Source: Azospira sp. I13 (lineage in GTDB: Bacteria; Pseudomonadota; Gammaproteobacteria; Burkholderiales; Rhodocyclaceae). Taken from it: a stretch of DNA of 64,000 nt. The stretch is from NCBI RefSeq assembly GCF_003112695.1, contig NZ_BFBP01000002.1, positions 196,898 through 260,897 on the forward strand, written 5' to 3'. The position numbers and the translations under genes are program-made. The notes beneath the pieces were generated by a model. That model was not told the origin of the DNA and did no database searches. It saw only the letters and a program-made list of their open reading frames with translations. This document shows positions 1 through 64,000 of the stretch, piece by piece (the stretch's first letter is position 1; every line of letters starts with the position of its first letter).

Positions 1-1
1 C

Positions 2-895
2 GTGGCCGTGCTGGGCCAGGCCTGGTACCAGGCCACCATTCCCCTGCCTTTCGGCGGCTACAAGCCCCGCTCCCGGGAAAAGCTGGAGATCAACTTCGGC
101 AAGATGGACCCCTTCGTCTTCTTCGACCAGAACGCGGCCGCTAACGACGAAACCCGCCAGTTCCTCAACACCGTCTTCGTGCATAACCCGCTGCTGGATG
201 CAGGCGGCGACATCGGCGTCGATGCCAACGGCTTCTCCCCCGGATTCCGTGTTTCCTACTACAACGAAACCCAGAAGCCCGAAACCTGGCGCCTCTCCAT
301 GGGCGTATTTGGTGCCGGCCCCAACGGCTCCACCTACACCCGTTCCTTCAGCTCGCCCATGGTCATCTTCCAGGCCGAGACCCAACGCAAGTTCTTTGGC
401 GGTCTGACCGGCAACTACCGGGCCTACTACTGGCGTAACGGCCAGGCCCTCTCCTTCGGCGGCCAGGTGGAAAAGCACTCCGGCCTCGGCCTCTCCCTGG
501 ACCAGCGGGTCGGCGACGCCGTCACCCTGTTCGGCCGCTACGGCCAGCAGATCACCGGCAACGTGCGCTTCGACAAGGCCCTCACCGTCGGCGCCGAACT
601 GGGCGGTTCCTACTGGGATCGCGGTGGCGACTCCCTGGGCCTGGCCCTCGGCATGCTGCACACCAGCAAGGACTTCTCCGGCGTTTCCGCCTTCGTCGAT
701 GCCGATAACGACGGCATTCCCGACTACGGCTTCAACGCCACGGGTGCCGAGCGGGTGGCCGAACTGTACTACCGCTACCGCATCAACAAGCAGTTCGAGC
801 TGTCGCCCGACCTGCAGTACCTGGGACGCCCCGGCGGCGATGCTGCAGCCAAGGGCATCAAGATCTTCGGCGTACGCGCCCAGCTGACCTTCTAA
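2..895 (+). CDS. OprB-like porin, C-terminal part (5' end outside window)
   Basis: The frame is open from the left edge of the window, so only the last 297 or so residues are seen and the true start lies upstream. The visible part is rich in alternating aromatic and polar residues typical of outer membrane beta strands, and ends in a strand finishing with phenylalanine (RAQLTF), the usual C-terminal signal of outer membrane proteins. The segment AELYYRYRINKQFELSPDLQ resembles the last strands of OprB-family (carbohydrate-selective) porins. It stops 9 bases before a cupredoxin gene and probably shares its operon, which suggests that it passes iron or another small solute rather than sugar; that role is inference. 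Confidence 0.7.
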   Translation: MAVLGQAWYQATIPLPFGGYKPRSREKLEINFGKMDPFVFFDQNAAANDETRQFLNTVFVHNPLLDAGGDIGVDANGFSPGFRVSYYNETQKPETWRLSMGVFGAGPNGSTYTRSFSSPMVIFQAETQRKFFGGLTGNYRAYYWRNGQALSFGGQVEKHSGLGLSLDQRVGDAVTLFGRYGQQITGNVRFDKALTVGAELGGSYWDRGGDSLGLALGMLHTSKDFSGVSAFVDADNDGIPDYGFNATGAERVAELYYRYRINKQFELSPDLQYLGRPGGDAAAKGIKIFGVRAQLTF

Positions 896-904
896 GGAAG
901 CCCC

Positions 905-1252
905 ATGCGACTGACCTCCATCGTCATTCCCGCCCTGCTCCTGGCCGTCGCCCTGTTCTCGGCGCCGAGCCCGGCCGCGGCGGCGGAACTGCCGGCTTTC
1001 CAGATCGTGGCCAAGGACGGCAAGCTCATCCCCAACCGCCTGGAAGTGCCAGCGGGCGTGAAGTTCAAGCTGATGTTCCGCAACGAGGGCCCCGGGCCCG
1101 AGGAATTTGAAAGCACCCAGCCCCGCATGGAGAAGGTCCTGGCCCCGGGGGCCAGTTCCTTCGTCGTCGTTCAGCCGCTGCAACCCGGCACCTACCGCAT
1201 CTTCGGCGAGTTCCACCCGGATACCGCCGAGTGCCTGCTCATCGCCAAGTAA
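905..1252 (+). CDS. Periplasmic cupredoxin-like protein, FtrB-like
   Basis: A 115-residue protein with a signal peptide (about residues 1-27, ending in an alanine run) and a single cupredoxin-fold domain. Its position directly before an FTR1 permease and a polyferredoxin matches the FtrBCD part of the FtrABCD iron uptake systems known from Bordetella and Brucella, where FtrB is a cupredoxin-like periplasmic partner. The usual cupredoxin ending GTYxFxCxxHPxM reads GTYRIFGEFHPDT here: the histidine is kept, but the cysteine and methionine ligands are replaced, so a classical type 1 copper site is unlikely. The start follows AAGGAAG with good spacing, and the next gene starts 10 bases after the stop. 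Confidence 0.75.
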   Translation: MRLTSIVIPALLLAVALFSAPSPAAAAELPAFQIVAKDGKLIPNRLEVPAGVKFKLMFRNEGPGPEEFESTQPRMEKVLAPGASSFVVVQPLQPGTYRIFGEFHPDTAECLLIAK

Positions 1253-1262
1253 GGAAGCCCCC

Positions 1263-2117
1263 ATGCTCAATGCCCTGATCGTCGTCTGGCGCGAAAGCCT
1301 GGAAGCCATGCTGGTGGTGGGTGTGCTGCTGGCCTGGATCGCCCGCCAGGAAGACGCCCCCCGCCTGCGCCGCACACTGTGGAGCGGCGTCGCCGGAGGC
1401 ACCCTGCTGGCCGTGGCCCTGGCCTTTCTCGCCTACGGCGCCCAGACCTGGCTCGACGGCGAGGCCCTGGAGCTGTTTCAGGTCGGCATGCTGCTGCTGG
1501 CCTGCGTGCTGATGACCCAGATGGTGATGTGGATGCGCCGCCATGGCGCCGCCATGAAGCGGGAACTGGAAGCCGGCGCCAGCCGTGCCGCCGAAACCGG
1601 CGGCCGCCTCGGCGTAGCCCTGGTGGCAGCCCTGGCCATCGGCCGGGAAGGCATGGAAACCGTGGTCTTCCTCTATGGCATGGCGGCAGAACGGCCGGCC
1701 GGCGAACTGCTGGGGGTCTACGGCATGGCCGCCCTGGGCTTCGCCATCGCCGCCCTAACCGCCTGGGCCGTAGCCCGGGGCTCCCGCTTCTTCTCCTACC
1801 GCACCGTCTTCCGCATCAGCGAAGTGGTGCTGCTGGTGACCGCCGGCGCCCTGCTGGGGGCCGCGGTGGACCGTTTGATCGGCATCGACCGTCTGCCCAC
1901 CCTGATCGACCTGGTGTGGGACAGCTCCAACCTGCTCAACGACGGCAGCGGTGCCGGCCAGATTCTCGCCCTTTTCGCCGGCTACCGGGCCCAGCCCACC
2001 GGCATGCTGCTGCTGGCCTATGCCTTGTACTGGGGCTACGTGGCCCTGCGGTTGAAATCCTTCACCCCCAACCTCCCCGTGCGAGCCGAGTCATGCCAGC
2101 CCAAAGCCGTTCCCTGA
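1263..2117 (+). CDS. FTR1-family high-affinity iron permease, FtrC-like
   Basis: A 284-residue inner membrane protein with about seven hydrophobic segments. Two REXXE motifs, the iron-handling signature of FTR1/EfeU permeases, are present: RESLE at residues 10-14 and REGME at 128-132. An open frame runs further upstream, but ATG 1263 is preceded by AAGGAAG and places the first REXXE motif at the usual distance from the N-terminus. It likely moves iron across the inner membrane after oxidation or handling by the cupredoxin, with electrons handled by the downstream polyferredoxin. Its 3' end overlaps the next gene by 25 bases, indicating translational coupling. Confidence 0.88.
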   Translation: MLNALIVVWRESLEAMLVVGVLLAWIARQEDAPRLRRTLWSGVAGGTLLAVALAFLAYGAQTWLDGEALELFQVGMLLLACVLMTQMVMWMRRHGAAMKRELEAGASRAAETGGRLGVALVAALAIGREGMETVVFLYGMAAERPAGELLGVYGMAALGFAIAALTAWAVARGSRFFSYRTVFRISEVVLLVTAGALLGAAVDRLIGIDRLPTLIDLVWDSSNLLNDGSGAGQILALFAGYRAQPTGMLLLAYALYWGYVALRLKSFTPNLPVRAESCQPKAVP

Positions 2118-3538
2118 ACCCCGACTTGCCTCCTTCCCCGACCACGGCCCCCCGGGGCCGGCAGACCCGGCCCCGGGTCATTGCCGCCGGGCTGCAAGCC
2201 CTGGGGCTGGCCATGCAGCGCCACGCCCGGGCCATCCGCGCCATCCAGTGGGCAGTGGTGGTCTTCTACTTCGGCCTGGTCATCACCCCCGCCTTCCTGC
2301 CCTTGCCGCCGGAAGGCTCCAGCATCCTCGACAATCTCACCCTCTTCGCCCAGTTCCTCTTCTGGGGCATCTGGTGGCCCTTCGTCATGGTCTCGATGCT
2401 GCTCGTCGGCCGCCTCTGGTGCGGCGTCTTCTGCCCTGAAGGCACCCTCACTGAATGGATTAGCTGGCGCGGCCTCAACCTGCCCATCCCCCGCTGGATC
2501 AAGTGGGGTGGCTGGCCCTTCGTCGCCTTCGTGTGCACCACGGTGTTCGGCCAGCTGGTCAGCGTCTATGAATACCCCAAGGCTGCCCTGCTGGTGCTGG
2601 GCGGCTCTTCCGTGGCCGCCGTCGCGGTGGGTCTGCTCTACGGCAAGGGCAAGCGGGTGTGGTGCCGCCACCTGTGCCCGGCCTCCGGCGTGTTCTCTCT
2701 GCTCTCCCGCATCGCCCCGGTGCATTTCCGGGTGGACCGGGCCGCCTGGGATACCGCCCCGGCCCCTGGCACCCCGGTGAATTGCGCCCCCCTGGTGGAT
2801 ATCCGCCGCATGACCAGCGCTTCCGACTGTCACGCCTGCGGTCGCTGTGCCGGCCACCGGGACGCAGTGGTGTTGTCACCCCGCCGCCCCGATGCGGAAA
2901 TCCTAGCCAGCAAGCCGGAGCAGATCGCCACCGGCGAAGCCCTGACGCTTCTCTTCGGCGTCCTCGGCATTGCCACCGCGGCCTTCCACTGGACCGTCAG
3001 TCCCCTCTTCGTGCAGCTGAAGACCGCCGCCGCCAACTGGCTCATCGACCGGGATTCCTTCCTACTGCTGCAGGACAACGCGCCCTGGTGGCTGCTCACC
3101 CACTACCCGGAAGTCGGTGACGTGTTCACCTGGCTCGACGGCCTGTGCATCCTGGCCTACATTTTGGGGGGCGGCACCGCCATCGCCCTCAGCCTGCAGG
3201 GCGCCATCGCCCTGGCCGCCCGCCTCGCCGGCAGCCCCCGCCTGCCCTGGCGCCGCCTGGCCCTGGGCCTGGTGCCCCTGGCCGGCGCCAATGTTTTCCT
3301 CGGCTTGTCCATGCTCACCCTGAGCCAGCTGAAGGGCGAACGGGTGATCCTGCCCTGGGTGCCGGATGCCCGCATCGCCATCCTCAGCGCCGGCGTCGGC
3401 TTTAGCCTGTGGCTGGGCTTGCGCCTGATCTGCCAAGCCACCCCAGTCTGGCAGCGCCGCCTGCCGGCCTTGGCCGTTTATACCCTGGCGCCGGCCCTCA
3501 TCGGCCTGATCTGGTACGTGGTCTTCTGGGTCTGGTAA
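2093..3538 (+). CDS. Membrane polyferredoxin, FtrD-like (NapH/CcoG-type)
   Basis: A 481-residue protein with several membrane segments and cysteine motifs of the NapH/CcoG type: CGVFCPEG and CRHLCPAS flank the first membrane region. A third cysteine group, CHACGRCAGH, would normally be CxxCxxCxxxC but lacks the fourth cysteine. The ATG at 2093, inside the end of the permease gene, is the first sensible start; the frame is open further upstream but that part only shadows the permease. In FtrABCD systems the polyferredoxin is thought to accept or supply electrons for iron passage through FtrC. A long C-terminal hydrophobic half (from about residue 300) is the less typical part. Confidence 0.75.
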   Translation: MPAQSRSLNPDLPPSPTTAPRGRQTRPRVIAAGLQALGLAMQRHARAIRAIQWAVVVFYFGLVITPAFLPLPPEGSSILDNLTLFAQFLFWGIWWPFVMVSMLLVGRLWCGVFCPEGTLTEWISWRGLNLPIPRWIKWGGWPFVAFVCTTVFGQLVSVYEYPKAALLVLGGSSVAAVAVGLLYGKGKRVWCRHLCPASGVFSLLSRIAPVHFRVDRAAWDTAPAPGTPVNCAPLVDIRRMTSASDCHACGRCAGHRDAVVLSPRRPDAEILASKPEQIATGEALTLLFGVLGIATAAFHWTVSPLFVQLKTAAANWLIDRDSFLLLQDNAPWWLLTHYPEVGDVFTWLDGLCILAYILGGGTAIALSLQGAIALAARLAGSPRLPWRRLALGLVPLAGANVFLGLSMLTLSQLKGERVILPWVPDARIAILSAGVGFSLWLGLRLICQATPVWQRRLPALAVYTLAPALIGLIWYVVFWVW

Positions 3539-3603
3539 GCCCGCGGGAAGCCAGGGCGGGGAAATGCTCCCCCGCCCTGAAAATGGGAGTATGATGCAGC
3601 TAA

Positions 3604-3624
3604 GATAAGAACCGTTCTCAGATC
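3604..3624. promoter_or_regulatory. Candidate Fur box before feoAB
   Basis: GATAAGAACCGTTCTCAGAT contains a perfect AGAAC-C-GTTCT palindrome with flanking bases like the 7-1-7 Fur consensus (TGAGAATnATTCTCA class). It lies 27 to 47 bases before the feoA start, in the only gap of the iron block wide enough for a promoter. Ferrous iron uptake genes are classical Fur targets; binding here is inferred. Confidence 0.5.
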
Positions 3625-3650
3625 GGGAACGGAAGACGACCCGACCTGGC

Positions 3651-3899
3651 ATGAACTCCCTGCAGACCGCCCCCGCTACCCGTCTTTCCCAACTGAACCC
3701 CGGCCAGGAAGCCACCATCTCCGCCATTCATGCCGGCAGCGAAGTGGGCCTGCGCCTGGCAGCCCTGGGGTTTCGCATCGGCAAACGCCTGCGGGTGATG
3801 CGCCGGGGCTTTCTTTCCGGCCCCCTGCACATCCGCCTGGGCACTACGGATGTGATCATCCGCCGCCAGGACGCCCTGCAAATCCACGTTGCTGTCTGA
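3651..3899 (+). CDS. feoA: FeoA ferrous iron transport protein
   Basis: An 82-residue cytoplasmic protein with the SH3-like fold of FeoA: a stretch with LRLAALGFRIGKRLRV followed by a short beta-rich end with IRLGTTDVIIRRQDA. Length matches the family (75-90 residues). FeoA is an accessory regulator of the FeoB iron(II) transporter. The gene directly precedes feoB, whose start lies 7 bases after its stop, and follows a Fur-like palindrome. Confidence 0.92.
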   Translation: MNSLQTAPATRLSQLNPGQEATISAIHAGSEVGLRLAALGFRIGKRLRVMRRGFLSGPLHIRLGTTDVIIRRQDALQIHVAV

Positions 3900-3906
3900 G
3901 CCGGCG

Positions 3907-5694
3907 ATGAAGCGCGTCGCCCTGCTTGGCATGCCCAACACGGGCAAATCCACCTTTTTCAACCGTCTCACCGGCGCCTCGGCCCGGGTCGGCAACTGGC
4001 CCGGCGTCACCGTGGACCTGCTGGCCGCCCCCATCCTGCTGGGCGGCCACATGGTCGAACTGGTGGATCTGCCCGGTCTCTACGACCTGCACGGTTTTTC
4101 CGACGACGAGAAAGTGGTGCGCCACTTCCTGGAAAACAACGCGGTGGACCTGGCGGTGATCCTGGTCAATGCGGTGCAGGTGGAGCGCCAGCTCTCCCTG
4201 GCCCTGCAGGTGCGGCAGCTGGGCCTGCCCTGCGTGCTGCTCCTCAACATGGCCGACGAGGCCCGCCAATACGGCATCCGCATCAATGTGCAGGAAATGG
4301 CGGCCCAACTGGGTATCCCGGTGGTGCTGTTCAGCGCCAAATACGGCGACCAGCAGGGGGAAGTGCAGCGCACCCTGGCCAAGACTCTGGATACGGCCCG
4401 CCCGGTACAGCTGGAAACCGTGCGCCGCTCCCTGGAGTCAGACGACGCCATCGAGCAGACCATGGGCCGCATCATGGAGGCCGCGGTGGAAGTGCCACCC
4501 CGCCTGTCGGACAACCTCACCGACCAGCTGGACCGGCTGGTGCTGCACCCCTGGCTGGGCCTGCCCCTGTTCTTCTTCGCCATGTTCCTGCTCTTCCAGG
4601 CCGTATTCTGGCTGGGCGCGCCCCTGCAGGATGGCATGGAATGGCTGTTCGACACCCTGCGCACCAACGCCCTGGACCCGGCCTTGGCCGGCGCCCCGGA
4701 GATGCTGCGGGGCTTCCTGCTGGACGGCATCTACAGCGGCATCGCCACCGTGGCCGCCTTCGTGCCCATCATCGTCCTCTTCTTCCTCTTCATGGCGGTG
4801 GTGGAAGATACGGGCTACCTCTCCCGCGCCGCCTACCTCACCGATGCCCTGATGGCCAGGCTGGGCCTGGATGGGCGCAGCTTCGTCATGCTCCTGATGG
4901 GCTTCGGCTGCAACGTGCCGGCGGTCATGGGTACCCGGGTGATGCGCTCCCGGCCGCTACGCCTGCTTTCCATGCTGATCATCCCGTTATCCCTGTGCTC
5001 GGCGCGGATGCAGGTCTTCCTCTTCATCATCAGCGCCGTCTTCCCTGCCAGCCAGGCGGGGCTGGCCCTGTTCTCCCTCTACCTCTTCAGCTTCGCCACG
5101 GCCATCGTTACGGCCCTGTTGTTCCGCAAGCACTTCCGCTCCAACGAGCCCTTCATTCTGGAACTGCCCCCCTACCGCCTGCCCACCCTGCGCCAGGTGC
5201 TGGTGCGGGGCTGGCTGGAAGTGCGGCACTTCCTCACCCGGGCCACCAAGATCATCATCGCCGGGGTGGTGCTGGTGTGGGTCCTGACCCACTTCCCCAT
5301 GGGCGTGGAAGAGGCCGGACCGGAGAGCTACGCCGGCATCATCGGCCACTGGATGGAGCCCCTGCTCTCCCCCCTGGGCATCAGCGACCAGCTGGCCGTG
5401 GCCCTGATTTTCGGCTTCGTCGCCAAGGAAGTGGTGGTGGGTTCCCTGGCCGTCATCTACAGCCTCCAGGGCGACGCCCTGACCCAGCATCTGGCCCTGC
5501 AGATGGACTGGGTCCAGGCCTACAGCTTCATGCTGTTCACCCTCATCTACACCCCCTGCCTGTCCACCATCGCCACCCTCAAGGCCGAATCCCGCAGCAA
5601 CGGCTTCGCCCTCTTCGCCGTGGTCTGGCCCCTGGCCCTGGCCTGGGGCGTCAGCTTCGCCTTCTATCAAGGGGCCCGGGCCCTGGGTTTCTAG
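3907..5694 (+). CDS. feoB: FeoB ferrous iron transporter, GTPase plus membrane domain
   Basis: A 595-residue protein that imports Fe(II). The N-terminal G domain shows G1 GMPNTGKS (8-15), G3 DLPG (54-57) and G4 NMAD (114-117), with cysteine-to-threonine change in G1 compared with the common GNPNCGKT form. The rest is polytopic membrane sequence with the Gate-type segment LLMGFGCNVPAVMGTR, and EVVVGSLAVIYS near the C-terminus. It is shorter than the 770-residue enterobacterial protein, and no feoC follows. An upstream TTG would add six residues and overlap feoA; ATG 3907 matches the family N-terminus better. An intrinsic terminator follows. Confidence 0.93.
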   Translation: MKRVALLGMPNTGKSTFFNRLTGASARVGNWPGVTVDLLAAPILLGGHMVELVDLPGLYDLHGFSDDEKVVRHFLENNAVDLAVILVNAVQVERQLSLALQVRQLGLPCVLLLNMADEARQYGIRINVQEMAAQLGIPVVLFSAKYGDQQGEVQRTLAKTLDTARPVQLETVRRSLESDDAIEQTMGRIMEAAVEVPPRLSDNLTDQLDRLVLHPWLGLPLFFFAMFLLFQAVFWLGAPLQDGMEWLFDTLRTNALDPALAGAPEMLRGFLLDGIYSGIATVAAFVPIIVLFFLFMAVVEDTGYLSRAAYLTDALMARLGLDGRSFVMLLMGFGCNVPAVMGTRVMRSRPLRLLSMLIIPLSLCSARMQVFLFIISAVFPASQAGLALFSLYLFSFATAIVTALLFRKHFRSNEPFILELPPYRLPTLRQVLVRGWLEVRHFLTRATKIIIAGVVLVWVLTHFPMGVEEAGPESYAGIIGHWMEPLLSPLGISDQLAVALIFGFVAKEVVVGSLAVIYSLQGDALTQHLALQMDWVQAYSFMLFTLIYTPCLSTIATLKAESRSNGFALFAVVWPLALAWGVSFAFYQGARALGF

Positions 5695-5726
5695 GCCTTA
5701 TCTAGGTCTTAGCAGAGATACAAAAG

Positions 5727-5766
5727 CCGAGGGGCGCCCACTGAAGGCGCCCCTCGGTTTTTTTTT
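5727..5766 (+). terminator. Intrinsic terminator after feoB
   Basis: Perfect 12-bp stem (5727-5738 with 5746-5757) around a 7-base loop, followed by nine T residues. It ends the iron operon; the copper genes that follow are on the other strand and converge on it. Confidence 0.93.
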
Positions 5767-5783
5767 GACTTCAGGCAGACAGT

Positions 5784-5990
5784 TTAGAGCGCGTCGAAGC
5801 CTGCATCCTCCACCGCTTCCCGCAGCTGGGCCACGGCCACCTGGGCGGGATCATAGGTGACGGTGGCCTGGCCCGGCTCCAGCACCACTTCAGCCTTTTC
5901 CACCCCGGGCAGTTTGGACAGCACGCCGGTGAGGGAGGCCACGCATTTCTGGCAGCTCATGCCGCCGACGGGAATGGTCGTTGTTTCCAT
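5784..5990 (-). CDS. copZ: CopZ-like copper chaperone (heavy-metal-associated domain)
   Basis: A 68-residue single-domain HMA protein with the metal motif GGMSCQKC (C13 and C16), the form that binds Cu(I) and hands it to a P-type ATPase. The length is that of free-standing CopZ proteins. It lies downstream of copA on the same strand, separated by 164 bases holding an inverted repeat, so it may share the copA transcript or have its own promoter. Confidence 0.88.
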   Translation of the reverse strand: METTTIPVGGMSCQKCVASLTGVLSKLPGVEKAEVVLEPGQATVTYDPAQVAVAQLREAVEDAGFDAL

Positions 5991-6022
5991 GAAATCCTCT
6001 TTCTACTCTTTCCAAAAAGCCT

Positions 6023-6148
6023 GGCCACAGAGGGCACAGAGAACACAGAGTTTAAAACCGTCGGATGCTTCAAGGCCGACTATCGACGAAGAACACACAT
6101 TAGCCACGACAAAGACTCCTCTGTGAACTCTGTGTCCTCTGTGGCTAA
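6023..6148. repeat. Inverted repeat between copA and copZ
   Basis: Two arms of about 27 bases, 6023-6051 and 6118-6146, are near-perfect inverted copies built on the unit GCCACAGAG(G)nCACAGAG and separated by about 66 bases. Each arm is itself made of three imperfect 9-base units (CACAGAG repeats). The structure could fold in RNA from either strand. Similar CACAGAG-rich intergenic palindromes are known from many proteobacterial genomes, but I cannot count copies here. Confidence 0.75.
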
Positions 6149-6154
6149 CGCCTT

Positions 6155-8632
<2,478 letters not shown>

Positions 8633-8701
8633 TAGCAGGGAATTATGGAGACGATCCCGACACCCCGCCAGTTACAGAAGGCCACCCATCCTTCAGGTAC
8701 A

Positions 8702-8724
8702 GCCGGGCTGCGGCACAGCCCGGC
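8702..8724 (-). terminator. Hairpin after the universal stress protein gene
   Basis: GCCGGGCTG and CAGCCCGGC form a perfect 9-bp stem with a 5-base loop, 9 bases past the stop of the stress protein gene. There is no T tract, so it may be a Rho-assisted end or an mRNA 3' stabiliser rather than an intrinsic terminator. Confidence 0.5.
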
Positions 8725-8732
8725 AACAGGCC

Positions 8733-9161
8733 TCACTTCACCAGCAGCACCGGCACCGGGGATTCATGCAGCACCCGGGTGGCGACGGAGCCCATCAGCA
8801 CGCCAGCCACCGCGGTGCGGCCGTGGGTGCCGAGAATGATCAGGTCGGCGCCCAGCTCGCTGGCCTGGTAGGCCACCACCTGGCCCGGCTGGCCCACGTG
8901 GATGTGGCGCTGGTAGGCCACGCCGGCGGCCTTGAGTTTGGCCTCGGCAGTGGTCAGATGTTCCTCGCTGTCTTCCCGGTAGTAGCGTTCCAGGGTTTCG
9001 TGGCCCAGCTGGCGCAGCACGCGGCCATCGGGAATGGGCGGATGCACATAGAGCAGGTGCACCGTCGGTACCTCCCGGTACCAGGACAGGCGGGAGATCA
9101 GGTGATCCACCGCCCGCAGGGAACACTCGGAACCATCCACCGCCAGCAAAAACTTAAGCAT
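8733..9161 (-). CDS. Universal stress protein, UspA family
   Basis: A 142-residue single-domain protein. It starts with the family beta strand LLAVDGSE and carries the ATP-binding signature Gx2Gx9G(S/T) as GTHGRTAVAGVLMGS, ending in the usual PVPVLLVK strand, so it should be an ATP-binding member. The start is preceded by GGAGAG. It lies about 100 bases upstream of copA on the same strand, separated by a hairpin; joint expression with the copper genes is possible but not shown. Confidence 0.92.
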   Translation of the reverse strand: MLKFLLAVDGSECSLRAVDHLISRLSWYREVPTVHLLYVHPPIPDGRVLRQLGHETLERYYREDSEEHLTTAEAKLKAAGVAYQRHIHVGQPGQVVAYQASELGADLIILGTHGRTAVAGVLMGSVATRVLHESPVPVLLVK

Positions 9162-9301
9162 CAGTCACTCTCCAGATTCGGCACATCTTGGCAACGGCGC
9201 GCCCGTCGCGGTTCGCCCGCATTATGGGGCGGCGGCGGCAAAGCCACCAGACCCGGCGGCACGGTATGATTGCGTCCTAACCCAAACTGCTTGGAGGCAA
9301 C

Positions 9302-9874
9302 ATGAGCGCAGGCAACCTGCTCACCCTCGGCGTCATCGCCGTCGTTCTCGTCTATGGCGTCATGCTCTACAACGGTCTGGTGACCCTCAAGCACGGCGTG
9401 GCTAAGGCCTGGGCCAACATCGACGTGCTGCTCAAGCAGCGCCACGACGAGCTGCCCAAGCTGGTGGAGGTGTGCAAGCAGTACAAGGAATTCGAGCAGA
9501 CCACCCTGCAACGGGTGATCGAAGCCCGTTCCCAGGTGCAGCAGGCCCGGGAAGCCCACGACGTGGGCGCCCTGGGCGAGGCCGAAGGCGCCCTGCGCAT
9601 GGGCCTGGGCCGCCTCTTCGCGGTGGCCGAGGCCTACCCGGAGCTGAAGGCCAACGAGCACTTCATGCAGCTGCAGCAGCGCATCACCGCCCTGGAAAAC
9701 ACCATTGCCGACCGCCGCGAGCTGTACAACGAGGCCGTCAATCTCAACAACGTGCGGGTGGAACAGTTCCCGGACGCCGTCATTGCCCGCCTCTTCCGCT
9801 TCGATGCCCATCCCCTGCTGGAGTTTTCCGCCGCCGAAAAGGCCGATGTGGACATGAAGCAGCTGTTCAGCTGA
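9302..9874 (+). CDS. LemA family protein
   Basis: A 190-residue protein with one N-terminal membrane helix (about residues 5-23) followed by a long alpha-helical domain with the family features YNGLVTLKH, AWANIDVLLKQRHDELPKLV and the late YNEAVNLNNVRVEQFP. LemA proteins are membrane-anchored helical bundles of unclear function, often encoded beside GIDE or TPM-domain proteins; the next gene here is of the GIDE type. The start has GGAGG at good distance. Confidence 0.9.
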   Translation: MSAGNLLTLGVIAVVLVYGVMLYNGLVTLKHGVAKAWANIDVLLKQRHDELPKLVEVCKQYKEFEQTTLQRVIEARSQVQQAREAHDVGALGEAEGALRMGLGRLFAVAEAYPELKANEHFMQLQQRITALENTIADRRELYNEAVNLNNVRVEQFPDAVIARLFRFDAHPLLEFSAAEKADVDMKQLFS

Positions 9875-9887
9875 GCGCCCTCCCCCC

Positions 9888-10784
9888 GTGGATTTCAAGC
9901 GGCACTGGCAGACCGGCCAGTGGGTCACCTCGGGGGCCCAACTGGCCCTGCTGGCCATCGGCGCCCAGTTCGAATCCCCGACGGGGTGGATGGCCTGCCT
10001 GGCCCTCATCGCCCTGATCAGCATTTTCGCCTGGGTCGGCGCCCTGAAACGGCGCCGGGCCATGGCTGATACCCCGACTTCCCGCATCGCTTCCGCCGCC
10101 CAGGGCTACGTGGAATTGCAGGGCAGCGGCCGCCCCCTGGACGGGTTGCCCCTGCGCTCCCCCTTGAGTGCCAGCCCCTGTCTGTGGTTCCGCAACATCA
10201 CCGAGCAGAAGGATTCGGACAACAAGTGGCGCACCATCAGCCAGGAGGAAAGCCACGCCTCCTTCATCGTCGATGACGGCAGCGGCCAATGCGCCGTAGA
10301 CCCGGCGGGGGCGGAAATCCACACCGGGCACAAGCGTCAGTGGAGCGAAGGGGATTACCGCCATACCGAATGGCAGCTGCGGCCCGGCGACCCGCTCTAC
10401 GCCCTGGGGGAATTCCGCACCCTGACGGGCGGCGACGGCCTGCTGGACCCGGCGGAAGAACTGAAGCTGCTGCTCGCCGAGTGGAAGAAGGACCCGGAGG
10501 AACTGCACCGCCGCTTCGACCTCAATGGCGACGGCCAGCTGGACATGGAGGAATGGGCCCTGGCCCGCCAGGCGGCCCGCCGGGAGGTGGAAAAAATGCG
10601 CCGCGACATCGGCGCCCAGCCCGACCTGCACCTGATGCGCCGCCCCGCCGATGGCCGGCTCTACCTCGTCACCAATCTCTGCCCGGACAAACTGGCCCGC
10701 CGCTACGGCCTGTGGGCCCTGTTCCACCTCACCGTCTTCTTCGCCGCCCTGGTCGCCCTGCCCTGGGTCTGGCAACTACAATAA
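9888..10784 (+). CDS. GIDE-type membrane protein with an EF-hand loop
   Basis: A 298-residue protein with membrane helices near the N-terminus (about 17-52) and C-terminus (about 272-295), and a central GIDE-like domain between them. The pairing with LemA is a known association. Residues 211-222 (DLNGDGQLDMEE) form a complete canonical EF-hand calcium loop, with acidic or polar residues at positions 1, 3, 5, 9 and 12, which is not a standard part of the GIDE domain. The start is GTG, 13 bases after lemA, with no clear Shine-Dalgarno, suggesting coupling to lemA. It lacks a visible RING domain, so no ligase activity is implied. Confidence 0.75.
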   Translation: MDFKRHWQTGQWVTSGAQLALLAIGAQFESPTGWMACLALIALISIFAWVGALKRRRAMADTPTSRIASAAQGYVELQGSGRPLDGLPLRSPLSASPCLWFRNITEQKDSDNKWRTISQEESHASFIVDDGSGQCAVDPAGAEIHTGHKRQWSEGDYRHTEWQLRPGDPLYALGEFRTLTGGDGLLDPAEELKLLLAEWKKDPEELHRRFDLNGDGQLDMEEWALARQAARREVEKMRRDIGAQPDLHLMRRPADGRLYLVTNLCPDKLARRYGLWALFHLTVFFAALVALPWVWQLQ

Positions 10785-10827
10785 GCAATAAAAATAACGG
10801 GCACCGCCCAGGCCAAAAGGAGACAGC

Positions 10828-11196
10828 ATGACCATCCTCAGCACCGCTGCTGCCGTCGCCACCCTGCTGGTGGCCCTGCTCCACGCCTACATCCTGGTGC
10901 TGGAGATGTTCTGGTGGAACACCCCGAAAGGCCGCAAGGCCTTCGGCCTGACGCCGGAATTCGCCGCGGCCACCCGCGTCCTGGCGGCCAACCAGGGACT
11001 CTACAACGGCTTCCTCGCCGCCGGCCTGCTGTGGGGCGTGCTGGCGGGCGAGGCCGGTTTCTCCATCCGCTGTTTCTTCCTCGGCTGCGTGGTGGTGGCC
11101 GGCCTCTTCGGCACCGCCACCGCCAACCGCCGCATCCTCTTCGTCCAGGCCCTGCCCGGGGCCCTGGCTCTGGGCCTCAACCTGCTGGCGGCCTAA
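10828..11196 (+). CDS. DUF1304 family membrane protein
   Basis: A 122-residue protein with four hydrophobic segments and the DUF1304 features HAYILVLEMFWW near the N-terminus and ANQGLYNGFLAAGLLWG in the middle. The function of the family is unknown. The start follows AAGGAGA. It is 43 bases after the GIDE gene on the same strand and converges with the efflux operon, ending 13 bases from emrB's stop. Confidence 0.85.
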   Translation: MTILSTAAAVATLLVALLHAYILVLEMFWWNTPKGRKAFGLTPEFAAATRVLAANQGLYNGFLAAGLLWGVLAGEAGFSIRCFFLGCVVVAGLFGTATANRRILFVQALPGALALGLNLLAA

Positions 11197-11209
11197 GTCC
11201 CTGACGGCC

Positions 11210-12802
11210 TCAGTGGTCGGCTCCCGGGCCCACAGCCACGCCCTTCTGGGGCTTGGCCAGCCAGACCACGGCGAGGAAGCTGAGGAAGAGGAAGCCGGAA
11301 ATCCAGAAATACTCGTCCAGGGCCAGCACCCCCGCCTGGCCGGTGACCAGACGATCCAGGGTGCCCAGGGTCTGCTCCGGCGACAGGCCGGCGGCCACCA
11401 GCCCGTCCCGGGCCTGCAGGGCCGCGGTGTCGTAGGGGGTCAGGTGTTCCACCAGCTGGGCGTGGTGCAGGGTGGTACGGTCCTCCCACACCGTGCTGGC
11501 AATGGAGGTGCCGAAGGCCCCGGCGGTGATGCGGCAGAAGTTGGAGAGACCCGAGGCCGCTGGAATGCTGTGGGGCGGCAGGCCGGAAAGCAGGATCGAA
11601 GTGAGGGGCAGGAACAGGCTGGCCATGCCCGCCCCCAGGATGATCTGGGGCAGCACCACGGTGAAGTTATCGGCCCCGGTGGTGAAACCCGAACGCAGGA
11701 AGGACACCGCCGCCAGGATGATGAAGCTGGCGCTGGCGATGAGCCGCGGGTCCACCTTGGGCAGGGACTTGCCAATCACCGGCGACAGCAGCAGGGCCAG
11801 GATGCCTACCGGCGCCGCCGTCAGGCCCGCCAGGGTGGCGGTGTAGCCCATCTGGGTCTGCAGCCACAGGGGAATCAGTACCAGGCCGCCGAAGAAGAGG
11901 CCGTAGGCCAGGGACAGGGTGGCGGTGCCGGTGACGAAATTGCGCCGGGTGAAGAGGGAAAGATCCACCACCGGATGCTCCTCCGTCAGTTCCCACACCA
12001 GGAAGACGGCGAAGGCCACCAGGGCGGTAAGGCCCAGGGCGACGATCTCGCCGGAATTGAACCAGTCCAGCTCCTTGCCCTTGTCCAGCATGATCTGTAG
12101 CGCCCCCACCCACAGCACCAGCAGGGCCAGGCCCAGCTTGTCGATGGGCACGATGCGGGTCGGGCTTTCACGCTTGTGATAGACCTGCCAGGTGATCCAG
12201 GCGGCGAACAGGCCCACGGGCACGTTGATGTAGAAAATCCACGGCCAGGAGACGTTGTCCGACAGCCAGCCCCCCAGGATGGGCCCCACCACCGGCGCCA
12301 CCATGGTGGTCATGGACCACATGGCCAGGGCCATGCCGCTCTTGGCCACCGGGTAGGAGGAGAGCAGCAGGGCCTGGGAAAGGGGAATCATGGGCCCGGC
12401 CACGGCGCCCTGGAGGATGCGGAAGGCGATCAGCAGCTCCAGGTTGGGGGCCAGGCCGCACAACACCGAGGCCAGGACGAAGAGCAGCACCGAGGTGACG
12501 AACAGCTTCACCTGGCCGAAGCGCTGGGTCAGCCAGCCGGTCAGCGGCACGGCAATGGCGTTGGCCACGGCGAAGGAAGTGATGACCCAGGTGCCCTGGG
12601 AGGAGGACACCCCCAGGTCGCCGGAAATGGCAGGGATCGACACATTGGCGATGGTGGTGTCCAGCACGTTCATGAAGGTGGCCAGGGACAGGGCCACCGT
12701 GCCCACCACCAGGGAGGTGCCGGTGAGGGGCGGCGGCGGGGCCGGCGGGCTGGCCGGCGAGGTTGCCGTGTTGGCCCCGCTCCCGGAGGCAGCCTGGCTC
12801 AT
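11210..12802 (-). CDS. emrB: EmrB/QacA-type drug efflux permease (MFS, DHA2)
   Basis: A 530-residue inner membrane antiporter of the 14-helix DHA2 family. The segment GTWVITSFAVANAIAVPLTG and motif C-like GAVAGPMIPLSQ are typical of EmrB proteins. The start codon overlaps the emrA stop in an ATGA arrangement, so it is the last gene of an outer membrane factor-emrA-emrB operon that should form a three-part pump through both membranes. Substrates cannot be read from sequence; relatives export hydrophobic acids, uncouplers and detergents. Confidence 0.92.
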   Translation of the reverse strand: MSQAASGSGANTATSPASPPAPPPPLTGTSLVVGTVALSLATFMNVLDTTIANVSIPAISGDLGVSSSQGTWVITSFAVANAIAVPLTGWLTQRFGQVKLFVTSVLLFVLASVLCGLAPNLELLIAFRILQGAVAGPMIPLSQALLLSSYPVAKSGMALAMWSMTTMVAPVVGPILGGWLSDNVSWPWIFYINVPVGLFAAWITWQVYHKRESPTRIVPIDKLGLALLVLWVGALQIMLDKGKELDWFNSGEIVALGLTALVAFAVFLVWELTEEHPVVDLSLFTRRNFVTGTATLSLAYGLFFGGLVLIPLWLQTQMGYTATLAGLTAAPVGILALLLSPVIGKSLPKVDPRLIASASFIILAAVSFLRSGFTTGADNFTVVLPQIILGAGMASLFLPLTSILLSGLPPHSIPAASGLSNFCRITAGAFGTSIASTVWEDRTTLHHAQLVEHLTPYDTAALQARDGLVAAGLSPEQTLGTLDRLVTGQAGVLALDEYFWISGFLFLSFLAVVWLAKPQKGVAVGPGADH

Positions 12803-13971
12803 GAGCGGCCCTTGCCCAGGTTGGCGGCGATAATGCGGGCGATGCGCTGCTCTGCCGCCTTGTCTTCGACCCCGAAGGCCTGGGTCTGGTAGGCCGGCTC
12901 GCTGCGGGGCGCGGTGCCCAGTACCGGGCCGGATTCATCGCTCAGATCCACCTCGGTCAGCATGGAAAGGCCCAGGCGCAGGGGATGCTCGGCCAGTTCC
13001 TTGGGGTCCAGGGTGATGCGCACCGGCACCCGCTGCACCACCTTGATCCAGTTACCGGTGGCGTTCTGGGCCGGCAGCAGGGAGAAGACGCCGCCGGTGC
13101 CGGCCCCCAGGCCGGCCACCTTGCCGTGGTATTCGACGCTGGAGCCGTACACGTCGGCATGGAGTTTCACCGGCTGGCCGATGCGCATGTGGGCCAGCTG
13201 GCTTTCCTTGAAGTTGGCCTCCACCCACAGGCCGTCCAGGGGGACGATGGCCATCAGGGGCGTGCCCGGCTGGATGCGCTGGCCCACCTGCACGCTGCGC
13301 TTGGCCACGTAGCCGGAGACCGGCGCCGGCAGCATGGCCCGGGTCATGGCCAGATGGGCTTCCCGAACCCTGGCGGCGGCCCGTTCGACGCTGGGGTGAT
13401 GTTCCGGCGTGGTGCCTTCGGTGAGGGCGTCGCTGGCGGCCAGCTGTTCCTTGGCAGTGGCCAGGGCGGCGGCGGCGGTATGGGTGGCGGCCGCCGCATG
13501 TTCCAACTCTTCCTTGGCCACGGCGCCGCTGTCGGCCACCGCCTGGCGACGCTTCAAGTCGTCCTCGGCGCGGCGCAGTTCGGCTTCCCGCAGAGCCACC
13601 TGGGCGGCGGCGGCGCTGCGGCCGGCGAAGAGGTTGCGGGCCTGGCGCACCTGCTGGGCCAAGTCAGCCTCGGCCTGCTCCAGGGCCACCCGGGCATCGG
13701 CCGGGTCCAGGCTTACCAGGGGCTGGCCGGCCTGGACGAAGTCGGTGTCGTCGGCCTGGATGGCCAGCACGGTGCCGCTGGTCTGGGGCGTCACCTGCAC
13801 CAGGTTGCCGCCCACGTAGGCGTTGTCGGTGTGTTCGTGGTGGCGGGCCACCAAGGCCCACCAGGCGCCGTAGGCCAGGCCGGCCACGGCGAAGGCGGCG
13901 GCCAGCCGGGTCAGCAGTTGCTTGCGCCGGCCGTTGTTGGGGGCGGCGGTCGGGGTGTTCTGTGCGCTCAT
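12799..13971 (-). CDS. emrA: EmrA-type membrane fusion protein (HlyD family)
   Basis: A 390-residue periplasmic adaptor with one N-terminal membrane helix (about 24-42), a barrel-sandwich lipoyl-like domain split around a coiled coil (about residues 75-210, rich in Ala, Glu and Arg), and the EmrA-type segment LDGLWVEANFKESQLAHMRIGQP. It should link EmrB to the outer membrane factor encoded just upstream. Its start overlaps the upstream stop by four bases (ATGA), and its own stop overlaps emrB's start the same way. Confidence 0.92.
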   Translation of the reverse strand: MSAQNTPTAAPNNGRRKQLLTRLAAAFAVAGLAYGAWWALVARHHEHTDNAYVGGNLVQVTPQTSGTVLAIQADDTDFVQAGQPLVSLDPADARVALEQAEADLAQQVRQARNLFAGRSAAAAQVALREAELRRAEDDLKRRQAVADSGAVAKEELEHAAAATHTAAAALATAKEQLAASDALTEGTTPEHHPSVERAAARVREAHLAMTRAMLPAPVSGYVAKRSVQVGQRIQPGTPLMAIVPLDGLWVEANFKESQLAHMRIGQPVKLHADVYGSSVEYHGKVAGLGAGTGGVFSLLPAQNATGNWIKVVQRVPVRITLDPKELAEHPLRLGLSMLTEVDLSDESGPVLGTAPRSEPAYQTQAFGVEDKAAEQRIARIIAANLGKGRS

Positions 13972-15506
13972 TGTTCGTTGCTCCGCAGGGCGGTCTGTTG
14001 GGGTTGGGCGTGCGTGTTGTCGTTGGTGTTTTGAGTGGCAGCAGCAGGCAGCAGGGCCGCGCCGTAGCCGCCGCCCAGGGCCTTGATGAGGCCGATGCGG
14101 GCGGCCAGCTGGCGTTGGCGCAGGTCGGCTTCGGCCCGGCGCCGTTCCAACCAGGGCGTCTCCGCCGTCAGGGCGGCGCCTTCGCTGGCCAGGCCTGCGG
14201 CAAAGCGCTGGCGGGCCAGGTTGCGGGCCCGCCCGGCCTGGCTCAGGGCCAGGTTCGATTCCCGGGCCTGGCCGGCCAGGGACTGGAGGCTGGCGGCCTG
14301 GTCGGCCACGTCCCGCACCGCTTCCACCAGGGTCTGGTTGTACTGGGCCAGGGCCAGGTCCTCGTCGGCGTGGGCCCCTTCCAGATTGGCGCGGCGGCGG
14401 CCGCCGTCGAACAAAGGCAGGCTGATGGCAGGCACCAGGCCGGCGATGCCGCTGGCGGACTTGAGCAGATTGCCAAGGCCGATGCTGGAATAGCCGATGA
14501 AGGCCAGCAGGTTCACATTGGGGTAGAACTCGGCCTTGGCAGCGGTGCTGCCGCCCCGGGCGGCTTCGACCCGCCAGCGGGCCGCCACCAAATCGGGGCG
14601 CCGACCCAGCAGGTCGGCGGGCAGCACGCTGGGTAATGCGGTGGAACCCAGCTGCAAAGCCGGGCGCTGCAGGCTGGCGGCAAAGTCCGGCCCCTGGCCG
14701 GCCAGAGCGGCCAGGGTGTGGCCTTGCAGGGTCAGTTGCTCGGCCAGAGCCTGCACTTCCTGGCGGGCGGCGGCGGCCTGGCTCTCGGCCAGGGCCGTGT
14801 CGCTTTCGGCCACCAGGCCGGCGGCGAGGAGCCGTTGCTGCAGTTCCAGCAGGCGCTGGCGCTGGGCCAGTTGATCCCGGGCCACGTCCTGCAAGGCAGA
14901 GAGCCGCTCCAGATCACCGTAGGCCCGGGCCAGGGCGGCGGCGAGGATCAGGCGGGCGCCCTGGGCTTCCGCCGCGGCGGCCTGCTGCCGGGAGAGAGCG
15001 GACTGGAAGAGGCTGCGGTTGCGATTCCAGAAATCCAGGTCGTAGGCGAAATCCACGGCCAGGCGCCCGGAAGTGCGGGTGCTGCCGGCCAGGGGCGGGG
15101 GAATGGCGCCGGTCTCGGTGTAACGCTGCCGCGTCGCATCCAGGCCGATCTCGGCGCTGGGCTGGCGATTCGCGCCGTAGGCATCGGCCTGGGCCTGGGC
15201 CTGACGCAGGCGGGCTTCGGCCACCTGCAGGGAGGGAGCCTCGGCCAGGGCGGTGTCGATGAGACGGTCCAGCTGGGCATCGCCCAGGGCCGTCCACCAG
15301 CGCTCCTGGGGCCAGGGGGCGTCGCCCTGACTGAGGCGGGTGGCCAGGGGCGCGGCCTCGGCCAGATGGCCATGGGGGGCGCTATCGCCGGGAGTGGCGC
15401 AGCCGGCCAGGGCCAGCAGGAGCGGGAGTGTAACCAAGGAAACCAGGAGCGGGGCGGAACGCGGCGCCTGGGGCCGGGACGCCGGAAAAACGGGGGATGC
15501 AGCCAT
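13968..15506 (-). CDS. NodT/OprM-type outer membrane efflux lipoprotein
   Basis: A 512-residue outer membrane factor. A lipobox LALAGC near residue 35 marks it as a lipoprotein, after a rather long basic N-terminal region, so a later start is possible. Two repeats of long helices (TolC fold) follow, with motifs WWTALGDAQLDRLIDTAL and LLGRRPDLVAARWRVEAARG typical of the NodT family. It is the first gene of the three-gene efflux operon and is divergent from a LysR gene. Confidence 0.9.
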   Translation of the reverse strand: MAASPVFPASRPQAPRSAPLLVSLVTLPLLLALAGCATPGDSAPHGHLAEAAPLATRLSQGDAPWPQERWWTALGDAQLDRLIDTALAEAPSLQVAEARLRQAQAQADAYGANRQPSAEIGLDATRQRYTETGAIPPPLAGSTRTSGRLAVDFAYDLDFWNRNRSLFQSALSRQQAAAAEAQGARLILAAALARAYGDLERLSALQDVARDQLAQRQRLLELQQRLLAAGLVAESDTALAESQAAAARQEVQALAEQLTLQGHTLAALAGQGPDFAASLQRPALQLGSTALPSVLPADLLGRRPDLVAARWRVEAARGGSTAAKAEFYPNVNLLAFIGYSSIGLGNLLKSASGIAGLVPAISLPLFDGGRRRANLEGAHADEDLALAQYNQTLVEAVRDVADQAASLQSLAGQARESNLALSQAGRARNLARQRFAAGLASEGAALTAETPWLERRRAEADLRQRQLAARIGLIKALGGGYGAALLPAAATQNTNDNTHAQPQQTALRSNEQ

Positions 15507-15540
15507 GGGGGAAAGCTACCGGGAAGAACGGAAGGCTACT

Positions 15541-15556
15541 GTACGCCGCCCCGTAC
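15541..15556. promoter_or_regulatory. Inverted repeat in the efflux operon/LysR divergent gap
   Basis: GTACG-CCGCCC-CGTAC, in the 106-base gap between the outer membrane factor gene and the divergent LysR gene. Palindromes in such gaps are usual binding sites for the adjacent LysR protein; whether this one, or the GGAAACATTGTTCC element at about 15579-15592, is the operator cannot be told from sequence. Confidence 0.35.
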
Positions 15557-15612
15557 GTCGGGATAAGCTACCTATTTCGGGAAACATTGTTCCACTGGGA
15601 GGACAATCCACC

Positions 15613-16551
15613 ATGCAGACCGATTTCAACCAATTGCTGATCTTCGCCAAGGTGGTGGAACAGGGCAGCTTCATCGGCGCCGCCCGGGCCCTGGACCTGC
15701 CCAAGACCACGGTGAGCCGCAAGGTGCAGGAGCTGGAGGAACGCCTGGGCACCCGGCTCCTGCAGCGCACCACCCGCCGCGTCGCCCTGACCGAGGCCGG
15801 CGCCACCTACCACGAGTACTGCAGCCGCATCGTGCAGGACCTGGAGGAGGCGGACAACGCCGTGGGCCGCATGCGGGAAGCGCCCCGGGGTGCCCTGCGG
15901 GTCTCCGCCTCCTTCTCCTTCGGTATGGGGGCCCTGGTGCCCCTGGTGCCGGAATTCCTGGCCCAGTACCCGGAGATCAACCTGCAACTGGAACTGCGCA
16001 ACGACACGGTGGACCTGCTGGCCGAAGGCTTCGACCTGGCGGTGCGCATCGGCCCCCAGACCGATTCCTCCTACGCCAGCCGCCAGCTGGGCCGCAGCCG
16101 CCTCTACCTCTACGCCAGCCCCGGCTATCTGGAAGCCCACGGCACGCCTGCCGGCCCGGAGGAAATCCCCGGCCACCCGACCCTGACCCTCTCCCGCTTT
16201 TCCCGCCATGGCCGCTACTACTGGCCCTTGCAGAACGGCAATGAGGAACGGGAGGTCTATCTCAGCCCCCATCTGGTGGCCAACGACCCGGGGGTGATCC
16301 GCTATGCGGCGGTGGCCGGCCTGGGCATCGCCATCCTGCCCGCCATGCTGGTGCGCCGGGAGCTGGAGGACGGCAACCTGGTGCGCATATTCCCCGAGTG
16401 GGAGGGGCCGCCGACGGAAATCAGCGCCGTGTACCCCAGCCGCCGGGGCCTCTCGCCCAAGGTGCGGGCCTTCATCGACTTCATGGGGGAAAAGCTGGAG
16501 CACCTGCCTGGCCTGCAACTCACCGCCCCGCGCCCCTGCCTCAAGGATTGA
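15613..16551 (+). CDS. LysR-type regulator divergent from the efflux operon
   Basis: A 312-residue LysR protein: N-terminal helix-turn-helix (LLIFAKVVEQGSFIGAARAL, about residues 7-65) and an effector-binding domain. ATG 15613 has GGGAGG at good distance; the frame is open upstream but that part is not protein-like. The divergent position makes it the likely regulator of the emr-type operon. Its effector domain follows the AaeR/DmlR subgroup pattern (residues after LRVSASFSFGMGALVPLVPEF). Confidence 0.9.
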   Translation: MQTDFNQLLIFAKVVEQGSFIGAARALDLPKTTVSRKVQELEERLGTRLLQRTTRRVALTEAGATYHEYCSRIVQDLEEADNAVGRMREAPRGALRVSASFSFGMGALVPLVPEFLAQYPEINLQLELRNDTVDLLAEGFDLAVRIGPQTDSSYASRQLGRSRLYLYASPGYLEAHGTPAGPEEIPGHPTLTLSRFSRHGRYYWPLQNGNEEREVYLSPHLVANDPGVIRYAAVAGLGIAILPAMLVRRELEDGNLVRIFPEWEGPPTEISAVYPSRRGLSPKVRAFIDFMGEKLEHLPGLQLTAPRPCLKD

Positions 16552-16598
16552 GCCCGGACTTCAAAGCAGGCCGCAGTCGGGTTGAGTGCGGTCTTCAA

Positions 16599-17486
16599 TC
16601 AGGGATTGAAGCGCTCCACCAGAAAATCCAGGAAGGCCCGCAGCCGGGCCGAGAGATTGAGGCGGGGCGGGTAGATGGCGTAGAGGTCCGCCGGCGGCAG
16701 GGACCAGTCGGCCAGCACCGCCCGCAGGCGGCCGCTCTCCAGGTACTTGGCCGCATCCCACTCGGAGCGCACCACCAGGCCCTGGCCTTCCAGGGCCCAC
16801 TGCTGCACCACGTCGCCGTCGTTGCTCGACAGCCCGCCCCGCACCTTCACCGCCACGCTCTCCTTGCCCTTGGCGAAGCGCCACAGGTGGTAATCCTCGT
16901 CGTTCTGGCGGTGGATGATGCAGGCGTGACGGGCCAGTTCCTCCGGCGCTTGGGGCTCGCCGTGGGCCTCCAGATAGTGGGGCGAGGCGCAGACGAAGCG
17001 GCGGTTGGACATGATCTTGCGCGCCGCCAGGCGGGCGTCCGGCGGCTCGCCGAAGCGCAAGCCCAGGTCGAAGCCCTGCTCCGCCAGATTGAGGGGCCGG
17101 TCGGTGAGTTGCAGCTGCACTTCCACCGCCGGGTAAAGGCGCACGAATTCGCTCACCAGGGGCGCGATGTGGCTGCGCCCAAAGCCCAGGGTGGCATTGA
17201 TGCGCAGCCGCCCCCGGGGCGCCGCCTTGCTACCGGCCACCTCGTTCTCCAGCTCCCGGATGTCTTCCAGGATGGTCCGGGCCCGGGCCAGGAACACCTC
17301 CCCTTCCGCCGTCAGGCTCATGCGCCGGGTGGTGCGCTGCACCAGTCGCACGCCGAGGCGGGCTTCCAGCAGGGCCAGGCGCTTGCTCAGGGCCGGGGCG
17401 GTGAGGTGGAGTTCTCGGGCGGCGGCGGCCAGGCTGCCCTGGCGGGCCAGGAGGACGAAAAATTCCAGTTCGGAAGCGGTGTTCAT
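16599..17486 (-). CDS. LysR-type regulator divergent from tartrate dehydratase
   Basis: A 295-residue LysR protein with the N-terminal winged helix (ELEFFVLLARQGSLAAAARE) and effector domain starting near RLRINATLGFGRSHIAPLV. It is transcribed away from the tartrate dehydratase gene across a 137-base gap holding an ATTCA-N9-TGAAT palindrome, so it probably activates that gene in response to tartrate or a related hydroxyacid. LysR proteins of this subgroup (DmlR-like) often control C4 hydroxyacid use. It converges with the preceding LysR gene. Confidence 0.88.
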   Translation of the reverse strand: MNTASELEFFVLLARQGSLAAAARELHLTAPALSKRLALLEARLGVRLVQRTTRRMSLTAEGEVFLARARTILEDIRELENEVAGSKAAPRGRLRINATLGFGRSHIAPLVSEFVRLYPAVEVQLQLTDRPLNLAEQGFDLGLRFGEPPDARLAARKIMSNRRFVCASPHYLEAHGEPQAPEELARHACIIHRQNDEDYHLWRFAKGKESVAVKVRGGLSSNDGDVVQQWALEGQGLVVRSEWDAAKYLESGRLRAVLADWSLPPADLYAIYPPRLNLSARLRAFLDFLVERFNP

Positions 17487-17511
17487 GGGGAGCCTCTCAT
17501 TGATAACTTTT

Positions 17512-17530
17512 ATTCATCAATGTTGTGAAT
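17512..17530. promoter_or_regulatory. Candidate LysR operator before the tartrate dehydratase gene
   Basis: ATTCA-N9-TGAAT lies in an AT-rich part of the divergent gap and contains the T-N11-A arrangement typical of LysR sites. It is about 95 bases before the dehydratase start and 26 bases before the regulator start, so it could serve both activation and autorepression. Confidence 0.45.
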
Positions 17531-17623
17531 ATGGCTTAACTATAAACCACAGAAGAGGGACTAACCTTCGTCTCGTTCGCCGCCCCGCCGGCCCCTGCCA
17601 ACTGCTCCGAGAAGGAAAGCCCT

Positions 17624-18793
17624 ATGCGCATCGTCGATATCCGGGAAGTGACCCGGCCCATCTCCTCCCCCATCCGCAACGCTTACATCGACTTTTCCAA
17701 AATGACCCTGTCCCTGGTGGCGGTGGTCACCGACGTCATCCGCGATGGCAAGCCGGTGGTGGGCTACGGCTTCAATTCCAACGGCCGCTACGGCCAGGGC
17801 AGCCTGATCCGGGAACGCTTCCGTCCCCGCCTTCTCGAAGCCGCCCCCGATTCCCTGCTCGATGAATCCGGCAACAACCTGGACCCCCACAAGGTGTGGG
17901 CCTGCATGATGAACAATGAAAAGCCCGGCGGCCACGGCGAACGCTCCGTCGCCGTGGGCACGGTGGACATGGCCATCTGGGATGCCGTGGCCAAGATCGA
18001 AGGCAAGCCCCTCTACCAGCTGCTGGCCGAACGCTACGGCAACGGCACGCCCAAGCGGGAGGTCTTCGTCTACGCCGCCGGCGGCTACTACTGGCCGGGC
18101 CAGGACCTGCAAGCCCTGAAGAACGAAATGCAGGGCTATCTGGACCGGGGCTACAAGGTGGTGAAGAAGAAGATCGGCGGCGGCACCCTGGCCGATGACT
18201 TGAAGCGCATCGAAGCCGTGCTCTCCATCCTGCCCGCCGGCTGCAAGCTGGCGGTGGATGCCAACGGCCGCTTCGACCTGCCCACCGCCATCGACTACGC
18301 CAAGGCCCTCTCCCAGTACGACCTGTTCTGGTACGAGGAAGCCGGCGACCCCCTGGATTACGCCCTCCAGGCCGAGCTGGCCAACCATTACGACGGCTCC
18401 ATGGCCACCGGCGAGAACCTCTTTTCCATGCAGGACGCCCGCAACCTGATCCGCTACGGCGGCATGCGCGCCGACCGGGACTGGCTGCAGTTCGACTGCG
18501 CCCTCTCCTACGGCCTGGTGGAATACCTGCGTACCCTGGAGATGCTCAAGGAACACGGCTGGAGCCCCTCCCGCTGCATTCCCCACGGCGGCCACCAGAT
18601 GTCCCTGGCCATCGCCGCGGGCCTGGGGCTGGGCGGCAACGAATCCTACCCGGACCTGTTCCAGCCCTTCGGCGGTTTCCCCGACGGCGTGCAGGTGAAG
18701 GACAGCATCGTCACCCTGCCGGAACTGCCGGGCATCGGCTTCGAAGGCAAGGCCGACCTCTACGCCGAGATGAAGGCCCTGGGCGAAGCCTGA
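17624..18793 (+). CDS. tarD: D-tartrate dehydratase (enolase superfamily)
   Basis: A 389-residue member of the mandelate racemase/muconate lactonizing group. It converts D-tartrate to oxaloacetate and water in the family's characterised member from Bradyrhizobium, also 389 residues. The catalytic layout matches with a one-residue shift: lysine pair K181/K183 in VVKKKIGG, metal ligands D212 (VDANG), E238 (WYEEAG) and E264 (ATGENL), and H321 in PHGGHQMSL. No tartrate transporter or further tartrate gene is adjacent, and the gene stands alone beside its LysR regulator. An acid sugar dehydratase with another substrate is the main alternative. Confidence 0.85.
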   Translation: MRIVDIREVTRPISSPIRNAYIDFSKMTLSLVAVVTDVIRDGKPVVGYGFNSNGRYGQGSLIRERFRPRLLEAAPDSLLDESGNNLDPHKVWACMMNNEKPGGHGERSVAVGTVDMAIWDAVAKIEGKPLYQLLAERYGNGTPKREVFVYAAGGYYWPGQDLQALKNEMQGYLDRGYKVVKKKIGGGTLADDLKRIEAVLSILPAGCKLAVDANGRFDLPTAIDYAKALSQYDLFWYEEAGDPLDYALQAELANHYDGSMATGENLFSMQDARNLIRYGGMRADRDWLQFDCALSYGLVEYLRTLEMLKEHGWSPSRCIPHGGHQMSLAIAAGLGLGGNESYPDLFQPFGGFPDGVQVKDSIVTLPELPGIGFEGKADLYAEMKALGEA

Positions 18794-18810
18794 TCCGCCT
18801 GGCTGCCATG

Positions 18811-18842
18811 AAAAAGGCCGGCGGGTTTTCCCCGCCGGCCTT
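18811..18842 (-). terminator. Terminator after ilvN, possibly bidirectional
   Basis: A 12-bp stem (18814-18825 with 18831-18842) with a 5-base loop. Read on the minus strand it ends in TTTTT, 34 bases past the ilvN stop; on the plus strand it follows the tartrate dehydratase gene but without a T tract. Confidence 0.8.
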
Positions 18843-18875
18843 GTGCCGTCTGCGATCAATCCCCCATGCAAGGGA

Positions 18876-19193
18876 TCAGCGGAAAAACTCCTCCAGCCGC
18901 TCGAACACCGCATGGTCCGCCCCATGGCGGCGCACGCTACGCACGTCCTCCAGCTTTTCCACCTGCTTGATCATCTGCTCCAGGCGCCGGTCCTCCAGCA
19001 CCAGCAGCCAAATGCGGCTATAGCGGCCGTCCCCCACGGGCAGGCAGAGGATGCCTTCGACGTTGTAGGCACGGCGGGAGAACAGGCCCACCACGTGGGA
19101 CATGACCCCGGCGTGGTTATTCACCTCCAGCTCCAGCACGGTGCGTTGGGGATGGGCCAGGGCGGCGTTTTCGTTCTTGCTGACGGCGTTCAT
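18876..19193 (-). CDS. ilvN: Acetolactate synthase small (regulatory) subunit
   Basis: A 105-residue protein with one ACT domain ([20 protein letters not shown], then [11 protein letters not shown]), the short form seen with IlvB of acetolactate synthase I, unlike the 160-residue IlvH. It binds valine for feedback control and activates the large subunit. The start at 19193 has GGAGG five bases upstream, inside the end of ilvB; a TTG four codons earlier is less likely. Its translation is probably coupled to ilvB. Confidence 0.9.
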
Positions 19194-19194
19194 C

Positions 19195-20913
19195 TCAGCC
19201 TCCAATCATGTCGGTGTTGGCGGCGCCGGGGGGCACCATGGGGTAGACCTTCTCGTTCATGTCGATGAAGGCATGGATGAGGCAGGGGCCGGGCCGGGCG
19301 AAAGCCTCCCGCAGGGCGGCCCGGGGGTCGTCCACCGTATCCAGGTTGAGGGTATCGAGGCCGAAGCCTTCGGCGATCTTGAGGAAATCCGGCTGGCCGG
19401 AGAACTTGGAGGCGAAGTAGCGCTTGCCGTAGAACAGCTCCTGCTGCTGATACACCAAGCCCAGGGCGTCGTTGTTCATCAACACGATCTTGAGGTTGGC
19501 GCCGGTCTCACGGATGGCCGCCATTTCCTGGATGTTCATGAGGATGCTGCCGTCGCCGGTGAAACAGACCACCGTGCGCTCCGGCTCGGCCAGGGCGGCG
19601 CCGAGGGCGGCGGGCACGCCGAAGCCCATGGTCCCCAGGCCGCCGGAGGTCAGCCACTGGCGCGGTCGGCGCAGGGGGTAGGCCTGGGCCACCCACATCT
19701 GGTGCTGGCCCACGTCGGTGGCGATGGTGGCGGAGTCGTCCAGGCAATCGGCCACCGCCTGGATCAGGCCGTAGTGGCTGCGCGGGTCTTCCAGATTGGG
19801 CCGCTGCAGGGGGAAGCGGGAACGCAGGTCGCCCATGTGGGTGAGCCAACGCTTGCGCAGGTGGGGTTCCACCAGGGGCGAGAGCTTTTCCAGCACCTCT
19901 GCCACGTCGCCGGTGATGCCGACGTGGGCATTCTTGATCTTGTCCAGTTCGGAGGGGTCGATGTCGATGTGGATGATCTGGGCCTTGGGGCAGAAGGCCG
20001 ACACCTTGCCGGTGGCCCGGTCATCAAAACGGGCGCCCACTGCGATGAGCAAGTCACACTCCTCCAGCAACAGATTGGTGTAACGGGGGCCGTGCATCCC
20101 GAGCATGTGGATGGAGAGGGGATGGTCCACCGGCATGGCACCCAGGGCCATGAGAGTCATGGTGGTGGGCAGGGAGGCTTTTTCGGCCAGGGCCACGGCA
20201 GCAGCGGCGGCACCGGAATGCACCACGCCGCCGCCCAGGTAGAGGATGGGCCGCTCGGCGGCATTGATCATGGCGGCGGCCTTCTCGATGGCGGCCATAT
20301 CCGGCGCCGGCAGGTCCTGGCGACCGCCGGGGGCGGGCCACTGGCTGACCTCGATGGCCTGGGCCTGCACGTCCTTGGGAATATCCACCAGCACCGGGCC
20401 GGGACGGCCGGAGGCAGCCAGGGTGAAGGCCCGGGGAATCACCTCCAGCAGTTCCTCGGCGGAGTTCACCAGGAAGTTGTGTTTGGTGATGGGGATGGTG
20501 AGGCCGTAGGTATCCACCTCCTGGAAGGCATCGGTGCCGATCATGCTGCGGGGCACCTGGCCGGTGATAGCCACCAGGGGGATGGAATCCAGCTTGGCGT
20601 CGGCAATGGCGGTGAGCAGGTTGGTGGCACCGGGGCCGGAAGAGGCAAGGCAGACGGCGGGCTGGCCGGTGGCCCGGGCCATGCCCTGGGCCAGGAAGCC
20701 GGCGCCCTGCTCATGGCGGGCCAGCACGTGGCGGATTTTCGTTGATGCCGAGAGGGCATCATAGAACGGCAGGATGGCGCCCCCCGGGATGCCGGAGAGG
20801 GTGGTGATGCCCTGGCGCTCCAGCAGGCGGACGACGATCTGGGCACCGGTGAGGGTTTCCGGCGCTGAAGCGCTTTCCTCGGCGGGGGAAAGTTGGGGGG
20901 CGGTACTGTGCAT
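19195..20913 (-). CDS. ilvB: Acetolactate synthase large subunit, biosynthetic type
   Basis: A 572-residue thiamine diphosphate enzyme that joins two pyruvates, or pyruvate and 2-oxobutyrate, as the first common step of valine, leucine and isoleucine synthesis. The catalytic glutamate is in RHEQGAGF (E68), the FAD-binding middle domain follows, and the ThDP-magnesium motif is [13 protein letters not shown]. The start has AGGAG about ten bases upstream. About 60 bases before it lies a 15-bp terminator hairpin, preceded by a valine-rich leader peptide, so transcription of ilvBN is very probably attenuated by valyl-tRNA supply. Confidence 0.94.
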
Positions 20914-20964
20914 GGCTGGGTTTCTCCTGGGTGATCCGGCTTTTCGGTCCGGCGGGGAGTCCCA

Positions 20965-21008
20965 GAAAACGAAACCCCCGCCGGGCTGTCGCGCCGGCGG
21001 GGGTTTCG
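20965..21008 (-). terminator. Attenuator terminator of the ilvBN leader
   Basis: On the minus strand, CGAAACCCCCGCCGG (21008-20994) pairs perfectly with CCGGCGGGGGTTTCG (20984-20970) around a 9-base loop and is followed by TTTTC. It stands between the leader peptide stop (21030) and ilvB (20913). A 13-base leader segment at 21047-21059 can pair with 20990-21002, covering the loop and most of the first arm, which would prevent this stem. Confidence 0.85.
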
Positions 21009-21029
21009 TTGGGAATTCGGTTGGTTTCT

Positions 21030-21182
21030 TTACCGGATTTCGTCCACCCCTGCGGCGCGCACGTGGCCTACTACTACGCTTACTACAGCGCGTACGACCA
21101 CACCGCCGCCAATAATGGACGCGCCCACGCCTGCCCGGAGGGACAGAGCGGCAGAACGGTCGAGGCAGGCGGAGCGTTGCAT
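21030..21182 (-). CDS. Valine-rich leader peptide of ilvBN (ivbL-like)
   Basis: A 50-codon frame from ATG 21182 to TAA 21030. Its second half reads IIGGGVVVRAVVSVVVGHV: nine valines and two isoleucines in 19 codons. Six of these valine codons are GTA, a codon rare in the neighbouring genes, which would make stalling sensitive to valyl-tRNA. Leader, antiterminator and terminator follow in the order known for enterobacterial ilvB (ivbL), and a TTGCAC-N18-CATAAT promoter lies just upstream. The weak point is initiation: no Shine-Dalgarno precedes the ATG, so an internal GTG (Val of RAGVGAS) is an alternative start. Confidence 0.8.
   Translation of the reverse strand: MQRSACLDRSAALSLRAGVGASIIGGGVVVRAVVSVVVGHVRAAGVDEIR
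21047..21059 (-). promoter_or_regulatory. Antiterminator strand in the ilvBN leader
   Basis: Minus-strand CGCGCCGCAGGGG directly follows the valine codon cluster and is complementary at 11 of 13 positions to minus-strand CCCCGCCGGCGCG (21002-20990), the loop and first arm of the terminator. A ribosome stalled on the valine codons would leave it free to pair; one that reaches the leader stop would cover it. Confidence 0.7.
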
Positions 21183-21230
21183 GGTGGAAATCGCGACGAG
21201 GGACGAAGAGGGTAAAAAATTGATCGAATG

Positions 21231-21260
21231 ATTATGCAGAATTTGTTTCATGAGGTGCAA
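21231..21260 (-). promoter_or_regulatory. Promoter of the ilvBN leader
   Basis: Minus-strand -35 TTGCAC (21260-21255), 18-base spacer, -10 CATAAT (21236-21231), in the only AT-rich stretch upstream of the leader peptide. A start of transcription near 21224 would give an untranslated leader of about 40 bases before the leader ATG. Confidence 0.65.
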
Positions 21261-21278
21261 CAGGAAATTCACATTTTC

Positions 21279-21310
21279 TGTGGATAAGTCTGTGGGCGTC
21301 CTGGGGATGC
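21279..21310. other. DnaA-box-like element upstream of the ilvBN promoter
   Basis: TGTGGATAA (21279-21287) is the exact reverse complement of the DnaA box TTATCCACA. It is followed by a second partial copy, CTGTGGG, and by CTGGGGAT. A very similar run occurs at 49758-49790. Function unknown; it lies just upstream of the ilv promoter's -35. Confidence 0.4.
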
Positions 21311-21452
21311 CTCCGCGAAACCCGCTCCAGCACAGGAAGCGCCTTACTCCGCTCATTTTTCGGGCAAGGCTGTCATATCCCCTCTCCTCCCCGTTTTGTG
21401 CGCTTTTTCAGCCCCGCGTCAAGCCTTGAAATGGATAAAAAAAACGGAGAAC

Positions 21453-22481
21453 ATGCGCGCCCCCGAGCCTTCGCTCCCACCGTTTTTCTTTCCCGGCGGC
21501 GCCCCCATGGCCTTCAAAGACACCCCTATCGAATTCCAGTGGCTGGAGATCGACCGCATCACTGTCGATTCCCGGCACGTGCGCCAGCATCTGGACGACA
21601 CGGCCCTGCAAGGCCTGGTCAATGCCATCCGCCAGAAGGGCATGATCCACCCCCTGGTGGTGCAGCCCGCCGGCCCGGACGGCCGCCACACGCTCATCGT
21701 CGGCCAGCGCCGCTGGCGGGCCGCCCAGCTGGCGGGGGAAGCCCGGGTACCAGCCCTGATCCGCAACTGTTCCGACGCTGAGGCGAAGGAAGTTCAGGTC
21801 TTTGAAAACCTGGGGCTGGGCGTGCGTGCCGCCCTGGACCCCCTGGACATGGCCAATGCCCTGCAAGCCGTCACCGACGCCTATCCGACCCCGGAAGAAG
21901 CCGCCACCCTGTTTGGCCGCAGCGCCAACTGGCTGGCCCAGGCCACCGCTGCCGCCCGACTCACGCCCCAGGTCAGTGCCCTGCTGGAAACGGGCAAGAT
22001 CACCAGCACCAGCACCGCCCTGCAACTCGACAAGCTGGCCCGCAAGGACGAGGCCCGGGCCGAAACCCTGCTGGGGCAGATCGCCCAGTTGCCCGAAGGG
22101 GAGAAGGTACCCAAGCAGGTCGTGGAAACCGTGCTGGTGGAAGCCGGCGTGCGTCGCGGCAAGAAGAAAAAGGAAGAAGCAGAAGCCGATACACCCGCCC
22201 CCAGTCCCGTAGCGGCGCCTGCACCTGCCAGCCTTACCAGCCCAACCCCGGGAAGCGACCTGCCCCCCTGGGAAGAGGCCCCGGCAGCCCCGCCCGCAGC
22301 ACCGCTTGCTGCCATGACGTCTTCAGGCCCCGCTGCACCGGCCCGGCCCCGGGTCAATCCTGGCAAGGTGCGTCTGGTGGCGGAAATTCTCGGCTTGGCG
22401 CCGGAGGATGAAGAGGAAGTGCTGGAACGCCTGATCGACGAATTCCTGGCCCTCAAGGGTGAAGGCAACCCGCCTTTCTGA
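21453..22481 (+). CDS. Orphan ParB/RepB-like partition family protein
   Basis: A 342-residue protein with an N-terminal ParB nuclease-like domain (VRQHLDDTALQGLVNAIRQKG, then HTLIVGQRRWRAAQLAG), a middle helix-turn-helix region (about residues 120-190), a long proline- and alanine-rich linker (about 235-295) and a short acidic helical C-terminus. There is no parA beside it and no clustered parS-like palindrome nearby, so it is not the main chromosomal ParB; a nucleoid-associated or plasmid-derived regulator is possible. ATG 21453 follows CGGAGAAC, a good ribosome site; ATG 21507 lacks one but starts at the conserved part. Confidence 0.7.
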   Translation: MRAPEPSLPPFFFPGGAPMAFKDTPIEFQWLEIDRITVDSRHVRQHLDDTALQGLVNAIRQKGMIHPLVVQPAGPDGRHTLIVGQRRWRAAQLAGEARVPALIRNCSDAEAKEVQVFENLGLGVRAALDPLDMANALQAVTDAYPTPEEAATLFGRSANWLAQATAAARLTPQVSALLETGKITSTSTALQLDKLARKDEARAETLLGQIAQLPEGEKVPKQVVETVLVEAGVRRGKKKKEEAEADTPAPSPVAAPAPASLTSPTPGSDLPPWEEAPAAPPAAPLAAMTSSGPAAPARPRVNPGKVRLVAEILGLAPEDEEEVLERLIDEFLALKGEGNPPF

Positions 22482-22551
22482 AGGCGCAGACCAAGGCAGC
22501 CCGGGCAGCAGCACCGGGCGCTCTTCACCGGGCGCTCTTAATTGGCGTCGC

Positions 22552-23037
22552 CTATTTGACGTCAAACTCGAAACGCGCAGCCACCCGGTCGTCGATCAAA
22601 ACCTGCAAGCGGCGGTGGCCCACCGGTTCGTTGGGTCCGACAGACCATTCGGCGTAGATGTGGTCGTCCTGGGGCCGCAGGATGCGCTGGCTGACGGGAA
22701 TGCGCTTGTCGTTGGAGAGCCCGAGATTGCGCGCCACCTCCAGCTCCGTGGGCGAGCCCTGATTGGGATGGGGCACCACGTATTCCTCGGTGACATTGAG
22801 GGAACGCTTCTTTGTCTTCACTTCAATGACCCAACCGTAACGCTGGCCCAGTACATGGGGCACCACCTCGGCGGGGGTGAAGACCAGATCGCCCTTGCGC
22901 TCCTCGAAGAGGCCGAACTCGGCGGCCACCACTTCCACCTCAGTCGCCGGATCTACCGGCGCACTCCAGGCAGGAGGGGCCATCAGGGCCAGGCCCAGGC
23001 AAAGGCCGACGGCCCACTGCAAACCAAACCGTTTCAT
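22552..23037 (-). CDS. Periplasmic protein of unknown function
   Basis: A 161-residue protein with a clear signal peptide (residues 1-25, ending AWSA). The mature part is beta-rich, with EEYVVPHPNQGSPT in the middle and VGHRRLQVLIDDRVAARFEF at the end, a pattern like small immunoglobulin-like periplasmic domains such as DUF3859; I cannot confirm the family. Its start overlaps the stop of the RlmN-like gene by four bases (ATGA), so both are translated from one transcript although no functional link is evident. Confidence 0.7.
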   Translation of the reverse strand: MKRFGLQWAVGLCLGLALMAPPAWSAPVDPATEVEVVAAEFGLFEERKGDLVFTPAEVVPHVLGQRYGWVIEVKTKKRSLNVTEEYVVPHPNQGSPTELEVARNLGLSNDKRIPVSQRILRPQDDHIYAEWSVGPNEPVGHRRLQVLIDDRVAARFEFDVK

Positions 23038-24119
23038 GGCTCACTCCTTTCATCGCCGTGATTGCGCTCCCCCCGCCCGTGCAGGCGTACGGGCCGCACG
23101 GCAGCCTGCGCCGGCTGTTCCAGGTTGCGAGCCCGCAACTGGCCGCAGCCGCCGTCGATGTCCTGGCCCGCCGAGTTACGCAGCTTGGTCAGGATGTGGC
23201 GCTGGTGCAGCTGTCGGGCCAGCGCCCGGGCTTCTTCCCAGTCGGGCCGCGTAAATCCCGAGTCCCCCGCACTGTTGTAGGGAATCAGGTTCATGAGGGC
23301 GTATTTGCCAGTGAGCAGACGGACAATGCCATCCATTTCCGCCTGGCTGTCGTTCACGCCCCGGATCAGAGTCCATTGGTACTGGATGGGGTGGCCGGTG
23401 GCCCGAGCGTAGGCCTCCCCCAGTTCCACCAGTTCGGCAGGGTCCAGGGCTTGGGCCCGGGGCAGCAGGCGGGCCCGCAGGGCCGCATCCGTGGTGTGCA
23501 GGGAAAGAGCCAGGGCCGGCTGCACCTTGGCCTGGGGCAGGCGCTCGAACACCCGCCGGTCGCCAACCGTGGAAAAGACCAGGTTCTTGTGGCCGATGCC
23601 GCCATACAGGGCCAGGGTTTCGATGGCTTCCAGCACGTTGTCCATGTTGTGGGAGGGTTCCCCCATGCCCATGAAAACCACCCGCTTCACCTTGCGCTGG
23701 CGCCGGGCCAGCACCACCTGGGCGACGATCTCGGCGCTGCCCAGCTGGCGCAGCAGACCTGCCTGCCCCGTCATGCAGAAGACGCAGCCCACGGCGCAGC
23801 CCACCTGGGTGGAAACGCAGAGGCCGTCCCGGGGCAGCAGCACGCTTTCCACCGTCTGGCCGTCGGCCAGGGCCACCAGCAGGCGGGCCGAGCCATCCTC
23901 CCCGGGGTGCTCGGAATGGAGGCGCGCCAGCCCTTCAAGCTCTGCCGTGAGGGCCGGCAGGGCCTCGCGGATTTTCAGGGGCAGGTAGTGTTCGGCGGGC
24001 TGCATTTTGCCGCCCGCATCCAGGGGGCGGGCCTGCAGCCAGGCGCGCAACACCCGCTCTTCGTGGCAGGTTTTGGCACCCAGGCCTTGCAGGCGTTGGC
24101 GGAGGTCTTCGATTCGCAT
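23034..24119 (-). CDS. RlmN/Cfr-family radical SAM methyltransferase, divergent paralogue
   Basis: A 361-residue radical SAM protein. The cluster motif CxxxCxxC is C108-C112-C115 (GCAVGCVFC). Both extra cysteines used by RlmN are kept: C101 (CVSTQVGC) and C325 (DIDGGCGQL). The C-terminal motif reads NSAGQDIDGGCGQL instead of the usual TRGDDIDAACGQL, and about 35 extra Arg/Gly/Glu-rich residues follow it. It is not beside the genes that usually surround rlmN (ndk, pilF, ispG), which suggests a second, divergent copy. The target (23S rRNA A2503, tRNA or another site) cannot be assigned. Confidence 0.8.
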   Translation of the reverse strand: MRIEDLRQRLQGLGAKTCHEERVLRAWLQARPLDAGGKMQPAEHYLPLKIREALPALTAELEGLARLHSEHPGEDGSARLLVALADGQTVESVLLPRDGLCVSTQVGCAVGCVFCMTGQAGLLRQLGSAEIVAQVVLARRQRKVKRVVFMGMGEPSHNMDNVLEAIETLALYGGIGHKNLVFSTVGDRRVFERLPQAKVQPALALSLHTTDAALRARLLPRAQALDPAELVELGEAYARATGHPIQYQWTLIRGVNDSQAEMDGIVRLLTGKYALMNLIPYNSAGDSGFTRPDWEEARALARQLHQRHILTKLRNSAGQDIDGGCGQLRARNLEQPAQAAVRPVRLHGRGERNHGDERSEP

Positions 24120-24165
24120 GGGAGGCGAATGCTACACCGGGTTGAGGCGGCCTGCCTCCCCCCGC

Positions 24166-25044
24166 TCAGGACGCGGCCCAGAGGGCCAGGAGGGACGCCA
24201 GGAGCGGCGGCGCCAGCCCCCCGGGCCGGCAGACCAGGGAGAGATGGTATTCCGGCAAGGGCAGGTCGATGGGCAGCACTTGATAGTTATTGCCGCCATG
24301 GCCGGATTCGGAAGCGGGGAGGATGGCCAGGCCGGCAAAGCCCTGATCCAGCAGTTCCCAGAGCAGGCTGGCATCGGAACTGTAAAGAGCCACGTGGGGC
24401 GTCAGGCTGGCCTCCTGAAAGAGGTGCAAGAGGCGTTCATAGCTGCCGACACCGACGGAGCGGCGCAACAGCAGCAGGGCGTGGCGAGCCAGTTCGTCCA
24501 GGGTGAGGGCCGTGCAATCATCCGGCAGCAGCCCCCGGGGCGCCACCGCCACGGTGGGACTGGTGAGCAGGCGGTGGATCGTGAAATTTTCCGGGAGCAG
24601 GGGCGGCTGCATGAAGGCCACGTCCAACTGGCCCGCATCGAGCAGGCGCTCCAGATAGCTGGAATCCCCCACCACCAGCCCCAGCTGCCGCTCCGGGAAG
24701 AGGGCCTGCAGGGCATCGAAGCGGGCCAGCCAGGGCGCGCGGCAGGTGGGTGACAGGCCGATGCGGAAGGCCGGCGCAGCCTGGGAGGAAAGGCGCACAA
24801 CCTCCTCCCGGGAGACTTCCACGGCCCGCAGGATATCCCGGGCGCGACGGTAGAAAAGCTGACCCGCCTCAGTCAGCTCCAGGCTGCGGCCCCGGCGGTG
24901 AAACAGGGCTGCCCCCAATTCTTCTTCCAATTCCTTGAGGCGCTGACTGAGGGGCGGCTGAGCCATGTGCAACAAGCGGGCGGCACGGCTGATCTGCCCC
25001 TGCTCGGCAATGGTGCAGAAATAGTGCATGCGCTTCAGGTCCAT
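24166..25044 (-). CDS. LysR-type regulator divergent from the DUF554 gene
   Basis: A 292-residue LysR protein with a typical N-terminus (MHYFCTIAEQGQISRAARLL) and effector domain from about residue 90. The start at 25044 follows GGGGGA; a TTG five codons earlier is less likely. A CATATC-N6-GATATG palindrome lies 18 bases upstream, in the gap shared with the DUF554 gene, so autoregulation and control of that gene are likely. Effector unknown. Confidence 0.88.
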   Translation of the reverse strand: MDLKRMHYFCTIAEQGQISRAARLLHMAQPPLSQRLKELEEELGAALFHRRGRSLELTEAGQLFYRRARDILRAVEVSREEVVRLSSQAAPAFRIGLSPTCRAPWLARFDALQALFPERQLGLVVGDSSYLERLLDAGQLDVAFMQPPLLPENFTIHRLLTSPTVAVAPRGLLPDDCTALTLDELARHALLLLRRSVGVGSYERLLHLFQEASLTPHVALYSSDASLLWELLDQGFAGLAILPASESGHGGNNYQVLPIDLPLPEYHLSLVCRPGGLAPPLLASLLALWAAS

Positions 25045-25061
25045 GAATTCCCCCGGCAATC

Positions 25062-25079
25062 CATATCAATAGCGATATG
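25062..25079. promoter_or_regulatory. Candidate LysR operator in the DUF554/LysR gap
   Basis: CATATC-AATAGC-GATATG, perfect 6-base arms with a T-N11-A core, between the divergent LysR and DUF554 genes. It is followed by an AT-rich run (25080-25150) that probably holds the DUF554 promoter. Confidence 0.55.
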
Positions 25080-25169
25080 AAACTTTCTGAAAACAGTATT
25101 TTTCTTCGATTTTCACAGCAAATAAAATATCAAAAGAATATTAATTACTCCCAACCCACGGAGACCCCA

Positions 25170-25886
25170 ATGCTTGGACCCCTGGTCAATAGCGCGGCCC
25201 TGATCGGCGGCGGCCTGGCCGGCGCCCTGCTCGGCCGGCGCCTGCCCCGCCGCGTGCGGGAAGCCCTGCCCCTCACCTGCGGCATCATTTCCGCCGCCAT
25301 CGGCACCGTGCTGATGCAGAAGGTGCACACCATTCCCGCTGTGGCCCTGGCCCTCTTGGCCGGCGCCTTCATCGGCGAACTGCTGTACCTGGAACGGGGC
25401 CTGGAAAAGGCCATCGGCTGGGCCCAGCACCAGGTGGAAGTCACCTGGCCGGCGGAAAAGGGCAATCCCCGGGTGGAGGGCTTCGTTGCCAAGTTCGTCA
25501 CCCTGCTGGTGCTCTTCTGCGCCAGCGGCATGGGCATTTTCGGTGCCACCCACGAGGGCATGACCGGGGAGGCCAACATCCTGGTGGCCAAATCCATCCT
25601 CGACCTGTTCACCGCCCTCATCTTCGCCGCCGACCTGGGCTTTGCTGTAGCCCTGGCCTTCATTCCCCAGCTGGCCATCCAGAGCGCCCTCTTCTTTGGT
25701 GCCAGCCTGCTCATGCCCCTCACCACGCCGGAGCTGCTGGCCGACTTTTCCGCCGTAGGCGGCGTCATCATGCTGGCCACGGGCCTGAGGATCTGCGGCA
25801 TCAAGTTCTTTCCCATCGTGAACATGCTGCCCTCCCTGGTTCTGGTGATGCCCTGCGCGGCGCTCTGGGCGCGCCTTCCTCTCTGA
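25170..25886 (+). CDS. DUF554 family membrane protein
   Basis: A 238-residue inner membrane protein with about seven hydrophobic segments. It opens with the family-like MLGPLVNSAALIGGGLAGALLG and contains LVLFCASGMGIFGATHEGMTG and AKSILDLFTALIFAADLG, typical of the YdfK/YqgA group, whose function is unknown (a transport role has been suggested). ATG 25170 follows CGGAGA; the frame is open upstream but encodes an unlikely N-terminus. It is divergent from a LysR gene that probably controls it. Confidence 0.85.
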   Translation: MLGPLVNSAALIGGGLAGALLGRRLPRRVREALPLTCGIISAAIGTVLMQKVHTIPAVALALLAGAFIGELLYLERGLEKAIGWAQHQVEVTWPAEKGNPRVEGFVAKFVTLLVLFCASGMGIFGATHEGMTGEANILVAKSILDLFTALIFAADLGFAVALAFIPQLAIQSALFFGASLLMPLTTPELLADFSAVGGVIMLATGLRICGIKFFPIVNMLPSLVLVMPCAALWARLPL

Positions 25887-26017
25887 CACCCGGCCGTTGC
25901 ACCAAGCCTTTGCACGCTCCCCGCAAGTCGGGGTGTTACCTGATGCCATTCGGGATTACAGTGGGCATATAGACGTTCCCCCATCGCCGGAACCGTTCCG
26001 GCGGGGCCGAGTCCACC

Positions 26018-28564
26018 ATGCCCATGCCCCCATTCCTCTCCCGCTTTTTCGCCCTCCGCCGTACCTGGCCACGGCTGGCCGCCCGCCTGGCGATTCTCAC
26101 CCTGCTGGCATGTAGCTTGGCAGCCCAGGCGGCAACGCCACCCCTGCGGGTGACCAGCGACGACAACTACCCACCCTATCTTTTCCGCGATGCGGAAGGC
26201 TACCCCCAGGGCTATCTGGTGGATTTGTGGCAGCTCTGGGAGCAGAAAACCGGCCGTAAGGTGGAACTGGTGCCGACAGACTGGGCCAATGCCCAGCGCC
26301 TCATGGCAGAGGGCCAGGCGGACGTGATCGACATGATCTACCGTACCCCGGGCCGGGAGAGCCTCTACGCGTTTTCCTCGCCCTACGCCACCCTGCCGGT
26401 GGGCATTTACCACCACCGCTCCATTGGCGGCATCAGCGGCACCGACAACCTGAAGGGCTTCCTCATCGGCGTCCAGGCCGGTGATGCCTGTATCGAGGAG
26501 TTGCAGCGGCAGGGCATCGAAAACCTTCGTCAGTACCGCAACTACCAGGCCATCATCGACGCCGCCATGGCCGAGGAAATCAAGATTTTCTGCCTCGATG
26601 AATACCCGGCCAATTTCTACCTCTACCGCCAGGATCTGCAGCAGTTCTTCCGCAAGGCCTTCGACCTCTATCAAGGCCAGTTCCACCGGGCAACCCGGAA
26701 GGGGGAGGAAACCACCCTGGCCGAAGTGGAAAAGGGCATGGCCCTCATCACCCCGGCGGAAAAGGCCCGCCTGGAAGAGAAATGGATGGGAGAAGCGGTT
26801 CCCGGCGGCGGCCTGCAAGGCTATATCGAGTACCTCGGCATCGGTCTCCTGGTACTGCTCGTCGCCGGCATCGGCCTGACTCTCTGGGTACGGTTGCTGC
26901 AAGGGCTGGTAAAGCGGCGCACCCGCGAGCTGGAGCGGGAGCGCAGCCACCTCCACGCCCTGCTCAAAGGCATTCCCGACCCCCTGTGGATGAAGGATGC
27001 CAACGGCGTTTACCTCGCCAGCAACCCGGCTTTCGAACGCATGATGGGCTTCGGCGAACAGGAGATCATCGGCAAGACCGACTACGATCTGGTCCCCAGG
27101 GAACTGGCCGACTTCTTCCGCGACAAGGATCGGGCCGCCATGACCGCCGGCACCTCCCAGGTTAACGAGGAATGGGTGATGCATGCCGCGGACCGTGAGG
27201 AGCGGCTGCTGGAAACCATCAAGACCCCCATCCTGGATGGAGAAGGCCATCTGGAAGGCGTACTGGGTCTGGCCCGGGACATCACCGAGCACAAGCGCCT
27301 CGAGGCCCAGGTCAGCAACTACAGCCACCACCTGGAAGAACTGGTGGCCGAACGCACCGCTGAACTAGCCCAGGCACGGGATGCGGCGAATACTGCGAAT
27401 GTGGCCAAAAGCGCCTTCCTGGCCAACATGAGCCATGAAATTCGCACCCCCATGAATGCCATCATGGGTCTCACCCACATTCTCAAGAAGAGTGAATTGA
27501 CGCCCCAGCAGCGGGACCGCCTGGAGAAGATCGACACCTCCGCCGCCCACCTCCTGGCCATCATCAACGACATCCTGGATCTATCGAAGATCGAAGCGGA
27601 GCGCCTGGTGCTGGAAGAGCAACCAACGGAGCTGGGCCGCATCATCAGCCATATTTTCTCCATGCTGGCCGAGGCCGCCCGGAAAAAGGGCATTTTCCTC
27701 AAGTCGGACATCGCCCCCCTGCCCAAGACCCTGCTGGGGGACCCAACCCGCCTCACCCAGGCCCTGCTCAACTACGCCGGCAACGCGGTGAAATTCACCG
27801 AACAGGGCAGCGTCACCCTGCGCATCCGCTGCCTGGAGGACAACGAAGACGACGTTTTCCTGCGCTTCGAAGTGGAAGATACCGGCATCGGCATCGCTGC
27901 CGAGGCCCAGGCCCGGCTCTTCGCCCCCTTCCAGCAGGCCGACGACACCACCAGCCGCCGCTATGGCGGCACCGGCCTGGGCCTGGTCATCACCAAGCGC
28001 CTGGCCCAGATCATGGGCGGCGATGCGGGGGTGGAAAGCCAGCCCGGCATCGGTAGTACCTTCTGGTTTACCGCCCGCCTGAAGAAAGGAGCCGCGGCCT
28101 GTGCCCTGGCCGACCAGCAGCCGGCCAGCGGCTCGGCGGAGGAAGCGTTGCTGCACCATCACCGGGGCCAGCGCATCCTCCTGGTGGAAGACGACGAGAT
28201 CAACCAGGACGTGGCCCGGGAACTGCTGGAATTCGCCGGGCTGGAAGTGGATATCGCCGAGAACGGCCGGGTGGCGGTGGAACGCATGGCCCACCCGACG
28301 GGCACGCCCTACGCCCTGATCCTCATGGACATGCAGATGCCCCACATGGACGGCCTGGAAGCCACCCGGCGCATTCGCGAACTGCCCGGGGGAGCCACCC
28401 TGCCGATCATTTCCATGACCGCCAACGCCTTCGGCGAAGACCGGGAACGCTGCCTGGCGGCGGGCATGAACGACTTCGTGCCCAAGCCGGTGGACCCGGA
28501 CATGCTCTACGCCATCCTGCTGCGCTGGCTGCCCCGCCCGTCGCGGCCATCGGCCGACGCCTGA
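26018..28564 (+). CDS. Hybrid sensor histidine kinase with periplasmic solute-binding sensor
   Basis: An 848-residue membrane sensor kinase. In order: signal sequence (about 1-38), an SBP_bac_3 amino-acid-binding-protein-like periplasmic domain (about 42-265), a membrane helix (about 272-295), a PAS domain (about 312-425), a dimerisation/phosphoacceptor domain with H473 in SHEIRTPMN, an ATPase domain (N box in [11 protein letters not shown] boxes in DTGIGI and GGTGLGL), and a C-terminal receiver with phosphorylation site D771 ([11 protein letters not shown]). No separate response regulator or phosphotransfer protein is adjacent, so output must pass to a distant partner. The ligand is probably a small amino-acid-like solute; inferred. 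Confidence 0.92.
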
Positions 28565-28735
28565 TTCCCACCCCCCGCAACCCCCGCCAAGGCGCTTGCT
28601 GCGCCGCGCCCACCTTGCCCCTACCTCGCTGCCCGGAGCACCACGCCCTCCGGCGGCGGCGAGGGCAGCTACAATAGCCTTTTTTCACCCGGGGCCGGCC
28701 CGATGCGCCGCCCCACGCACCTACGGAAACCGCCC

Positions 28736-29932
28736 ATGTTCGAACACGTCGATGCCTACGCTGGCGACCCCATCCTCACCCTGGTGGAAACCTTCCACAA
28801 GGACAGCAACCCGAAGAAGGTGAACCTGGGCATCGGCCTCTATTACGACGAGGCCGGCAACATTCCCCTGCTGGCATCCGTGAAGGCCGCCGAGGCTGCC
28901 ATCGCCGCCGAATCCGGCCCCCGCTCCTACCTGCCCATGGAAGGCGCCGCCGACTACCGGGCCGTGGTGCAGAAGCTGCTCTTCGGTGCCGACAGCGAGG
29001 CCCTCAAGGCCGGCCGTATCGCCACCATCCAGACCCTGGGTGGCTCCGGCGCCCTCAAGGTGGGCGCCGACCTGCTCAAGCGCTACTTCCCCAAGAGCGA
29101 AGCCTGGGTCAGCAACCCCACCTGGGACAACCATCGCTCCATCTTCGAAGGTGCCGGCCTGGCCGTGCATGACTACCCCTACTACGACGCCCAGACCGGC
29201 GGCGTGGACTTCGCCGGTATGGTCGCCTGTCTCAAGGGCCTGCCCGAGCAGAGCATCGTCCTGCTGCACCCCTGCTGCCACAACCCCACCGGCGTGGACC
29301 TCTCCCGGGAGCAATGGCAGCAGGTCATCGCCATCGTCGCCGAGCGCAACCTCATTCCCTTCCTCGACATCGCCTACCAGGGCTTCGGCGACGGCCTGGA
29401 AGCAGACGCCTACGCCATCCGCGCCCTGGCTGACGCCAAGCTGCCCTTCCTGGTCAGCAACTCCTTCTCCAAGAACCTCTCCTTCTACGGCGAGCGGGTC
29501 GGCGGCCTCTCCGTGGTCTGCAAGGACGCCGAGGAAGCCGGCCGGGTCCTCGGCCAGCTGAAATTCACCGTGCGCCGCAACTACTCCAGCCCCCCCATCC
29601 ACGGCGAGAAGGTCACCACCAAGGTGATGAACGATGCCTCCCTGCACGCCCAATGGGTCAAGGAAGTGGATGAAATGCGGGTACGCATCCAGGCCATGCG
29701 TCAGAAGCTGTTTGATGTGCTGACTGCCCGGGTGCCGGGCAAGGACTTCTCCTACTTCCTCAAGCAGCGCGGCATGTTCAGCTACACCGGCCTCTCCCCC
29801 GAGCAGGTGGATCGCCTGCGGCTGGAATTCGGCGTGTACCTGGTGCGCTCCGGCCGCATGTGCGTGGCCGGCCTCAACACCGGCAACGTGAATTACGTGG
29901 CCGAGGCCATGGCGGCGGTGCTGCAGGGCTAA
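28736..29932 (+). CDS. tyrB: Aromatic amino acid / aspartate aminotransferase (TyrB type)
   Basis: A 398-residue PLP-dependent class I aminotransferase of the AspC/TyrB subgroup. The PLP lysine is K246 in [15 protein letters not shown]. Other family blocks are [37 protein letters not shown] and the substrate carboxylate arginine in [10 protein letters not shown]. It probably transfers amino groups between glutamate and aromatic keto acids, oxaloacetate or both. ATG 28736 follows CGGAAA; the frame begins 11 codons earlier without a good ribosome site. It stands alone and is followed by two hairpins. Confidence 0.9.
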
Positions 29933-29941
29933 ACAAAATTT

Positions 29942-30014
29942 CCCGGCGGCCTGCCGGGAGAAGGAAAGAAGACGGCCCTTCCGGCAAGCACATGCCAGAA
30001 GGGCTGTCTTCTTT
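29942..30014 (+). terminator. Two hairpins after tyrB
   Basis: A short stem CCCGGC/GCCGGG (29942-29958) is followed by a 17-bp stem, 29965-29981 with 29998-30014, containing one G-T wobble and an inner GGCA/TGCC stem. The long stem ends in TTCTTT rather than a clean T tract. This is probably the transcript end of tyrB. Confidence 0.6.
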
Positions 30015-30337
30015 GGGCCTAGCCTGATGGCGCCCGAGAAGGCTATTTACCCCCTAAGGGCATGGCAGCCCCCTGACCCTGGTCAGGCGCTTGGCCGACG
30101 TTACATGGGGGTATCAAGACCATTTCCCTCACCCTTGCCTGGCCTGCGCAATCCCAGCCGCCCAGTTTTAGGAAGAAGAGATGCCGAGGAGAGGCCAGTG
30201 CCGCTCCCAACTGCTGAAGCGCCCCCAATCCAGCCGGTTATCAACGTGAGAGCCGAGCAGAACCAGGGCCCTGCCGAGCACGGCCGGCTGGGTACAACAC
30301 TGCTCGAAATCATGACGTAGTTATTTATCCGTTCGCC
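30015..30337. other. Gap without a recognisable gene
   Basis: About 320 bases between the tyrB hairpins and the promoter of the next operon. Short open frames exist on both strands (the longest plus-strand one is 30027-30320, 97 codons), but they lack ribosome sites and protein-like composition. I recognise no RNA gene here. Base composition is lower in GC than the flanking genes. Confidence 0.5.
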
Positions 30338-30366
30338 TTGCCGTAGGTATACTTAAGTAATATCTA
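30338..30366 (+). promoter_or_regulatory. Promoter of the binding-protein/diguanylate cyclase operon
   Basis: -35 TTGCCG (30338-30343), 17-base spacer, -10 TATCTA (30361-30366), 26 bases before the start codon, in an AT-rich stretch. Good sigma-70 spacing; assignment by pattern only. Confidence 0.5.
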
Positions 30367-30392
30367 AAATTCCATACAAGGGGGAAATACGC

Positions 30393-31151
30393 ATGAATCG
30401 CCGACTTTTTTGCGTATTTTTCCTGCTTGTCTCCGCCCTCTCCTGGAGCCAGGTCCAGGCCCGCGAGTTAAAGATCATCTTTTCTCAATACACGCCCCCC
30501 TATGTGTTTGAGAAGGGTGACGGCATCGTGGTAGACATCGTGCGTGAAGCCCTGAAGGCCAGCGGCCATGTCGTGGTGCCGGTCTACGCCCCCATTGGGC
30601 GCGGCTTTGAGCTGTTTGCCGAAAAGCGCGTGGATGGCACCGCCATCATCCGCGAGAGCTCCGGGCTGGAAGCCAACTACTCCGACAATTTCATGCAGTA
30701 TCACAACCGCGCCTTCACCTTGAAGGCGCGTCAGCACAAGTTGCTCAAGCTTGAGGATCTCCGGGACAAAACGGTGGTGGGCTTCCAGAACGCCCAGAAA
30801 TACCTGGGCACAGACTTTGCACGGGTCGTTGCGGCCAACCCGAACTATAAGGAAATGGCCAACCAGGAAACCCAGGTACTGATGCTGCTGCTCGGCCGGA
30901 TTGATGTTGCCGTGATTGACGAAAGCATCTTTCGCTTCTACCGCGAAAAGCTCATCGCCGAGGGTAAGGCGCCGCGCAGTGCCGAATATGATGCCTTTCC
31001 CTTGTTTCCACCGACGCCCTACAAAACGGCATTCATCGATGCTCGGATTCGCGACACATTCAACCGCGAACTGGCCGCCATGCGCCGCGATGGCCGTTAC
31101 GCGGCCATCTATCGCAAGTACATCGAAGAATACTTCGTCATCAAGCAATGA
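30393..31151 (+). CDS. Periplasmic solute-binding protein (SBP_bac_3 family)
   Basis: A 252-residue protein with a signal peptide (residues 1-23, ending VQA) and one amino-acid-binding-protein-like domain (FSQYTPPYVFEKGDGIVVDIVREAL to the C-terminus). No ABC permease or ATPase lies nearby. Instead, its stop overlaps the start of a membrane diguanylate cyclase (ATGA), so it probably acts as a soluble sensor for that enzyme rather than in transport. The start follows GGGGGAAA. GC content is a little below that of the neighbours. Confidence 0.85.
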   Translation: MNRRLFCVFFLLVSALSWSQVQARELKIIFSQYTPPYVFEKGDGIVVDIVREALKASGHVVVPVYAPIGRGFELFAEKRVDGTAIIRESSGLEANYSDNFMQYHNRAFTLKARQHKLLKLEDLRDKTVVGFQNAQKYLGTDFARVVAANPNYKEMANQETQVLMLLLGRIDVAVIDESIFRFYREKLIAEGKAPRSAEYDAFPLFPPTPYKTAFIDARIRDTFNRELAAMRRDGRYAAIYRKYIEEYFVIKQ

Positions 31152-32440
31152 AAATCGACCCGCATTCGCTCTCCTGGCAGCTGCTCAAGTCAGTGCTGTC
31201 GATTTATTTCGCCATTACGCTGCTGGTGACGCTGACCCAGATGGGCATCGAATATATGTCCACCCGCAAGGCCATCGCCGATGAACTGGCCAGTGTGGAA
31301 AGCACCTTTGCCCCGGCATTGACCACCGCCCTCTGGGAGCTCAATTCCGAGCAACTGGAAGCCTTGCACCGAGGCATCGTGGACCTGCCCAACATTTCCG
31401 GTATGCGCCTGGTGGATGCCGGCGGACACACGCTGATCAACGACACCACGGAACAGGCCATCGGTGGGCAGGTCACCCACACCTTCAAGCTGTATCACCA
31501 CTTTTCGGGTGAGGATGTTTTCTTGGCGGATGTCAGTTTTCAAACATCCGGCAACGTCGTTTTCGAGCGCCTTCGGATCGGTTTCCAGATGATCATGATC
31601 AGCGCCCTGATCAAAAGTACGGCCCTGACCATGCTGTTTCTCTGGGCCTTCCGTCGTCACCTCGGCGCCCCCCTGCGGCAGCTCACGGAAGCCGTCACCG
31701 CGATTGATCTCGACTCCTTGGGGAAGAAGTGGCGTCTCGACCTGCAACAAACCCAGAGCAATGAACTGACCCAGCTGGAAGACGCCTTCAACCGCATGTT
31801 GAAGCGGCTTGAGGAGGAGCGTATCGCCCACTATGCCGCCCTGAGGGAGATCAACAAGGGGCTGGAGCAGCAGGTGGCCGAACGCACCTGCGACCTGCAG
31901 CAAGCGAATCAACGGCTGGAACAGCTGGTACGCACCGACCCCCTGACCGGGGTGGCCAATCGCCGCCAATTCATGGAACAGGCCCACCTGGAAATCCAGC
32001 GCGCACGACGGGATGGGACCCCTTTGTCCGTGCTGATGATGGACTTGGACCATTTCAAGCACATCAACGACACCTGGGGACACGCCGCCGGGGATCTGGT
32101 GCTGCGCAATTTTTCCACCCTCGTTGCCGACCCCTCCCGGGCCACCGATCTGTTGGCCAGACTGGGTGGAGAGGAATTTGCCCTGCTCTTGCCCAATACC
32201 GGGCTGGAGGGCGCCATCGAGGTCGCCCTGCGCATTCGGCAGCGGGTCCGCGACCAATCGGTGGATACCGGCTGCGGCCAGATCCACTACAGCATCAGCA
32301 TTGGCGCAGCCCTTCTTGCGCCGGGGGAAAGCACATACGAACCCATGCTCAAGCGGGCCGATGCTGCCCTCTACCAGGCCAAGGAAACCGGCCGTGATCG
32401 CGTGGTTGCCGAATCACTGATGGTGGTGGAGCGCCAGTAG
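31148..32440 (+). CDS. Membrane diguanylate cyclase (GGDEF) with periplasmic sensor region
   Basis: A 430-residue protein that should make cyclic di-GMP. It has an N-terminal membrane helix (about 14-32), a periplasmic region (about 33-140), a second helix (about 145-168), a HAMP-like linker and coiled coil (about 170-255), and a GGDEF domain with active motif GGEEF at residues 340-344. An RxxD inhibitory site (RATD) lies five residues before the active loop, so product feedback is expected. It overlaps the upstream binding-protein gene by four bases, forming a two-gene sensory unit. No EIL phosphodiesterase domain is present. Confidence 0.9.
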   Translation: MKIDPHSLSWQLLKSVLSIYFAITLLVTLTQMGIEYMSTRKAIADELASVESTFAPALTTALWELNSEQLEALHRGIVDLPNISGMRLVDAGGHTLINDTTEQAIGGQVTHTFKLYHHFSGEDVFLADVSFQTSGNVVFERLRIGFQMIMISALIKSTALTMLFLWAFRRHLGAPLRQLTEAVTAIDLDSLGKKWRLDLQQTQSNELTQLEDAFNRMLKRLEEERIAHYAALREINKGLEQQVAERTCDLQQANQRLEQLVRTDPLTGVANRRQFMEQAHLEIQRARRDGTPLSVLMMDLDHFKHINDTWGHAAGDLVLRNFSTLVADPSRATDLLARLGGEEFALLLPNTGLEGAIEVALRIRQRVRDQSVDTGCGQIHYSISIGAALLAPGESTYEPMLKRADAALYQAKETGRDRVVAESLMVVERQ

Positions 32441-32499
32441 GCTGCCCAGGCGCCTACCCCAGTCTTCCGGTCACACGACTAAAAACACCCCGCAAACGC

Positions 32500-32539
32500 A
32501 ATAGGGGCGCGGACCTCTTCCAGGTACCGCGCCCCTATT
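32500..32539. terminator. Bidirectional terminator between the cyclase gene and ahpF
   Basis: Stem AATAGGGGCGCGG (32500-32512) with CCGCGCCCCTATT (32527-32539), extended inward by ACCT/AGGT around a CTTCC loop with one bulged A. It is followed by CATTTTC on the plus strand. It sits between convergent genes and can end both transcripts. Confidence 0.75.
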
Positions 32540-32651
32540 CATTTTCAGCGGCAATGCGGGCAAATGCCGCATCCCGCTTACCTCTCCAGGCCACTACATT
32601 TTCAAAACCGTTTCATCCCGCACCGCCCGCCGACGCTGCGGCGGGCCCCAC

Positions 32652-34214
32652 TCAGGCCGGGGCCGAGGTGCGGATCAGGTGGTCGAAGGCCGAGAGACTG
32701 GCCTTGGCACCCTCGCCCATGGCGATGATGATCTGCTTGTAGGGCACGGTGGTGCAGTCGCCGGCAGCGAAGACGCCTTCGGCGGAAGTCTCGCCCTTGG
32801 CGTTGATGACGATCTCGCCCCGGTCGGAGAGTTCGACGGCGCCCTTGAGCCAATCGGTGTTGGGCAGCAGGCCGATCTGCACGAAGATGCCTTCCAGTGC
32901 GACGGTCTTTTCCTCGCCGCTGACCCGGTCCTTGTACTGGAGGCCGTTCACCTTCTGGCCGTCGCCGGTCACTGCCGTGGTCTGGGCTTCGGTAATGACG
33001 GTGACGTTGGGCAGGCTGCGCAGCTTCTTCTGCAGCACGGCGTCGGCCCGCATTTCCTTGCCGAATTCCAGCAGGGTGACGTGGGCGACAATGCCGGCCA
33101 GGTCGATGGCGGCCTCGACGCCGGAGTTGCCGCCGCCGATCACGGCAACGCGCTTGCCCTTGAACAGGGGGCCGTCGCAGTGGGGGCAGTAGGCCACGCC
33201 CTTGGTGCGGTATTCGGCTTCGCCGGGCACGTTCATTTCACGCCAGCGGGCGCCGGTGGAGAGAATCACGGTCTTGCTCTTCAGCACCGCACCGTTGGCC
33301 AGGGTCACTTCGGCGGGCTGGCCGTTGGCGGCGGGCTTCAGGGCCGTGGCGCGCTGCAGGTTCATGATGTCCACTTCGTAGTCGCGGACATGCTGTTCCA
33401 GGGCCATGGCCAGCTTGGGGCCTTCGGTTTCCTTCACGGAAATGAAGTTCTCGATGCCCAGGGTGTCCAGCACCTGGCCGCCGAAACGCTCGGCCACCAC
33501 GCCGGTGCGGATGCCCTTGCGGGCCGCGTAGATGGCGGCGGCAGCGCCGGCCGGGCCGCCCCCCACCACCAGCACGTCGAACACTTCCTTGTCGGAAAGC
33601 TTGGCCGCATCCCGGGCGGCAGCGCCCGTATCCACCTTGGCCAGGATTTCGCCCAGTTCCATGCGGCCGGAGCCGAAGACCTGGCCGTTGAGGTAGATCG
33701 AGGGCACGCCCATGATCTGGCGGTCTTCCACTTCCTGCTGGAAAACACCGCCGTCGATCATCACCGCTTCCACATTGGGGTTGAGCACGGCCATGGTGTT
33801 GAGGGCCTGCACCACGTCCGGGCAGTTGTGGCAGGTGAGGGAGATGTAGGTTTCGAAGCTGAACTTGCCTTCCAGGCCCTTGATCTGGGCGATAACGTCA
33901 GCCTCCACCTTGGGCGGGTGGCCGCCGCTCTGCAGCAGGGCCAGCACCAGGGAAGTGAATTCGTGGCCCATGGGGATGCCGGCGAAGTGGATGCGCGGCG
34001 GCTGCCCGGCCTGAGCGATACCGAAGGAGGGGCGGCGGCTGGCATTGCCGTCTTCCCGCAGGGTGACCTTGGGGGAGAGTTCGGCGATGTCGAGCAGCAG
34101 ACCGCGCATTTCCTGGGCGGTGGCGGAATCATCCAGGGAGGCCACCAGTTCGATGGGCTGGACGAGTTTTTCAAGGTAAGCCTTGAGCTGGGTCTTGATA
34201 TCGGTGTCGAGCAT
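32652..34214 (-). CDS. ahpF: Alkyl hydroperoxide reductase subunit F
   Basis: A 520-residue flavoprotein that reduces AhpC using NADH. The N-terminal double thioredoxin-like domain carries the redox pair in [10 protein letters not shown]. The FAD-binding [21 protein letters not shown] block and the NAD-binding [17 protein letters not shown] block follow, with the second redox pair YCPHCDGP between them. Length equals that of the enterobacterial protein. It follows ahpC on the same strand, but 235 bases of palindromic sequence separate the two genes. Confidence 0.95.
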
Positions 34215-34295
34215 GGTGTTCTCCCTAAGAATCTGGATTGCAGTGGGAAGGTGTCTGGCGTTTGCAATGAAGGCAGGCGCCTTGCCGCTGGAATC

Positions 34296-34316
34296 CCCCC
34301 GGGGCTAACCCGGGGG
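34296..34316. repeat. Small GC hairpin in the ahpC-ahpF gap
   Basis: CCCCCGGG-GCTAA-CCCGGGGG, a perfect 8-bp stem with a 5-base loop, next to the larger nested palindrome. It may tune the ratio of ahpC to ahpF message. Confidence 0.6.
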
Positions 34317-34328
34317 AACCTAAGTGCG

Positions 34329-34450
34329 AGGAACCATAGCGAGCGGGCCAAGCGCAAGGCGCACGGAACGGAGGAAGCGAGACATACCTGTAGGTAGGCG
34401 AGCTTCCGAGTACCGCGCAACGCCGCGATTGGCCCGCGCAGTAGGTTCCT
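34329..34450. repeat. Nested palindromic element in the ahpC-ahpF gap
   Basis: About 122 bases that fold back on themselves in concentric segments: AGGAACC (34329) with GGTTCCT (34444), GCGGGCCAA (34343) with TTGGCCCGC (34429), GGAAGC (34373) with GCTTCC (34402), and the self-complementary TACCTGTAGGTA (34385-34396) at the centre. Its outer edge ends exactly at the ahpC stop codon. The organisation is that of a REP/BIME-like or miniature palindromic element; I see no second copy in this window. Confidence 0.7.
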
Positions 34451-35019
34451 TAGATCTTGCCGACCAGGTCGATGGAGGGAGCCAGGGTCTTGGCGCCTTC
34501 CTTCCACTTGGCGGGGCACACCTGGCCGGGGTTGGCGGCGGTGTATTGGGCGGCCTTCAGCTTGCGCAGGGTTTCGGAAACGTCACGGGCGATTTCGTTG
34601 GAGTGGATTTCCAGGGTCTTGATCACACCGTCCGGGTTGATGATGAAGGTGCCACGCAGGGCCAGGCCTTCTTCGGGGATATGCACACCGAAGGCATTGG
34701 TCAGCTGGTGGGTGGGGTCGCCCACCAGGGGGAACTTGGCCTTGCCCACGGCGGGGGAGGTTTCATGCCACACCTTGTGGGAGAAGTGGGTGTCAGTGGT
34801 CACGATGTAGACCTCGGCACCGGCCTTCTGGAATTCGGCGTAGTTGTCGGCGGCGTCTTCAATTTCGGTGGGGCAGTTGAAGGTGAAGGCGGCCGGCATG
34901 AAAATCATCACGGACCACTTGCCCTTCAGGTCGGCGTCGGAAACGGTGATGAACTTGCCGTTGTGGAAGGCGTTGGCGGTAAAGGGCTGGATCTGGGTGT
35001 TGATCAGGGAAGTCGTCAT
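34450..35019 (-). CDS. ahpC: Alkyl hydroperoxide reductase subunit C (peroxiredoxin)
   Basis: A 189-residue typical 2-Cys peroxiredoxin that reduces hydrogen peroxide and organic peroxides. The peroxidatic cysteine is C49 (FTFNCPTE; the common form is FVCPTE) and the resolving cysteine is C168 (GQVCPAKW). ATG 35019 has AGGAG eight bases upstream; the frame extends nine codons further without support. An OxyR-like site and promoter region lie upstream. ahpF follows after a palindromic gap. Confidence 0.95.
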   Translation of the reverse strand: MTTSLINTQIQPFTANAFHNGKFITVSDADLKGKWSVMIFMPAAFTFNCPTEIEDAADNYAEFQKAGAEVYIVTTDTHFSHKVWHETSPAVGKAKFPLVGDPTHQLTNAFGVHIPEEGLALRGTFIINPDGVIKTLEIHSNEIARDVSETLRKLKAAQYTAANPGQVCPAKWKEGAKTLAPSIDLVGKI

Positions 35020-35109
35020 CGTTAGTTCTCCTAGTGGTTTGAACAAAGCAGCGTTGGGGTTGGGTGCTGCGATGGGATGAATCTTAAGCGCCCGTAAAAA
35101 ATTACTCTA

Positions 35110-35146
35110 ATTGATTGTATTCATATTTAAGATAGTTACCGACTAT
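35110..35146 (-). promoter_or_regulatory. Candidate OxyR site upstream of ahpC
   Basis: Minus-strand ATAGTCGGTAACTAT (35146-35132) matches 10 of the 11 fixed positions of the OxyR half-pattern ATAGnTnnnAnCTAT. Seven bases on, ATGAATACAATCAAT (35124-35110) matches 8 of 11. The spacing fits the tetrameric OxyR site, and the site lies about 90-130 bases before the ahpC start. OxyR itself is not encoded in the window. Confidence 0.65.
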
Positions 35147-35212
35147 CGCAACCCCGCCTTATTGGCCCCCCTGCATTGCGGCCCGGCGTCCGCCTGGGCT
35201 ATCATCCGCCCC

Positions 35213-35406
35213 GATTCAGGTGCCGAGCCCCGCCTTCCGCGGGATCGGTGAAACGGGAAGCCGGTGACACTGGGAACACCCCCAGCCATTCCGGCGCAGC
35301 CCCCGCTGCTGTAAGCCAGACGACGCTGCCTCACGCCACTGTGGTTCACCACGGGAAGGCCGGCAGGGAAGAATGAAGGCAAGCCAGAAGACCGGCCTGA
35401 CATCAC
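35213..35406 (+). ncRNA. Cobalamin riboswitch before the cbiMNQO-cob operon
   Basis: The stretch carries the conserved blocks of the cobalamin riboswitch in order: GGTGAAACGGGAAGCCGGTG (from about 35247), GCGCAGCCCCCGCTGCTGTA, the GCCACTG block (35335), a GGGAAGG block, and the closing GCCAGAAGACCGGCC, the normal GCCAGGAGACCGGCC with one change. About 145 bases separate it from the cbiM start. When coenzyme B12 binds, expression of the whole cobalt and corrin operon should fall. No clear intrinsic terminator follows, so control may be at translation or through Rho. Confidence 0.92.
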
Positions 35407-35550
35407 AAGATGCACCATTCCCCGGGGTGACGGGAACGGTTCTGGTGATTTGCCGCCTTCACATTGCTCCATCCGCCGCGGCCCTTTATCCGACCTGCCA
35501 CAACTCCCCCGCCTGGTGCGCCATTGTCATGCTCGCCGAGGGAGAGACTC

Positions 35551-36228
35551 ATGCACATCATGGAAGGCTTCCTGCCCATCGAACACGCCGTGGGCTGGAG
35601 CGTCGCCGCCGCCCCCTTTGTCGCCTGGGGCATTCGTTCCGTGAACCACCGCATCCGCGAAAATCCCGAGCAGCGCATGCTGCTGGGGGTAGCCGCCGCC
35701 TTCACTTTCGTCCTCTCGGCCCTAAAGCTGCCCTCGGTCACCGGCAGCTGTTCCCACCCCACCGGCACGGGCCTGGGTGCCGTACTCTTCGGCCCCGCTG
35801 CCATGGCCCCCATCGGCGCCGTGGTACTGCTTTTCCAGGCCCTACTGCTGGCCCACGGCGGCCTCACCACCCTGGGCGCCAACATCTTCTCCATGGCCGT
35901 GGTGGGGCCCTTCGCCGCCTATGGCATTTTCCATCTGGCCCGGCGTCTGCGGGCCTCCCTGGCGGTCAGCATCTTCCTCGCCGCCAGCCTGGCGGACCTG
36001 CTCACCTACGTCACCACCTCGGTGCAGCTGGCCTGGGCCTTTCCCGATCCGGCAGGCGGCTTCACCACGTCCTTCCTTAAATTCGCCGGCATCTTCGCCG
36101 TCACCCAGATTCCCCTGGCCGTCAGCGAAGGCCTGCTGACGGTGGTCATCTTCAACGCCCTGGCCCGCTTCAACGCCCAGGAGCTGCGTGACATGGGCGT
36201 CGCCCCGGATGCGAAGGGCCTGGCATGA
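35551..36228 (+). CDS. cbiM: CbiM cobalt ECF transporter membrane component
   Basis: A 225-residue inner membrane protein with about six helices. It starts MHIMEGFLP, where the N-terminal Met-His is part of the metal site in this family, and contains [26 protein letters not shown]. It gives the cobalt specificity of the CbiMNQO transporter. ATG 35551 has GAGGGAGAG upstream and the N-terminus must begin at this residue to bind metal, so longer starts are excluded. Its stop overlaps cbiN (ATGA). Confidence 0.94.
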
Positions 36229-36572
36229 AGCGCTACCCCAACCTGATCCTGCTGGCCCTGGTGGCCCTGCTCTCGGCCCTGCCCCTGTGGCTGGTGGAAC
36301 GCCCGGAAGGCGGGGATATCTTCGGCGGCGCCGACAACCAGGCCCAGGCCCTGATCGGCCAGATCGCCCCGGACTACGCCCCCTGGTTCCAGCCCCTGCT
36401 GGAGCCGGCCAGCGGTGAAATTGCCTCCCTGCTCTTCGCCTTGCAGGCAGCCATGGGGGCCGGCTTCATCGGCTACTACCTGGGCTGCGCCCGCACCCGG
36501 GAAAAGCTGCGCCGGGAGCAGGCCGAAGCTGCCGACCGCAACACCGCGGCCAAGGACACCCGTGCTGATTGA
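36225..36572 (+). CDS. cbiN: CbiN cobalt transport accessory protein
   Basis: A 115-residue protein with two membrane helices (about 6-24 and 66-86) around an extracytoplasmic loop with [17 protein letters not shown], the CbiN pattern. The C-terminal tail is charged and somewhat longer than usual. It supports metal loading of CbiM. Overlaps cbiM by four bases and cbiQ by eleven. Confidence 0.92.
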
Positions 36573-37320
36573 GCAGTCCGCCTACGCCAATCGCTGGCGC
36601 GGCGTGGCCCCGGCGGCCAAGGGTCTCTTTGCCCTGGGCGGCCTGGTGGCGGCCTTCATCGTCACCCACCGGCCCGCCGCCGGCCTCGGTATCGCCGCCC
36701 TGCTGGCGACCGTCACGCTGGGCGGCGCCCGGGTGGCGCCGGGCCTCTACCTGCGGGTGGCAGCGCCGGCCCTCTTCTTCCTCGCCATCAGTGCCCTCTC
36801 CCTGGCGGTCTCCGTCGCTCCGGAGGCCCAGGGCGGGCTGGGCCTGCATGCCAGCCCTGATGGCCAGGCACTGGCGGCCGGCGTGGCGGGCCGTTCCCTG
36901 GCCGGGCTGGCCGCCCTGCTTTTCCTGGTGCTGACGACGCCCCTCACCGATCTCATTGCCCTGCTGCGCCGCCTGCGCACCCCGGAAGTGCTGCTGGACA
37001 TCATGGTGCTGTGCTACCGCACCCTTTTCGTTTTCAGCGGCGCCGTGCAGGACATGCGCACGGCCCAGGCGGCCCGCCTCGGTTACGGCAGCCGGCGCCA
37101 GACCCTGCGCTCCCTGGGTGGCATGGCTGCCAACCTGACGGTGCAGATCTGGCAACGGGCCCAGGCCCTGCACCTGGCGGCCCTGGCCCGCAACAACGAC
37201 GGCCCCCTGCGATTTCTCACCACGCCCCACCCCCACGCCCGCCGCGACATCGCCCTGGCGGGCAGCGGTGCGACAGCCCTCGTCATGCTGGCCTGGGCAG
37301 CACGGATGGTCACGCCATGA
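36562..37320 (+). CDS. cbiQ: CbiQ transmembrane coupling component
   Basis: A 252-residue membrane protein that couples CbiM to the ATPase. The coupling-helix region includes AARLGYGSRRQTLRSLG, near the ECF-T consensus AxxxRG pair, and ALHLAALARNNDG. The start is probably GTG 36562, overlapping cbiN; an upstream frame exists but lies within cbiN. Its stop overlaps cbiO (ATGA). Confidence 0.9.
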   Translation: MLIEQSAYANRWRGVAPAAKGLFALGGLVAAFIVTHRPAAGLGIAALLATVTLGGARVAPGLYLRVAAPALFFLAISALSLAVSVAPEAQGGLGLHASPDGQALAAGVAGRSLAGLAALLFLVLTTPLTDLIALLRRLRTPEVLLDIMVLCYRTLFVFSGAVQDMRTAQAARLGYGSRRQTLRSLGGMAANLTVQIWQRAQALHLAALARNNDGPLRFLTTPHPHARRDIALAGSGATALVMLAWAARMVTP

Positions 37321-38228
37321 GCGCCGCCCCCGGCACCGCGAACGCGCCCCTGCTGGAGCTGGAGGACGTTTCCTTCCGCTACCCGGATGGCAGCACCGGC
37401 CTCCACGGCTGTTCCCTGGGCATTGCCCGGGGCAGCCGCAACGCCCTCATCGGCGCCAACGGCTCCGGCAAGACCACCCTCTTCCAGCATTGCAACGCCC
37501 TGCTGCGCCCGGCATCCGGCCAGTTGCGCTATGCCGGCGCCCCCCTCGACTACAGCCGCGCCGGCCTGCGCACCCTGCGCAGCAAGGTGGGCATGGTCTT
37601 CCAGAACCCGGACCGCCAGCTCTTCTCCGCCAGCGTGCGGGAGGACGTCTCCTTCGGCCCCCTCAACCTGGGCCTGGACGAGGCCACCGTGGCCGCCCGG
37701 GTGGAGGCCGCCCTGCAGGCCGTGGGCATGGCAGACCTGGCCCACAAGCCGGTGCAGAACCTCAGCTTCGGCCAGAAGAAGCGGGTCTGCATCGCCGGCG
37801 TACTGGCCATGGAGCCGGAACTGCTGGTACTGGACGAACCCATGGCCGGCCTCGACCAGGCCATGCAGGAAGAACTGCTGGCGGTGCTGGAAAGCCTGCA
37901 CCAGCGGGGCATGACCCTGCTGCTAGCCACCCACGACATCAACTTTGCCTATCGCTGGGCCGACCGCATCCACCTCATGGCGGCCGGCCGCTGCACTGCC
38001 AGCTTTGCGGCGCCCCAACTGGCCGCACACGAAGCCCAGCTGGCCGCCCTGGGCCTGCGCCTGCCCGCCGTGATCGGCCTGCAACGCCTACTGCAGCAGC
38101 ACGGGCTGCTGGGCGACACCCGCCACCTCCCCAGCTGCACTGCCCTGCTGACCGAATTGCAGCAAGGGCCGCTGCCGGAAACGCCCCGCCACGCGGCCCC
38201 CCTCGCCAAGACCGCTGAACAGGAATGA
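37317..38228 (+). CDS. cbiO: CbiO cobalt transport ATPase
   Basis: A 303-residue ABC ATPase. Walker A is GANGSGKTT, the Q loop is VFQNPDRQLF (the ECF-type form), the signature is LSFGQKKRV, Walker B is LLVLDEPMAGLD, and the switch histidine is in LLATHDINF. A C-terminal extension of about 70 residues follows the nucleotide-binding domain. It powers cobalt import with CbiM, CbiN and CbiQ. The next gene, cobM, starts 10 bases later. Confidence 0.94.
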   Translation: MSAAPGTANAPLLELEDVSFRYPDGSTGLHGCSLGIARGSRNALIGANGSGKTTLFQHCNALLRPASGQLRYAGAPLDYSRAGLRTLRSKVGMVFQNPDRQLFSASVREDVSFGPLNLGLDEATVAARVEAALQAVGMADLAHKPVQNLSFGQKKRVCIAGVLAMEPELLVLDEPMAGLDQAMQEELLAVLESLHQRGMTLLLATHDINFAYRWADRIHLMAAGRCTASFAAPQLAAHEAQLAALGLRLPAVIGLQRLLQQHGLLGDTRHLPSCTALLTELQQGPLPETPRHAAPLAKTAEQE

Positions 38229-38238
38229 AGGAAACCCC

Positions 38239-39042
38239 ATGACCCAAGCCCCCCTCGGCAAGATCTGGTTCGTCGGCGCCGGCCCTGGCGACCCCGACCT
38301 CATCACCGTCAAGGGCCGCCGCCTGCTGGAGCAGGCCGGCGCCATCCTCTTCGCCGGTTCCCTGGTGGACCAGGCCGCCACCCTCTACGCCCCCGAAGGC
38401 TGCGACATCCGCGACTCCAAGGACATGACCCTGGAGGAGATGACCGCCTGGCTGCTCGACGCCGCCAGCCGCCATGAAACCGTGATCCGCCTGCAGACCG
38501 GCGACCCGGGCCTCTACGGCGCCCTGGTGGAAATGACCCGGCCCCTGGATGCCGCCGGGGTGAGTTGGGCCGTGGTGCCCGGGGTCTCCTCCGCCCTGGC
38601 CTCCGCTGCCGCCGCTGGCGAGACCCTGACCCTGCCGGAAGTGACGCAGACGGTGATTCTCACCCGGGTCGCCGGCCGCACCCCCATGCCTCCCGGCGAA
38701 GAGCTGGAGGCCCTGGCGGCCCACCGCTCCACCCTGTGCATCTTCCTCTCCATCACCCTGTTGCACGAGGTGCAGCGCGCCCTGCTGGCCGCCGGCTGGC
38801 CCGAGGATGCGCCTATCCTGGTGGTGCAGAAGGCCTCCTGGCCCGGGGAGGAAAAGATCGTGCGCGGCACCATTGCGGACATCAAGAAAAAGTGCCAGGC
38901 GGAGAAGATCGCCGCCCAGGCCATGATCATCGCCAGCCCGGCCCTCGGCGCCCGGGACTGGGAAGACATCGCCCGCTCCAAGCTCTACGACCCCAGCTTC
39001 ACCCACCGCTTCCGCAAGGCCAGCGTGGGCGAGGCTTCCTGA
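38239..39042 (+). CDS. cobM: Precorrin-4 / cobalt-precorrin-4 C11-methyltransferase
   Basis: A 267-residue SAM-dependent methyltransferase of the tetrapyrrole family with VGAGPGDPDLITVKG at the N-terminus and LQTGDPGLYGAL and VPGVSSALASAAAAG in the active region, the CobM/CbiF form. It adds the C11 methyl group in corrin ring synthesis. With CbiX, CbiD and CbiG in the same operon it should act on the cobalt-containing (early insertion) intermediate. Confidence 0.93.
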   Translation: MTQAPLGKIWFVGAGPGDPDLITVKGRRLLEQAGAILFAGSLVDQAATLYAPEGCDIRDSKDMTLEEMTAWLLDAASRHETVIRLQTGDPGLYGALVEMTRPLDAAGVSWAVVPGVSSALASAAAAGETLTLPEVTQTVILTRVAGRTPMPPGEELEALAAHRSTLCIFLSITLLHEVQRALLAAGWPEDAPILVVQKASWPGEEKIVRGTIADIKKKCQAEKIAAQAMIIASPALGARDWEDIARSKLYDPSFTHRFRKASVGEAS

Positions 39043-39045
39043 GAA

Positions 39046-40044
39046 ATGACCATGACCTTCAGTGCCCAAGACACCACCCTGCTCCTGGTCGGCCACGGTT
39101 CCCGCAACCGGGACGGCAACAAGGAAATCCTCCATTTCGCCGCCCAGTGGCGGGAGCGCCACCCCGGCTGGCGCATCGAGGTGTGCTTCATCGAGCACGC
39201 CGAGGTGCTGCTGGATGAAGGCCTGAACCGGGCCGCCGGCAACGACGCCAAGCGCGTGGTAGTGATTCCCTTCATTCTCAACGCCGCCGGCCACGTCAAG
39301 ATGGAACTACCCCACGCCGTGGAAGAGGCTCGGGCCCGCCACCCGGGCGTGGAATTCCAGGTGGTGCGCCACCTGGGCATGGGCCGGGAGATTTTCGAGG
39401 TGCTGCAGGGCCAGCTGGACCGGCTGATGAAGCAGCTGGACATGCCCGACCCCTGCACCACCGGCGTCATCCTGCTGGGTCGCGGTTCGTCGGACGCCGG
39501 CGCCAACGGCGAGCTGGCCAAGATGGCCCGCTGGATCTTCGAGGACAACGACCACGAGCTGGTGGACATTGCCTTCACCGGCGTCACCTGGCCCCGGCTG
39601 GAAACCGCCGTGCAGCGCCAGGTCAAGCTGGGCATGACCCAGGTGGCCATCGTTCCGGTCTATCTGTTCACCGGCGTGCTCATGGAGCGCATCAAGGCCC
39701 AGGCCGAGCGCCTGCAGCGCCAGTACCCCCAGGTGGCTTTCGCCCTGGGCACCCACTTCGGTTTCGACAAGGGCATCTTCGAGCTGCTGGACAGCAAGGT
39801 GGGCGGCGATGCGCTGCCCGAAGGCAGCCTGCTGGAATGCGACGGCTGCAAATACCGCCTGGCCGCCGAGGACGAGCATCTGCACGACCACAGCCACACC
39901 ACCACCCACGACCATGACCACGCCCATCCCCCCCCTGCCCAAGGCACCTGCGGCCATGGACATGGGCATAAACATGATCACGATCATGGTCATGGGCACT
40001 GCCATGGCCACAATCATTCCCACGATCACCACTCCCACGGGTAA
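39046..40044 (+). CDS. cbiX: CbiX sirohydrochlorin cobaltochelatase with His-rich tail
   Basis: A 332-residue protein of the long CbiX class. The N-terminal half carries the catalytic histidine in LLVGHGSRNRDGN (H17). The second half repeats the fold, but its matching motif reads LLGRGSSDAG, with Arg in place of His. The last 57 or so residues hold about 23 histidines, mostly as HxH repeats, a metal-binding tail that may store cobalt or nickel for insertion. It inserts Co(II) into sirohydrochlorin, setting the anaerobic route. It lies three bases from both neighbours. Confidence 0.93.
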   Translation: MTMTFSAQDTTLLLVGHGSRNRDGNKEILHFAAQWRERHPGWRIEVCFIEHAEVLLDEGLNRAAGNDAKRVVVIPFILNAAGHVKMELPHAVEEARARHPGVEFQVVRHLGMGREIFEVLQGQLDRLMKQLDMPDPCTTGVILLGRGSSDAGANGELAKMARWIFEDNDHELVDIAFTGVTWPRLETAVQRQVKLGMTQVAIVPVYLFTGVLMERIKAQAERLQRQYPQVAFALGTHFGFDKGIFELLDSKVGGDALPEGSLLECDGCKYRLAAEDEHLHDHSHTTTHDHDHAHPPPAQGTCGHGHGHKHDHDHGHGHCHGHNHSHDHHSHG

Positions 40045-40047
40045 GCC

Positions 40048-40731
40048 ATGAACCAGCACAGCAACGTCGTCACCGAACAGCTCACCGCCGCCGGCCGTGC
40101 CATCGAGCACGATTCCTTCGCCATCATCGACGCCGAAGCCGGCCCCCACGCCTACACCGAGGAGCAATGGCCCCTGGTGCGGCGCATGATCCACGCCAAC
40201 GCCGACTTCGAATTCAACGGCCTCACCGCCTTCCACCCGGAGGCCATGCAGGCCGGCTTCCAGGCCGTACTGAAGGGCGGCACGCCTATCGTCGCCGATG
40301 TGGAAATGATCTGCGTCGGCCTCTCCAAGCCGCGCCTGAAGCACTTCGGCCTCACCACCCACCACTACATTTCCGACGCGGACGTGATCGCCGAGGCCCA
40401 GGCCCAGGACACCACCCGGGCCGTGCAGTCCATGCGCAAGGCCCAGCGGGAAGGCAAGCTGGACGGCGCCATCGTCGGCATCGGCAACGCTCCCACGGCC
40501 CTCATCGAACTGATTCGCCTGATCAGGGAAGAAGGCGTGCGTCCCGCCCTGGTCATCGGCATGCCCGTGGGCTTCGTCTCCGCCGCTGAATCCAAGGACC
40601 TGCTGATGACCGTCACCGAGGTGCCCTGGGTCGCCATCAAGGGCCGCAAGGGCGGCTCCACCCTGGTGGTAGCGGCCATCCACGCCCTGCTTTCCCTGGC
40701 CGAAGCCGAGCAGAAAAAGGCCGCAGCGTGA
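40048..40731 (+). CDS. cobH: Precorrin-8X / cobalt-precorrin-8 methylmutase
   Basis: A 227-residue CobH/CbiC protein. It carries the family features RRMIHANADFEFNGL near residue 50 (with the conserved histidine), IVADVEMICVGL and the late IGMPVGFVSAAESKDLL. It moves a methyl group from C11 to C12 to give (hydrogeno)cobyrinic acid. Three bases separate it from cbiX and seven from cbiD. Confidence 0.93.
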   Translation: MNQHSNVVTEQLTAAGRAIEHDSFAIIDAEAGPHAYTEEQWPLVRRMIHANADFEFNGLTAFHPEAMQAGFQAVLKGGTPIVADVEMICVGLSKPRLKHFGLTTHHYISDADVIAEAQAQDTTRAVQSMRKAQREGKLDGAIVGIGNAPTALIELIRLIREEGVRPALVIGMPVGFVSAAESKDLLMTVTEVPWVAIKGRKGGSTLVVAAIHALLSLAEAEQKKAAA

Positions 40732-40738
40732 GCCTGGC

Positions 40739-41890
40739 ATGAGCACGGATTCACCCAAGGCAGAGAAGGTCCGCAAGGGCACGGCCAAGCGGGAGCGGGG
40801 CAACCGCACCGGCTTCACCACCGGCGCCAACTCGGCGGCGGCGGCAGTGGCCGCCACCCTGGGCCTGGTCCAGGGCCGGGTGCCGGAGAAGATCGTCTGC
40901 CGCCTGCCCAACGGCAACGAGCAGGAGTTCGCCATCAACAACGGTGCCGTGGACGGCGACCATGCCCACGCCGTCAGCATCAAGGACGCCGGCGACGATC
41001 CGGACGCCACCCACGGCGCCCACATGACCGCCGACGTGGTGCGCATTGCCGACGGCCAGGGCAAGGTCATCCTCAAGGGCGGACCCGGCGTCGGCATCGT
41101 GACCAAGGAAGGCCTGGGCCTGGAAGTGGGCGGCCCGGCCATCAACCCGGTGCCCCGGCGCAACATCAGCGACAACGTGGCCCGGGCCGGCGCCCCCATT
41201 CTCGAAGCCGGCGACAGCCTGGAAGTGACCATCTCCGTACCCGGCGGCGAGGAGATGGCGAAGAAGACCCTCAATGCCCGCCTGGGCATTCTGGGCGGCA
41301 TCTCCATCCTCGGCACCACCGGCATCGTCCGCCCCTATTCCACCGCCGCCTTCCGCGCCAGTGTGGTCCAGGCGGTGGACGTGGCGGCGCGTCAGGGCCA
41401 GACCAGCGTGGTGTTCACCACCGGCGGCCGCACCGAAAAGTTCGCCATGAAGCAGCTGCCCCAGCTGGAGGAATCCTGCTTCGTGCAGATGGGCGACTTC
41501 GTCAAAGCCGCCTTCCAGAGCGCCATCAAGCGCCAGATGCAGCACGTCTACATCGGGGCCATGGTGGGCAAGCTGACCAAGATGGGCCAGGGCCTGGCCG
41601 TGACCCACGCCTGGAAGCAGGAGATCGACCGGGACCTGCTGGCCGCCTGCGCCACCGAAGTGGGCGCCCCCGCCGATCTGGTGGAGGAAATCCGCAACGC
41701 CGAGACGGCCCGCTTCGCCGCCGAGCGACTGGCCCTGCTGGGCCTCACCGTGCCCTTCCACCGGGCCCTGGCCATCCACGCCATGCAGAGCCTGCGGGCC
41801 TGCCACCCGGGTCCCTACCAACTCACCGTGCTGGTCTGCGATTTCGAAGGCCAGTTCATCTGCCGCGTCGAAGAGGGCGAAAGTGTCTAA
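40739..41890 (+). CDS. cbiD: CbiD cobalt-precorrin-5B C1-methyltransferase
   Basis: A 383-residue protein with the CbiD N-terminal signature GFTTGANSAAAAVAATLG, the glycine-rich KGGPGVGIVTKEGLGLEVGGPA block and PYSTAAFRASVVQAVDVAA. CbiD belongs to the oxygen-independent pathway, which supports early cobalt insertion here. Its stop overlaps the GTG start of cobL by eight bases. Confidence 0.93.
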   Translation: MSTDSPKAEKVRKGTAKRERGNRTGFTTGANSAAAAVAATLGLVQGRVPEKIVCRLPNGNEQEFAINNGAVDGDHAHAVSIKDAGDDPDATHGAHMTADVVRIADGQGKVILKGGPGVGIVTKEGLGLEVGGPAINPVPRRNISDNVARAGAPILEAGDSLEVTISVPGGEEMAKKTLNARLGILGGISILGTTGIVRPYSTAAFRASVVQAVDVAARQGQTSVVFTTGGRTEKFAMKQLPQLEESCFVQMGDFVKAAFQSAIKRQMQHVYIGAMVGKLTKMGQGLAVTHAWKQEIDRDLLAACATEVGAPADLVEEIRNAETARFAAERLALLGLTVPFHRALAIHAMQSLRACHPGPYQLTVLVCDFEGQFICRVEEGESV

Positions 41891-43163
41891 ACAAGCGTAC
41901 TGCACCGTCCTTGGCATCCTGGACGACGGCTGGGCCGGCCTGCCCGATTCTTCCCGCCACGGCCTGCAATCTGCCGGCCTTATCGTCGGCGCCGGCCGCA
42001 CCCTGGCCCTGGTGCAAGCCCACCTGCCCGCCAGCGCCTCCCTGAAGGACATGGACGGCAAGCTGGGCCAGGTGCCCGGCTGGATTCAACAAGCAGCCAC
42101 TGACGGCCTGCACACTGTCGTGCTGGCCACCGGCGACCCCCTCTGCCACGGCATGGCCAGCTATCTGGTGGGCAAGCTGGGAGCCGACGCGGTCACCGTG
42201 CTGCCCGCCCCCTCCACCCTGCAACTGGCTTTCGCCCGCTTCCAGCGGCCCTGGCAGGACTACCGCATCTCCACCTGCCACACCGCCGATGCGGGCGAAT
42301 GGCAGTTCGGCACCACGCCGGAGAACGGCCTCTACAAGCTGATCCGCGCCATCGCCGAATACCCCAAGGTGGCCGCCTTCACCGGCCCGGACAACAACCC
42401 GGCCCGCCTGGCCCGGGCGCTGCTGGCCGCGGGCTATGGCGAGGAGGTCCGCCTCTCGGTGGCCGCCAAGCTGGCCCTGCCGGAGGAACAGCTGTTCCCC
42501 GACCTATCCCTGGAACAGGCCGCCGCCATGACTTTCCCCGACCCCAATGTGGTGCTGGTGGAACGCCAGGTGGCTGCCCCCCGCGCCATCTTCGGTTTCG
42601 ACGACCTGGACTTCGTCCAGCGTCAGCCCGAGAAGGGCCTCATCACCAAGCTGGAAGCCCGGGCTTTATCCCTGGCCAAGCTGGGCTTGAAGCCCGACAG
42701 CGTGGTGTGGGACATCGGCGCCGGTTCCGGCTCCGTCGGCCTGGAGGCCAGCCGCCTGTGCCGCCACGGCCACGTCTATGCCATCGAAAAGAACGAGGGC
42801 GATGCCGCCAACGCGAAAGAAAATGCCCTGCGTTTCCAGGCCACCAATTACACCCTGCGCCACGGCAAGGCACCGGAAGGGCTGGAGACCTGGCCCGACC
42901 CGGATGCAGTGTTCGTCGGCGGTTCCGGCGGCGAACTGGCGGCCCTCATCGACCTGATCCTGGGTCGCCTCAAGCCCCATGGCCGTCTGGTGATGAACTT
43001 CGTCACTCTGGAAAACCTGGCCACCGCCACTACGGCTTTGGCAGCCTCCGGAGCAACTTGGGACGTCACCCAGCTCCAGGCCAGCCGCAGCCAGCCCATC
43101 CTGGACATGCACCGCATGGCCGCCCAGAACCCGATCTGGATCGTCACCGCAAAGAAGAGCTAA
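41883..43163 (+). CDS. cobL: CobL/CbiET precorrin-6Y C5,15-methyltransferase (decarboxylating)
   Basis: A 426-residue fusion. The first half (about 1-205) is the CbiE methyltransferase domain (GAGRTLALV, LATGDPLCHGMAS). The second half (about 215-426) is the CbiT domain with the SAM site VWDIGAGSGSVGLEA. Together they add methyl groups at C5 and C15 and remove the C12 acetate carboxyl. The start is GTG, overlapping cbiD. Confidence 0.93.
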   Translation: MSKQAYCTVLGILDDGWAGLPDSSRHGLQSAGLIVGAGRTLALVQAHLPASASLKDMDGKLGQVPGWIQQAATDGLHTVVLATGDPLCHGMASYLVGKLGADAVTVLPAPSTLQLAFARFQRPWQDYRISTCHTADAGEWQFGTTPENGLYKLIRAIAEYPKVAAFTGPDNNPARLARALLAAGYGEEVRLSVAAKLALPEEQLFPDLSLEQAAAMTFPDPNVVLVERQVAAPRAIFGFDDLDFVQRQPEKGLITKLEARALSLAKLGLKPDSVVWDIGAGSGSVGLEASRLCRHGHVYAIEKNEGDAANAKENALRFQATNYTLRHGKAPEGLETWPDPDAVFVGGSGGELAALIDLILGRLKPHGRLVMNFVTLENLATATTALAASGATWDVTQLQASRSQPILDMHRMAAQNPIWIVTAKKS

Positions 43164-43166
43164 ACC

Positions 43167-43946
43167 ATGACCGACAAAAAATACGGCCGCCTCATCGGCG
43201 CCTCCCTGGGTCCCGGCGACCCCGACCTCATCACTCGCCGCGCCTGGGCCGTGCTCAACGGTAATGCCCGCTGGCTCTACCCGGTGAAGAAGGCCGAGGA
43301 AAGCTCCTACGCCCTCTCCATCGTCACCCGGGGCGGCCTGGACGTGCCCGCCGACGCCGAGGAACTGGTGTTCCCCATGACCCGGGATGCCGAGATCCTG
43401 ACCAAGGCCTGGGCCCGGGCCGCCGCCCGTACCGTGGAACTGCTGGGCGAAGGCCGGGACCTGGTGTTCCTGGTGGAAGGCGATGCCTCCACCTTCGCCA
43501 CCTTCGGCCACCTGGCCCGGGTGGTGCGGGAGCTGGTGCCGGAAGTTGAGGTGGAAACCATCCCCGGCGTCTCCTCCTTTGCCGCCGCCGCTGCCACCAC
43601 CGGCACCACCCTGGCCGAGGAAGACGAGACCCTGGCGGTGATCCCCGCCGCCTACGGCGTGGAGGTCATCGACCACCTGCTGGACGAGTTCGACACCCTG
43701 GTGCTGCTCAAGGTGAAGCCCCTGGTGGATGAGGTGCTGGAGCTGCTGGAACGGCGCGAGCTGCTGTCCACCAGCTGCTTCATCGAGAAGGTGGGTTCCC
43801 CCGACGAGCGCATCGTGCGCGACGTGGCCTCCCTCAAGGGCGAGAAGGTGAATTACCTCTCCCTCATGCTGGTGCAGAACCCCAAGCGCCAGCGCGGCGA
43901 ACTGCGCCGGGGCTGCCGCAAGCGCAAGGAAGCGGTCAGTGCCTGA
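43167..43946 (+). CDS. cobI: Precorrin-2 / cobalt-factor II C20-methyltransferase
   Basis: A 259-residue tetrapyrrole methyltransferase with GASLGPGDPDLITRRAWAVL, FLVEGDASTFATF and TIPGVSSFAAAAATTG, the CobI/CbiL form (the acidic EGD and the STFATF block are specific to this step). The C-terminus is basic (QRGELRRGCRKRKEA). Its end overlaps the GTG start of the following acetyltransferase gene by eight bases. Confidence 0.93.
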   Translation: MTDKKYGRLIGASLGPGDPDLITRRAWAVLNGNARWLYPVKKAEESSYALSIVTRGGLDVPADAEELVFPMTRDAEILTKAWARAAARTVELLGEGRDLVFLVEGDASTFATFGHLARVVRELVPEVEVETIPGVSSFAAAAATTGTTLAEEDETLAVIPAAYGVEVIDHLLDEFDTLVLLKVKPLVDEVLELLERRELLSTSCFIEKVGSPDERIVRDVASLKGEKVNYLSLMLVQNPKRQRGELRRGCRKRKEAVSA

Positions 43947-44418
43947 ACTGATCCGTCCTGCCACGCCGGCGGATAGTGAGGCCATTGCTGCCCTCATCGG
44001 CAGCCTGACCCATTACTTCGTCGCCGATGGCAGCGCCCCGGCGGCCCAGCCCTTCCTCGCCACCTTCAGTCCGGCTGCCATTGCCGGCCTGCTCTGCGAT
44101 GGGGACTACCTCTACCTGTGCGCCGAGGAGCAGGGCCAGCTGCTCGGCGTTGTGACGCTACACCGGCCGGCCCACCTGCATCACCTGTTCGTCGCCCCCG
44201 CCGCCCATGGCCGGGGCATCGCCCGCCAGTTGTGGCAGGCCCTGGAATCCCACCTCGATCCGGCTATGCCGGGGACGGTCAATTCCTCCGAATACGCAGT
44301 ACCGGTCTATCAACGCCTGGGCTTTACGCCCACCGCCGAAGCTCAGCAGCGCAACGGCGTGCGTTATGTGCCGATGCAACACCCGCCTTTCCCCAACCCG
44401 GCAGCAACTTCACAATAA
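43939..44418 (+). CDS. GNAT-family N-acetyltransferase inside the cobalamin operon
   Basis: A 159-residue GNAT protein with the acetyl-CoA motif LHHLFVAPAAHGRGIARQLW (the R/QxxGxG/A loop is HGRGIA) and a late NSSEYAVPVYQRLGF strand. The GTG start overlaps the end of cobI by eight bases and the stop is two bases from cbiG, so it is fully inside the operon. No acetyltransferase step is known in corrin ring synthesis; it may act on a side product or be a passenger. Substrate unknown. Confidence 0.85.
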   Translation: MPELIRPATPADSEAIAALIGSLTHYFVADGSAPAAQPFLATFSPAAIAGLLCDGDYLYLCAEEQGQLLGVVTLHRPAHLHHLFVAPAAHGRGIARQLWQALESHLDPAMPGTVNSSEYAVPVYQRLGFTPTAEAQQRNGVRYVPMQHPPFPNPAATSQ

Positions 44419-44420
44419 AA

Positions 44421-45206
44421 ATGACCCAACACCTCCCCTTCCCCAACGAGAGAATCGCCGTCGTCTCCATCACCCGCCACGGCATCGCCCTGGCGGGCAA
44501 GGTGGTGGCGGCCCTGCCCGGCGCCCGCCTGTTCGCCCCGGAGAAATTCCGGGCCGAGGCGGAAGCTGCAGTTGCCAACACTCCTGGCGCAGCAACCACC
44601 TACAGCGGCAAGACCGGCGACCAGATTCCCGCCCTCTTCGCCAACTTCGACGGCATCGTTGCCATCGTTTCCCTGGGCGCCCTGGTGCGCCTCATCGCCC
44701 CCCACCTCAAGGACAAGGAACAGGACCCGGGGGTGGTGGTGATCGACGAGGCCGGGCGCTTTGCCATTCCCATGCTCTCCGGCCACCTGGGCGGCGCCAA
44801 CGCCCTGGCCGGCACGCTGGCGGCCAGCCTGGGCGCCACCCCGGTACTCACCACCGCCTCCGATTCCCGCCAGACCCTGGGCGTGGACCTGCTGGGCCGG
44901 GAGCTGGGCTGGACCTTCGAGGCCACCCACGACGAAGTGGTGAAGGCCAGCGCCGCCGTGGTGAACGACGAACCCGTGGCCCTGGTGCAGGAAGCCGGCA
45001 GCCCCGACTGGTGGCCGCGCCACGCCAACGGCCGCAGCGGCCCGGTGCCCGCCAACATCAAGCAGTTCAGCCGCCTGGAAGACGTGGACCTGCAGGCCTT
45101 CGCCGCCGTACTGTGGATCAGCCACCGTCCCCTGCCGCCGGAACTGGCGCCCCGCCTGGCAGGCCGCCTGGTCACCTACCGGCCGCCCGTGGAGCTAGGC
45201 GCTTGA
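44421..45206 (+). CDS. cbiG: CbiG, N-terminal and middle domains only
   Basis: A 261-residue protein corresponding to the first two CbiG domains: VVSITRHGIALAGKV at the N-terminus and GIVAIVSLGALVRLIAPHL with VVVIDEAGRFAIPMLSGHLG, the lactone-opening part that releases acetaldehyde from cobalt-precorrin-5A. The C-terminal domain found in many CbiG proteins is missing here and is encoded separately by the next gene, whose TTG start overlaps this gene's stop (TTGA). The ATG at 44421 is two bases after the acetyltransferase stop. Confidence 0.9.
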   Translation: MTQHLPFPNERIAVVSITRHGIALAGKVVAALPGARLFAPEKFRAEAEAAVANTPGAATTYSGKTGDQIPALFANFDGIVAIVSLGALVRLIAPHLKDKEQDPGVVVIDEAGRFAIPMLSGHLGGANALAGTLAASLGATPVLTTASDSRQTLGVDLLGRELGWTFEATHDEVVKASAAVVNDEPVALVQEAGSPDWWPRHANGRSGPVPANIKQFSRLEDVDLQAFAAVLWISHRPLPPELAPRLAGRLVTYRPPVELGA

Positions 45207-45610
45207 GCCTGGGCAGCCGCAGAGTGGCGCTGGGCCTGGGCTGCGACCGGGGCACCCCGGAGGCGACCATTGCACAAGCCGTGCAGGAAGCCCTGGCCGC
45301 CGCCGGCCTCGCCCCGGAACAGGTGGCGGCCGGCGCCAGCATCACCCTGAAGGCGGACGAGGTGGGCCTGCTGGCTTTTGCCGAACGCTTCGGCCTCACC
45401 CTCACCTTCTACCCGCCGGAAGTGCTGGCCACCGTGCCCGTGCCCAATCCGTCGGAGACGGTACGCAAATACACCGGCACGCCCTCCGTCTCGGAGGCTG
45501 CCGCCCTGCTGGCCGCCGGCACCGACATGAGCCGGCTGCTGATCGAAAAACACAAGCTGCGGGGACCAGACGGGCGCAACGCCACCGTTTCCATCGCCCT
45601 GCTGCCCTGA
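45203..45610 (+). CDS. cobE: CobE-like protein (CbiG C-terminal domain)
   Basis: A 135-residue protein with the CobE/CbiG_C pattern: VALGLGCDRGTPEATIAQAV at the N-terminus, ITLKADEVGLLAFAERFG in the middle and the late GTDMSRLLIEKHKLRG. In other bacteria this domain is either fused to CbiG or free as CobE. The probable start is TTG 45203, overlapping the cbiG stop; GTG 45224 would trim seven residues. Its exact role is not settled. Confidence 0.82.
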   Translation: MSLGSRRVALGLGCDRGTPEATIAQAVQEALAAAGLAPEQVAAGASITLKADEVGLLAFAERFGLTLTFYPPEVLATVPVPNPSETVRKYTGTPSVSEAAALLAAGTDMSRLLIEKHKLRGPDGRNATVSIALLP

Positions 45611-45651
45611 GCCCGACCACTGCATTCACTGAATTTCCGAGGAACGATTTC

Positions 45652-46647
45652 ATGACCGACATTCAAACCAACGCCCCGGCCAAGACCGGCAAGATCATGC
45701 TGGTGGGCCTGGGCCCCGGCGCCGTGGAACACATGACCGGCCGCGCCCGGGCCGCCATCGCCGAAGCCGACACCATCATCGGCTACGTCACCTACGTGCG
45801 CCTGGTGGCCGACCTGATCGAAGGCAAGGAAGTGATCAAGAAGTCCATGACCGAGGAACTGGACCGGGCCATCGAAGCCCTGGAGCGGGCCAAACAGGGC
45901 AAGAAGGTGGCGTTGATTTCCTCCGGCGACGCCGGCGTGTACGGCATGGCCGGCCCCACCTTCGAAGTGCTGTTCCAGGCTGGCTGGACCCCGGAATCGG
46001 ACATCGAGGTGGAAATCGTGCCGGGCGCTTCCGCCCTCAACACCTGCGCCGCCCTGGTGGGCGCGCCCCTGACCCACGACTTCTGCGCCATCTCCCTCTC
46101 CGACCTGCTCACGCCCTGGCCCACCATCGCCCGCCGCCTGGATGCGGTGGCCTACGCCGATTTCGTGGTGGCCCTGTACAACCCCAAGAGCGGCCGCCGC
46201 ACCCGCCAGATCCAGGAAGCCCAGCGCATCTTCCTGCGCCACCGCGATCCCAAGACCCCGGTGGCCATCGTCAAGAGCGCCTTCCGCCCCAAGCAGCGCC
46301 TGGAATTCACCACCCTGGAGAAGATGGCCGAGGCCGACATCGGCATGCTGTCCACCGTGCTCATCGGCAACTCCAACACCTTCATCCGGGACGGCCTGAT
46401 GGTCACGCCCCGGGGCTATGCCAACAAGTACGACGTGGCCGAGGGTGAACGCTCCACCAAGGGCGGCGAACAAGCCGGCCGGTCGCTGTCCACCGGCCTC
46501 AACGGCTGGCTGGCAGCCATCCGCGACAGCGGCAAGAGCGCCGCCGAACTGGCTGTGGAATACCGCCTGCCCGAGGACTACATCGCCGCCGCCCTGGCCG
46601 CCGGTCCCGAAGCCGAGGACGAGGAAGAAACGGGCGCCGAGGCCTGA
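45652..46647 (+). CDS. cobJ: CobJ/CbiH precorrin-3B C17-methyltransferase with C-terminal extension
   Basis: A 331-residue protein. Residues 14-260 form a tetrapyrrole methyltransferase with VGLGPGAVEHMTGRA, ISSGDAGVYGMAGP and VPGASALNTCAALVGAPL, ending at the family's usual VTPRGYANKY. It catalyses ring contraction with C17 methylation. Residues 261-331 are an extra, mostly helical and finally acidic extension (GWLAAIRDSGKSAAELAVEY, then EAEDEEETGAEA), not part of the standard enzyme. A ferredoxin gene starts four bases after the stop. The gap before it (41 bases) is the widest inside the biosynthetic part of the operon. Confidence 0.92.
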   Translation: MTDIQTNAPAKTGKIMLVGLGPGAVEHMTGRARAAIAEADTIIGYVTYVRLVADLIEGKEVIKKSMTEELDRAIEALERAKQGKKVALISSGDAGVYGMAGPTFEVLFQAGWTPESDIEVEIVPGASALNTCAALVGAPLTHDFCAISLSDLLTPWPTIARRLDAVAYADFVVALYNPKSGRRTRQIQEAQRIFLRHRDPKTPVAIVKSAFRPKQRLEFTTLEKMAEADIGMLSTVLIGNSNTFIRDGLMVTPRGYANKYDVAEGERSTKGGEQAGRSLSTGLNGWLAAIRDSGKSAAELAVEYRLPEDYIAAALAAGPEAEDEEETGAEA

Positions 46648-46651
46648 GCCC

Positions 46652-46996
46652 ATGAGCGACGTGATCAAACCCAAGATCGGCGCCTACCGCCGCCATCTGC
46701 TGGTGTGCACCGGCCCCCGCTGCACCGAGAACGGCGAGGGCCAGGCCCTCTTCGACAGCCTGGGCGAGAAGCTCCGGGCGGCCGGGCTCACTGAGGGCGA
46801 GGCGCGGGTCAAGCGTTCCCGCGTCAATTGCTTCGCCGCCTGCCGCGGCGGCCCGGTGATGTGCGTGCAGCCAGATGGCACCTGGTATTACAACGTCACC
46901 TCGGAAAACATGGACCGCATCGTCAGCGAGCATCTGCGGGACGGCGAGCCGGTAGCGGAGCTGGTATTCCACCAGGGCCCGGGAGAATGCGCCTAG
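46652..46996 (+). CDS. Thioredoxin-like [2Fe-2S] ferredoxin at the end of the cobalamin operon
   Basis: A 114-residue protein of the thioredoxin-fold [2Fe-2S] family. Cysteines C19, C24, C60 and C64 (CTGPRC, then CFAAC) are the likely ligands, with an extra C71. The position right after cobJ suggests that it gives electrons to a redox step of the pathway such as ring contraction, or keeps cobalt reduced. In Bacillus megaterium the CbiH homologue carries its own redox extension, so a separate redox partner here would be consistent. The ATG at 46652 overlaps nothing. Confidence 0.85.
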   Translation: MSDVIKPKIGAYRRHLLVCTGPRCTENGEGQALFDSLGEKLRAAGLTEGEARVKRSRVNCFAACRGGPVMCVQPDGTWYYNVTSENMDRIVSEHLRDGEPVAELVFHQGPGECA

Positions 46997-47109
46997 CCGA
47001 CCTGGCTTCGGCAGACGCAAAGGCACACCACAACAAGCACAGCAGCGGCCCCGCCCGGAGGCCGCGGCATTGATCAGTTGCACTCCGGGCCAGTAGCAAC
47101 ACCAACCAG

Positions 47110-47345
47110 CAGGTGCCCGCGGCAACGCGGGTGAAACGGGAACAGGGTGCGCGGCGATATCTTCGCTGCCAAGCCCTGGCTGCCCCCGCAACGGTAAGCG
47201 AGTGCGGAACGGTCATGCCCCTTCCTCTCCGGAAGGCGCAGCCACTGTGGTCCGCGGATCCATCGGAGCAACGCTCCGCCGGGCCTGCCCCATGGGAAGG
47301 CGACCGCTCAAGACTCGCGAGCCCGGAGACCGGCCTGCTGATATT
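47110..47345 (+). ncRNA. Cobalamin riboswitch before the TonB-dependent receptor
   Basis: A second set of cobalamin riboswitch blocks: GTGAAACGGGAACAGGGTG (about 47131), GGCTGCCCCCGCAACGGTAA, GCCACTG (47240), CATGGGAAGGCG and the closing GCGAGCCCGGAGACCGGCC. It is longer than the first copy because of extra sequence in the variable stems. About 140 bases separate it from the receptor start. Hairpin-forming GGTGCCCC/GGGGCGCC follows at 47349-47368 and may be part of the expression platform. Confidence 0.9.
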
Positions 47346-47488
47346 CAGGGTGCCCCGGGAGGGGCGCCAAACCAGGCGACCGGCTGCGGGGATGCAGACG
47401 GAGCCGGGCCGCGATGGAAGGCAGGCTGACGCCTTGTCTTCCCCTGCCCGCTCCCGAGATCGGCCGGATCGCCCCAAGGGAGTCTTTC

Positions 47489-49666
47489 ATGCAAAACACC
47501 CGCTTGACCTCGGTTCAACCTATTGGCCCTATTAGCCCTATTGGCCCTGGCGGCCCGACCGCCCCGTTGGCTGCCCGGCCACGGCACCATCGTCTCACCA
47601 CCCTGGCCTTCCTGCTGGCCGCCACCCAGGCCCAGGCCGGTGGCGTGCAAACCCTTCAGGAAGTGTCGGTCCATGCCGACCAGCACAACCTGGTCGGCAT
47701 CGCCGATTCGGCCACGGAAGGCACGGTCACCGCGGAGCAGCTGGCCAACCGGCCCCTGCTGCGCCCGGCCGAAGTGCTGGAAACCGTGCCCGGCCTGGTG
47801 GTCACCCAGCACTCCGGCGACGGCAAGGCCAACCAGTATTTTCTGCGGGGCTTCAATCTGGACCATGGCAGCGACTTCACCACCACCGTTCTGGGCATGC
47901 CGGTGAACATGGTCAGCCACGCCCACGGCCAGGGCTACATGGACCTCAATTTCCTCATGCCGGAACTGGTCAGTGGCGTGAAATACCGCAAGGGCGTCTA
48001 CGCCGTGGAGGACGGGGACTTCTCTGCCACCGGCTCGGCCCGCATCGACTACCGGCGCCGGGTGGAAGGCTTCGCCGACCTGGGCATCGGGCAGAACGGC
48101 TACCGCCGCCTGCTCACCGCCGGCAGCAAGGAGTTGGGGCAGCTCACCCTGCTCGGCGCCCTGGAAGTCTCCGGCAATGACGGCCCCTGGGATCAGCCGG
48201 AGCGCCTCGGCCGGCACAATGCGGTGCTGCGCCTCTCCTCCGGCACGGCCACGGACGGCTTCGCCATTTCCGCCCTGGCCTACGAGGCCCGCTGGACGGC
48301 CACCGAACATGTGCCGGAACGGGCCATTCTCTCCGGCGAGATCCGCCGCTACGGCACCCTGCTGCCCCGGGACGGCGGCACCACCCACCGCTACAGCCTC
48401 TCCGGCGAGTGGGCGGCCACCGGCCAGCAATTCGGCGCCGATACGGCCACCAAGGCCAGCGCCTACGTCATCGACTACGGCCTCAACCTCTTCAGCAGTC
48501 CCTCGGGCTTCATCAACGGCCCCCAGGGCGACCAGCACGAACAGGCGGACAAGCGCACCGTGCGGGGCGGCCAGGCCAGCCGCAGCTGGTTCCTCGGCCC
48601 CGCCGCCCGCAATACCGAAATCACCCTGGGGGGCCAGTTGCGCCGGGACGACATCGACAGCGTCGGCCTCTACGACACGGTACTGCGCCAGCGGACCAAC
48701 ACGGTGCGCCAGGACCGCATCCGGCAAACCGCCACGGCCATCTTCGGCGAAGCCAAGACCCAGTGGCTGCCCTGGCTGCGCACCTCCCTGGGCCTGCGCC
48801 ATGACCGCATCGAGGCCGAGGTGACGCCCCTGGCCGGTACTTTCAACATGAGCAATGGCGGCAAGGTCAGCGGTAGCCAGACCAGTCCCAAGCTGGGCCT
48901 GGTGCTGGGGCCGTTCGGCGCCCAAGGCAACACCGAGTACTACGCCAACTGGGGCCGGGGCTTCCACAGCAACGACGCCCGGGGGGCCACCGGCCGCACC
49001 GACCCGAAGAGCGGCAACCCCATGGCGGCTGTGCCCCTGCTGGTGCGCACCCAGGGCAGCGAAGTGGGCTTGCGCACCACCGTCATGCCGGGCTGGCAGA
49101 GCAGCCTTTCCCTGTGGCGCATGAATCTGGATTCGGAACTGGTGTTCATCGGCGACGAGGGCATCACCGAGCCCAAGGGGGCCTCCCGTCGCTATGGCGT
49201 GGAATGGGCCAACTACTTCGCCCTGGGGAGCGGCTGGCTGATTGATGCGGATCTGGCCTTGTCCCGGGCCCGTTTCCGGGAGCCGGTGAACGGCGGTGAC
49301 CGGGTGCCCAACGCCATTCCCCTCACTGCCTCCCTGGCCTTCAGCTACGACCAGCAGGGCTCCTGGTTCGGCGGCCTGCGCCTGCGCTACCTGGGGGCCT
49401 ATGCCCTGGAGGAAACGGGCACGGAGAAATCCACCGCCTTCTGGATGGCCAATCTGAAAATGGGGTATCGACTGGATAGCAAAACCCAAGTCACGCTGGA
49501 CATCCTCAACCTGTTCGACCGTCAGGCCAACGACATCGAATACTGGGGCGGTGCCTGCTCTCGCGCCGACGGCTTCGCCTGCAACGGCGGCAACGGCATC
49601 GACGGGCGCCTGGTGCACCCTCTGGAGCCCCGCACCCTGCGCCTGGGCCTGCGGATGAAGTTCTGA
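47489..49666 (+). CDS. TonB-dependent receptor, probable corrinoid uptake (BtuB-like role)
   Basis: A 725-residue outer membrane receptor with a signal region ending near residue 51 (AFLLAATQAQA), a plug domain (about 60-170, with the RGFNLDHGSD block) and a 22-strand barrel ending in F. The cobalamin riboswitch upstream makes corrinoid or cobalt uptake the best guess, although the sequence is not close to enterobacterial BtuB. The start is ATG 47489 after AAGGGAG. The N-region of the signal peptide is encoded by a 9-base tandem repeat (PIG PIS PIG). An intrinsic terminator follows. Confidence 0.88.
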   Translation: MQNTRLTSVQPIGPISPIGPGGPTAPLAARPRHHRLTTLAFLLAATQAQAGGVQTLQEVSVHADQHNLVGIADSATEGTVTAEQLANRPLLRPAEVLETVPGLVVTQHSGDGKANQYFLRGFNLDHGSDFTTTVLGMPVNMVSHAHGQGYMDLNFLMPELVSGVKYRKGVYAVEDGDFSATGSARIDYRRRVEGFADLGIGQNGYRRLLTAGSKELGQLTLLGALEVSGNDGPWDQPERLGRHNAVLRLSSGTATDGFAISALAYEARWTATEHVPERAILSGEIRRYGTLLPRDGGTTHRYSLSGEWAATGQQFGADTATKASAYVIDYGLNLFSSPSGFINGPQGDQHEQADKRTVRGGQASRSWFLGPAARNTEITLGGQLRRDDIDSVGLYDTVLRQRTNTVRQDRIRQTATAIFGEAKTQWLPWLRTSLGLRHDRIEAEVTPLAGTFNMSNGGKVSGSQTSPKLGLVLGPFGAQGNTEYYANWGRGFHSNDARGATGRTDPKSGNPMAAVPLLVRTQGSEVGLRTTVMPGWQSSLSLWRMNLDSELVFIGDEGITEPKGASRRYGVEWANYFALGSGWLIDADLALSRARFREPVNGGDRVPNAIPLTASLAFSYDQQGSWFGGLRLRYLGAYALEETGTEKSTAFWMANLKMGYRLDSKTQVTLDILNLFDRQANDIEYWGGACSRADGFACNGGNGIDGRLVHPLEPRTLRLGLRMKF
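47519..47554 (+). repeat. 9-base tandem repeat in the receptor signal sequence
   Basis: CCTATTGGC, CCTATTAGC, CCTATTGGC, CCTGGCGGC in frame, coding PIG-PIS-PIG-PGG. Because the unit is a multiple of three, copy number changes would lengthen or shorten the N-region without breaking the frame. Confidence 0.8.
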
Positions 49667-49698
49667 GCCGGTTCCGCCGCTGCGCTTTGTAGCAAGAC

Positions 49699-49726
49699 AA
49701 AAGGGCCGCAATGCAGCCCTTTTTTT
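49699..49726 (+). terminator. Intrinsic terminator after the receptor gene
   Basis: AAAAGGGC (49699-49706) pairs with GCCCTTTT (49716-49723) and a seven-T run (49720-49726) closes it. Confidence 0.88.
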
Positions 49727-49757
49727 GTGCCCCCACCTTTCCACTCATCCACAATTC

Positions 49758-49790
49758 CTGTGGATAACCCTGTGGGGGGCTTGGGGACAC
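49758..49790. other. DnaA-box-like element after the receptor gene
   Basis: TGTGGATAA (49759-49767) is an exact DnaA box complement, followed by CCTGTGGGG and TTGGGGACA. The first 30 or so bases closely resemble the element at 21278-21310. Its ATCCACAATTCCTGTGGAT core (49747-49765) is also an inverted repeat. Role unknown. Confidence 0.4.
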
Positions 49791-49864
49791 ACCCCCCAAG
49801 GCCGCATCAGCACTGGGTTTACCTTGCACTGCCGCAAAAAAAGGCAGGCCAGCCGATGGGCACG

Positions 49865-50458
49865 TCAGGCCGAAGCGCGCAAGACCCCGGGGAAAAAATA
49901 TTCGGGCCCGTGGGGCGTCAGCACCAGATGGAAGCGCAGGCTGCCGGCGCTGTTGGCCTGCTCCGCCAGAAGGGCCTTCTGGGCCTTCGGATCGCTGGCC
50001 AGAGCCTGGTACTGCTCGGTGAATTCCTGTTGCTTGTCTGCCGTCTGCACGGTTTCCGCGGCGGCGGCCAGGGAGGTGAAGCGCCGGGTCAGTTCGGCAT
50101 CGTTGGCGAAGAGGCGCTCGATCTGGATGCGGTCGGGCTGGTTGTTCACCACCGTCACCTGACCATCGGAGCCCACGGCCAGCATGGGTTCCGGCGAGGT
50201 GCGGATGCCTTCGTCGCGGAATTTCTTGCCGACCTCGGCGGCAAAACTCGCCACTTCGGAAGACATCCACTGCCGTGCTGCCTCCACCTGGCCGCCGTCT
50301 ACCGGGCGGCTATCCAGAGTGCCGCCCGAGATCCGGCCCAGTACCGAGGCAAGGCTCGGCAAGGCCTGTTGGGACGCCGATTCCGGCGTATTCCCCGCCC
50401 GGGCCTGGGCCTGGTAGGCCGCCTGGGGCAGGGCGAGCGAGGTGCCGCTCACGAACAT
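49865..50458 (-). CDS. Hypothetical protein with SD inside a hairpin
   Basis: A 197-residue protein I do not recognise. No signal peptide or membrane segment is clear; it is Ala-, Gln- and Ser-rich with a helical middle (about 60-150) and a C-terminal LRFHLVLTPHGPEYFFPGVL. Composition matches the genome, and GGAGG lies seven bases before the ATG, which supports a real gene. That ribosome site sits in the second arm of a 9-bp hairpin. It follows fadD on the same strand, 83 bases after its stop. Confidence 0.6.
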   Translation of the reverse strand: MFVSGTSLALPQAAYQAQARAGNTPESASQQALPSLASVLGRISGGTLDSRPVDGGQVEAARQWMSSEVASFAAEVGKKFRDEGIRTSPEPMLAVGSDGQVTVVNNQPDRIQIERLFANDAELTRRFTSLAAAAETVQTADKQQEFTEQYQALASDPKAQKALLAEQANSAGSLRFHLVLTPHGPEYFFPGVLRASA

Positions 50459-50459
50459 G

Positions 50460-50493
50460 AAAAAGCCTCCGCTGAAATTCTTTACGGAGGCTT
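50460..50493 (-). terminator. Hairpin between fadD and the small unknown gene
   Basis: On the minus strand AAGCCTCCG (50493-50485), 13-base loop, CGGAGGCTT (50471-50463), then TTTC and ATG. It looks like a weak intrinsic terminator for fadD, and its second arm contains the Shine-Dalgarno GGAGG of the next gene. Confidence 0.6.
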
Positions 50494-50541
50494 ATTGCAA
50501 AAGGGATGCCAGGCTGGCGCCCGGCTCCCGGGGCTAGAGGA

Positions 50542-52209
50542 TCAGGCGGCTTCCTTCAAGGCCCGGCGCAGGATCTTGCCCACATTGGTCTTCGGCAGTT
50601 CGTCGCGGAATTCCACCAGGTGGGGCACCTTGTAGCCGGTGAGGTTTTCCTTGCAGTGGGCAATGATGGCTTCCTTGGTGACGGACTTGTCCTTCACCAC
50701 CACGAAGACCTTCACCGCTTCGCCGGAACGCTCGTCGGGCACGCCTACGGCCGCCACTTCCACCACGGCGGGGTGCATGGCCACCACGGCCTCCACCTCG
50801 TTGGGATAGACGTTGAAGCCGGAGACCAGAATCATGTCCTTCTTGCGGTCCACGATGCGCACGAAGCCTTTTTCGTCCATCACCCCCACGTCGCCGGTAC
50901 GCAGGAAGCCGTCGCCGTAGAAGACCATCTGGGTTTCCTCCGGCCGCTGCCAGTAGCCCTTCATCACCTGGGGCCCACGGATGCAGATTTCCCCCGCCTG
51001 GCCAATGGAGAGGTCGTTGCCCTGGTCATCGCGGATGGCGATTTCGGTGGAGGAGATGGGCAGGCCGATGGCACCGTTGAATTCAGGCAGGTCCAGGGGA
51101 TTGATGGTGGCCGCCGGCGAGGTTTCGGTGAGGCCGTAGGCTTCGATGAGGGGCTTGCCGGTGACCTGCTTCCACTTCTGGGCCACTGCCTTCTGCACCG
51201 CCATGCCGCCCCCCAGGGCTGCGCGCAGGGCAGAGAAATCCACCTTGGCGAAATCCGGGTTGTTGAGTAGGGCGTTGAACAGGGTATTGACCCCAGTGAT
51301 AACGGTGAACTTGTACTGCCCCAGTTCCTTGACGAAGCCGGGAATGTCCCGGGGATTGGTGATCAGCACGTTGGTGGCGCCGATCTTGAGGAAGGTCAGG
51401 CAGTTCGCCGTCAGGGAGAAGATGTGGTACAGCGGCAGGGCGGTGATAATGAGCTGCTGGTCCTTGTGTAGGAAGGGCTCGATCCAGGCGTGGGCCTGCT
51501 GCAGGTTGGCGATGATGTTGCGGTGGAGCAGCATGGCCCCCTTAGCCACGCCGGTGGTGCCGCCGGTGTATTGCAGGTAGGCGATGTCATCGTGGCCGAT
51601 GTGCACCGGGCGTAGCGCCACCCCCTTACCCCGGGCCATGGCGGCCTTGAATTTTTCGTGGCCGGGCAGGCTCCAGGCCGGCACCATTTTCTTGACGTTG
51701 CGCACGACGAAATTGACCACGGTACCCTTGGCCAGGCCCAGCATGTCCCCCAGGGAGGTGACCACCACGTGCTTCAGTTGCGGCAACTGGGGCATGGCCT
51801 GCTGCAGGGTCTGGGCGAAGTTCTCGACGATGACGATGGCCTCGGCCCCGGCATCCTTCAGCTGGTGCTCCAGTTCCCGGTGGGTGTAGAGGGGATTGCA
51901 ATTCACCACCACATAGCCGGCCCGCAGGGCGCCGAACATGCACACCGGGTATTGCAGCAGGTTGGGCATCATCAGGGCGACGCGGGCCCCCTGGGGCAGC
52001 TTCAGCGCCCCTTGCAGATAGGCGGCGAAATCCCGGGAAAGGCGGTCCAGCTCGCCATAGGTGATGCCGACCCCCATGTTGATGTAGGCCACCCGCTCCC
52101 GATACTGGGCACAGCTCTGCTCGAAGAGTTGCCCCAGGGACTGGAATTCATCGACGTTGATGAATTCCGGCACGTCCTGCGGATAGCTCCGCAGCCAGAT
52201 CTTTTCCAT
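50542..52209 (-). CDS. fadD: Long-chain fatty acid-CoA ligase
   Basis: A 555-residue adenylate-forming enzyme that activates fatty acids with ATP and CoA, at the inner face of the membrane. Its AMP-binding P-loop is YTGGTTGVAKGAML, and the linker region is GDGFLRTGDVGVMDEKGFVRIVDRKKDMI, shown by the shorter key part DRKKDMILVSGFNVYPNEVE. The C-terminal catalytic lysine is in LPKTNVGKILRRALKE. Length fits FadD (about 560). A PsrA-type palindrome lies 58-75 bases upstream, so repression lifted by acyl-CoA or fatty acid is likely. Confidence 0.93.
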   Translation of the reverse strand: MEKIWLRSYPQDVPEFINVDEFQSLGQLFEQSCAQYRERVAYINMGVGITYGELDRLSRDFAAYLQGALKLPQGARVALMMPNLLQYPVCMFGALRAGYVVVNCNPLYTHRELEHQLKDAGAEAIVIVENFAQTLQQAMPQLPQLKHVVVTSLGDMLGLAKGTVVNFVVRNVKKMVPAWSLPGHEKFKAAMARGKGVALRPVHIGHDDIAYLQYTGGTTGVAKGAMLLHRNIIANLQQAHAWIEPFLHKDQQLIITALPLYHIFSLTANCLTFLKIGATNVLITNPRDIPGFVKELGQYKFTVITGVNTLFNALLNNPDFAKVDFSALRAALGGGMAVQKAVAQKWKQVTGKPLIEAYGLTETSPAATINPLDLPEFNGAIGLPISSTEIAIRDDQGNDLSIGQAGEICIRGPQVMKGYWQRPEETQMVFYGDGFLRTGDVGVMDEKGFVRIVDRKKDMILVSGFNVYPNEVEAVVAMHPAVVEVAAVGVPDERSGEAVKVFVVVKDKSVTKEAIIAHCKENLTGYKVPHLVEFRDELPKTNVGKILRRALKEAA

Positions 52210-52266
52210 TTCGAGTCTCCTCCTATGGCTTGGGCCAAGGGTATTTTTATCGGTTTATGCGAACGG

Positions 52267-52284
52267 TTCAAACGACCGTTTGAA
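52267..52284. promoter_or_regulatory. PsrA/FadR-type operator upstream of fadD
   Basis: TTCAAACG-AC-CGTTTGAA, a perfect 8-base-arm palindrome. It contains CAAAC-N4-GTTTG, the motif of PsrA-type TetR regulators of beta-oxidation in proteobacteria. It is centred 67 bases before the fadD start. The regulator gene is not in the window. Confidence 0.6.
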
Positions 52285-52453
52285 TTCATTGTAACCCGAC
52301 TTTGGCGCCCTTGGTAGAGGGACAGGGTTTCCCCTCAGGAAGTGCCCGGAAGTTGCCAACAAGCCGCCAAAACCCTGGTCATCACAGGGTTTTCAAAAGG
52401 AGTCAGCAAGGGCTGGCGCCTGACCGGGCAGGCTGTCGCGGCCGGTAAACGCA

Positions 52454-52488
52454 CACTGCCCGCCGGCGTTTCCGCGCGGCGGGCAGTG
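52454..52488 (-). terminator. Hairpin after the CBS-domain gene
   Basis: CACTGCCCGCC pairs perfectly with GGCGGGCAGTG (11 bp) around a 13-base loop that can pair further. It lies 26 bases after the stop of the CBS gene. The minus strand shows only GTTT after it, so it is a weak intrinsic terminator at best. The rest of the 305-base gap (52210-52514) shows only the fadD operator. Confidence 0.45.
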
Positions 52489-52514
52489 GTGTCGGCATCA
52501 GCAGCCGGCCAGGG

Positions 52515-52964
52515 TCAGGCGGTGCCTTCCTCGTCCGGCCAGTTCTTGATGTAGTTCTTGAGCATCTTGTTCTCGAAGTTCTGCTCTTCCAGCACGGACT
52601 TGGCCACGTCCAGGAAGGAGAGCACGCCCATCAGGGTGGTGCCGTCCATTACCGGGACATAACGCTGGTGGTGGTCGATGAGCAGATGGCGCAGCTCATT
52701 GGTTTCCATGTCCGGCGTGGCAACGATGGGCGCCTTGAGCATCACGTCTTCCACCTTCACCCCGTCCAGCTTGCCCTGCACCTTGTGCACGGCCTTGAGG
52801 ACCTCGCGGAAGGTGAGCATGCCCACCATCTTGCCGCCCCCCATCACCACCAGGGAGCCTACGTCGTTCTCGGCCATGGTGGCCACGGCGTTGTCCAGGG
52901 TCTGATGGGGCATGGTGGTGAAAAGCACCGTGCCCTTGATCGCCAGAATGTCCCGCACATGCAT
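52515..52964 (-). CDS. CBS-domain pair protein
   Basis: A 149-residue protein made of two CBS domains, with repeats around TLDNAVATMAENDVGSLVVM (about 22-41) and TNELRHLLIDHHQRYVPVMD (about 90-109). Such stand-alone pairs bind adenosyl nucleotides and act as energy sensors, but the partner is unknown. The start at 52964 gives a standard length. No neighbour suggests a target. Confidence 0.88.
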   Translation of the reverse strand: MHVRDILAIKGTVLFTTMPHQTLDNAVATMAENDVGSLVVMGGGKMVGMLTFREVLKAVHKVQGKLDGVKVEDVMLKAPIVATPDMETNELRHLLIDHHQRYVPVMDGTTLMGVLSFLDVAKSVLEEQNFENKMLKNYIKNWPDEEGTA

Positions 52965-53130
52965 GTTCGTTCCCCTCGTCGCAGTTTCGCTGATTGTTCG
53001 CTTATAGATTTCCGGCCCCCGGGGAGGGCCCCGGAATCGGCAGGGTTCTGCTCAGTCCGTGGATGGTAGTGCATCCCCCGCCCAAGGGAAAGTGGCGTTT
53101 ACCCCAAACGGCCCCGGATTTCCGGGCAAG

Positions 53131-56100
53131 TCAGGGCAGATCCGTCAGGTTTTCCTCGACCTCCCGCAGTTCGCCGTCGCCGAACAGCAGGGCGGCGCGC
53201 ACCGGCCGCGGCGCATAAAGGGGCGTCAGCAGCTCCCGGTACTCCGCCACCTGCCGCCGGTATTCGGCCAGGCGCTTGGTGTCGGCACCAGAGCTTTTGT
53301 AATCCACCACCCACACCGCCTCCGGCGTTTCCACCAGACGATCCACCCGCTTCACCCGGCCCTCGCCATCACAGATTTCCGCCTCGTTGCGGGCAGGCAG
53401 GGCAGGATCGAGAAGGAAGGCCAGGGAAGGCATCGCCATCAGCCGCTCGGCGACCCGCACTGCTTCTGCAGCGCCAGCCTCCGTGGCCGTGGCCCCGCCA
53501 GCCCGGCGCCACCAGTCGGGCTCCAGAGGCAGGCCCGCTGTCAGCCGTTCGAGACAGCCATGCAGGAGGATGCCATGGAGGGCATCGTCCCCCGGCCCCA
53601 GGCGGCGCTCGCCGATGGGCGGGAGCTCGGGCAATTCAGAAAAGAGATCGGCAGCCGGCGCCCCAGGCAGGAGGCAGGGCGACGGATCAGAGGCTGCGGC
53701 ATTTTCAATCACCGCCTGGCCGACATGTCCTCCGACCACCAGATCACCGTAAGCAGGCGACATGCCAGCCTCCACCGGCCCGGCCAGCTTCTCCAGAGCC
53801 CGCAACAGGCGCTGATAGGGGCTGTTCTCCGGCGACTCGCCCCCGGTGCGGCCGCCCTTGGGGGCGCTGCCGCTGGCGACGAACATCTGCTTGGCCCGGG
53901 TGATGGCCACATAGAGCAGATTCAGTTCCTCCCGCTCGGCCAGGGCGGCTTCGCCGGCAAACAGCGGTTCCCGGGCGGCGCCCCGCTCGTCCTTGCGGCC
54001 GTAGAGGGAAAGATGGGTGGGCCGCTCCGCCTCCGGCGGCCAATCCACCAGCAGGTTCCAGGCATCGGCCTGGCCACCGGCGCCGGTGTTGGCATCAAGC
54101 AGCCAGACCAGCGGCGCCTCCAGGCCCTTGGCGGCGTGGATGGTGAGGATGCGCACCCGGCCCTGGTCGTCGTCGCCGCCTTGGCCATCACTCGCTTCGA
54201 CGATGCCTTCGTCCGGCGCTTCATCGGGGTCGGCTTCCCGCAGGCGGGTCAGTTCGTCGAGGAAGCGGGGCAGGCTGGGATAGCGGCCACCATCCAGGTC
54301 CAGGGCCAGTTGCAGCAGGGCCAGGAGATTGGCTTCCACCCCGGGCCACAGGGCCTCGGGCACCGCCTCCCGGTAACGGGCCAGGACTTCCCCTTCGTGG
54401 AAGACCCGGTCCAGCAGATCGTGGCCCGGCAGCACGTCGGCCGCCGCCAGCCAGCCGGCCAGGAGGCCATGGGCCCGGGCCAGGCGCGGCGGCGCCTCGC
54501 CCCGCATCGCCAGGCCCGTCAGACGCTCCCACCAGGAACCGGGCCCCAGGGTAGCCAGTATCAACAGGTCCGCTTCGTCCACGGCACAAATGGGGCTGCG
54601 CAGCACCTGCACCAGGGCCAGGTCGGCGGCGGGAAGCACCAGGAACTCCAGCAGGGCGGCCAGGTCCCGGGCTTCCAGGGTGTGCAGTAGCCCCCCGCGG
54701 GAGGCCGCCAGGTAGGGAATGCCGGCGGCCTTGAGGGCCCGCTCGTAGGCGGCCAACTGGGTGCGCTTGCGCACCAGCAGCATGACGTCGCCCCAGCGCA
54801 GGGGGCGCTCCCCCCCACCATCCCGCACCGGCAGGGTGGCCTTGAGCTCCAGCAGGCGGGCGGCGAGCCGGGCGGCCTCTTCCTCCCGTCGCGGATCGCC
54901 GGCGGTGGCAGCCGGGGTGGTCAGGGGATTACGCAGGCCGGCAAGGTCGTTTTGGGCGGCGGCTTCGCCGCCTTCCCCTTCCGCCGCCTCCCCCTCTTCG
55001 GCGAGATTGACCAGGGGCAGCAGTTCCACCCGCCCCGGCAGGCCGGCGGCCAGGGAATCCTGGGGGCGGAAGCCCGTAAAGGCCGGCTCGGCGCCGAACA
55101 GGGCATTGACCACTTCGACCACCGCCGGGGCGTTGCGCCGGGTGGCGTCCTGGGCCAGGCGGCGGGCAGAAAAGTTGGCTTCGAGAAAATCCGCCGCCGT
55201 GGCGAAGAGCCGGGGCTCGGCCTGACGAAAACGGTAGATGGATTGCTTCGGGTCCCCCACCAGGAACAGGCGGGGCGGCTCCAGGCCATCCCCCGGGCGG
55301 TAGGCATCCAGCCAGGCGAGGAGGATCTGCCACTGCAGGGGGTTGGTGTCCTGGAACTCGTCCAGCAGGATGTGCTTGTAGCGGGCGTCCAGCCGGGCCT
55401 GCAGGAAGGCGGCGTGGGAATCGTCCCGCAGCAGTTGCAGCACCTGCCATTCGGCGTCGACAAAATCAATGAGGCGGCGGGCCTGCTTGTGCTTTTCCAG
55501 GCGTTCGAGAAAAGCAGCGCCCAGGCTCAGGCCATGACGGTTGAAGGCAAGGATCTGCTCGGCACGCAACACCTCACGGGTGGCCAGGATGGATTCTCCC
55601 AGGCGTTGGTGTAGGGCCAGGAAGCGGGCCGCGCCGTCACTGCCGAAACGCTTGTCCAGAGCACCGCTCGGCTTGCGCGCCCGCAGGGTGCCACTCTGGG
55701 TCAGGAGCACGCCACCCAGGGCCTCGAAGGCAGCCTCGGGCGCCACCCCTGGTTGCAGGGCACCGCGCAGGGGGACCACCAGGGCCTGGTCGGTCTTGGT
55801 GTCGCTTTGCTCGAGAAAACCCAGGTACGCATGGAAATCCGCCTCCCAGTCGGCCACGAAGAAGGCCGCCAGGCCCTCTCCTGGTTCGCCAACCCCCAGG
55901 AGGGTCTGCAGTTCCTCAAGGGCATGGGCCACGCCATCCGGGCGGCCACCGGTGTAGCTGAGCCACTCGGCCCGCCGCCCCACCAGGCGCATCAGCAGGC
56001 CCCGGGTGCCATCCAGACCAGCGATTTGCAGGAGGGCGGTGAAGTGGCCGGCCAGCTCGCCTTCAGGGTCGGCCTGAAGTTCGGCAGCAAAGCTCTGCCA

Positions 56101-56556
56101 CAGTTCTTCCAGCAGGCGGCCGCTGGATTCCACCAGACTGCTGCCGGCCAGGCCGGAGGCCAGGGGTGCGGCGGCCACCAGCTGTAGGAACCAGCCGTGG
56201 AAGGTGTGTACGGAAAGGGGCGGCTGGGCATCGGCCACCCGTTCGTAAAGGCCCCGGGCCCGGCGCAGCAGGGCCGCATCCGCCGTCATGCCGCGCTCGG
56301 CAAGGAACTGGACGGCCTCGGCTTCAGGCATGGCCGCCAGATCCCGCAGCCAGCCCATGACGCGCTCCTCGATTTCCCGGGCCGCCTTGCGGGTAAAGGT
56401 GATGGCCAGGATGTCGCCGGGGGCGGCACCTTCCAGCAGCAGGCGGACGATGCGGGAGGCCAGCAGCCAGGTCTTGCCGCTGCCGGCGCAGGCTTCAACC
56501 ACCACCGAGCGGTGGGGGTCCAGGGCATCCAGAACCAGTTGGCGGGGATCAGTCAT
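53131..56556 (-). CDS. addA: AddA-like helicase-nuclease subunit
   Basis: A 1141-residue superfamily I helicase with C-terminal nuclease domain. Walker A is EACAGSGKTWLLA at the N-terminus; other motifs are ITFTRKAAREIEERV, LLDEFQDTNPLQW, LVGDPKQSIYRFRQAEP, LTIHAAKGLEAPLVWL and LLYVAITRAKQMF. The nuclease site includes WVVDYKSS near the C-terminus. ATG 56556 follows GGGGAGG and overlaps addB by eight bases; a longer frame exists but lies in addB. With AddB it should resect double-strand DNA ends for recombination, in place of RecBCD. Confidence 0.9.
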   Translation of the reverse strand: MTDPRQLVLDALDPHRSVVVEACAGSGKTWLLASRIVRLLLEGAAPGDILAITFTRKAAREIEERVMGWLRDLAAMPEAEAVQFLAERGMTADAALLRRARGLYERVADAQPPLSVHTFHGWFLQLVAAAPLASGLAGSSLVESSGRLLEELWQSFAAELQADPEGELAGHFTALLQIAGLDGTRGLLMRLVGRRAEWLSYTGGRPDGVAHALEELQTLLGVGEPGEGLAAFFVADWEADFHAYLGFLEQSDTKTDQALVVPLRGALQPGVAPEAAFEALGGVLLTQSGTLRARKPSGALDKRFGSDGAARFLALHQRLGESILATREVLRAEQILAFNRHGLSLGAAFLERLEKHKQARRLIDFVDAEWQVLQLLRDDSHAAFLQARLDARYKHILLDEFQDTNPLQWQILLAWLDAYRPGDGLEPPRLFLVGDPKQSIYRFRQAEPRLFATAADFLEANFSARRLAQDATRRNAPAVVEVVNALFGAEPAFTGFRPQDSLAAGLPGRVELLPLVNLAEEGEAAEGEGGEAAAQNDLAGLRNPLTTPAATAGDPRREEEAARLAARLLELKATLPVRDGGGERPLRWGDVMLLVRKRTQLAAYERALKAAGIPYLAASRGGLLHTLEARDLAALLEFLVLPAADLALVQVLRSPICAVDEADLLILATLGPGSWWERLTGLAMRGEAPPRLARAHGLLAGWLAAADVLPGHDLLDRVFHEGEVLARYREAVPEALWPGVEANLLALLQLALDLDGGRYPSLPRFLDELTRLREADPDEAPDEGIVEASDGQGGDDDQGRVRILTIHAAKGLEAPLVWLLDANTGAGGQADAWNLLVDWPPEAERPTHLSLYGRKDERGAAREPLFAGEAALAEREELNLLYVAITRAKQMFVASGSAPKGGRTGGESPENSPYQRLLRALEKLAGPVEAGMSPAYGDLVVGGHVGQAVIENAAASDPSPCLLPGAPAADLFSELPELPPIGERRLGPGDDALHGILLHGCLERLTAGLPLEPDWWRRAGGATATEAGAAEAVRVAERLMAMPSLAFLLDPALPARNEAEICDGEGRVKRVDRLVETPEAVWVVDYKSSGADTKRLAEYRRQVAEYRELLTPLYAPRPVRAALLFGDGELREVEENLTDLP

Positions 56557-59368
56557 GGCAGGCCTCCCCGGCGCCGGCCATGCCAGTATCGGCAGCGTTG
56601 GCAACGTTATCGGACATCTCGTTCACATGTTCGTGCCGGCACAGGCCGGCCATTTCGCAATAGGCGCAAAGGCCCTCGGCGCCGTGGGCGGGCAGGGGCG
56701 CGCCAGACCGTAGACCTTCCATGACCCGCACCAGGCGGGTGACCTGGGCCTGGGCATCGGCCTGCAGGTCGGCACTGGCAGCCAGGGCTTCCACCTTGTC
56801 GTCGTCCAGCACCACGTAGGCGGCTTCGGCGGCATCTTCTCCCACCAGGGCGGCATAGGCCGCCAGTTGCAGGTCTTCCGCCAGGCCGGCCTTGATGGAC
56901 TGGCGGCTGCGGGTCTTGTAATCGAGCAGAGACAGGCCGTCCGGCCCGCTGTCGGTACGGTCGATGCGGCCGTACAGCTCCACCGTGCCGCCGTCAGCCA
57001 GGGCAAAGCTGCGCCGCTGTTCCGTTTCCGCCGCCTGCCAAAGCCAGCCCTGCTGTTCCCGCTCCCGCTGCCAGGCGAGGTAGGCAGACAGGCGCCTTTC
57101 CCAGCGCAGGCGCCAGCCCAGGGCCAGGTAGTTGTGGGCCAGGGCACCGGCGAAGACCTCCTGGGTGAGGCGCTGCAGGGCGGCCAGGGCCTCGTCTTGC
57201 GGCACTTTGGCAAGGACCGGGTGCTGGGCGTGGAAGCGTTCCAGCACCTTGTGCACCAGCAGGCCGTAATCCCGCTTTTCCATTTCCTCGCTGACTTCAT
57301 CCAGTTCGTTGAGGCGCAATACATGGCGGGCAAAGAAGCAATAGGGGCAGCCCACCAGGGCGCTGTAGCCGCTGACGGAGATGCGCGTTGGCAGGGCGTC
57401 GACAGGCACCACCGGGCGGCGCTGGCGACTGGGGCCGGGCCGGGCGTCGTCACCTTCCGGCGGATCGGCCAGGGGCGCGACGCTGCCCTGCAATTCCACC
57501 TGCCAGGCAAAGCGGTGCAGGGCGGCCAGCCGGTCCAGCTCGGGCGCCAGTAGCTGGGGCTCGCCATCCCGCTCGGCCTGCCAGGTGACGGTGACTTCGG
57601 GAACATGGGCCAGGAGCAGGGCCAGGTCGGCCCGCAGGCGTTCCTGGGCAACGGCCCGGGTGGGCAGCCCCAGTTCCTGGCGCACGCCCTGGTTGAAGAA
57701 GGCGGCGGAGGGTTCCGTGGGCTTCAGCCGGCCGGCGTCGCCCCCCAGCAGCACGGCGGCCTCAAAGGGCCGCAGCCGGGTGGCGGCCAGGTGGGTCATG
57801 AACACCGGGCTATCAATGGAGAGGTCGCGGAACACTTCGCTCTCCAGCTCCCGGTTGAGCCAGTCGCGAAAGACGTGGAAGGAGAAACGGTCCCGGCTCT
57901 CCGCCAGCTCCTCCCGGCGCCGGCCAATGAGATCCAGGATGACCGCGCCGGCCGCATCGGCCAGCAGGCGGGGCCGGGCCTCCAGGGCATCCAGGGCCTT
58001 GTCGAGGCGCCCCAGCCACTCCGGCAGGGCCTGTTCTCGGCCAGCCAGGAGTTTGAGGGCGGCCTCCAGGCGATCAAGCAGTTCCTTGGCCCGAGCCTGA
58101 GCCGCCGTGGGCTGTTCCACTGCCCCCAGCACGTGGCGCATGGGCGAGAGGCCGGCACGGATGCCGCTGCGCCGCACCAGGCGCTCCAGGGCGAAAACCG
58201 CGGCCTTGCGCGCGTTGTCCCGCTGTCCGGCAAAGAGGAAGGGGGATTTCAGCAGGTCCAGCACGTCCTTGTAATAGGCACCGCCGGCCTGGGTTTCCAG
58301 GAGACCGTCGAGCACGGCACCGGCTCGGGAAGTGGAGAGTTTCCAGCCCGTTTCGTCGGCCACCAGTACCTGGCGCCGCTCCAGCAGGGCCCGCACCCGA
58401 CGCGCCACCAGGCGATCCTGGGCGATCAGGGCGATACGCCGCTTGCCGGCCTGCAGCCATTGCAGCACCTGGGCGGCAGCGCCCCGAGCCTCCTGCTCCC
58501 GGCCCCGGGCAGCAAGAATCTGCAAGTGCCCCGCCAGAGGGCTGGCGGGCTGGGCCCCCGCGGCGGCCGCAGCACGTTCCAGCAAGGGCGCACCCTCCTC
58601 GTTGCCGGCAACGGGGGGCCAGGCAGCGGCCAGCACGGTCATCAGGGGGGCATCATCATGCTGCCGGGCCAGGGGATAAAACAGTTGCACGGGCTGGGAT
58701 TCGGCGTAACGGGTGTAGAAGGCCCGTTCGGCGGGGGGCAGATTTTCCGGCGGGCCATCCAGCACCACCGCCAGGGGGGCAGTCGCCGTGCCGGCCAGGC
58801 GGGCCAGAGCCAGGGCATAGGCGCCGGGTGCGTCGGGTCGGCCAAGCCCGGCCAGAACCCGCCACAGTTCATGCACCACACGGGCCTCGAAGGCCAGGGG
58901 AACGCTGCTGCGCAGGTGGTAGGCCGCTTCCAGCTGGGCCAGGAAGGCGCCTTCGTCTTCCGGCAGGGCCAGGGCGTGGGTCGTCAGTTCATCGAAGAGG
59001 GCCGCCATCTCGGCGGCCACGCCCCAGAGGATGCCGTCGTCGAACCAGCCCCGCTCGGCCAGGGCGCTGCGCAAGAGCAGGAGGCGCTGGCTGTCGGGCA
59101 AGGGGGCCGGGTCCTGGGGCTGGGCACCGGCCCAGCGGGCCAAGGTGTCGCATACCGGCAACAGCAGGGCTTGCCCCGCCACCCGGCCGAGCTCGCGCCG
59201 CAACAGGGAGGCCAGGGGGAGGCCGGGCACACAGACCCGCAGGCCTGAAAGATTGAGGCCAAGCCCCCGGGCCGCACCCTGTTCGAGCAGACGGGCAGCA
59301 ACGCGGGGAAGGAAATCGGGCCCGGCAGGGAGGGCTTCTTGGGTCAGGAATGAGCTCATGGCGGACAT
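56549..59368 (-). CDS. addB: AddB-like nuclease subunit with Fe-S cysteines
   Basis: A 939-residue protein. It has an N-terminal helicase-like region without a clear Walker A and a C-terminal PD-(D/E)XK nuclease domain containing LLDYKTRSRQ. Cysteines in GCPYCFFARHVL (about residue 670) and CAYCEMAGLC near the C-terminus form the four-cysteine iron-sulfur staple typical of AddB nuclease domains. The start is ATG 59368 or 59359, neither with a strong ribosome site. addA overlaps its 3' end. Confidence 0.88.
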   Translation of the reverse strand: MSAMSSFLTQEALPAGPDFLPRVAARLLEQGAARGLGLNLSGLRVCVPGLPLASLLRRELGRVAGQALLLPVCDTLARWAGAQPQDPAPLPDSQRLLLLRSALAERGWFDDGILWGVAAEMAALFDELTTHALALPEDEGAFLAQLEAAYHLRSSVPLAFEARVVHELWRVLAGLGRPDAPGAYALALARLAGTATAPLAVVLDGPPENLPPAERAFYTRYAESQPVQLFYPLARQHDDAPLMTVLAAAWPPVAGNEEGAPLLERAAAAAGAQPASPLAGHLQILAARGREQEARGAAAQVLQWLQAGKRRIALIAQDRLVARRVRALLERRQVLVADETGWKLSTSRAGAVLDGLLETQAGGAYYKDVLDLLKSPFLFAGQRDNARKAAVFALERLVRRSGIRAGLSPMRHVLGAVEQPTAAQARAKELLDRLEAALKLLAGREQALPEWLGRLDKALDALEARPRLLADAAGAVILDLIGRRREELAESRDRFSFHVFRDWLNRELESEVFRDLSIDSPVFMTHLAATRLRPFEAAVLLGGDAGRLKPTEPSAAFFNQGVRQELGLPTRAVAQERLRADLALLLAHVPEVTVTWQAERDGEPQLLAPELDRLAALHRFAWQVELQGSVAPLADPPEGDDARPGPSRQRRPVVPVDALPTRISVSGYSALVGCPYCFFARHVLRLNELDEVSEEMEKRDYGLLVHKVLERFHAQHPVLAKVPQDEALAALQRLTQEVFAGALAHNYLALGWRLRWERRLSAYLAWQREREQQGWLWQAAETEQRRSFALADGGTVELYGRIDRTDSGPDGLSLLDYKTRSRQSIKAGLAEDLQLAAYAALVGEDAAEAAYVVLDDDKVEALAASADLQADAQAQVTRLVRVMEGLRSGAPLPAHGAEGLCAYCEMAGLCRHEHVNEMSDNVANAADTGMAGAGEACHD

Positions 59369-59380
59369 CAGAAAATGGAC

Positions 59381-59704
59381 TCAACGCTCCAGCAGGGGAA
59401 ATTTACCGGTCTGACCGTTCCAGTCATCGGCATCGGGCGGGGCTGCGTGGCGGGCGGTAATGGCAGGCCATTGGCGGGCCAGTTCGGCGTTGAGGGGAAT
59501 CATGTGGCGCTGGGCCAGGGGAACGTCGTCTTCGGCAAAGATGGCTTCGGCCGGGCATTCCGGAACACAGAGGGAGCAATCAATGCATTCTTCCGGGTCG
59601 ATGGCGAGGAAATTCGGCCCTTCACGAAAGCAGTCCACGGGGCAGACATCCACGCAATCGGTGTATTTGCAACGGATACAGTTCTCGGTGACGACATATG
59701 CCAT
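59381..59704 (-). CDS. fdxA: FdxA 7Fe ferredoxin
   Basis: A 107-residue ferredoxin. C9, C17 and C50 are placed for a [3Fe-4S] cluster and C21, C40, C43 and C46 for a [4Fe-4S] cluster, as in Azotobacter ferredoxin I; C12 and C25 are extra cysteines also found there. The C-terminus (PLLER) is usual for the family. ATG 59704 has GGAGG six bases upstream; the frame extends 39 codons further upstream but without support. It ends 12 bases before addB on the same strand. Confidence 0.93.
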
Positions 59705-59932
59705 GGGGGCCTCCGGATATCGGATGACGGAATCCTGACCTGCCTGATGAAAACAAGGCGGGAACCCTGCCCCGGCCACCGTGTCGGAGACCGGGAGGCG
59801 AAGTTTATGGCAACTTCCCATGCCCGGGGTTTTTCGTTAGGATAGCCCCGTTCCAACCTGCCCACCCCAGCCGGGGCCAGGCATTTTCCCCCGAATCCCC
59901 AAAGAGTTAGACTCCCGACGAGGCTTTTTTCC

Positions 59933-60259
59933 ATGAGCGAACACATCCATTACGTCACCGACGACAGCTTCGAGGCCGAAGTGCTGCAGTCCCAGCAACC
60001 CGTGCTGGTGGACTACTGGGCCGAATGGTGCGGCCCCTGCAAGATGATCGCCCCGATCCTGGACGAAGTGGCCACCGAATACGCCGGCAAGCTCAAGGTC
60101 GCCAAGCTGAACATTGACGACAACCAGAACACCCCCGCCAAATACGGCATCCGCGGCATCCCCACCCTGATGCTGTTCAAGGGCGGCAATGTCGAGGCCA
60201 CCAAGGTCGGCGCCCTGTCCAAATCCCAGCTGGCTGCCTTTATTGACAGCAATCTGTAA
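59933..60259 (+). CDS. trxA: Thioredoxin
   Basis: A 108-residue thioredoxin with the active site WCGPC (C33, C36), cis-proline loop [11 protein letters not shown] and standard length. It reduces disulfides of cytoplasmic enzymes. It is directly upstream of rho, an arrangement (trxA-rho) conserved in many proteobacteria. It is divergent from fdxA, with the promoter region in the 228-base gap. Confidence 0.95.
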
Positions 60260-60273
60260 AGCCATTACGCTCC

Positions 60274-60366
60274 CAGCCTGAAAGTTCTGAGCCAAAAGAT
60301 CGCGGCGCCCCTCCGGGGAATACGCAAAGACCAAAGCGCCCGACATCCCTTCAGACTTTCAGGCTG
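60274..60366 (+). repeat. Long-range inverted repeat in the trxA-rho gap
   Basis: CAGCCTGAAAGTTCTGA (60274-60290) pairs with TCAGACTTTCAGGCTG (60351-60366), 16 paired bases with a single bulge, enclosing 60 bases that include CCCCTCCGGGG. It can fold as a large stem in the trxA-rho transcript. Confidence 0.65.
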
Positions 60367-60420
60367 CAACGCTCCGGGTTCTCCGGGCAAGCAATTCCGT
60401 CCCCCGCACCTGTCGTTCCA

Positions 60421-60548
60421 GCCCTGACCGGGCCCGGCCCCAAACCGCGCCCACGATCCCTACCCTTTCTCCGCTCCCATCGTCACGTCCCGTCGCCTCA
60501 ACGCGGCCTCCCGGCGCCCTTCCTGAAGCTCGACACTTCCCCTACGCC
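60421..60548 (+). promoter_or_regulatory. C-rich, G-poor leader of rho (probable rut region)
   Basis: In 60421-60540 I count 61 C and 24 G in 120 bases, and in 60451-60500 there are 26 C and 6 G in 50. Unpaired C-rich RNA is what Rho binds, and rho mRNA leaders are known sites of Rho autoregulation in enterobacteria. This block ends just before the rho start. Confidence 0.6.
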
Positions 60549-61811
60549 ATGCATCTATCCGAACTGAAAAACCTCCACGTCAGCCAATTGCTGGAAATGG
60601 CGACGACCAATGAAATCGAGGGCGCCAACCGGCTGCGCAAGCAGGAGCTGATTTTCGCCCTGCTGAAGAAACATGCGAAGAAGGGCGAGAGCATCTTCGG
60701 TGACGGCGTGCTGGAAGTGCTGCCCGACGGCTTCGGTTTCCTGCGTTCCCCGGAAACCTCCTACCTGGCCAGCACCGACGACATCTACGTCTCCCCCTCC
60801 CAGATCCGTCGCTTCAACCTGCACACCGGTGACACCATCGAGGGCGAGATCCGCACCCCGAAGGATGGCGAGCGCTACTTTGCCCTGGTCAAGGTAGACA
60901 AGATCAACTACGAGGCGCCGGAAGCCTGCAAGAGCAAGATTCTCTTCGAGAACCTGACGCCCCTGCACCCCTCCGCCCACCTGCACCTGGAGCGGCCGAT
61001 TCGCGCCGAGGAGAACACCACCTCCCGCGTCATCGACATGATCGCCCCCATCGGCAAGGGCCAGCGCGGTCTGCTGGTGGCCCCGCCGAAATCCGGCAAG
61101 ACGGTGATGCTGCAGCACATCGCCCACGCCATCACCGCCAACCACCCCGACGTGCAGCTGATCGTGCTGCTCATCGACGAGCGCCCCGAAGAAGTGACGG
61201 AAATGCAGCGTACGGTGCGCGGCGAAGTGGTGGCCTCCACCTTCGACGAACCGGCCACCCGCCACGTCATCGTCGCCGAAATGGTCATTGAGAAGGCCAA
61301 GCGCCTGGTGGAGCACAAGAAGGATGTGGTCATCCTGCTCGACTCCATCACCCGCCTGGCCCGCGCCTACAACACCGTGCAGCCCGCCTCCGGCAAGGTG
61401 CTAACCGGCGGCGTGGACGCCAACGCCCTGCAGAAGCCGAAGCGTTTCTTCGGCGCTGCCCGCAACATCGAGGAAGGCGGCTCCCTCACCATCATCGCCA
61501 CCGCCCTGGTGGAAACCGGCTCCCGCATGGACGACGTGATCTACGAAGAGTTCAAGGGCACCGGCAACATGGAAATCCACCTGGATCGCCGCATGGCCGA
61601 GAAGCGCATCTACCCGGCCATCAACGTGAACCGCTCCGGCACCCGTCGCGAAGAGTTGCTGCTGAAGCCCGACGTGCTGCAGAAGATGTGGGTGCTGCGC
61701 AAACTGCTCTACAACATGGACGACCTGGAAGCGATGGAATTCCTGCTGGACAAGGTCAAGGCCACCAAGGCCAACGGCGAGTTCTTCGACGCCATGCGCG
61801 GCGGCCGCTAA
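60549..61811 (+). CDS. rho: Transcription termination factor Rho
   Basis: A 420-residue RNA-dependent ATPase hexamer. It has the N-terminal [18 protein letters not shown] helix pair, the RNA-binding domain with GFGFLRS, P-loop [15 protein letters not shown], Walker [17 protein letters not shown], and the Q/R loops. Length and sequence fit the proteobacterial standard. It terminates transcripts that lack intrinsic signals. Its own leader is C-rich and may bind its product. Confidence 0.97.
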
Positions 61812-61921
61812 GCCACCCCGCCCCCGACAAAAATTTGCAACCGCTGGAAAGTTCAGGGATAATCCCGCGTTTTCCAGGGGCCGGTCACATCCGCCGGCCG
61901 AGAGACTCGAAAGGACACACC

Positions 61922-62137
61922 ATGAAGCCCGGTATCCACCCCGAATACAACGACATCCAGGTCACCTGCTCCTGCGGCAGCGTTTTCACCACCAAGTCCA
62001 CCATGGGCAAGCCGCTGACCATTGAAGTCTGCTCCTCCTGCCACCCGTTCTACACCGGCAAGCAGAAGATTGTGGACACCGCCGGCCGCGTTGAAAAGTT
62101 CAACCAGAAGTTCGGCAACCTGCGCAAGTCCGCCTAA
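61922..62137 (+). CDS. rpmE: Ribosomal protein bL31 (zinc-binding form)
   Basis: A 71-residue ribosomal protein with four cysteines, C16, C18, C37 and C40, the zinc-binding (C+) form. It includes the family [15 protein letters not shown] and [22 protein letters not shown] 61922 follows GAAAGGA; the frame is open further upstream within rho. The gene order rho-rpmE is common in betaproteobacteria. An intrinsic terminator follows. Confidence 0.96.
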
Positions 62138-62173
62138 GCTTTTCCGGACAAACCGGCGCCCGGCGCCGCGCAG

Positions 62174-62205
62174 AAAAAAGGCAGCCCCAGGCTGCCTTTT
62201 TTGCT
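62174..62205 (+). terminator. Intrinsic terminator after rpmE
   Basis: AAAAAAGGCAGCC (62174-62186) and GGCTGCCTTTTTT (62190-62202) form a 13-bp stem with a three-base loop and a T tract inside the second arm. It ends 37-68 bases after the rpmE stop, before the next gene. Confidence 0.93.
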
Positions 62206-62248
62206 TTATTCCCAAGCCAGACTTCCGACACGCCTCCCGCTCCCGGCC

Positions 62249-63877
62249 ATGATCGACCGCCCTGCACCGCGCCACCCCTGGCCCTTCCGCGGCCTGCCCC
62301 TGCTGGGCCTGCTCGCCCTCTTCCTGCTGCCCGGACTGTTCGGTCACGACCCCTGGAAGGCAGAAGACGCCACCCATCTGGGAATCGTCTGGCGTCTGCT
62401 GCAGGGGGATGGGGGCCTGGTCCTGCAACTGGGCGGCGAGGCCTGGCCGGATGCCATGCCTCTCTACTACTGGGTGGCCGCCCTCTGCGCCCGCGCCTTC
62501 TCCTGGGCCCTGCCCTGGTTCGATGGCGCCCGCCTGGCCACCGCCCTCTTCGCCGCCCTGGCCCTGGCGGCCCTGGCCTTGGCCAGTCGCGAACTCCACG
62601 GCCGGGAAGAAGGGCCAAGCGCCCCGCTACTCCTGGCTGGCTGCCTCGGCCTGCTGGTCCACATCCATGAAACCCAGCCAGCCATCGCCTTTCTCGCCGC
62701 CCAGGCGGCCAGCCTGGCCGGCCTGGCCCTGATACCCCGCCGCCCCTGGCAGGGTGCAGCTCTCTTTGGCGTAGCGGGACTCGGTGCCTTTCTTGCCGCC
62801 GGCCTGGCTGCTCTGCCGGGCATTCTGCTACCCCTCATTCTCCTGCCGTGGCTTGCCCCCCGCCGTACCCTGATTCCGGGACTGCTACTGGTGACCCTGG
62901 GCATCCCCCTGCTTGGCCCGCTGCTCTGGCCCCTAGTGCTGACGCCTGCCCAGGCGGACATCTGGTGGAGCGGTGAAATAGCCCAGTGGCGCCCCCGGGA
63001 AGCCGCCTTGCGCAACGCCCTGGCCCTGACCAACCTGCTGCCCTGGTACGGCTGGCCGGCCCTGCCCCTGGCCCTGTGGACCCTGTGGGCCCGCCGCACG
63101 GAACTGCTGCGTGCTCGCCCAGCCATGGCCCTGCTACTGCCCCTCACCGCCTTTGCGGCCAGCTTCCTCACCCTGGCCGGCAGCGTGGATATCAAGAGTG
63201 TCGCCGCCCTGCCCCTGCTACCGCCCCTGGCGCTCTTCGCCGCCGGCGGGTTGCGCACCCTGCGCCGTGGTACGGCCAACCTTTTCGACTGGTTCGGCAT
63301 GACCACCTTCACCTTCGCCGCCGGCCTCATCTGGCTGGGCTGGAGCGCCATGGTGTTCGGGGTGCCGCCGAAGATCGCCCGCAATTTCATCAAGCTGGCA
63401 CCGGGCTTCGAAGGCAGCTTCGCCCTCCTGCCGACGCTCTTCGCCCTGGCGCTCACCGCTGCCTGGATCTGGCTGGTTTACTCCTCCCCCCGCTCCCCCT
63501 ACCGGGGGCTGACCCACTGGACTGCCGGCATCACGCTGCTGTGGGGCCTGGTGGTCGCCCTGTGGTTCCCCTGGGTGGACTACGGCAAGAGCTACCGCCC
63601 CGTGGTGGCCGGACTAAGCCGGGCCCTGCCCGCACAGGCCAACTGTGTGGCGGTGCGTGGAGAATTGCCGCCAGCCCTGCGGGCCTCCCTGGACATCTTC
63701 GGTGACATCCGCCCCCTGGCCCAGAACAGTAGTGCCGGGCGCCGTTGCAACTGGCTGCTGGCCCTGGTGCCGATCAAGAGCACCAGCGCTGGTGGCGGCG
63801 GCTGGGAGCGGGTCTGGGAAGGCTCCCGCCCCGGCGACAAGTACGAACACCTGCGCCTGTACCAGCGCCGCAACTAA
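62249..63877 (+). CDS. ArnT-like membrane glycosyltransferase family protein
   Basis: A 542-residue inner membrane protein with about 11-12 hydrophobic segments. The first outer loop carries FGHDPWKAEDATHLGIVW, matching the acidic pair in the first loop of ArnT/PMT-type glycosyltransferases that use lipid-linked sugars. The C-terminal part (from about 440) is a short extracytoplasmic domain. ATG 62249 is the first in-frame ATG after the rpmE terminator; an upstream TTG lies inside that terminator. The sugar and acceptor are unknown. Confidence 0.8.
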   Translation: MIDRPAPRHPWPFRGLPLLGLLALFLLPGLFGHDPWKAEDATHLGIVWRLLQGDGGLVLQLGGEAWPDAMPLYYWVAALCARAFSWALPWFDGARLATALFAALALAALALASRELHGREEGPSAPLLLAGCLGLLVHIHETQPAIAFLAAQAASLAGLALIPRRPWQGAALFGVAGLGAFLAAGLAALPGILLPLILLPWLAPRRTLIPGLLLVTLGIPLLGPLLWPLVLTPAQADIWWSGEIAQWRPREAALRNALALTNLLPWYGWPALPLALWTLWARRTELLRARPAMALLLPLTAFAASFLTLAGSVDIKSVAALPLLPPLALFAAGGLRTLRRGTANLFDWFGMTTFTFAAGLIWLGWSAMVFGVPPKIARNFIKLAPGFEGSFALLPTLFALALTAAWIWLVYSSPRSPYRGLTHWTAGITLLWGLVVALWFPWVDYGKSYRPVVAGLSRALPAQANCVAVRGELPPALRASLDIFGDIRPLAQNSSAGRRCNWLLALVPIKSTSAGGGGWERVWEGSRPGDKYEHLRLYQRRN

Positions 63878-64000
63878 GGGCCGGGAAGCATCCAACTCCG
63901 TCAAGCAGCACCCGCCGGAATAGCCCCAGTCCGCACCCTCGCCCCCCCTGAATCAATCCTGCGGCAATAAAAATGCCCGGAGCACCCCATCTAGGGTATT
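63878..64000. other. Right end, no gene seen
   Basis: 123 bases to the window edge. No start codon with a ribosome site, hairpin or repeat is convincing. CGGCAATAAAAATGCCCGG is a short inverted repeat but lacks a T tract. Confidence 0.5.

Follow-up and report, generated by a model that had tools for sequence, protein, structure and literature searches.

The window analysed here, by which we mean the whole stretch of 64,000 nt, comes from Azospira sp. I13 (contig NZ_BFBP01000002.1 of assembly GCF_003112695.1, positions 196,898 to 260,897) in the GTDB family Rhodocyclaceae. Its minus strand carries an ilvBN operon, whose products match NCBIfam NF006016 and NF006036, which we take to be models for the AHAS-I subunits, as in IlvBN of E. 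coli. A leader is placed directly upstream of ilvBN, 54 nt separating its terminator stem from ilvB. The features, in order of position, are as follows.

18876–19205, minus strand: ilvN, acetolactate synthase small subunit, 109 aa (NF006036, 156.5 bits against a cut-off of 128)
19195–20913, minus strand: ilvB, acetolactate synthase large subunit, 572 aa (NF006016, 1018.5 bits against a cut-off of 870)
20924–20928, minus strand: AGGAG, likely ribosome-binding site of ilvB, from sequence reading
20968–21010, minus strand: intrinsic terminator with a 17-bp perfect stem (21010–20994 pairs with 20984–20968), a 9-nt loop and a T-rich 3' side; −39.0 kcal/mol predicted
20990–21002, minus strand: strand 3, CCCCGCCGGCGCG, common to antiterminator and terminator
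21013–21018, minus strand: GAATTC, a form of the GAWTY block just 5' of the terminator, from a motif count in relatives
21030–21182, minus strand: leader open reading frame of 50 codons, MQRSACLDRSAALSLRAGVGASIIGGGVVVRAVVSVVVGHVRAAGVDEIR, with ATG at 21182 and stop TAA at 21032–21030, from reading and script, with counterpart frames in relatives
21047–21059, minus strand: antiterminator strand (strand 2), CGCGCCGCAGGGG, within the leader frame past the valine cluster
21060–21116, minus strand: control codons 23–41, nine Val (six of them GTA) and two Ile of 19, by script
21231–21260, minus strand: promoter-like pair, TTGCAC (21260–21255) and CATAAT (21236–21231) separated by 18 nt, from reading and script

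The window's genome has a second acetolactate synthase locus (L220) with a longer small subunit, where reading by eye reveals no valine-rich leader.

Valine occupies leader codons 28–30, 33, 34, 36–38 and 41, and isoleucine codons 23 and 24. A preliminary description of this DNA, made from its letters, had reported a 50-codon leader with nine valines and two isoleucines in 19 codons, six of the valine codons being GTA, and these counts are right by script for codons 23–41. At least 11 Val or Ile codons of 19 would be expected with P = 6.6e-7 per position, given the V+I frequency of 33 naively chosen open reading frames of the window, and six GTA among eleven valine codons with P = 1.3e-6. The promoter proposed in the same description, TTGCAC-N18-CATAAT, does have the spacing given, and by reading both the 18-nt spacing and the −10 element recur in the closest relative; the window's −35 box, however, agrees with the consensus at only three of six positions by reading, and a promoter consensus scan finds no site at the leader. 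Nor does reading show a clear Shine-Dalgarno sequence ahead of the leader ATG. The poor −35 box and the lack of a promoter site and of a clear Shine-Dalgarno sequence count against an attenuator model.

The terminator described before ilvB is indeed a perfect stem, of 17 bp rather than the 15 bp reported, and the pairing of an antiterminator strand at 11 of 13 bases is confirmed between 21059–21047 and 21002–20990, where CGCGCCGCAGGGG and CCCCGCCGGCGCG form 7 bp, a 2x2 loop and 4 bp. Folding of the leader RNA had been suggested as a check, and the RNA from 21235 to 20914 folds with z = −4.1, none of 100 shuffles being equally stable. RNA reaching from the edge of a ribosome stalled at codons 36–37 to the terminator loop is predicted to adopt the antiterminator fold, at −27.6 kcal/mol. 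When strand 4 is added to the same truncated RNA, the terminator prevails in the predicted fold, so antitermination must be kinetic.

Comparison with relatives begins within the genus, of which we had two other genomes. The closest relative (G002), whose IlvB is 93% identical, keeps the valine frame and the pairing (7 bp and 3 bp by reading), so the loss of either in close relatives, which had been named beforehand as grounds for abandoning the proposal, was not seen. The third genome (G001) has a diverged AHAS-I-type operon (L192, IlvN identity 69%), which stands apart from the other two copies of the genus (L115 and L116) on the IlvB tree. For a duplex of upstream RNA with the 5' arm of the terminator, the number of shuffles out of 100 that do as well is 1 in the window, 15 in G002 and 13 in G001. 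In single genomes, the signal of pairing against shuffles is generally weak, with a median z of −1.7 and at most one of 100 shuffles as good in 27 of 111 loci.

An IlvN of the window's type (E 1e-20 or better) is found in 98 of 199 sampled genomes of the family and in only 7 of 369 sampled genomes of the class, the window's included. We fetched 99 places in the family; two cut by contig ends (L129 and L157) were left out, while L139 and L202 were retained as misses. Upstream DNA is readable at 97 family loci, and 95 of them have both the terminator motif and a valine-rich frame. The two others, L139 (in G135) and L202 (a second copy in G140), are AHAS-I-type operons without an attenuator, and by reading an apparent rhodanese-type frame precedes ilvB in them. 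The 95 leaders of the family and two named loci (L035 and L043) make up the set of 97 that we call family-type. Their best 14 codons hold at least seven Val or Ile in 83 leaders and four to six in the remaining 14. A strict finder of perfect stems spans the terminator motif in 73 of the 97 and gives no hairpin, or another one, in 24, mostly in lineages with a bulged or interrupted stem; the counts were made by motif search instead. The leader stop codon starts inside strand 2 in 57 of the 97; in the other 40, among them the window, it lies at the end of that strand or past it. In the window it is about 15 nt past strand 2, whereas leaders of the E. coli type have it inside. The GAWTY block just 5' of the terminator is present in 68 of the 97 family-type leaders (3.1 expected) and in 7 of 7 enterobacterial ones (0.2 expected), and in none of seven other AHAS-I loci.

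Candidatus Accumulibacter, a betaproteobacterium, falls inside the window's family on the IlvB tree, and Tepidiphilus, of the NCBI class Hydrogenophilia, has a leader closely like those of four family genomes, in agreement with a family of the extent of Rhodocyclaceae. AHAS-I-type operons of other lineages also follow leaders built in this way. By reading, all six AHAS-I loci from other families of the class sample have valine-rich frames and terminator-like repeats. In family f147, each of the 11 genomes that have such an ilvB gave a frame in which Val or Ile fill 6 to 10 of 14 codons; the leader of G634 (family f71) has only four. A metagenome-assembled genome assigned to Opitutaceae (Verrucomicrobiota) carries an AHAS-I-type ilvB with a valine leader and terminator by reading (L045), which possibly reflects long-distance transfer or a binning error.

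Conservation of the two stems was assessed in 81 aligned sequences. In the terminator, 93.3% of cells are paired, and sliding by one column lowers this to 63–66%; in the antiterminator, 83.7% are paired, and no slid version exceeds 53%. Covarying stems in relatives had been put forward as a further check. In the terminator, four pairs changed on both sides, and on the tree five or six of seven contrasts for pair 154/183 go one way and none the opposite way (p 0.03–0.06). The best covarying antiterminator pair is G-C in 58 and A-U in 13 of the 81, at a position just outside the counted terminator stem; on the tree it offers four independent contrasts, and averaged over these there is no difference in 3.0, agreement in 0.9 and disagreement in 0.1, which is not significant. 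The stronger evidence for the antiterminator is a swap test over 15 types of strand 3 (nine family-type, six from outside), in which strand 2 fits its own strand 3 better than others (p = 5e-5); L219, however, comes only 12th of 15. A protector (1:2) stem between an Arg codon of the valine cluster and strand 2 is unsupported, with 73.8% of cells paired and a covariation score that is as high in 278 of 500 shuffles.

The window's leader is homologous to E. coli ivbL at the RNA level. An RNA model (R1) was built from the alignment of 81 of the 97 family-type leaders, after removal of those at least 85% identical and with no enterobacteria included, and was searched over 87 sources. It recovers all seven enterobacterial ivbL leaders tried, scoring them 78–91 bits (E 3.3e-17 or better), and the window, whose sequence is among the 81 used, scores 88 bits. 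Of seven other AHAS-I loci, six score 48–64 bits and the seventh, L219, only 30, and there is no match in the two leaderless loci. R1 reaches E below 1e-3 in five of 70 generic AHAS loci, with no score above 38 bits; valine- or isoleucine-rich leaders of their own are present in four of the five, and in the fifth (L054) no leader was found near ilvB. The likeness to ivbL-ilvBN of E. coli and other Enterobacteriaceae extends to the ilvBN type of the operon, the valine-rich leader, the antiterminator right after the valine cluster and the C-rich/G-rich terminator.

The Rfam, Pfam and NCBIfam models tried do not capture this element in the window. Rfam gives no family at gathering score at the window's leader, and in six further loci, three of them enterobacterial ivbL (L037, L040 and L042), it gives no match for the attenuator; an istR match in L037 is unrelated. 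A candidate assignment to Leu_leader (RF00512) was rejected, the window scoring 19.1 bits against a gathering score of 50. Elsewhere in the window, Rfam reports two cobalamin riboswitches, at 35201–35414 and 47094–47352, both on the plus strand (107.5 and 90.7 bits). The models of the IvbL peptide, Pfam PF08049 (IlvB_leader) and NCBIfam NF007579 (IvbL), describe a product likewise valine-rich and encoded upstream of ilvB, but neither matches the window's peptide. None of five non-enterobacterial leader peptides reaches their cut-offs, one scoring below them (17.6 of 25 and 18.6 of 60 bits). Annotation misses the leaders that we tried: no IvbL-model cut-off is reached by the five peptides, and no Rfam match to this element is obtained in the window and the six loci. 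Other arrangements resemble the one described here. Four control loci (L059, L064, L075 and L101), which we take to carry the ilvL-ilvGMEDA attenuator, likewise have a branched-chain leader and a terminator before an AHAS gene, but their Ile/Val-rich peptide has another sequence and R1 gives them at most 22.3 bits against 88 in the window. The ilvB-II and ilvB-OMG motifs, as far as the available text of PMC10272879 describes them, also have a short ORF rich in branched-chain amino acid codons before ilvB, with a terminator in ilvB-II; the difference noted is that no Rfam family attains its gathering score at the window's leader.

Taken together, these observations make it very probable that the leader is a ribosome-mediated transcription attenuator of the ivbL-ilvBN kind. 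The enterobacterial ivbL logic proposed in the preliminary description is borne out by the NF006016 and NF006036 matches, the recovery of all seven enterobacterial leaders by R1 and the leaders of 95 of 97 family loci; its term "translational" is not, since the mechanism is transcriptional. RNA polymerase, presumably starting from the promoter-like pair, would transcribe the leader while a ribosome translates it. When charged tRNA-Val is short, the ribosome would stall within the valine cluster, leaving strand 2 free to pair with strand 3 while strand 4 is still to be transcribed; this pairing would block the terminator, and ilvBN would be transcribed. When tRNA-Val is charged, the ribosome would move on to cover strand 2, the 17-bp terminator would form and transcription would end before ilvB.

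A simpler reading is a plain intrinsic terminator before ilvB, the valine-rich frame being an accident of GC-rich sequence with no sensing at all. It would agree with the frequency of open frames in the window's DNA and with the weak promoter and Shine-Dalgarno sequence, but valine-rich frames occupy this position in 95 of 97 family loci, and each of the 97 family-type leaders uses GTA more than the ilvB that follows it. An accidental frame would preserve neither valine nor a rare codon for it, and we consider this reading highly improbable. There is similarly little to recommend the idea that the leader peptide itself acts in trans, as is described for peTrpL in the part of the source available. 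Some relatives do share a peptide end with E. coli IvbL (the GNAP ending), yet the length, start and end of the peptide vary widely where control codons and RNA pairing are kept, and where the end is conserved, it overlies the antiterminator strand. Elsewhere, ilvB genes are preceded by ppGpp riboswitches and other RNA motifs (available text of PMC10272879), but given the Rfam results at this leader, Leu_leader included, the probability that ilvB is controlled by a known riboswitch, a T-box or another catalogued RNA is close to nil.

The window's family departs from enterobacteria in the valine codons of the leader. In the last 30 codons of the 97 family-type leaders, valine is encoded by GTA in 61% and GTG in 7% of cases, against 2% GTA and 58% GTG in ilvB of the same loci, and GTA is enriched over same-locus ilvB in 97 of 97. 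Between leader and ilvB, none of the A-ending codons for Ala, Gly, Pro, Thr, Arg and Leu differs in use by more than 6 points; the bias is specific to valine. Enterobacterial leaders use GTG (52%) and GTC (45%), with 3% GTA, as opposed to the GTA control codons of the family-type leaders. By standard wobble rules, GUA is read by tRNA-Val(UAC) alone. Among the matches of one search pattern, the tRNA-Val genes of the window's genome comprise UAC (two), GAC and CAC. All 26 family genomes tested have tRNA-Val(CAC) (found by pattern in 20 of 22, and by a tRNA model in the remaining two and in four more genomes), as do G439, G501 and G634; ARAGORN read the anticodon in all of them. Among the matches listed, no such gene turned up in 14 further genomes of the class, four of them less than 90% complete, in five enterobacteria or in the Opitutaceae MAG; the absences in G516, G573 and G654 are the weakest, as no tRNA-Val anticodon at all was read there. 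Twelve loose strings with a CAC or near anticodon in the genomes where the gene was not found are not tRNAs.

For 49 loci, and among the matches listed, GTA exceeds GTG in the leader in 28 of 29 with tRNA-Val(CAC) in the genome and in none of 20 in which it was not found. The exception with CAC is L137, and two cases are marginal, L213 (one GTA, five GTC) and the poor leader of G634. Three of three independent contrasts go in the same direction; there being only three, the link between codon and tRNA cannot reach significance. We hypothesize that the valine control codon changes with the host's tRNA-Val genes. Selective charging of isoacceptors has been described as a determinant of regulatory codons (PMC1183508, in the text available). 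Alone, that theory does not say which isoacceptor limits, so the causal step is our own inference: the tRNA repertoire of the host may set the control codon, with tRNA-Val(CAC), where present, relieving GUG and leaving GUA as the control codon, and with GUG or GUC serving where it is absent. We advance this tentatively, as possible rather than probable, together with the suggestion that the enterobacterial ivbL-ilvBN perhaps came from the window's family, bringing its attenuator along. In a quick IlvB tree, the enterobacteria are nested within that family with starred support, and the AU test does not reject a family-only clade (p = 0.376, 78 of 122 rows used), so we claim no direction of origin for the enterobacterial operon.

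GTA might instead have been chosen as a rare or slow codon in GC-rich genomes, or G-rich GTG might be avoided as mispairing with the C-rich terminator, with tRNA-Val(CAC) playing no part in either case. This explanation falls just short of being probable: GTA makes up 0–16% of ilvB valine codons in loci of genomes with tRNA-Val(CAC), codon use and tRNA content are correlated, and there are only three independent contrasts. On the other hand, GTG is retained beside C-rich terminators in enterobacterial and f147 leaders. Enterobacterial leaders also use GTG and GTC although GTA is the rarest valine codon of ilvB there, hence a preference for the rarest codon is no general rule.

In the literature that we searched, "leader peptide" and "Rhodocyclaceae" occur together in no paper, and among the matches listed, judged by titles and the beginnings of abstracts, none deals with ivbL in Betaproteobacteria. 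Such leaders may be mentioned for Betaproteobacteria in the survey of Vitreschak et al. (2004), which lay outside the scope of this search. Attenuation by upstream ORFs has been suggested as a common mechanism for ilvB genes (PMC10272879, in the text available), while ilvB goes unmentioned in the available main text of PMC2965389.

The kind of switch is familiar from E. coli ivbL; what is new is its breadth and the codon pattern. The textbook ivbL switch is not peculiar to enterobacteria, since homologous RNA stands before ilvBN in a large betaproteobacterium-like family. The shift from GTG to GTA alongside a tRNA-Val(CAC) gene offers a direct and cheap test of how tRNA charging determines attenuator sensitivity. 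If the shift does follow the tRNA genes, a single homologous switch in distant lineages would put the selective-charging theory of attenuation to a natural test. Branched-chain leader-like peptides were also noticed before other acetolactate synthase genes, in Fibrobacteres, Myxococcales, Rheinheimera, Alishewanella and Breznakibacter records (L067, L056, L082, L062 and L073).
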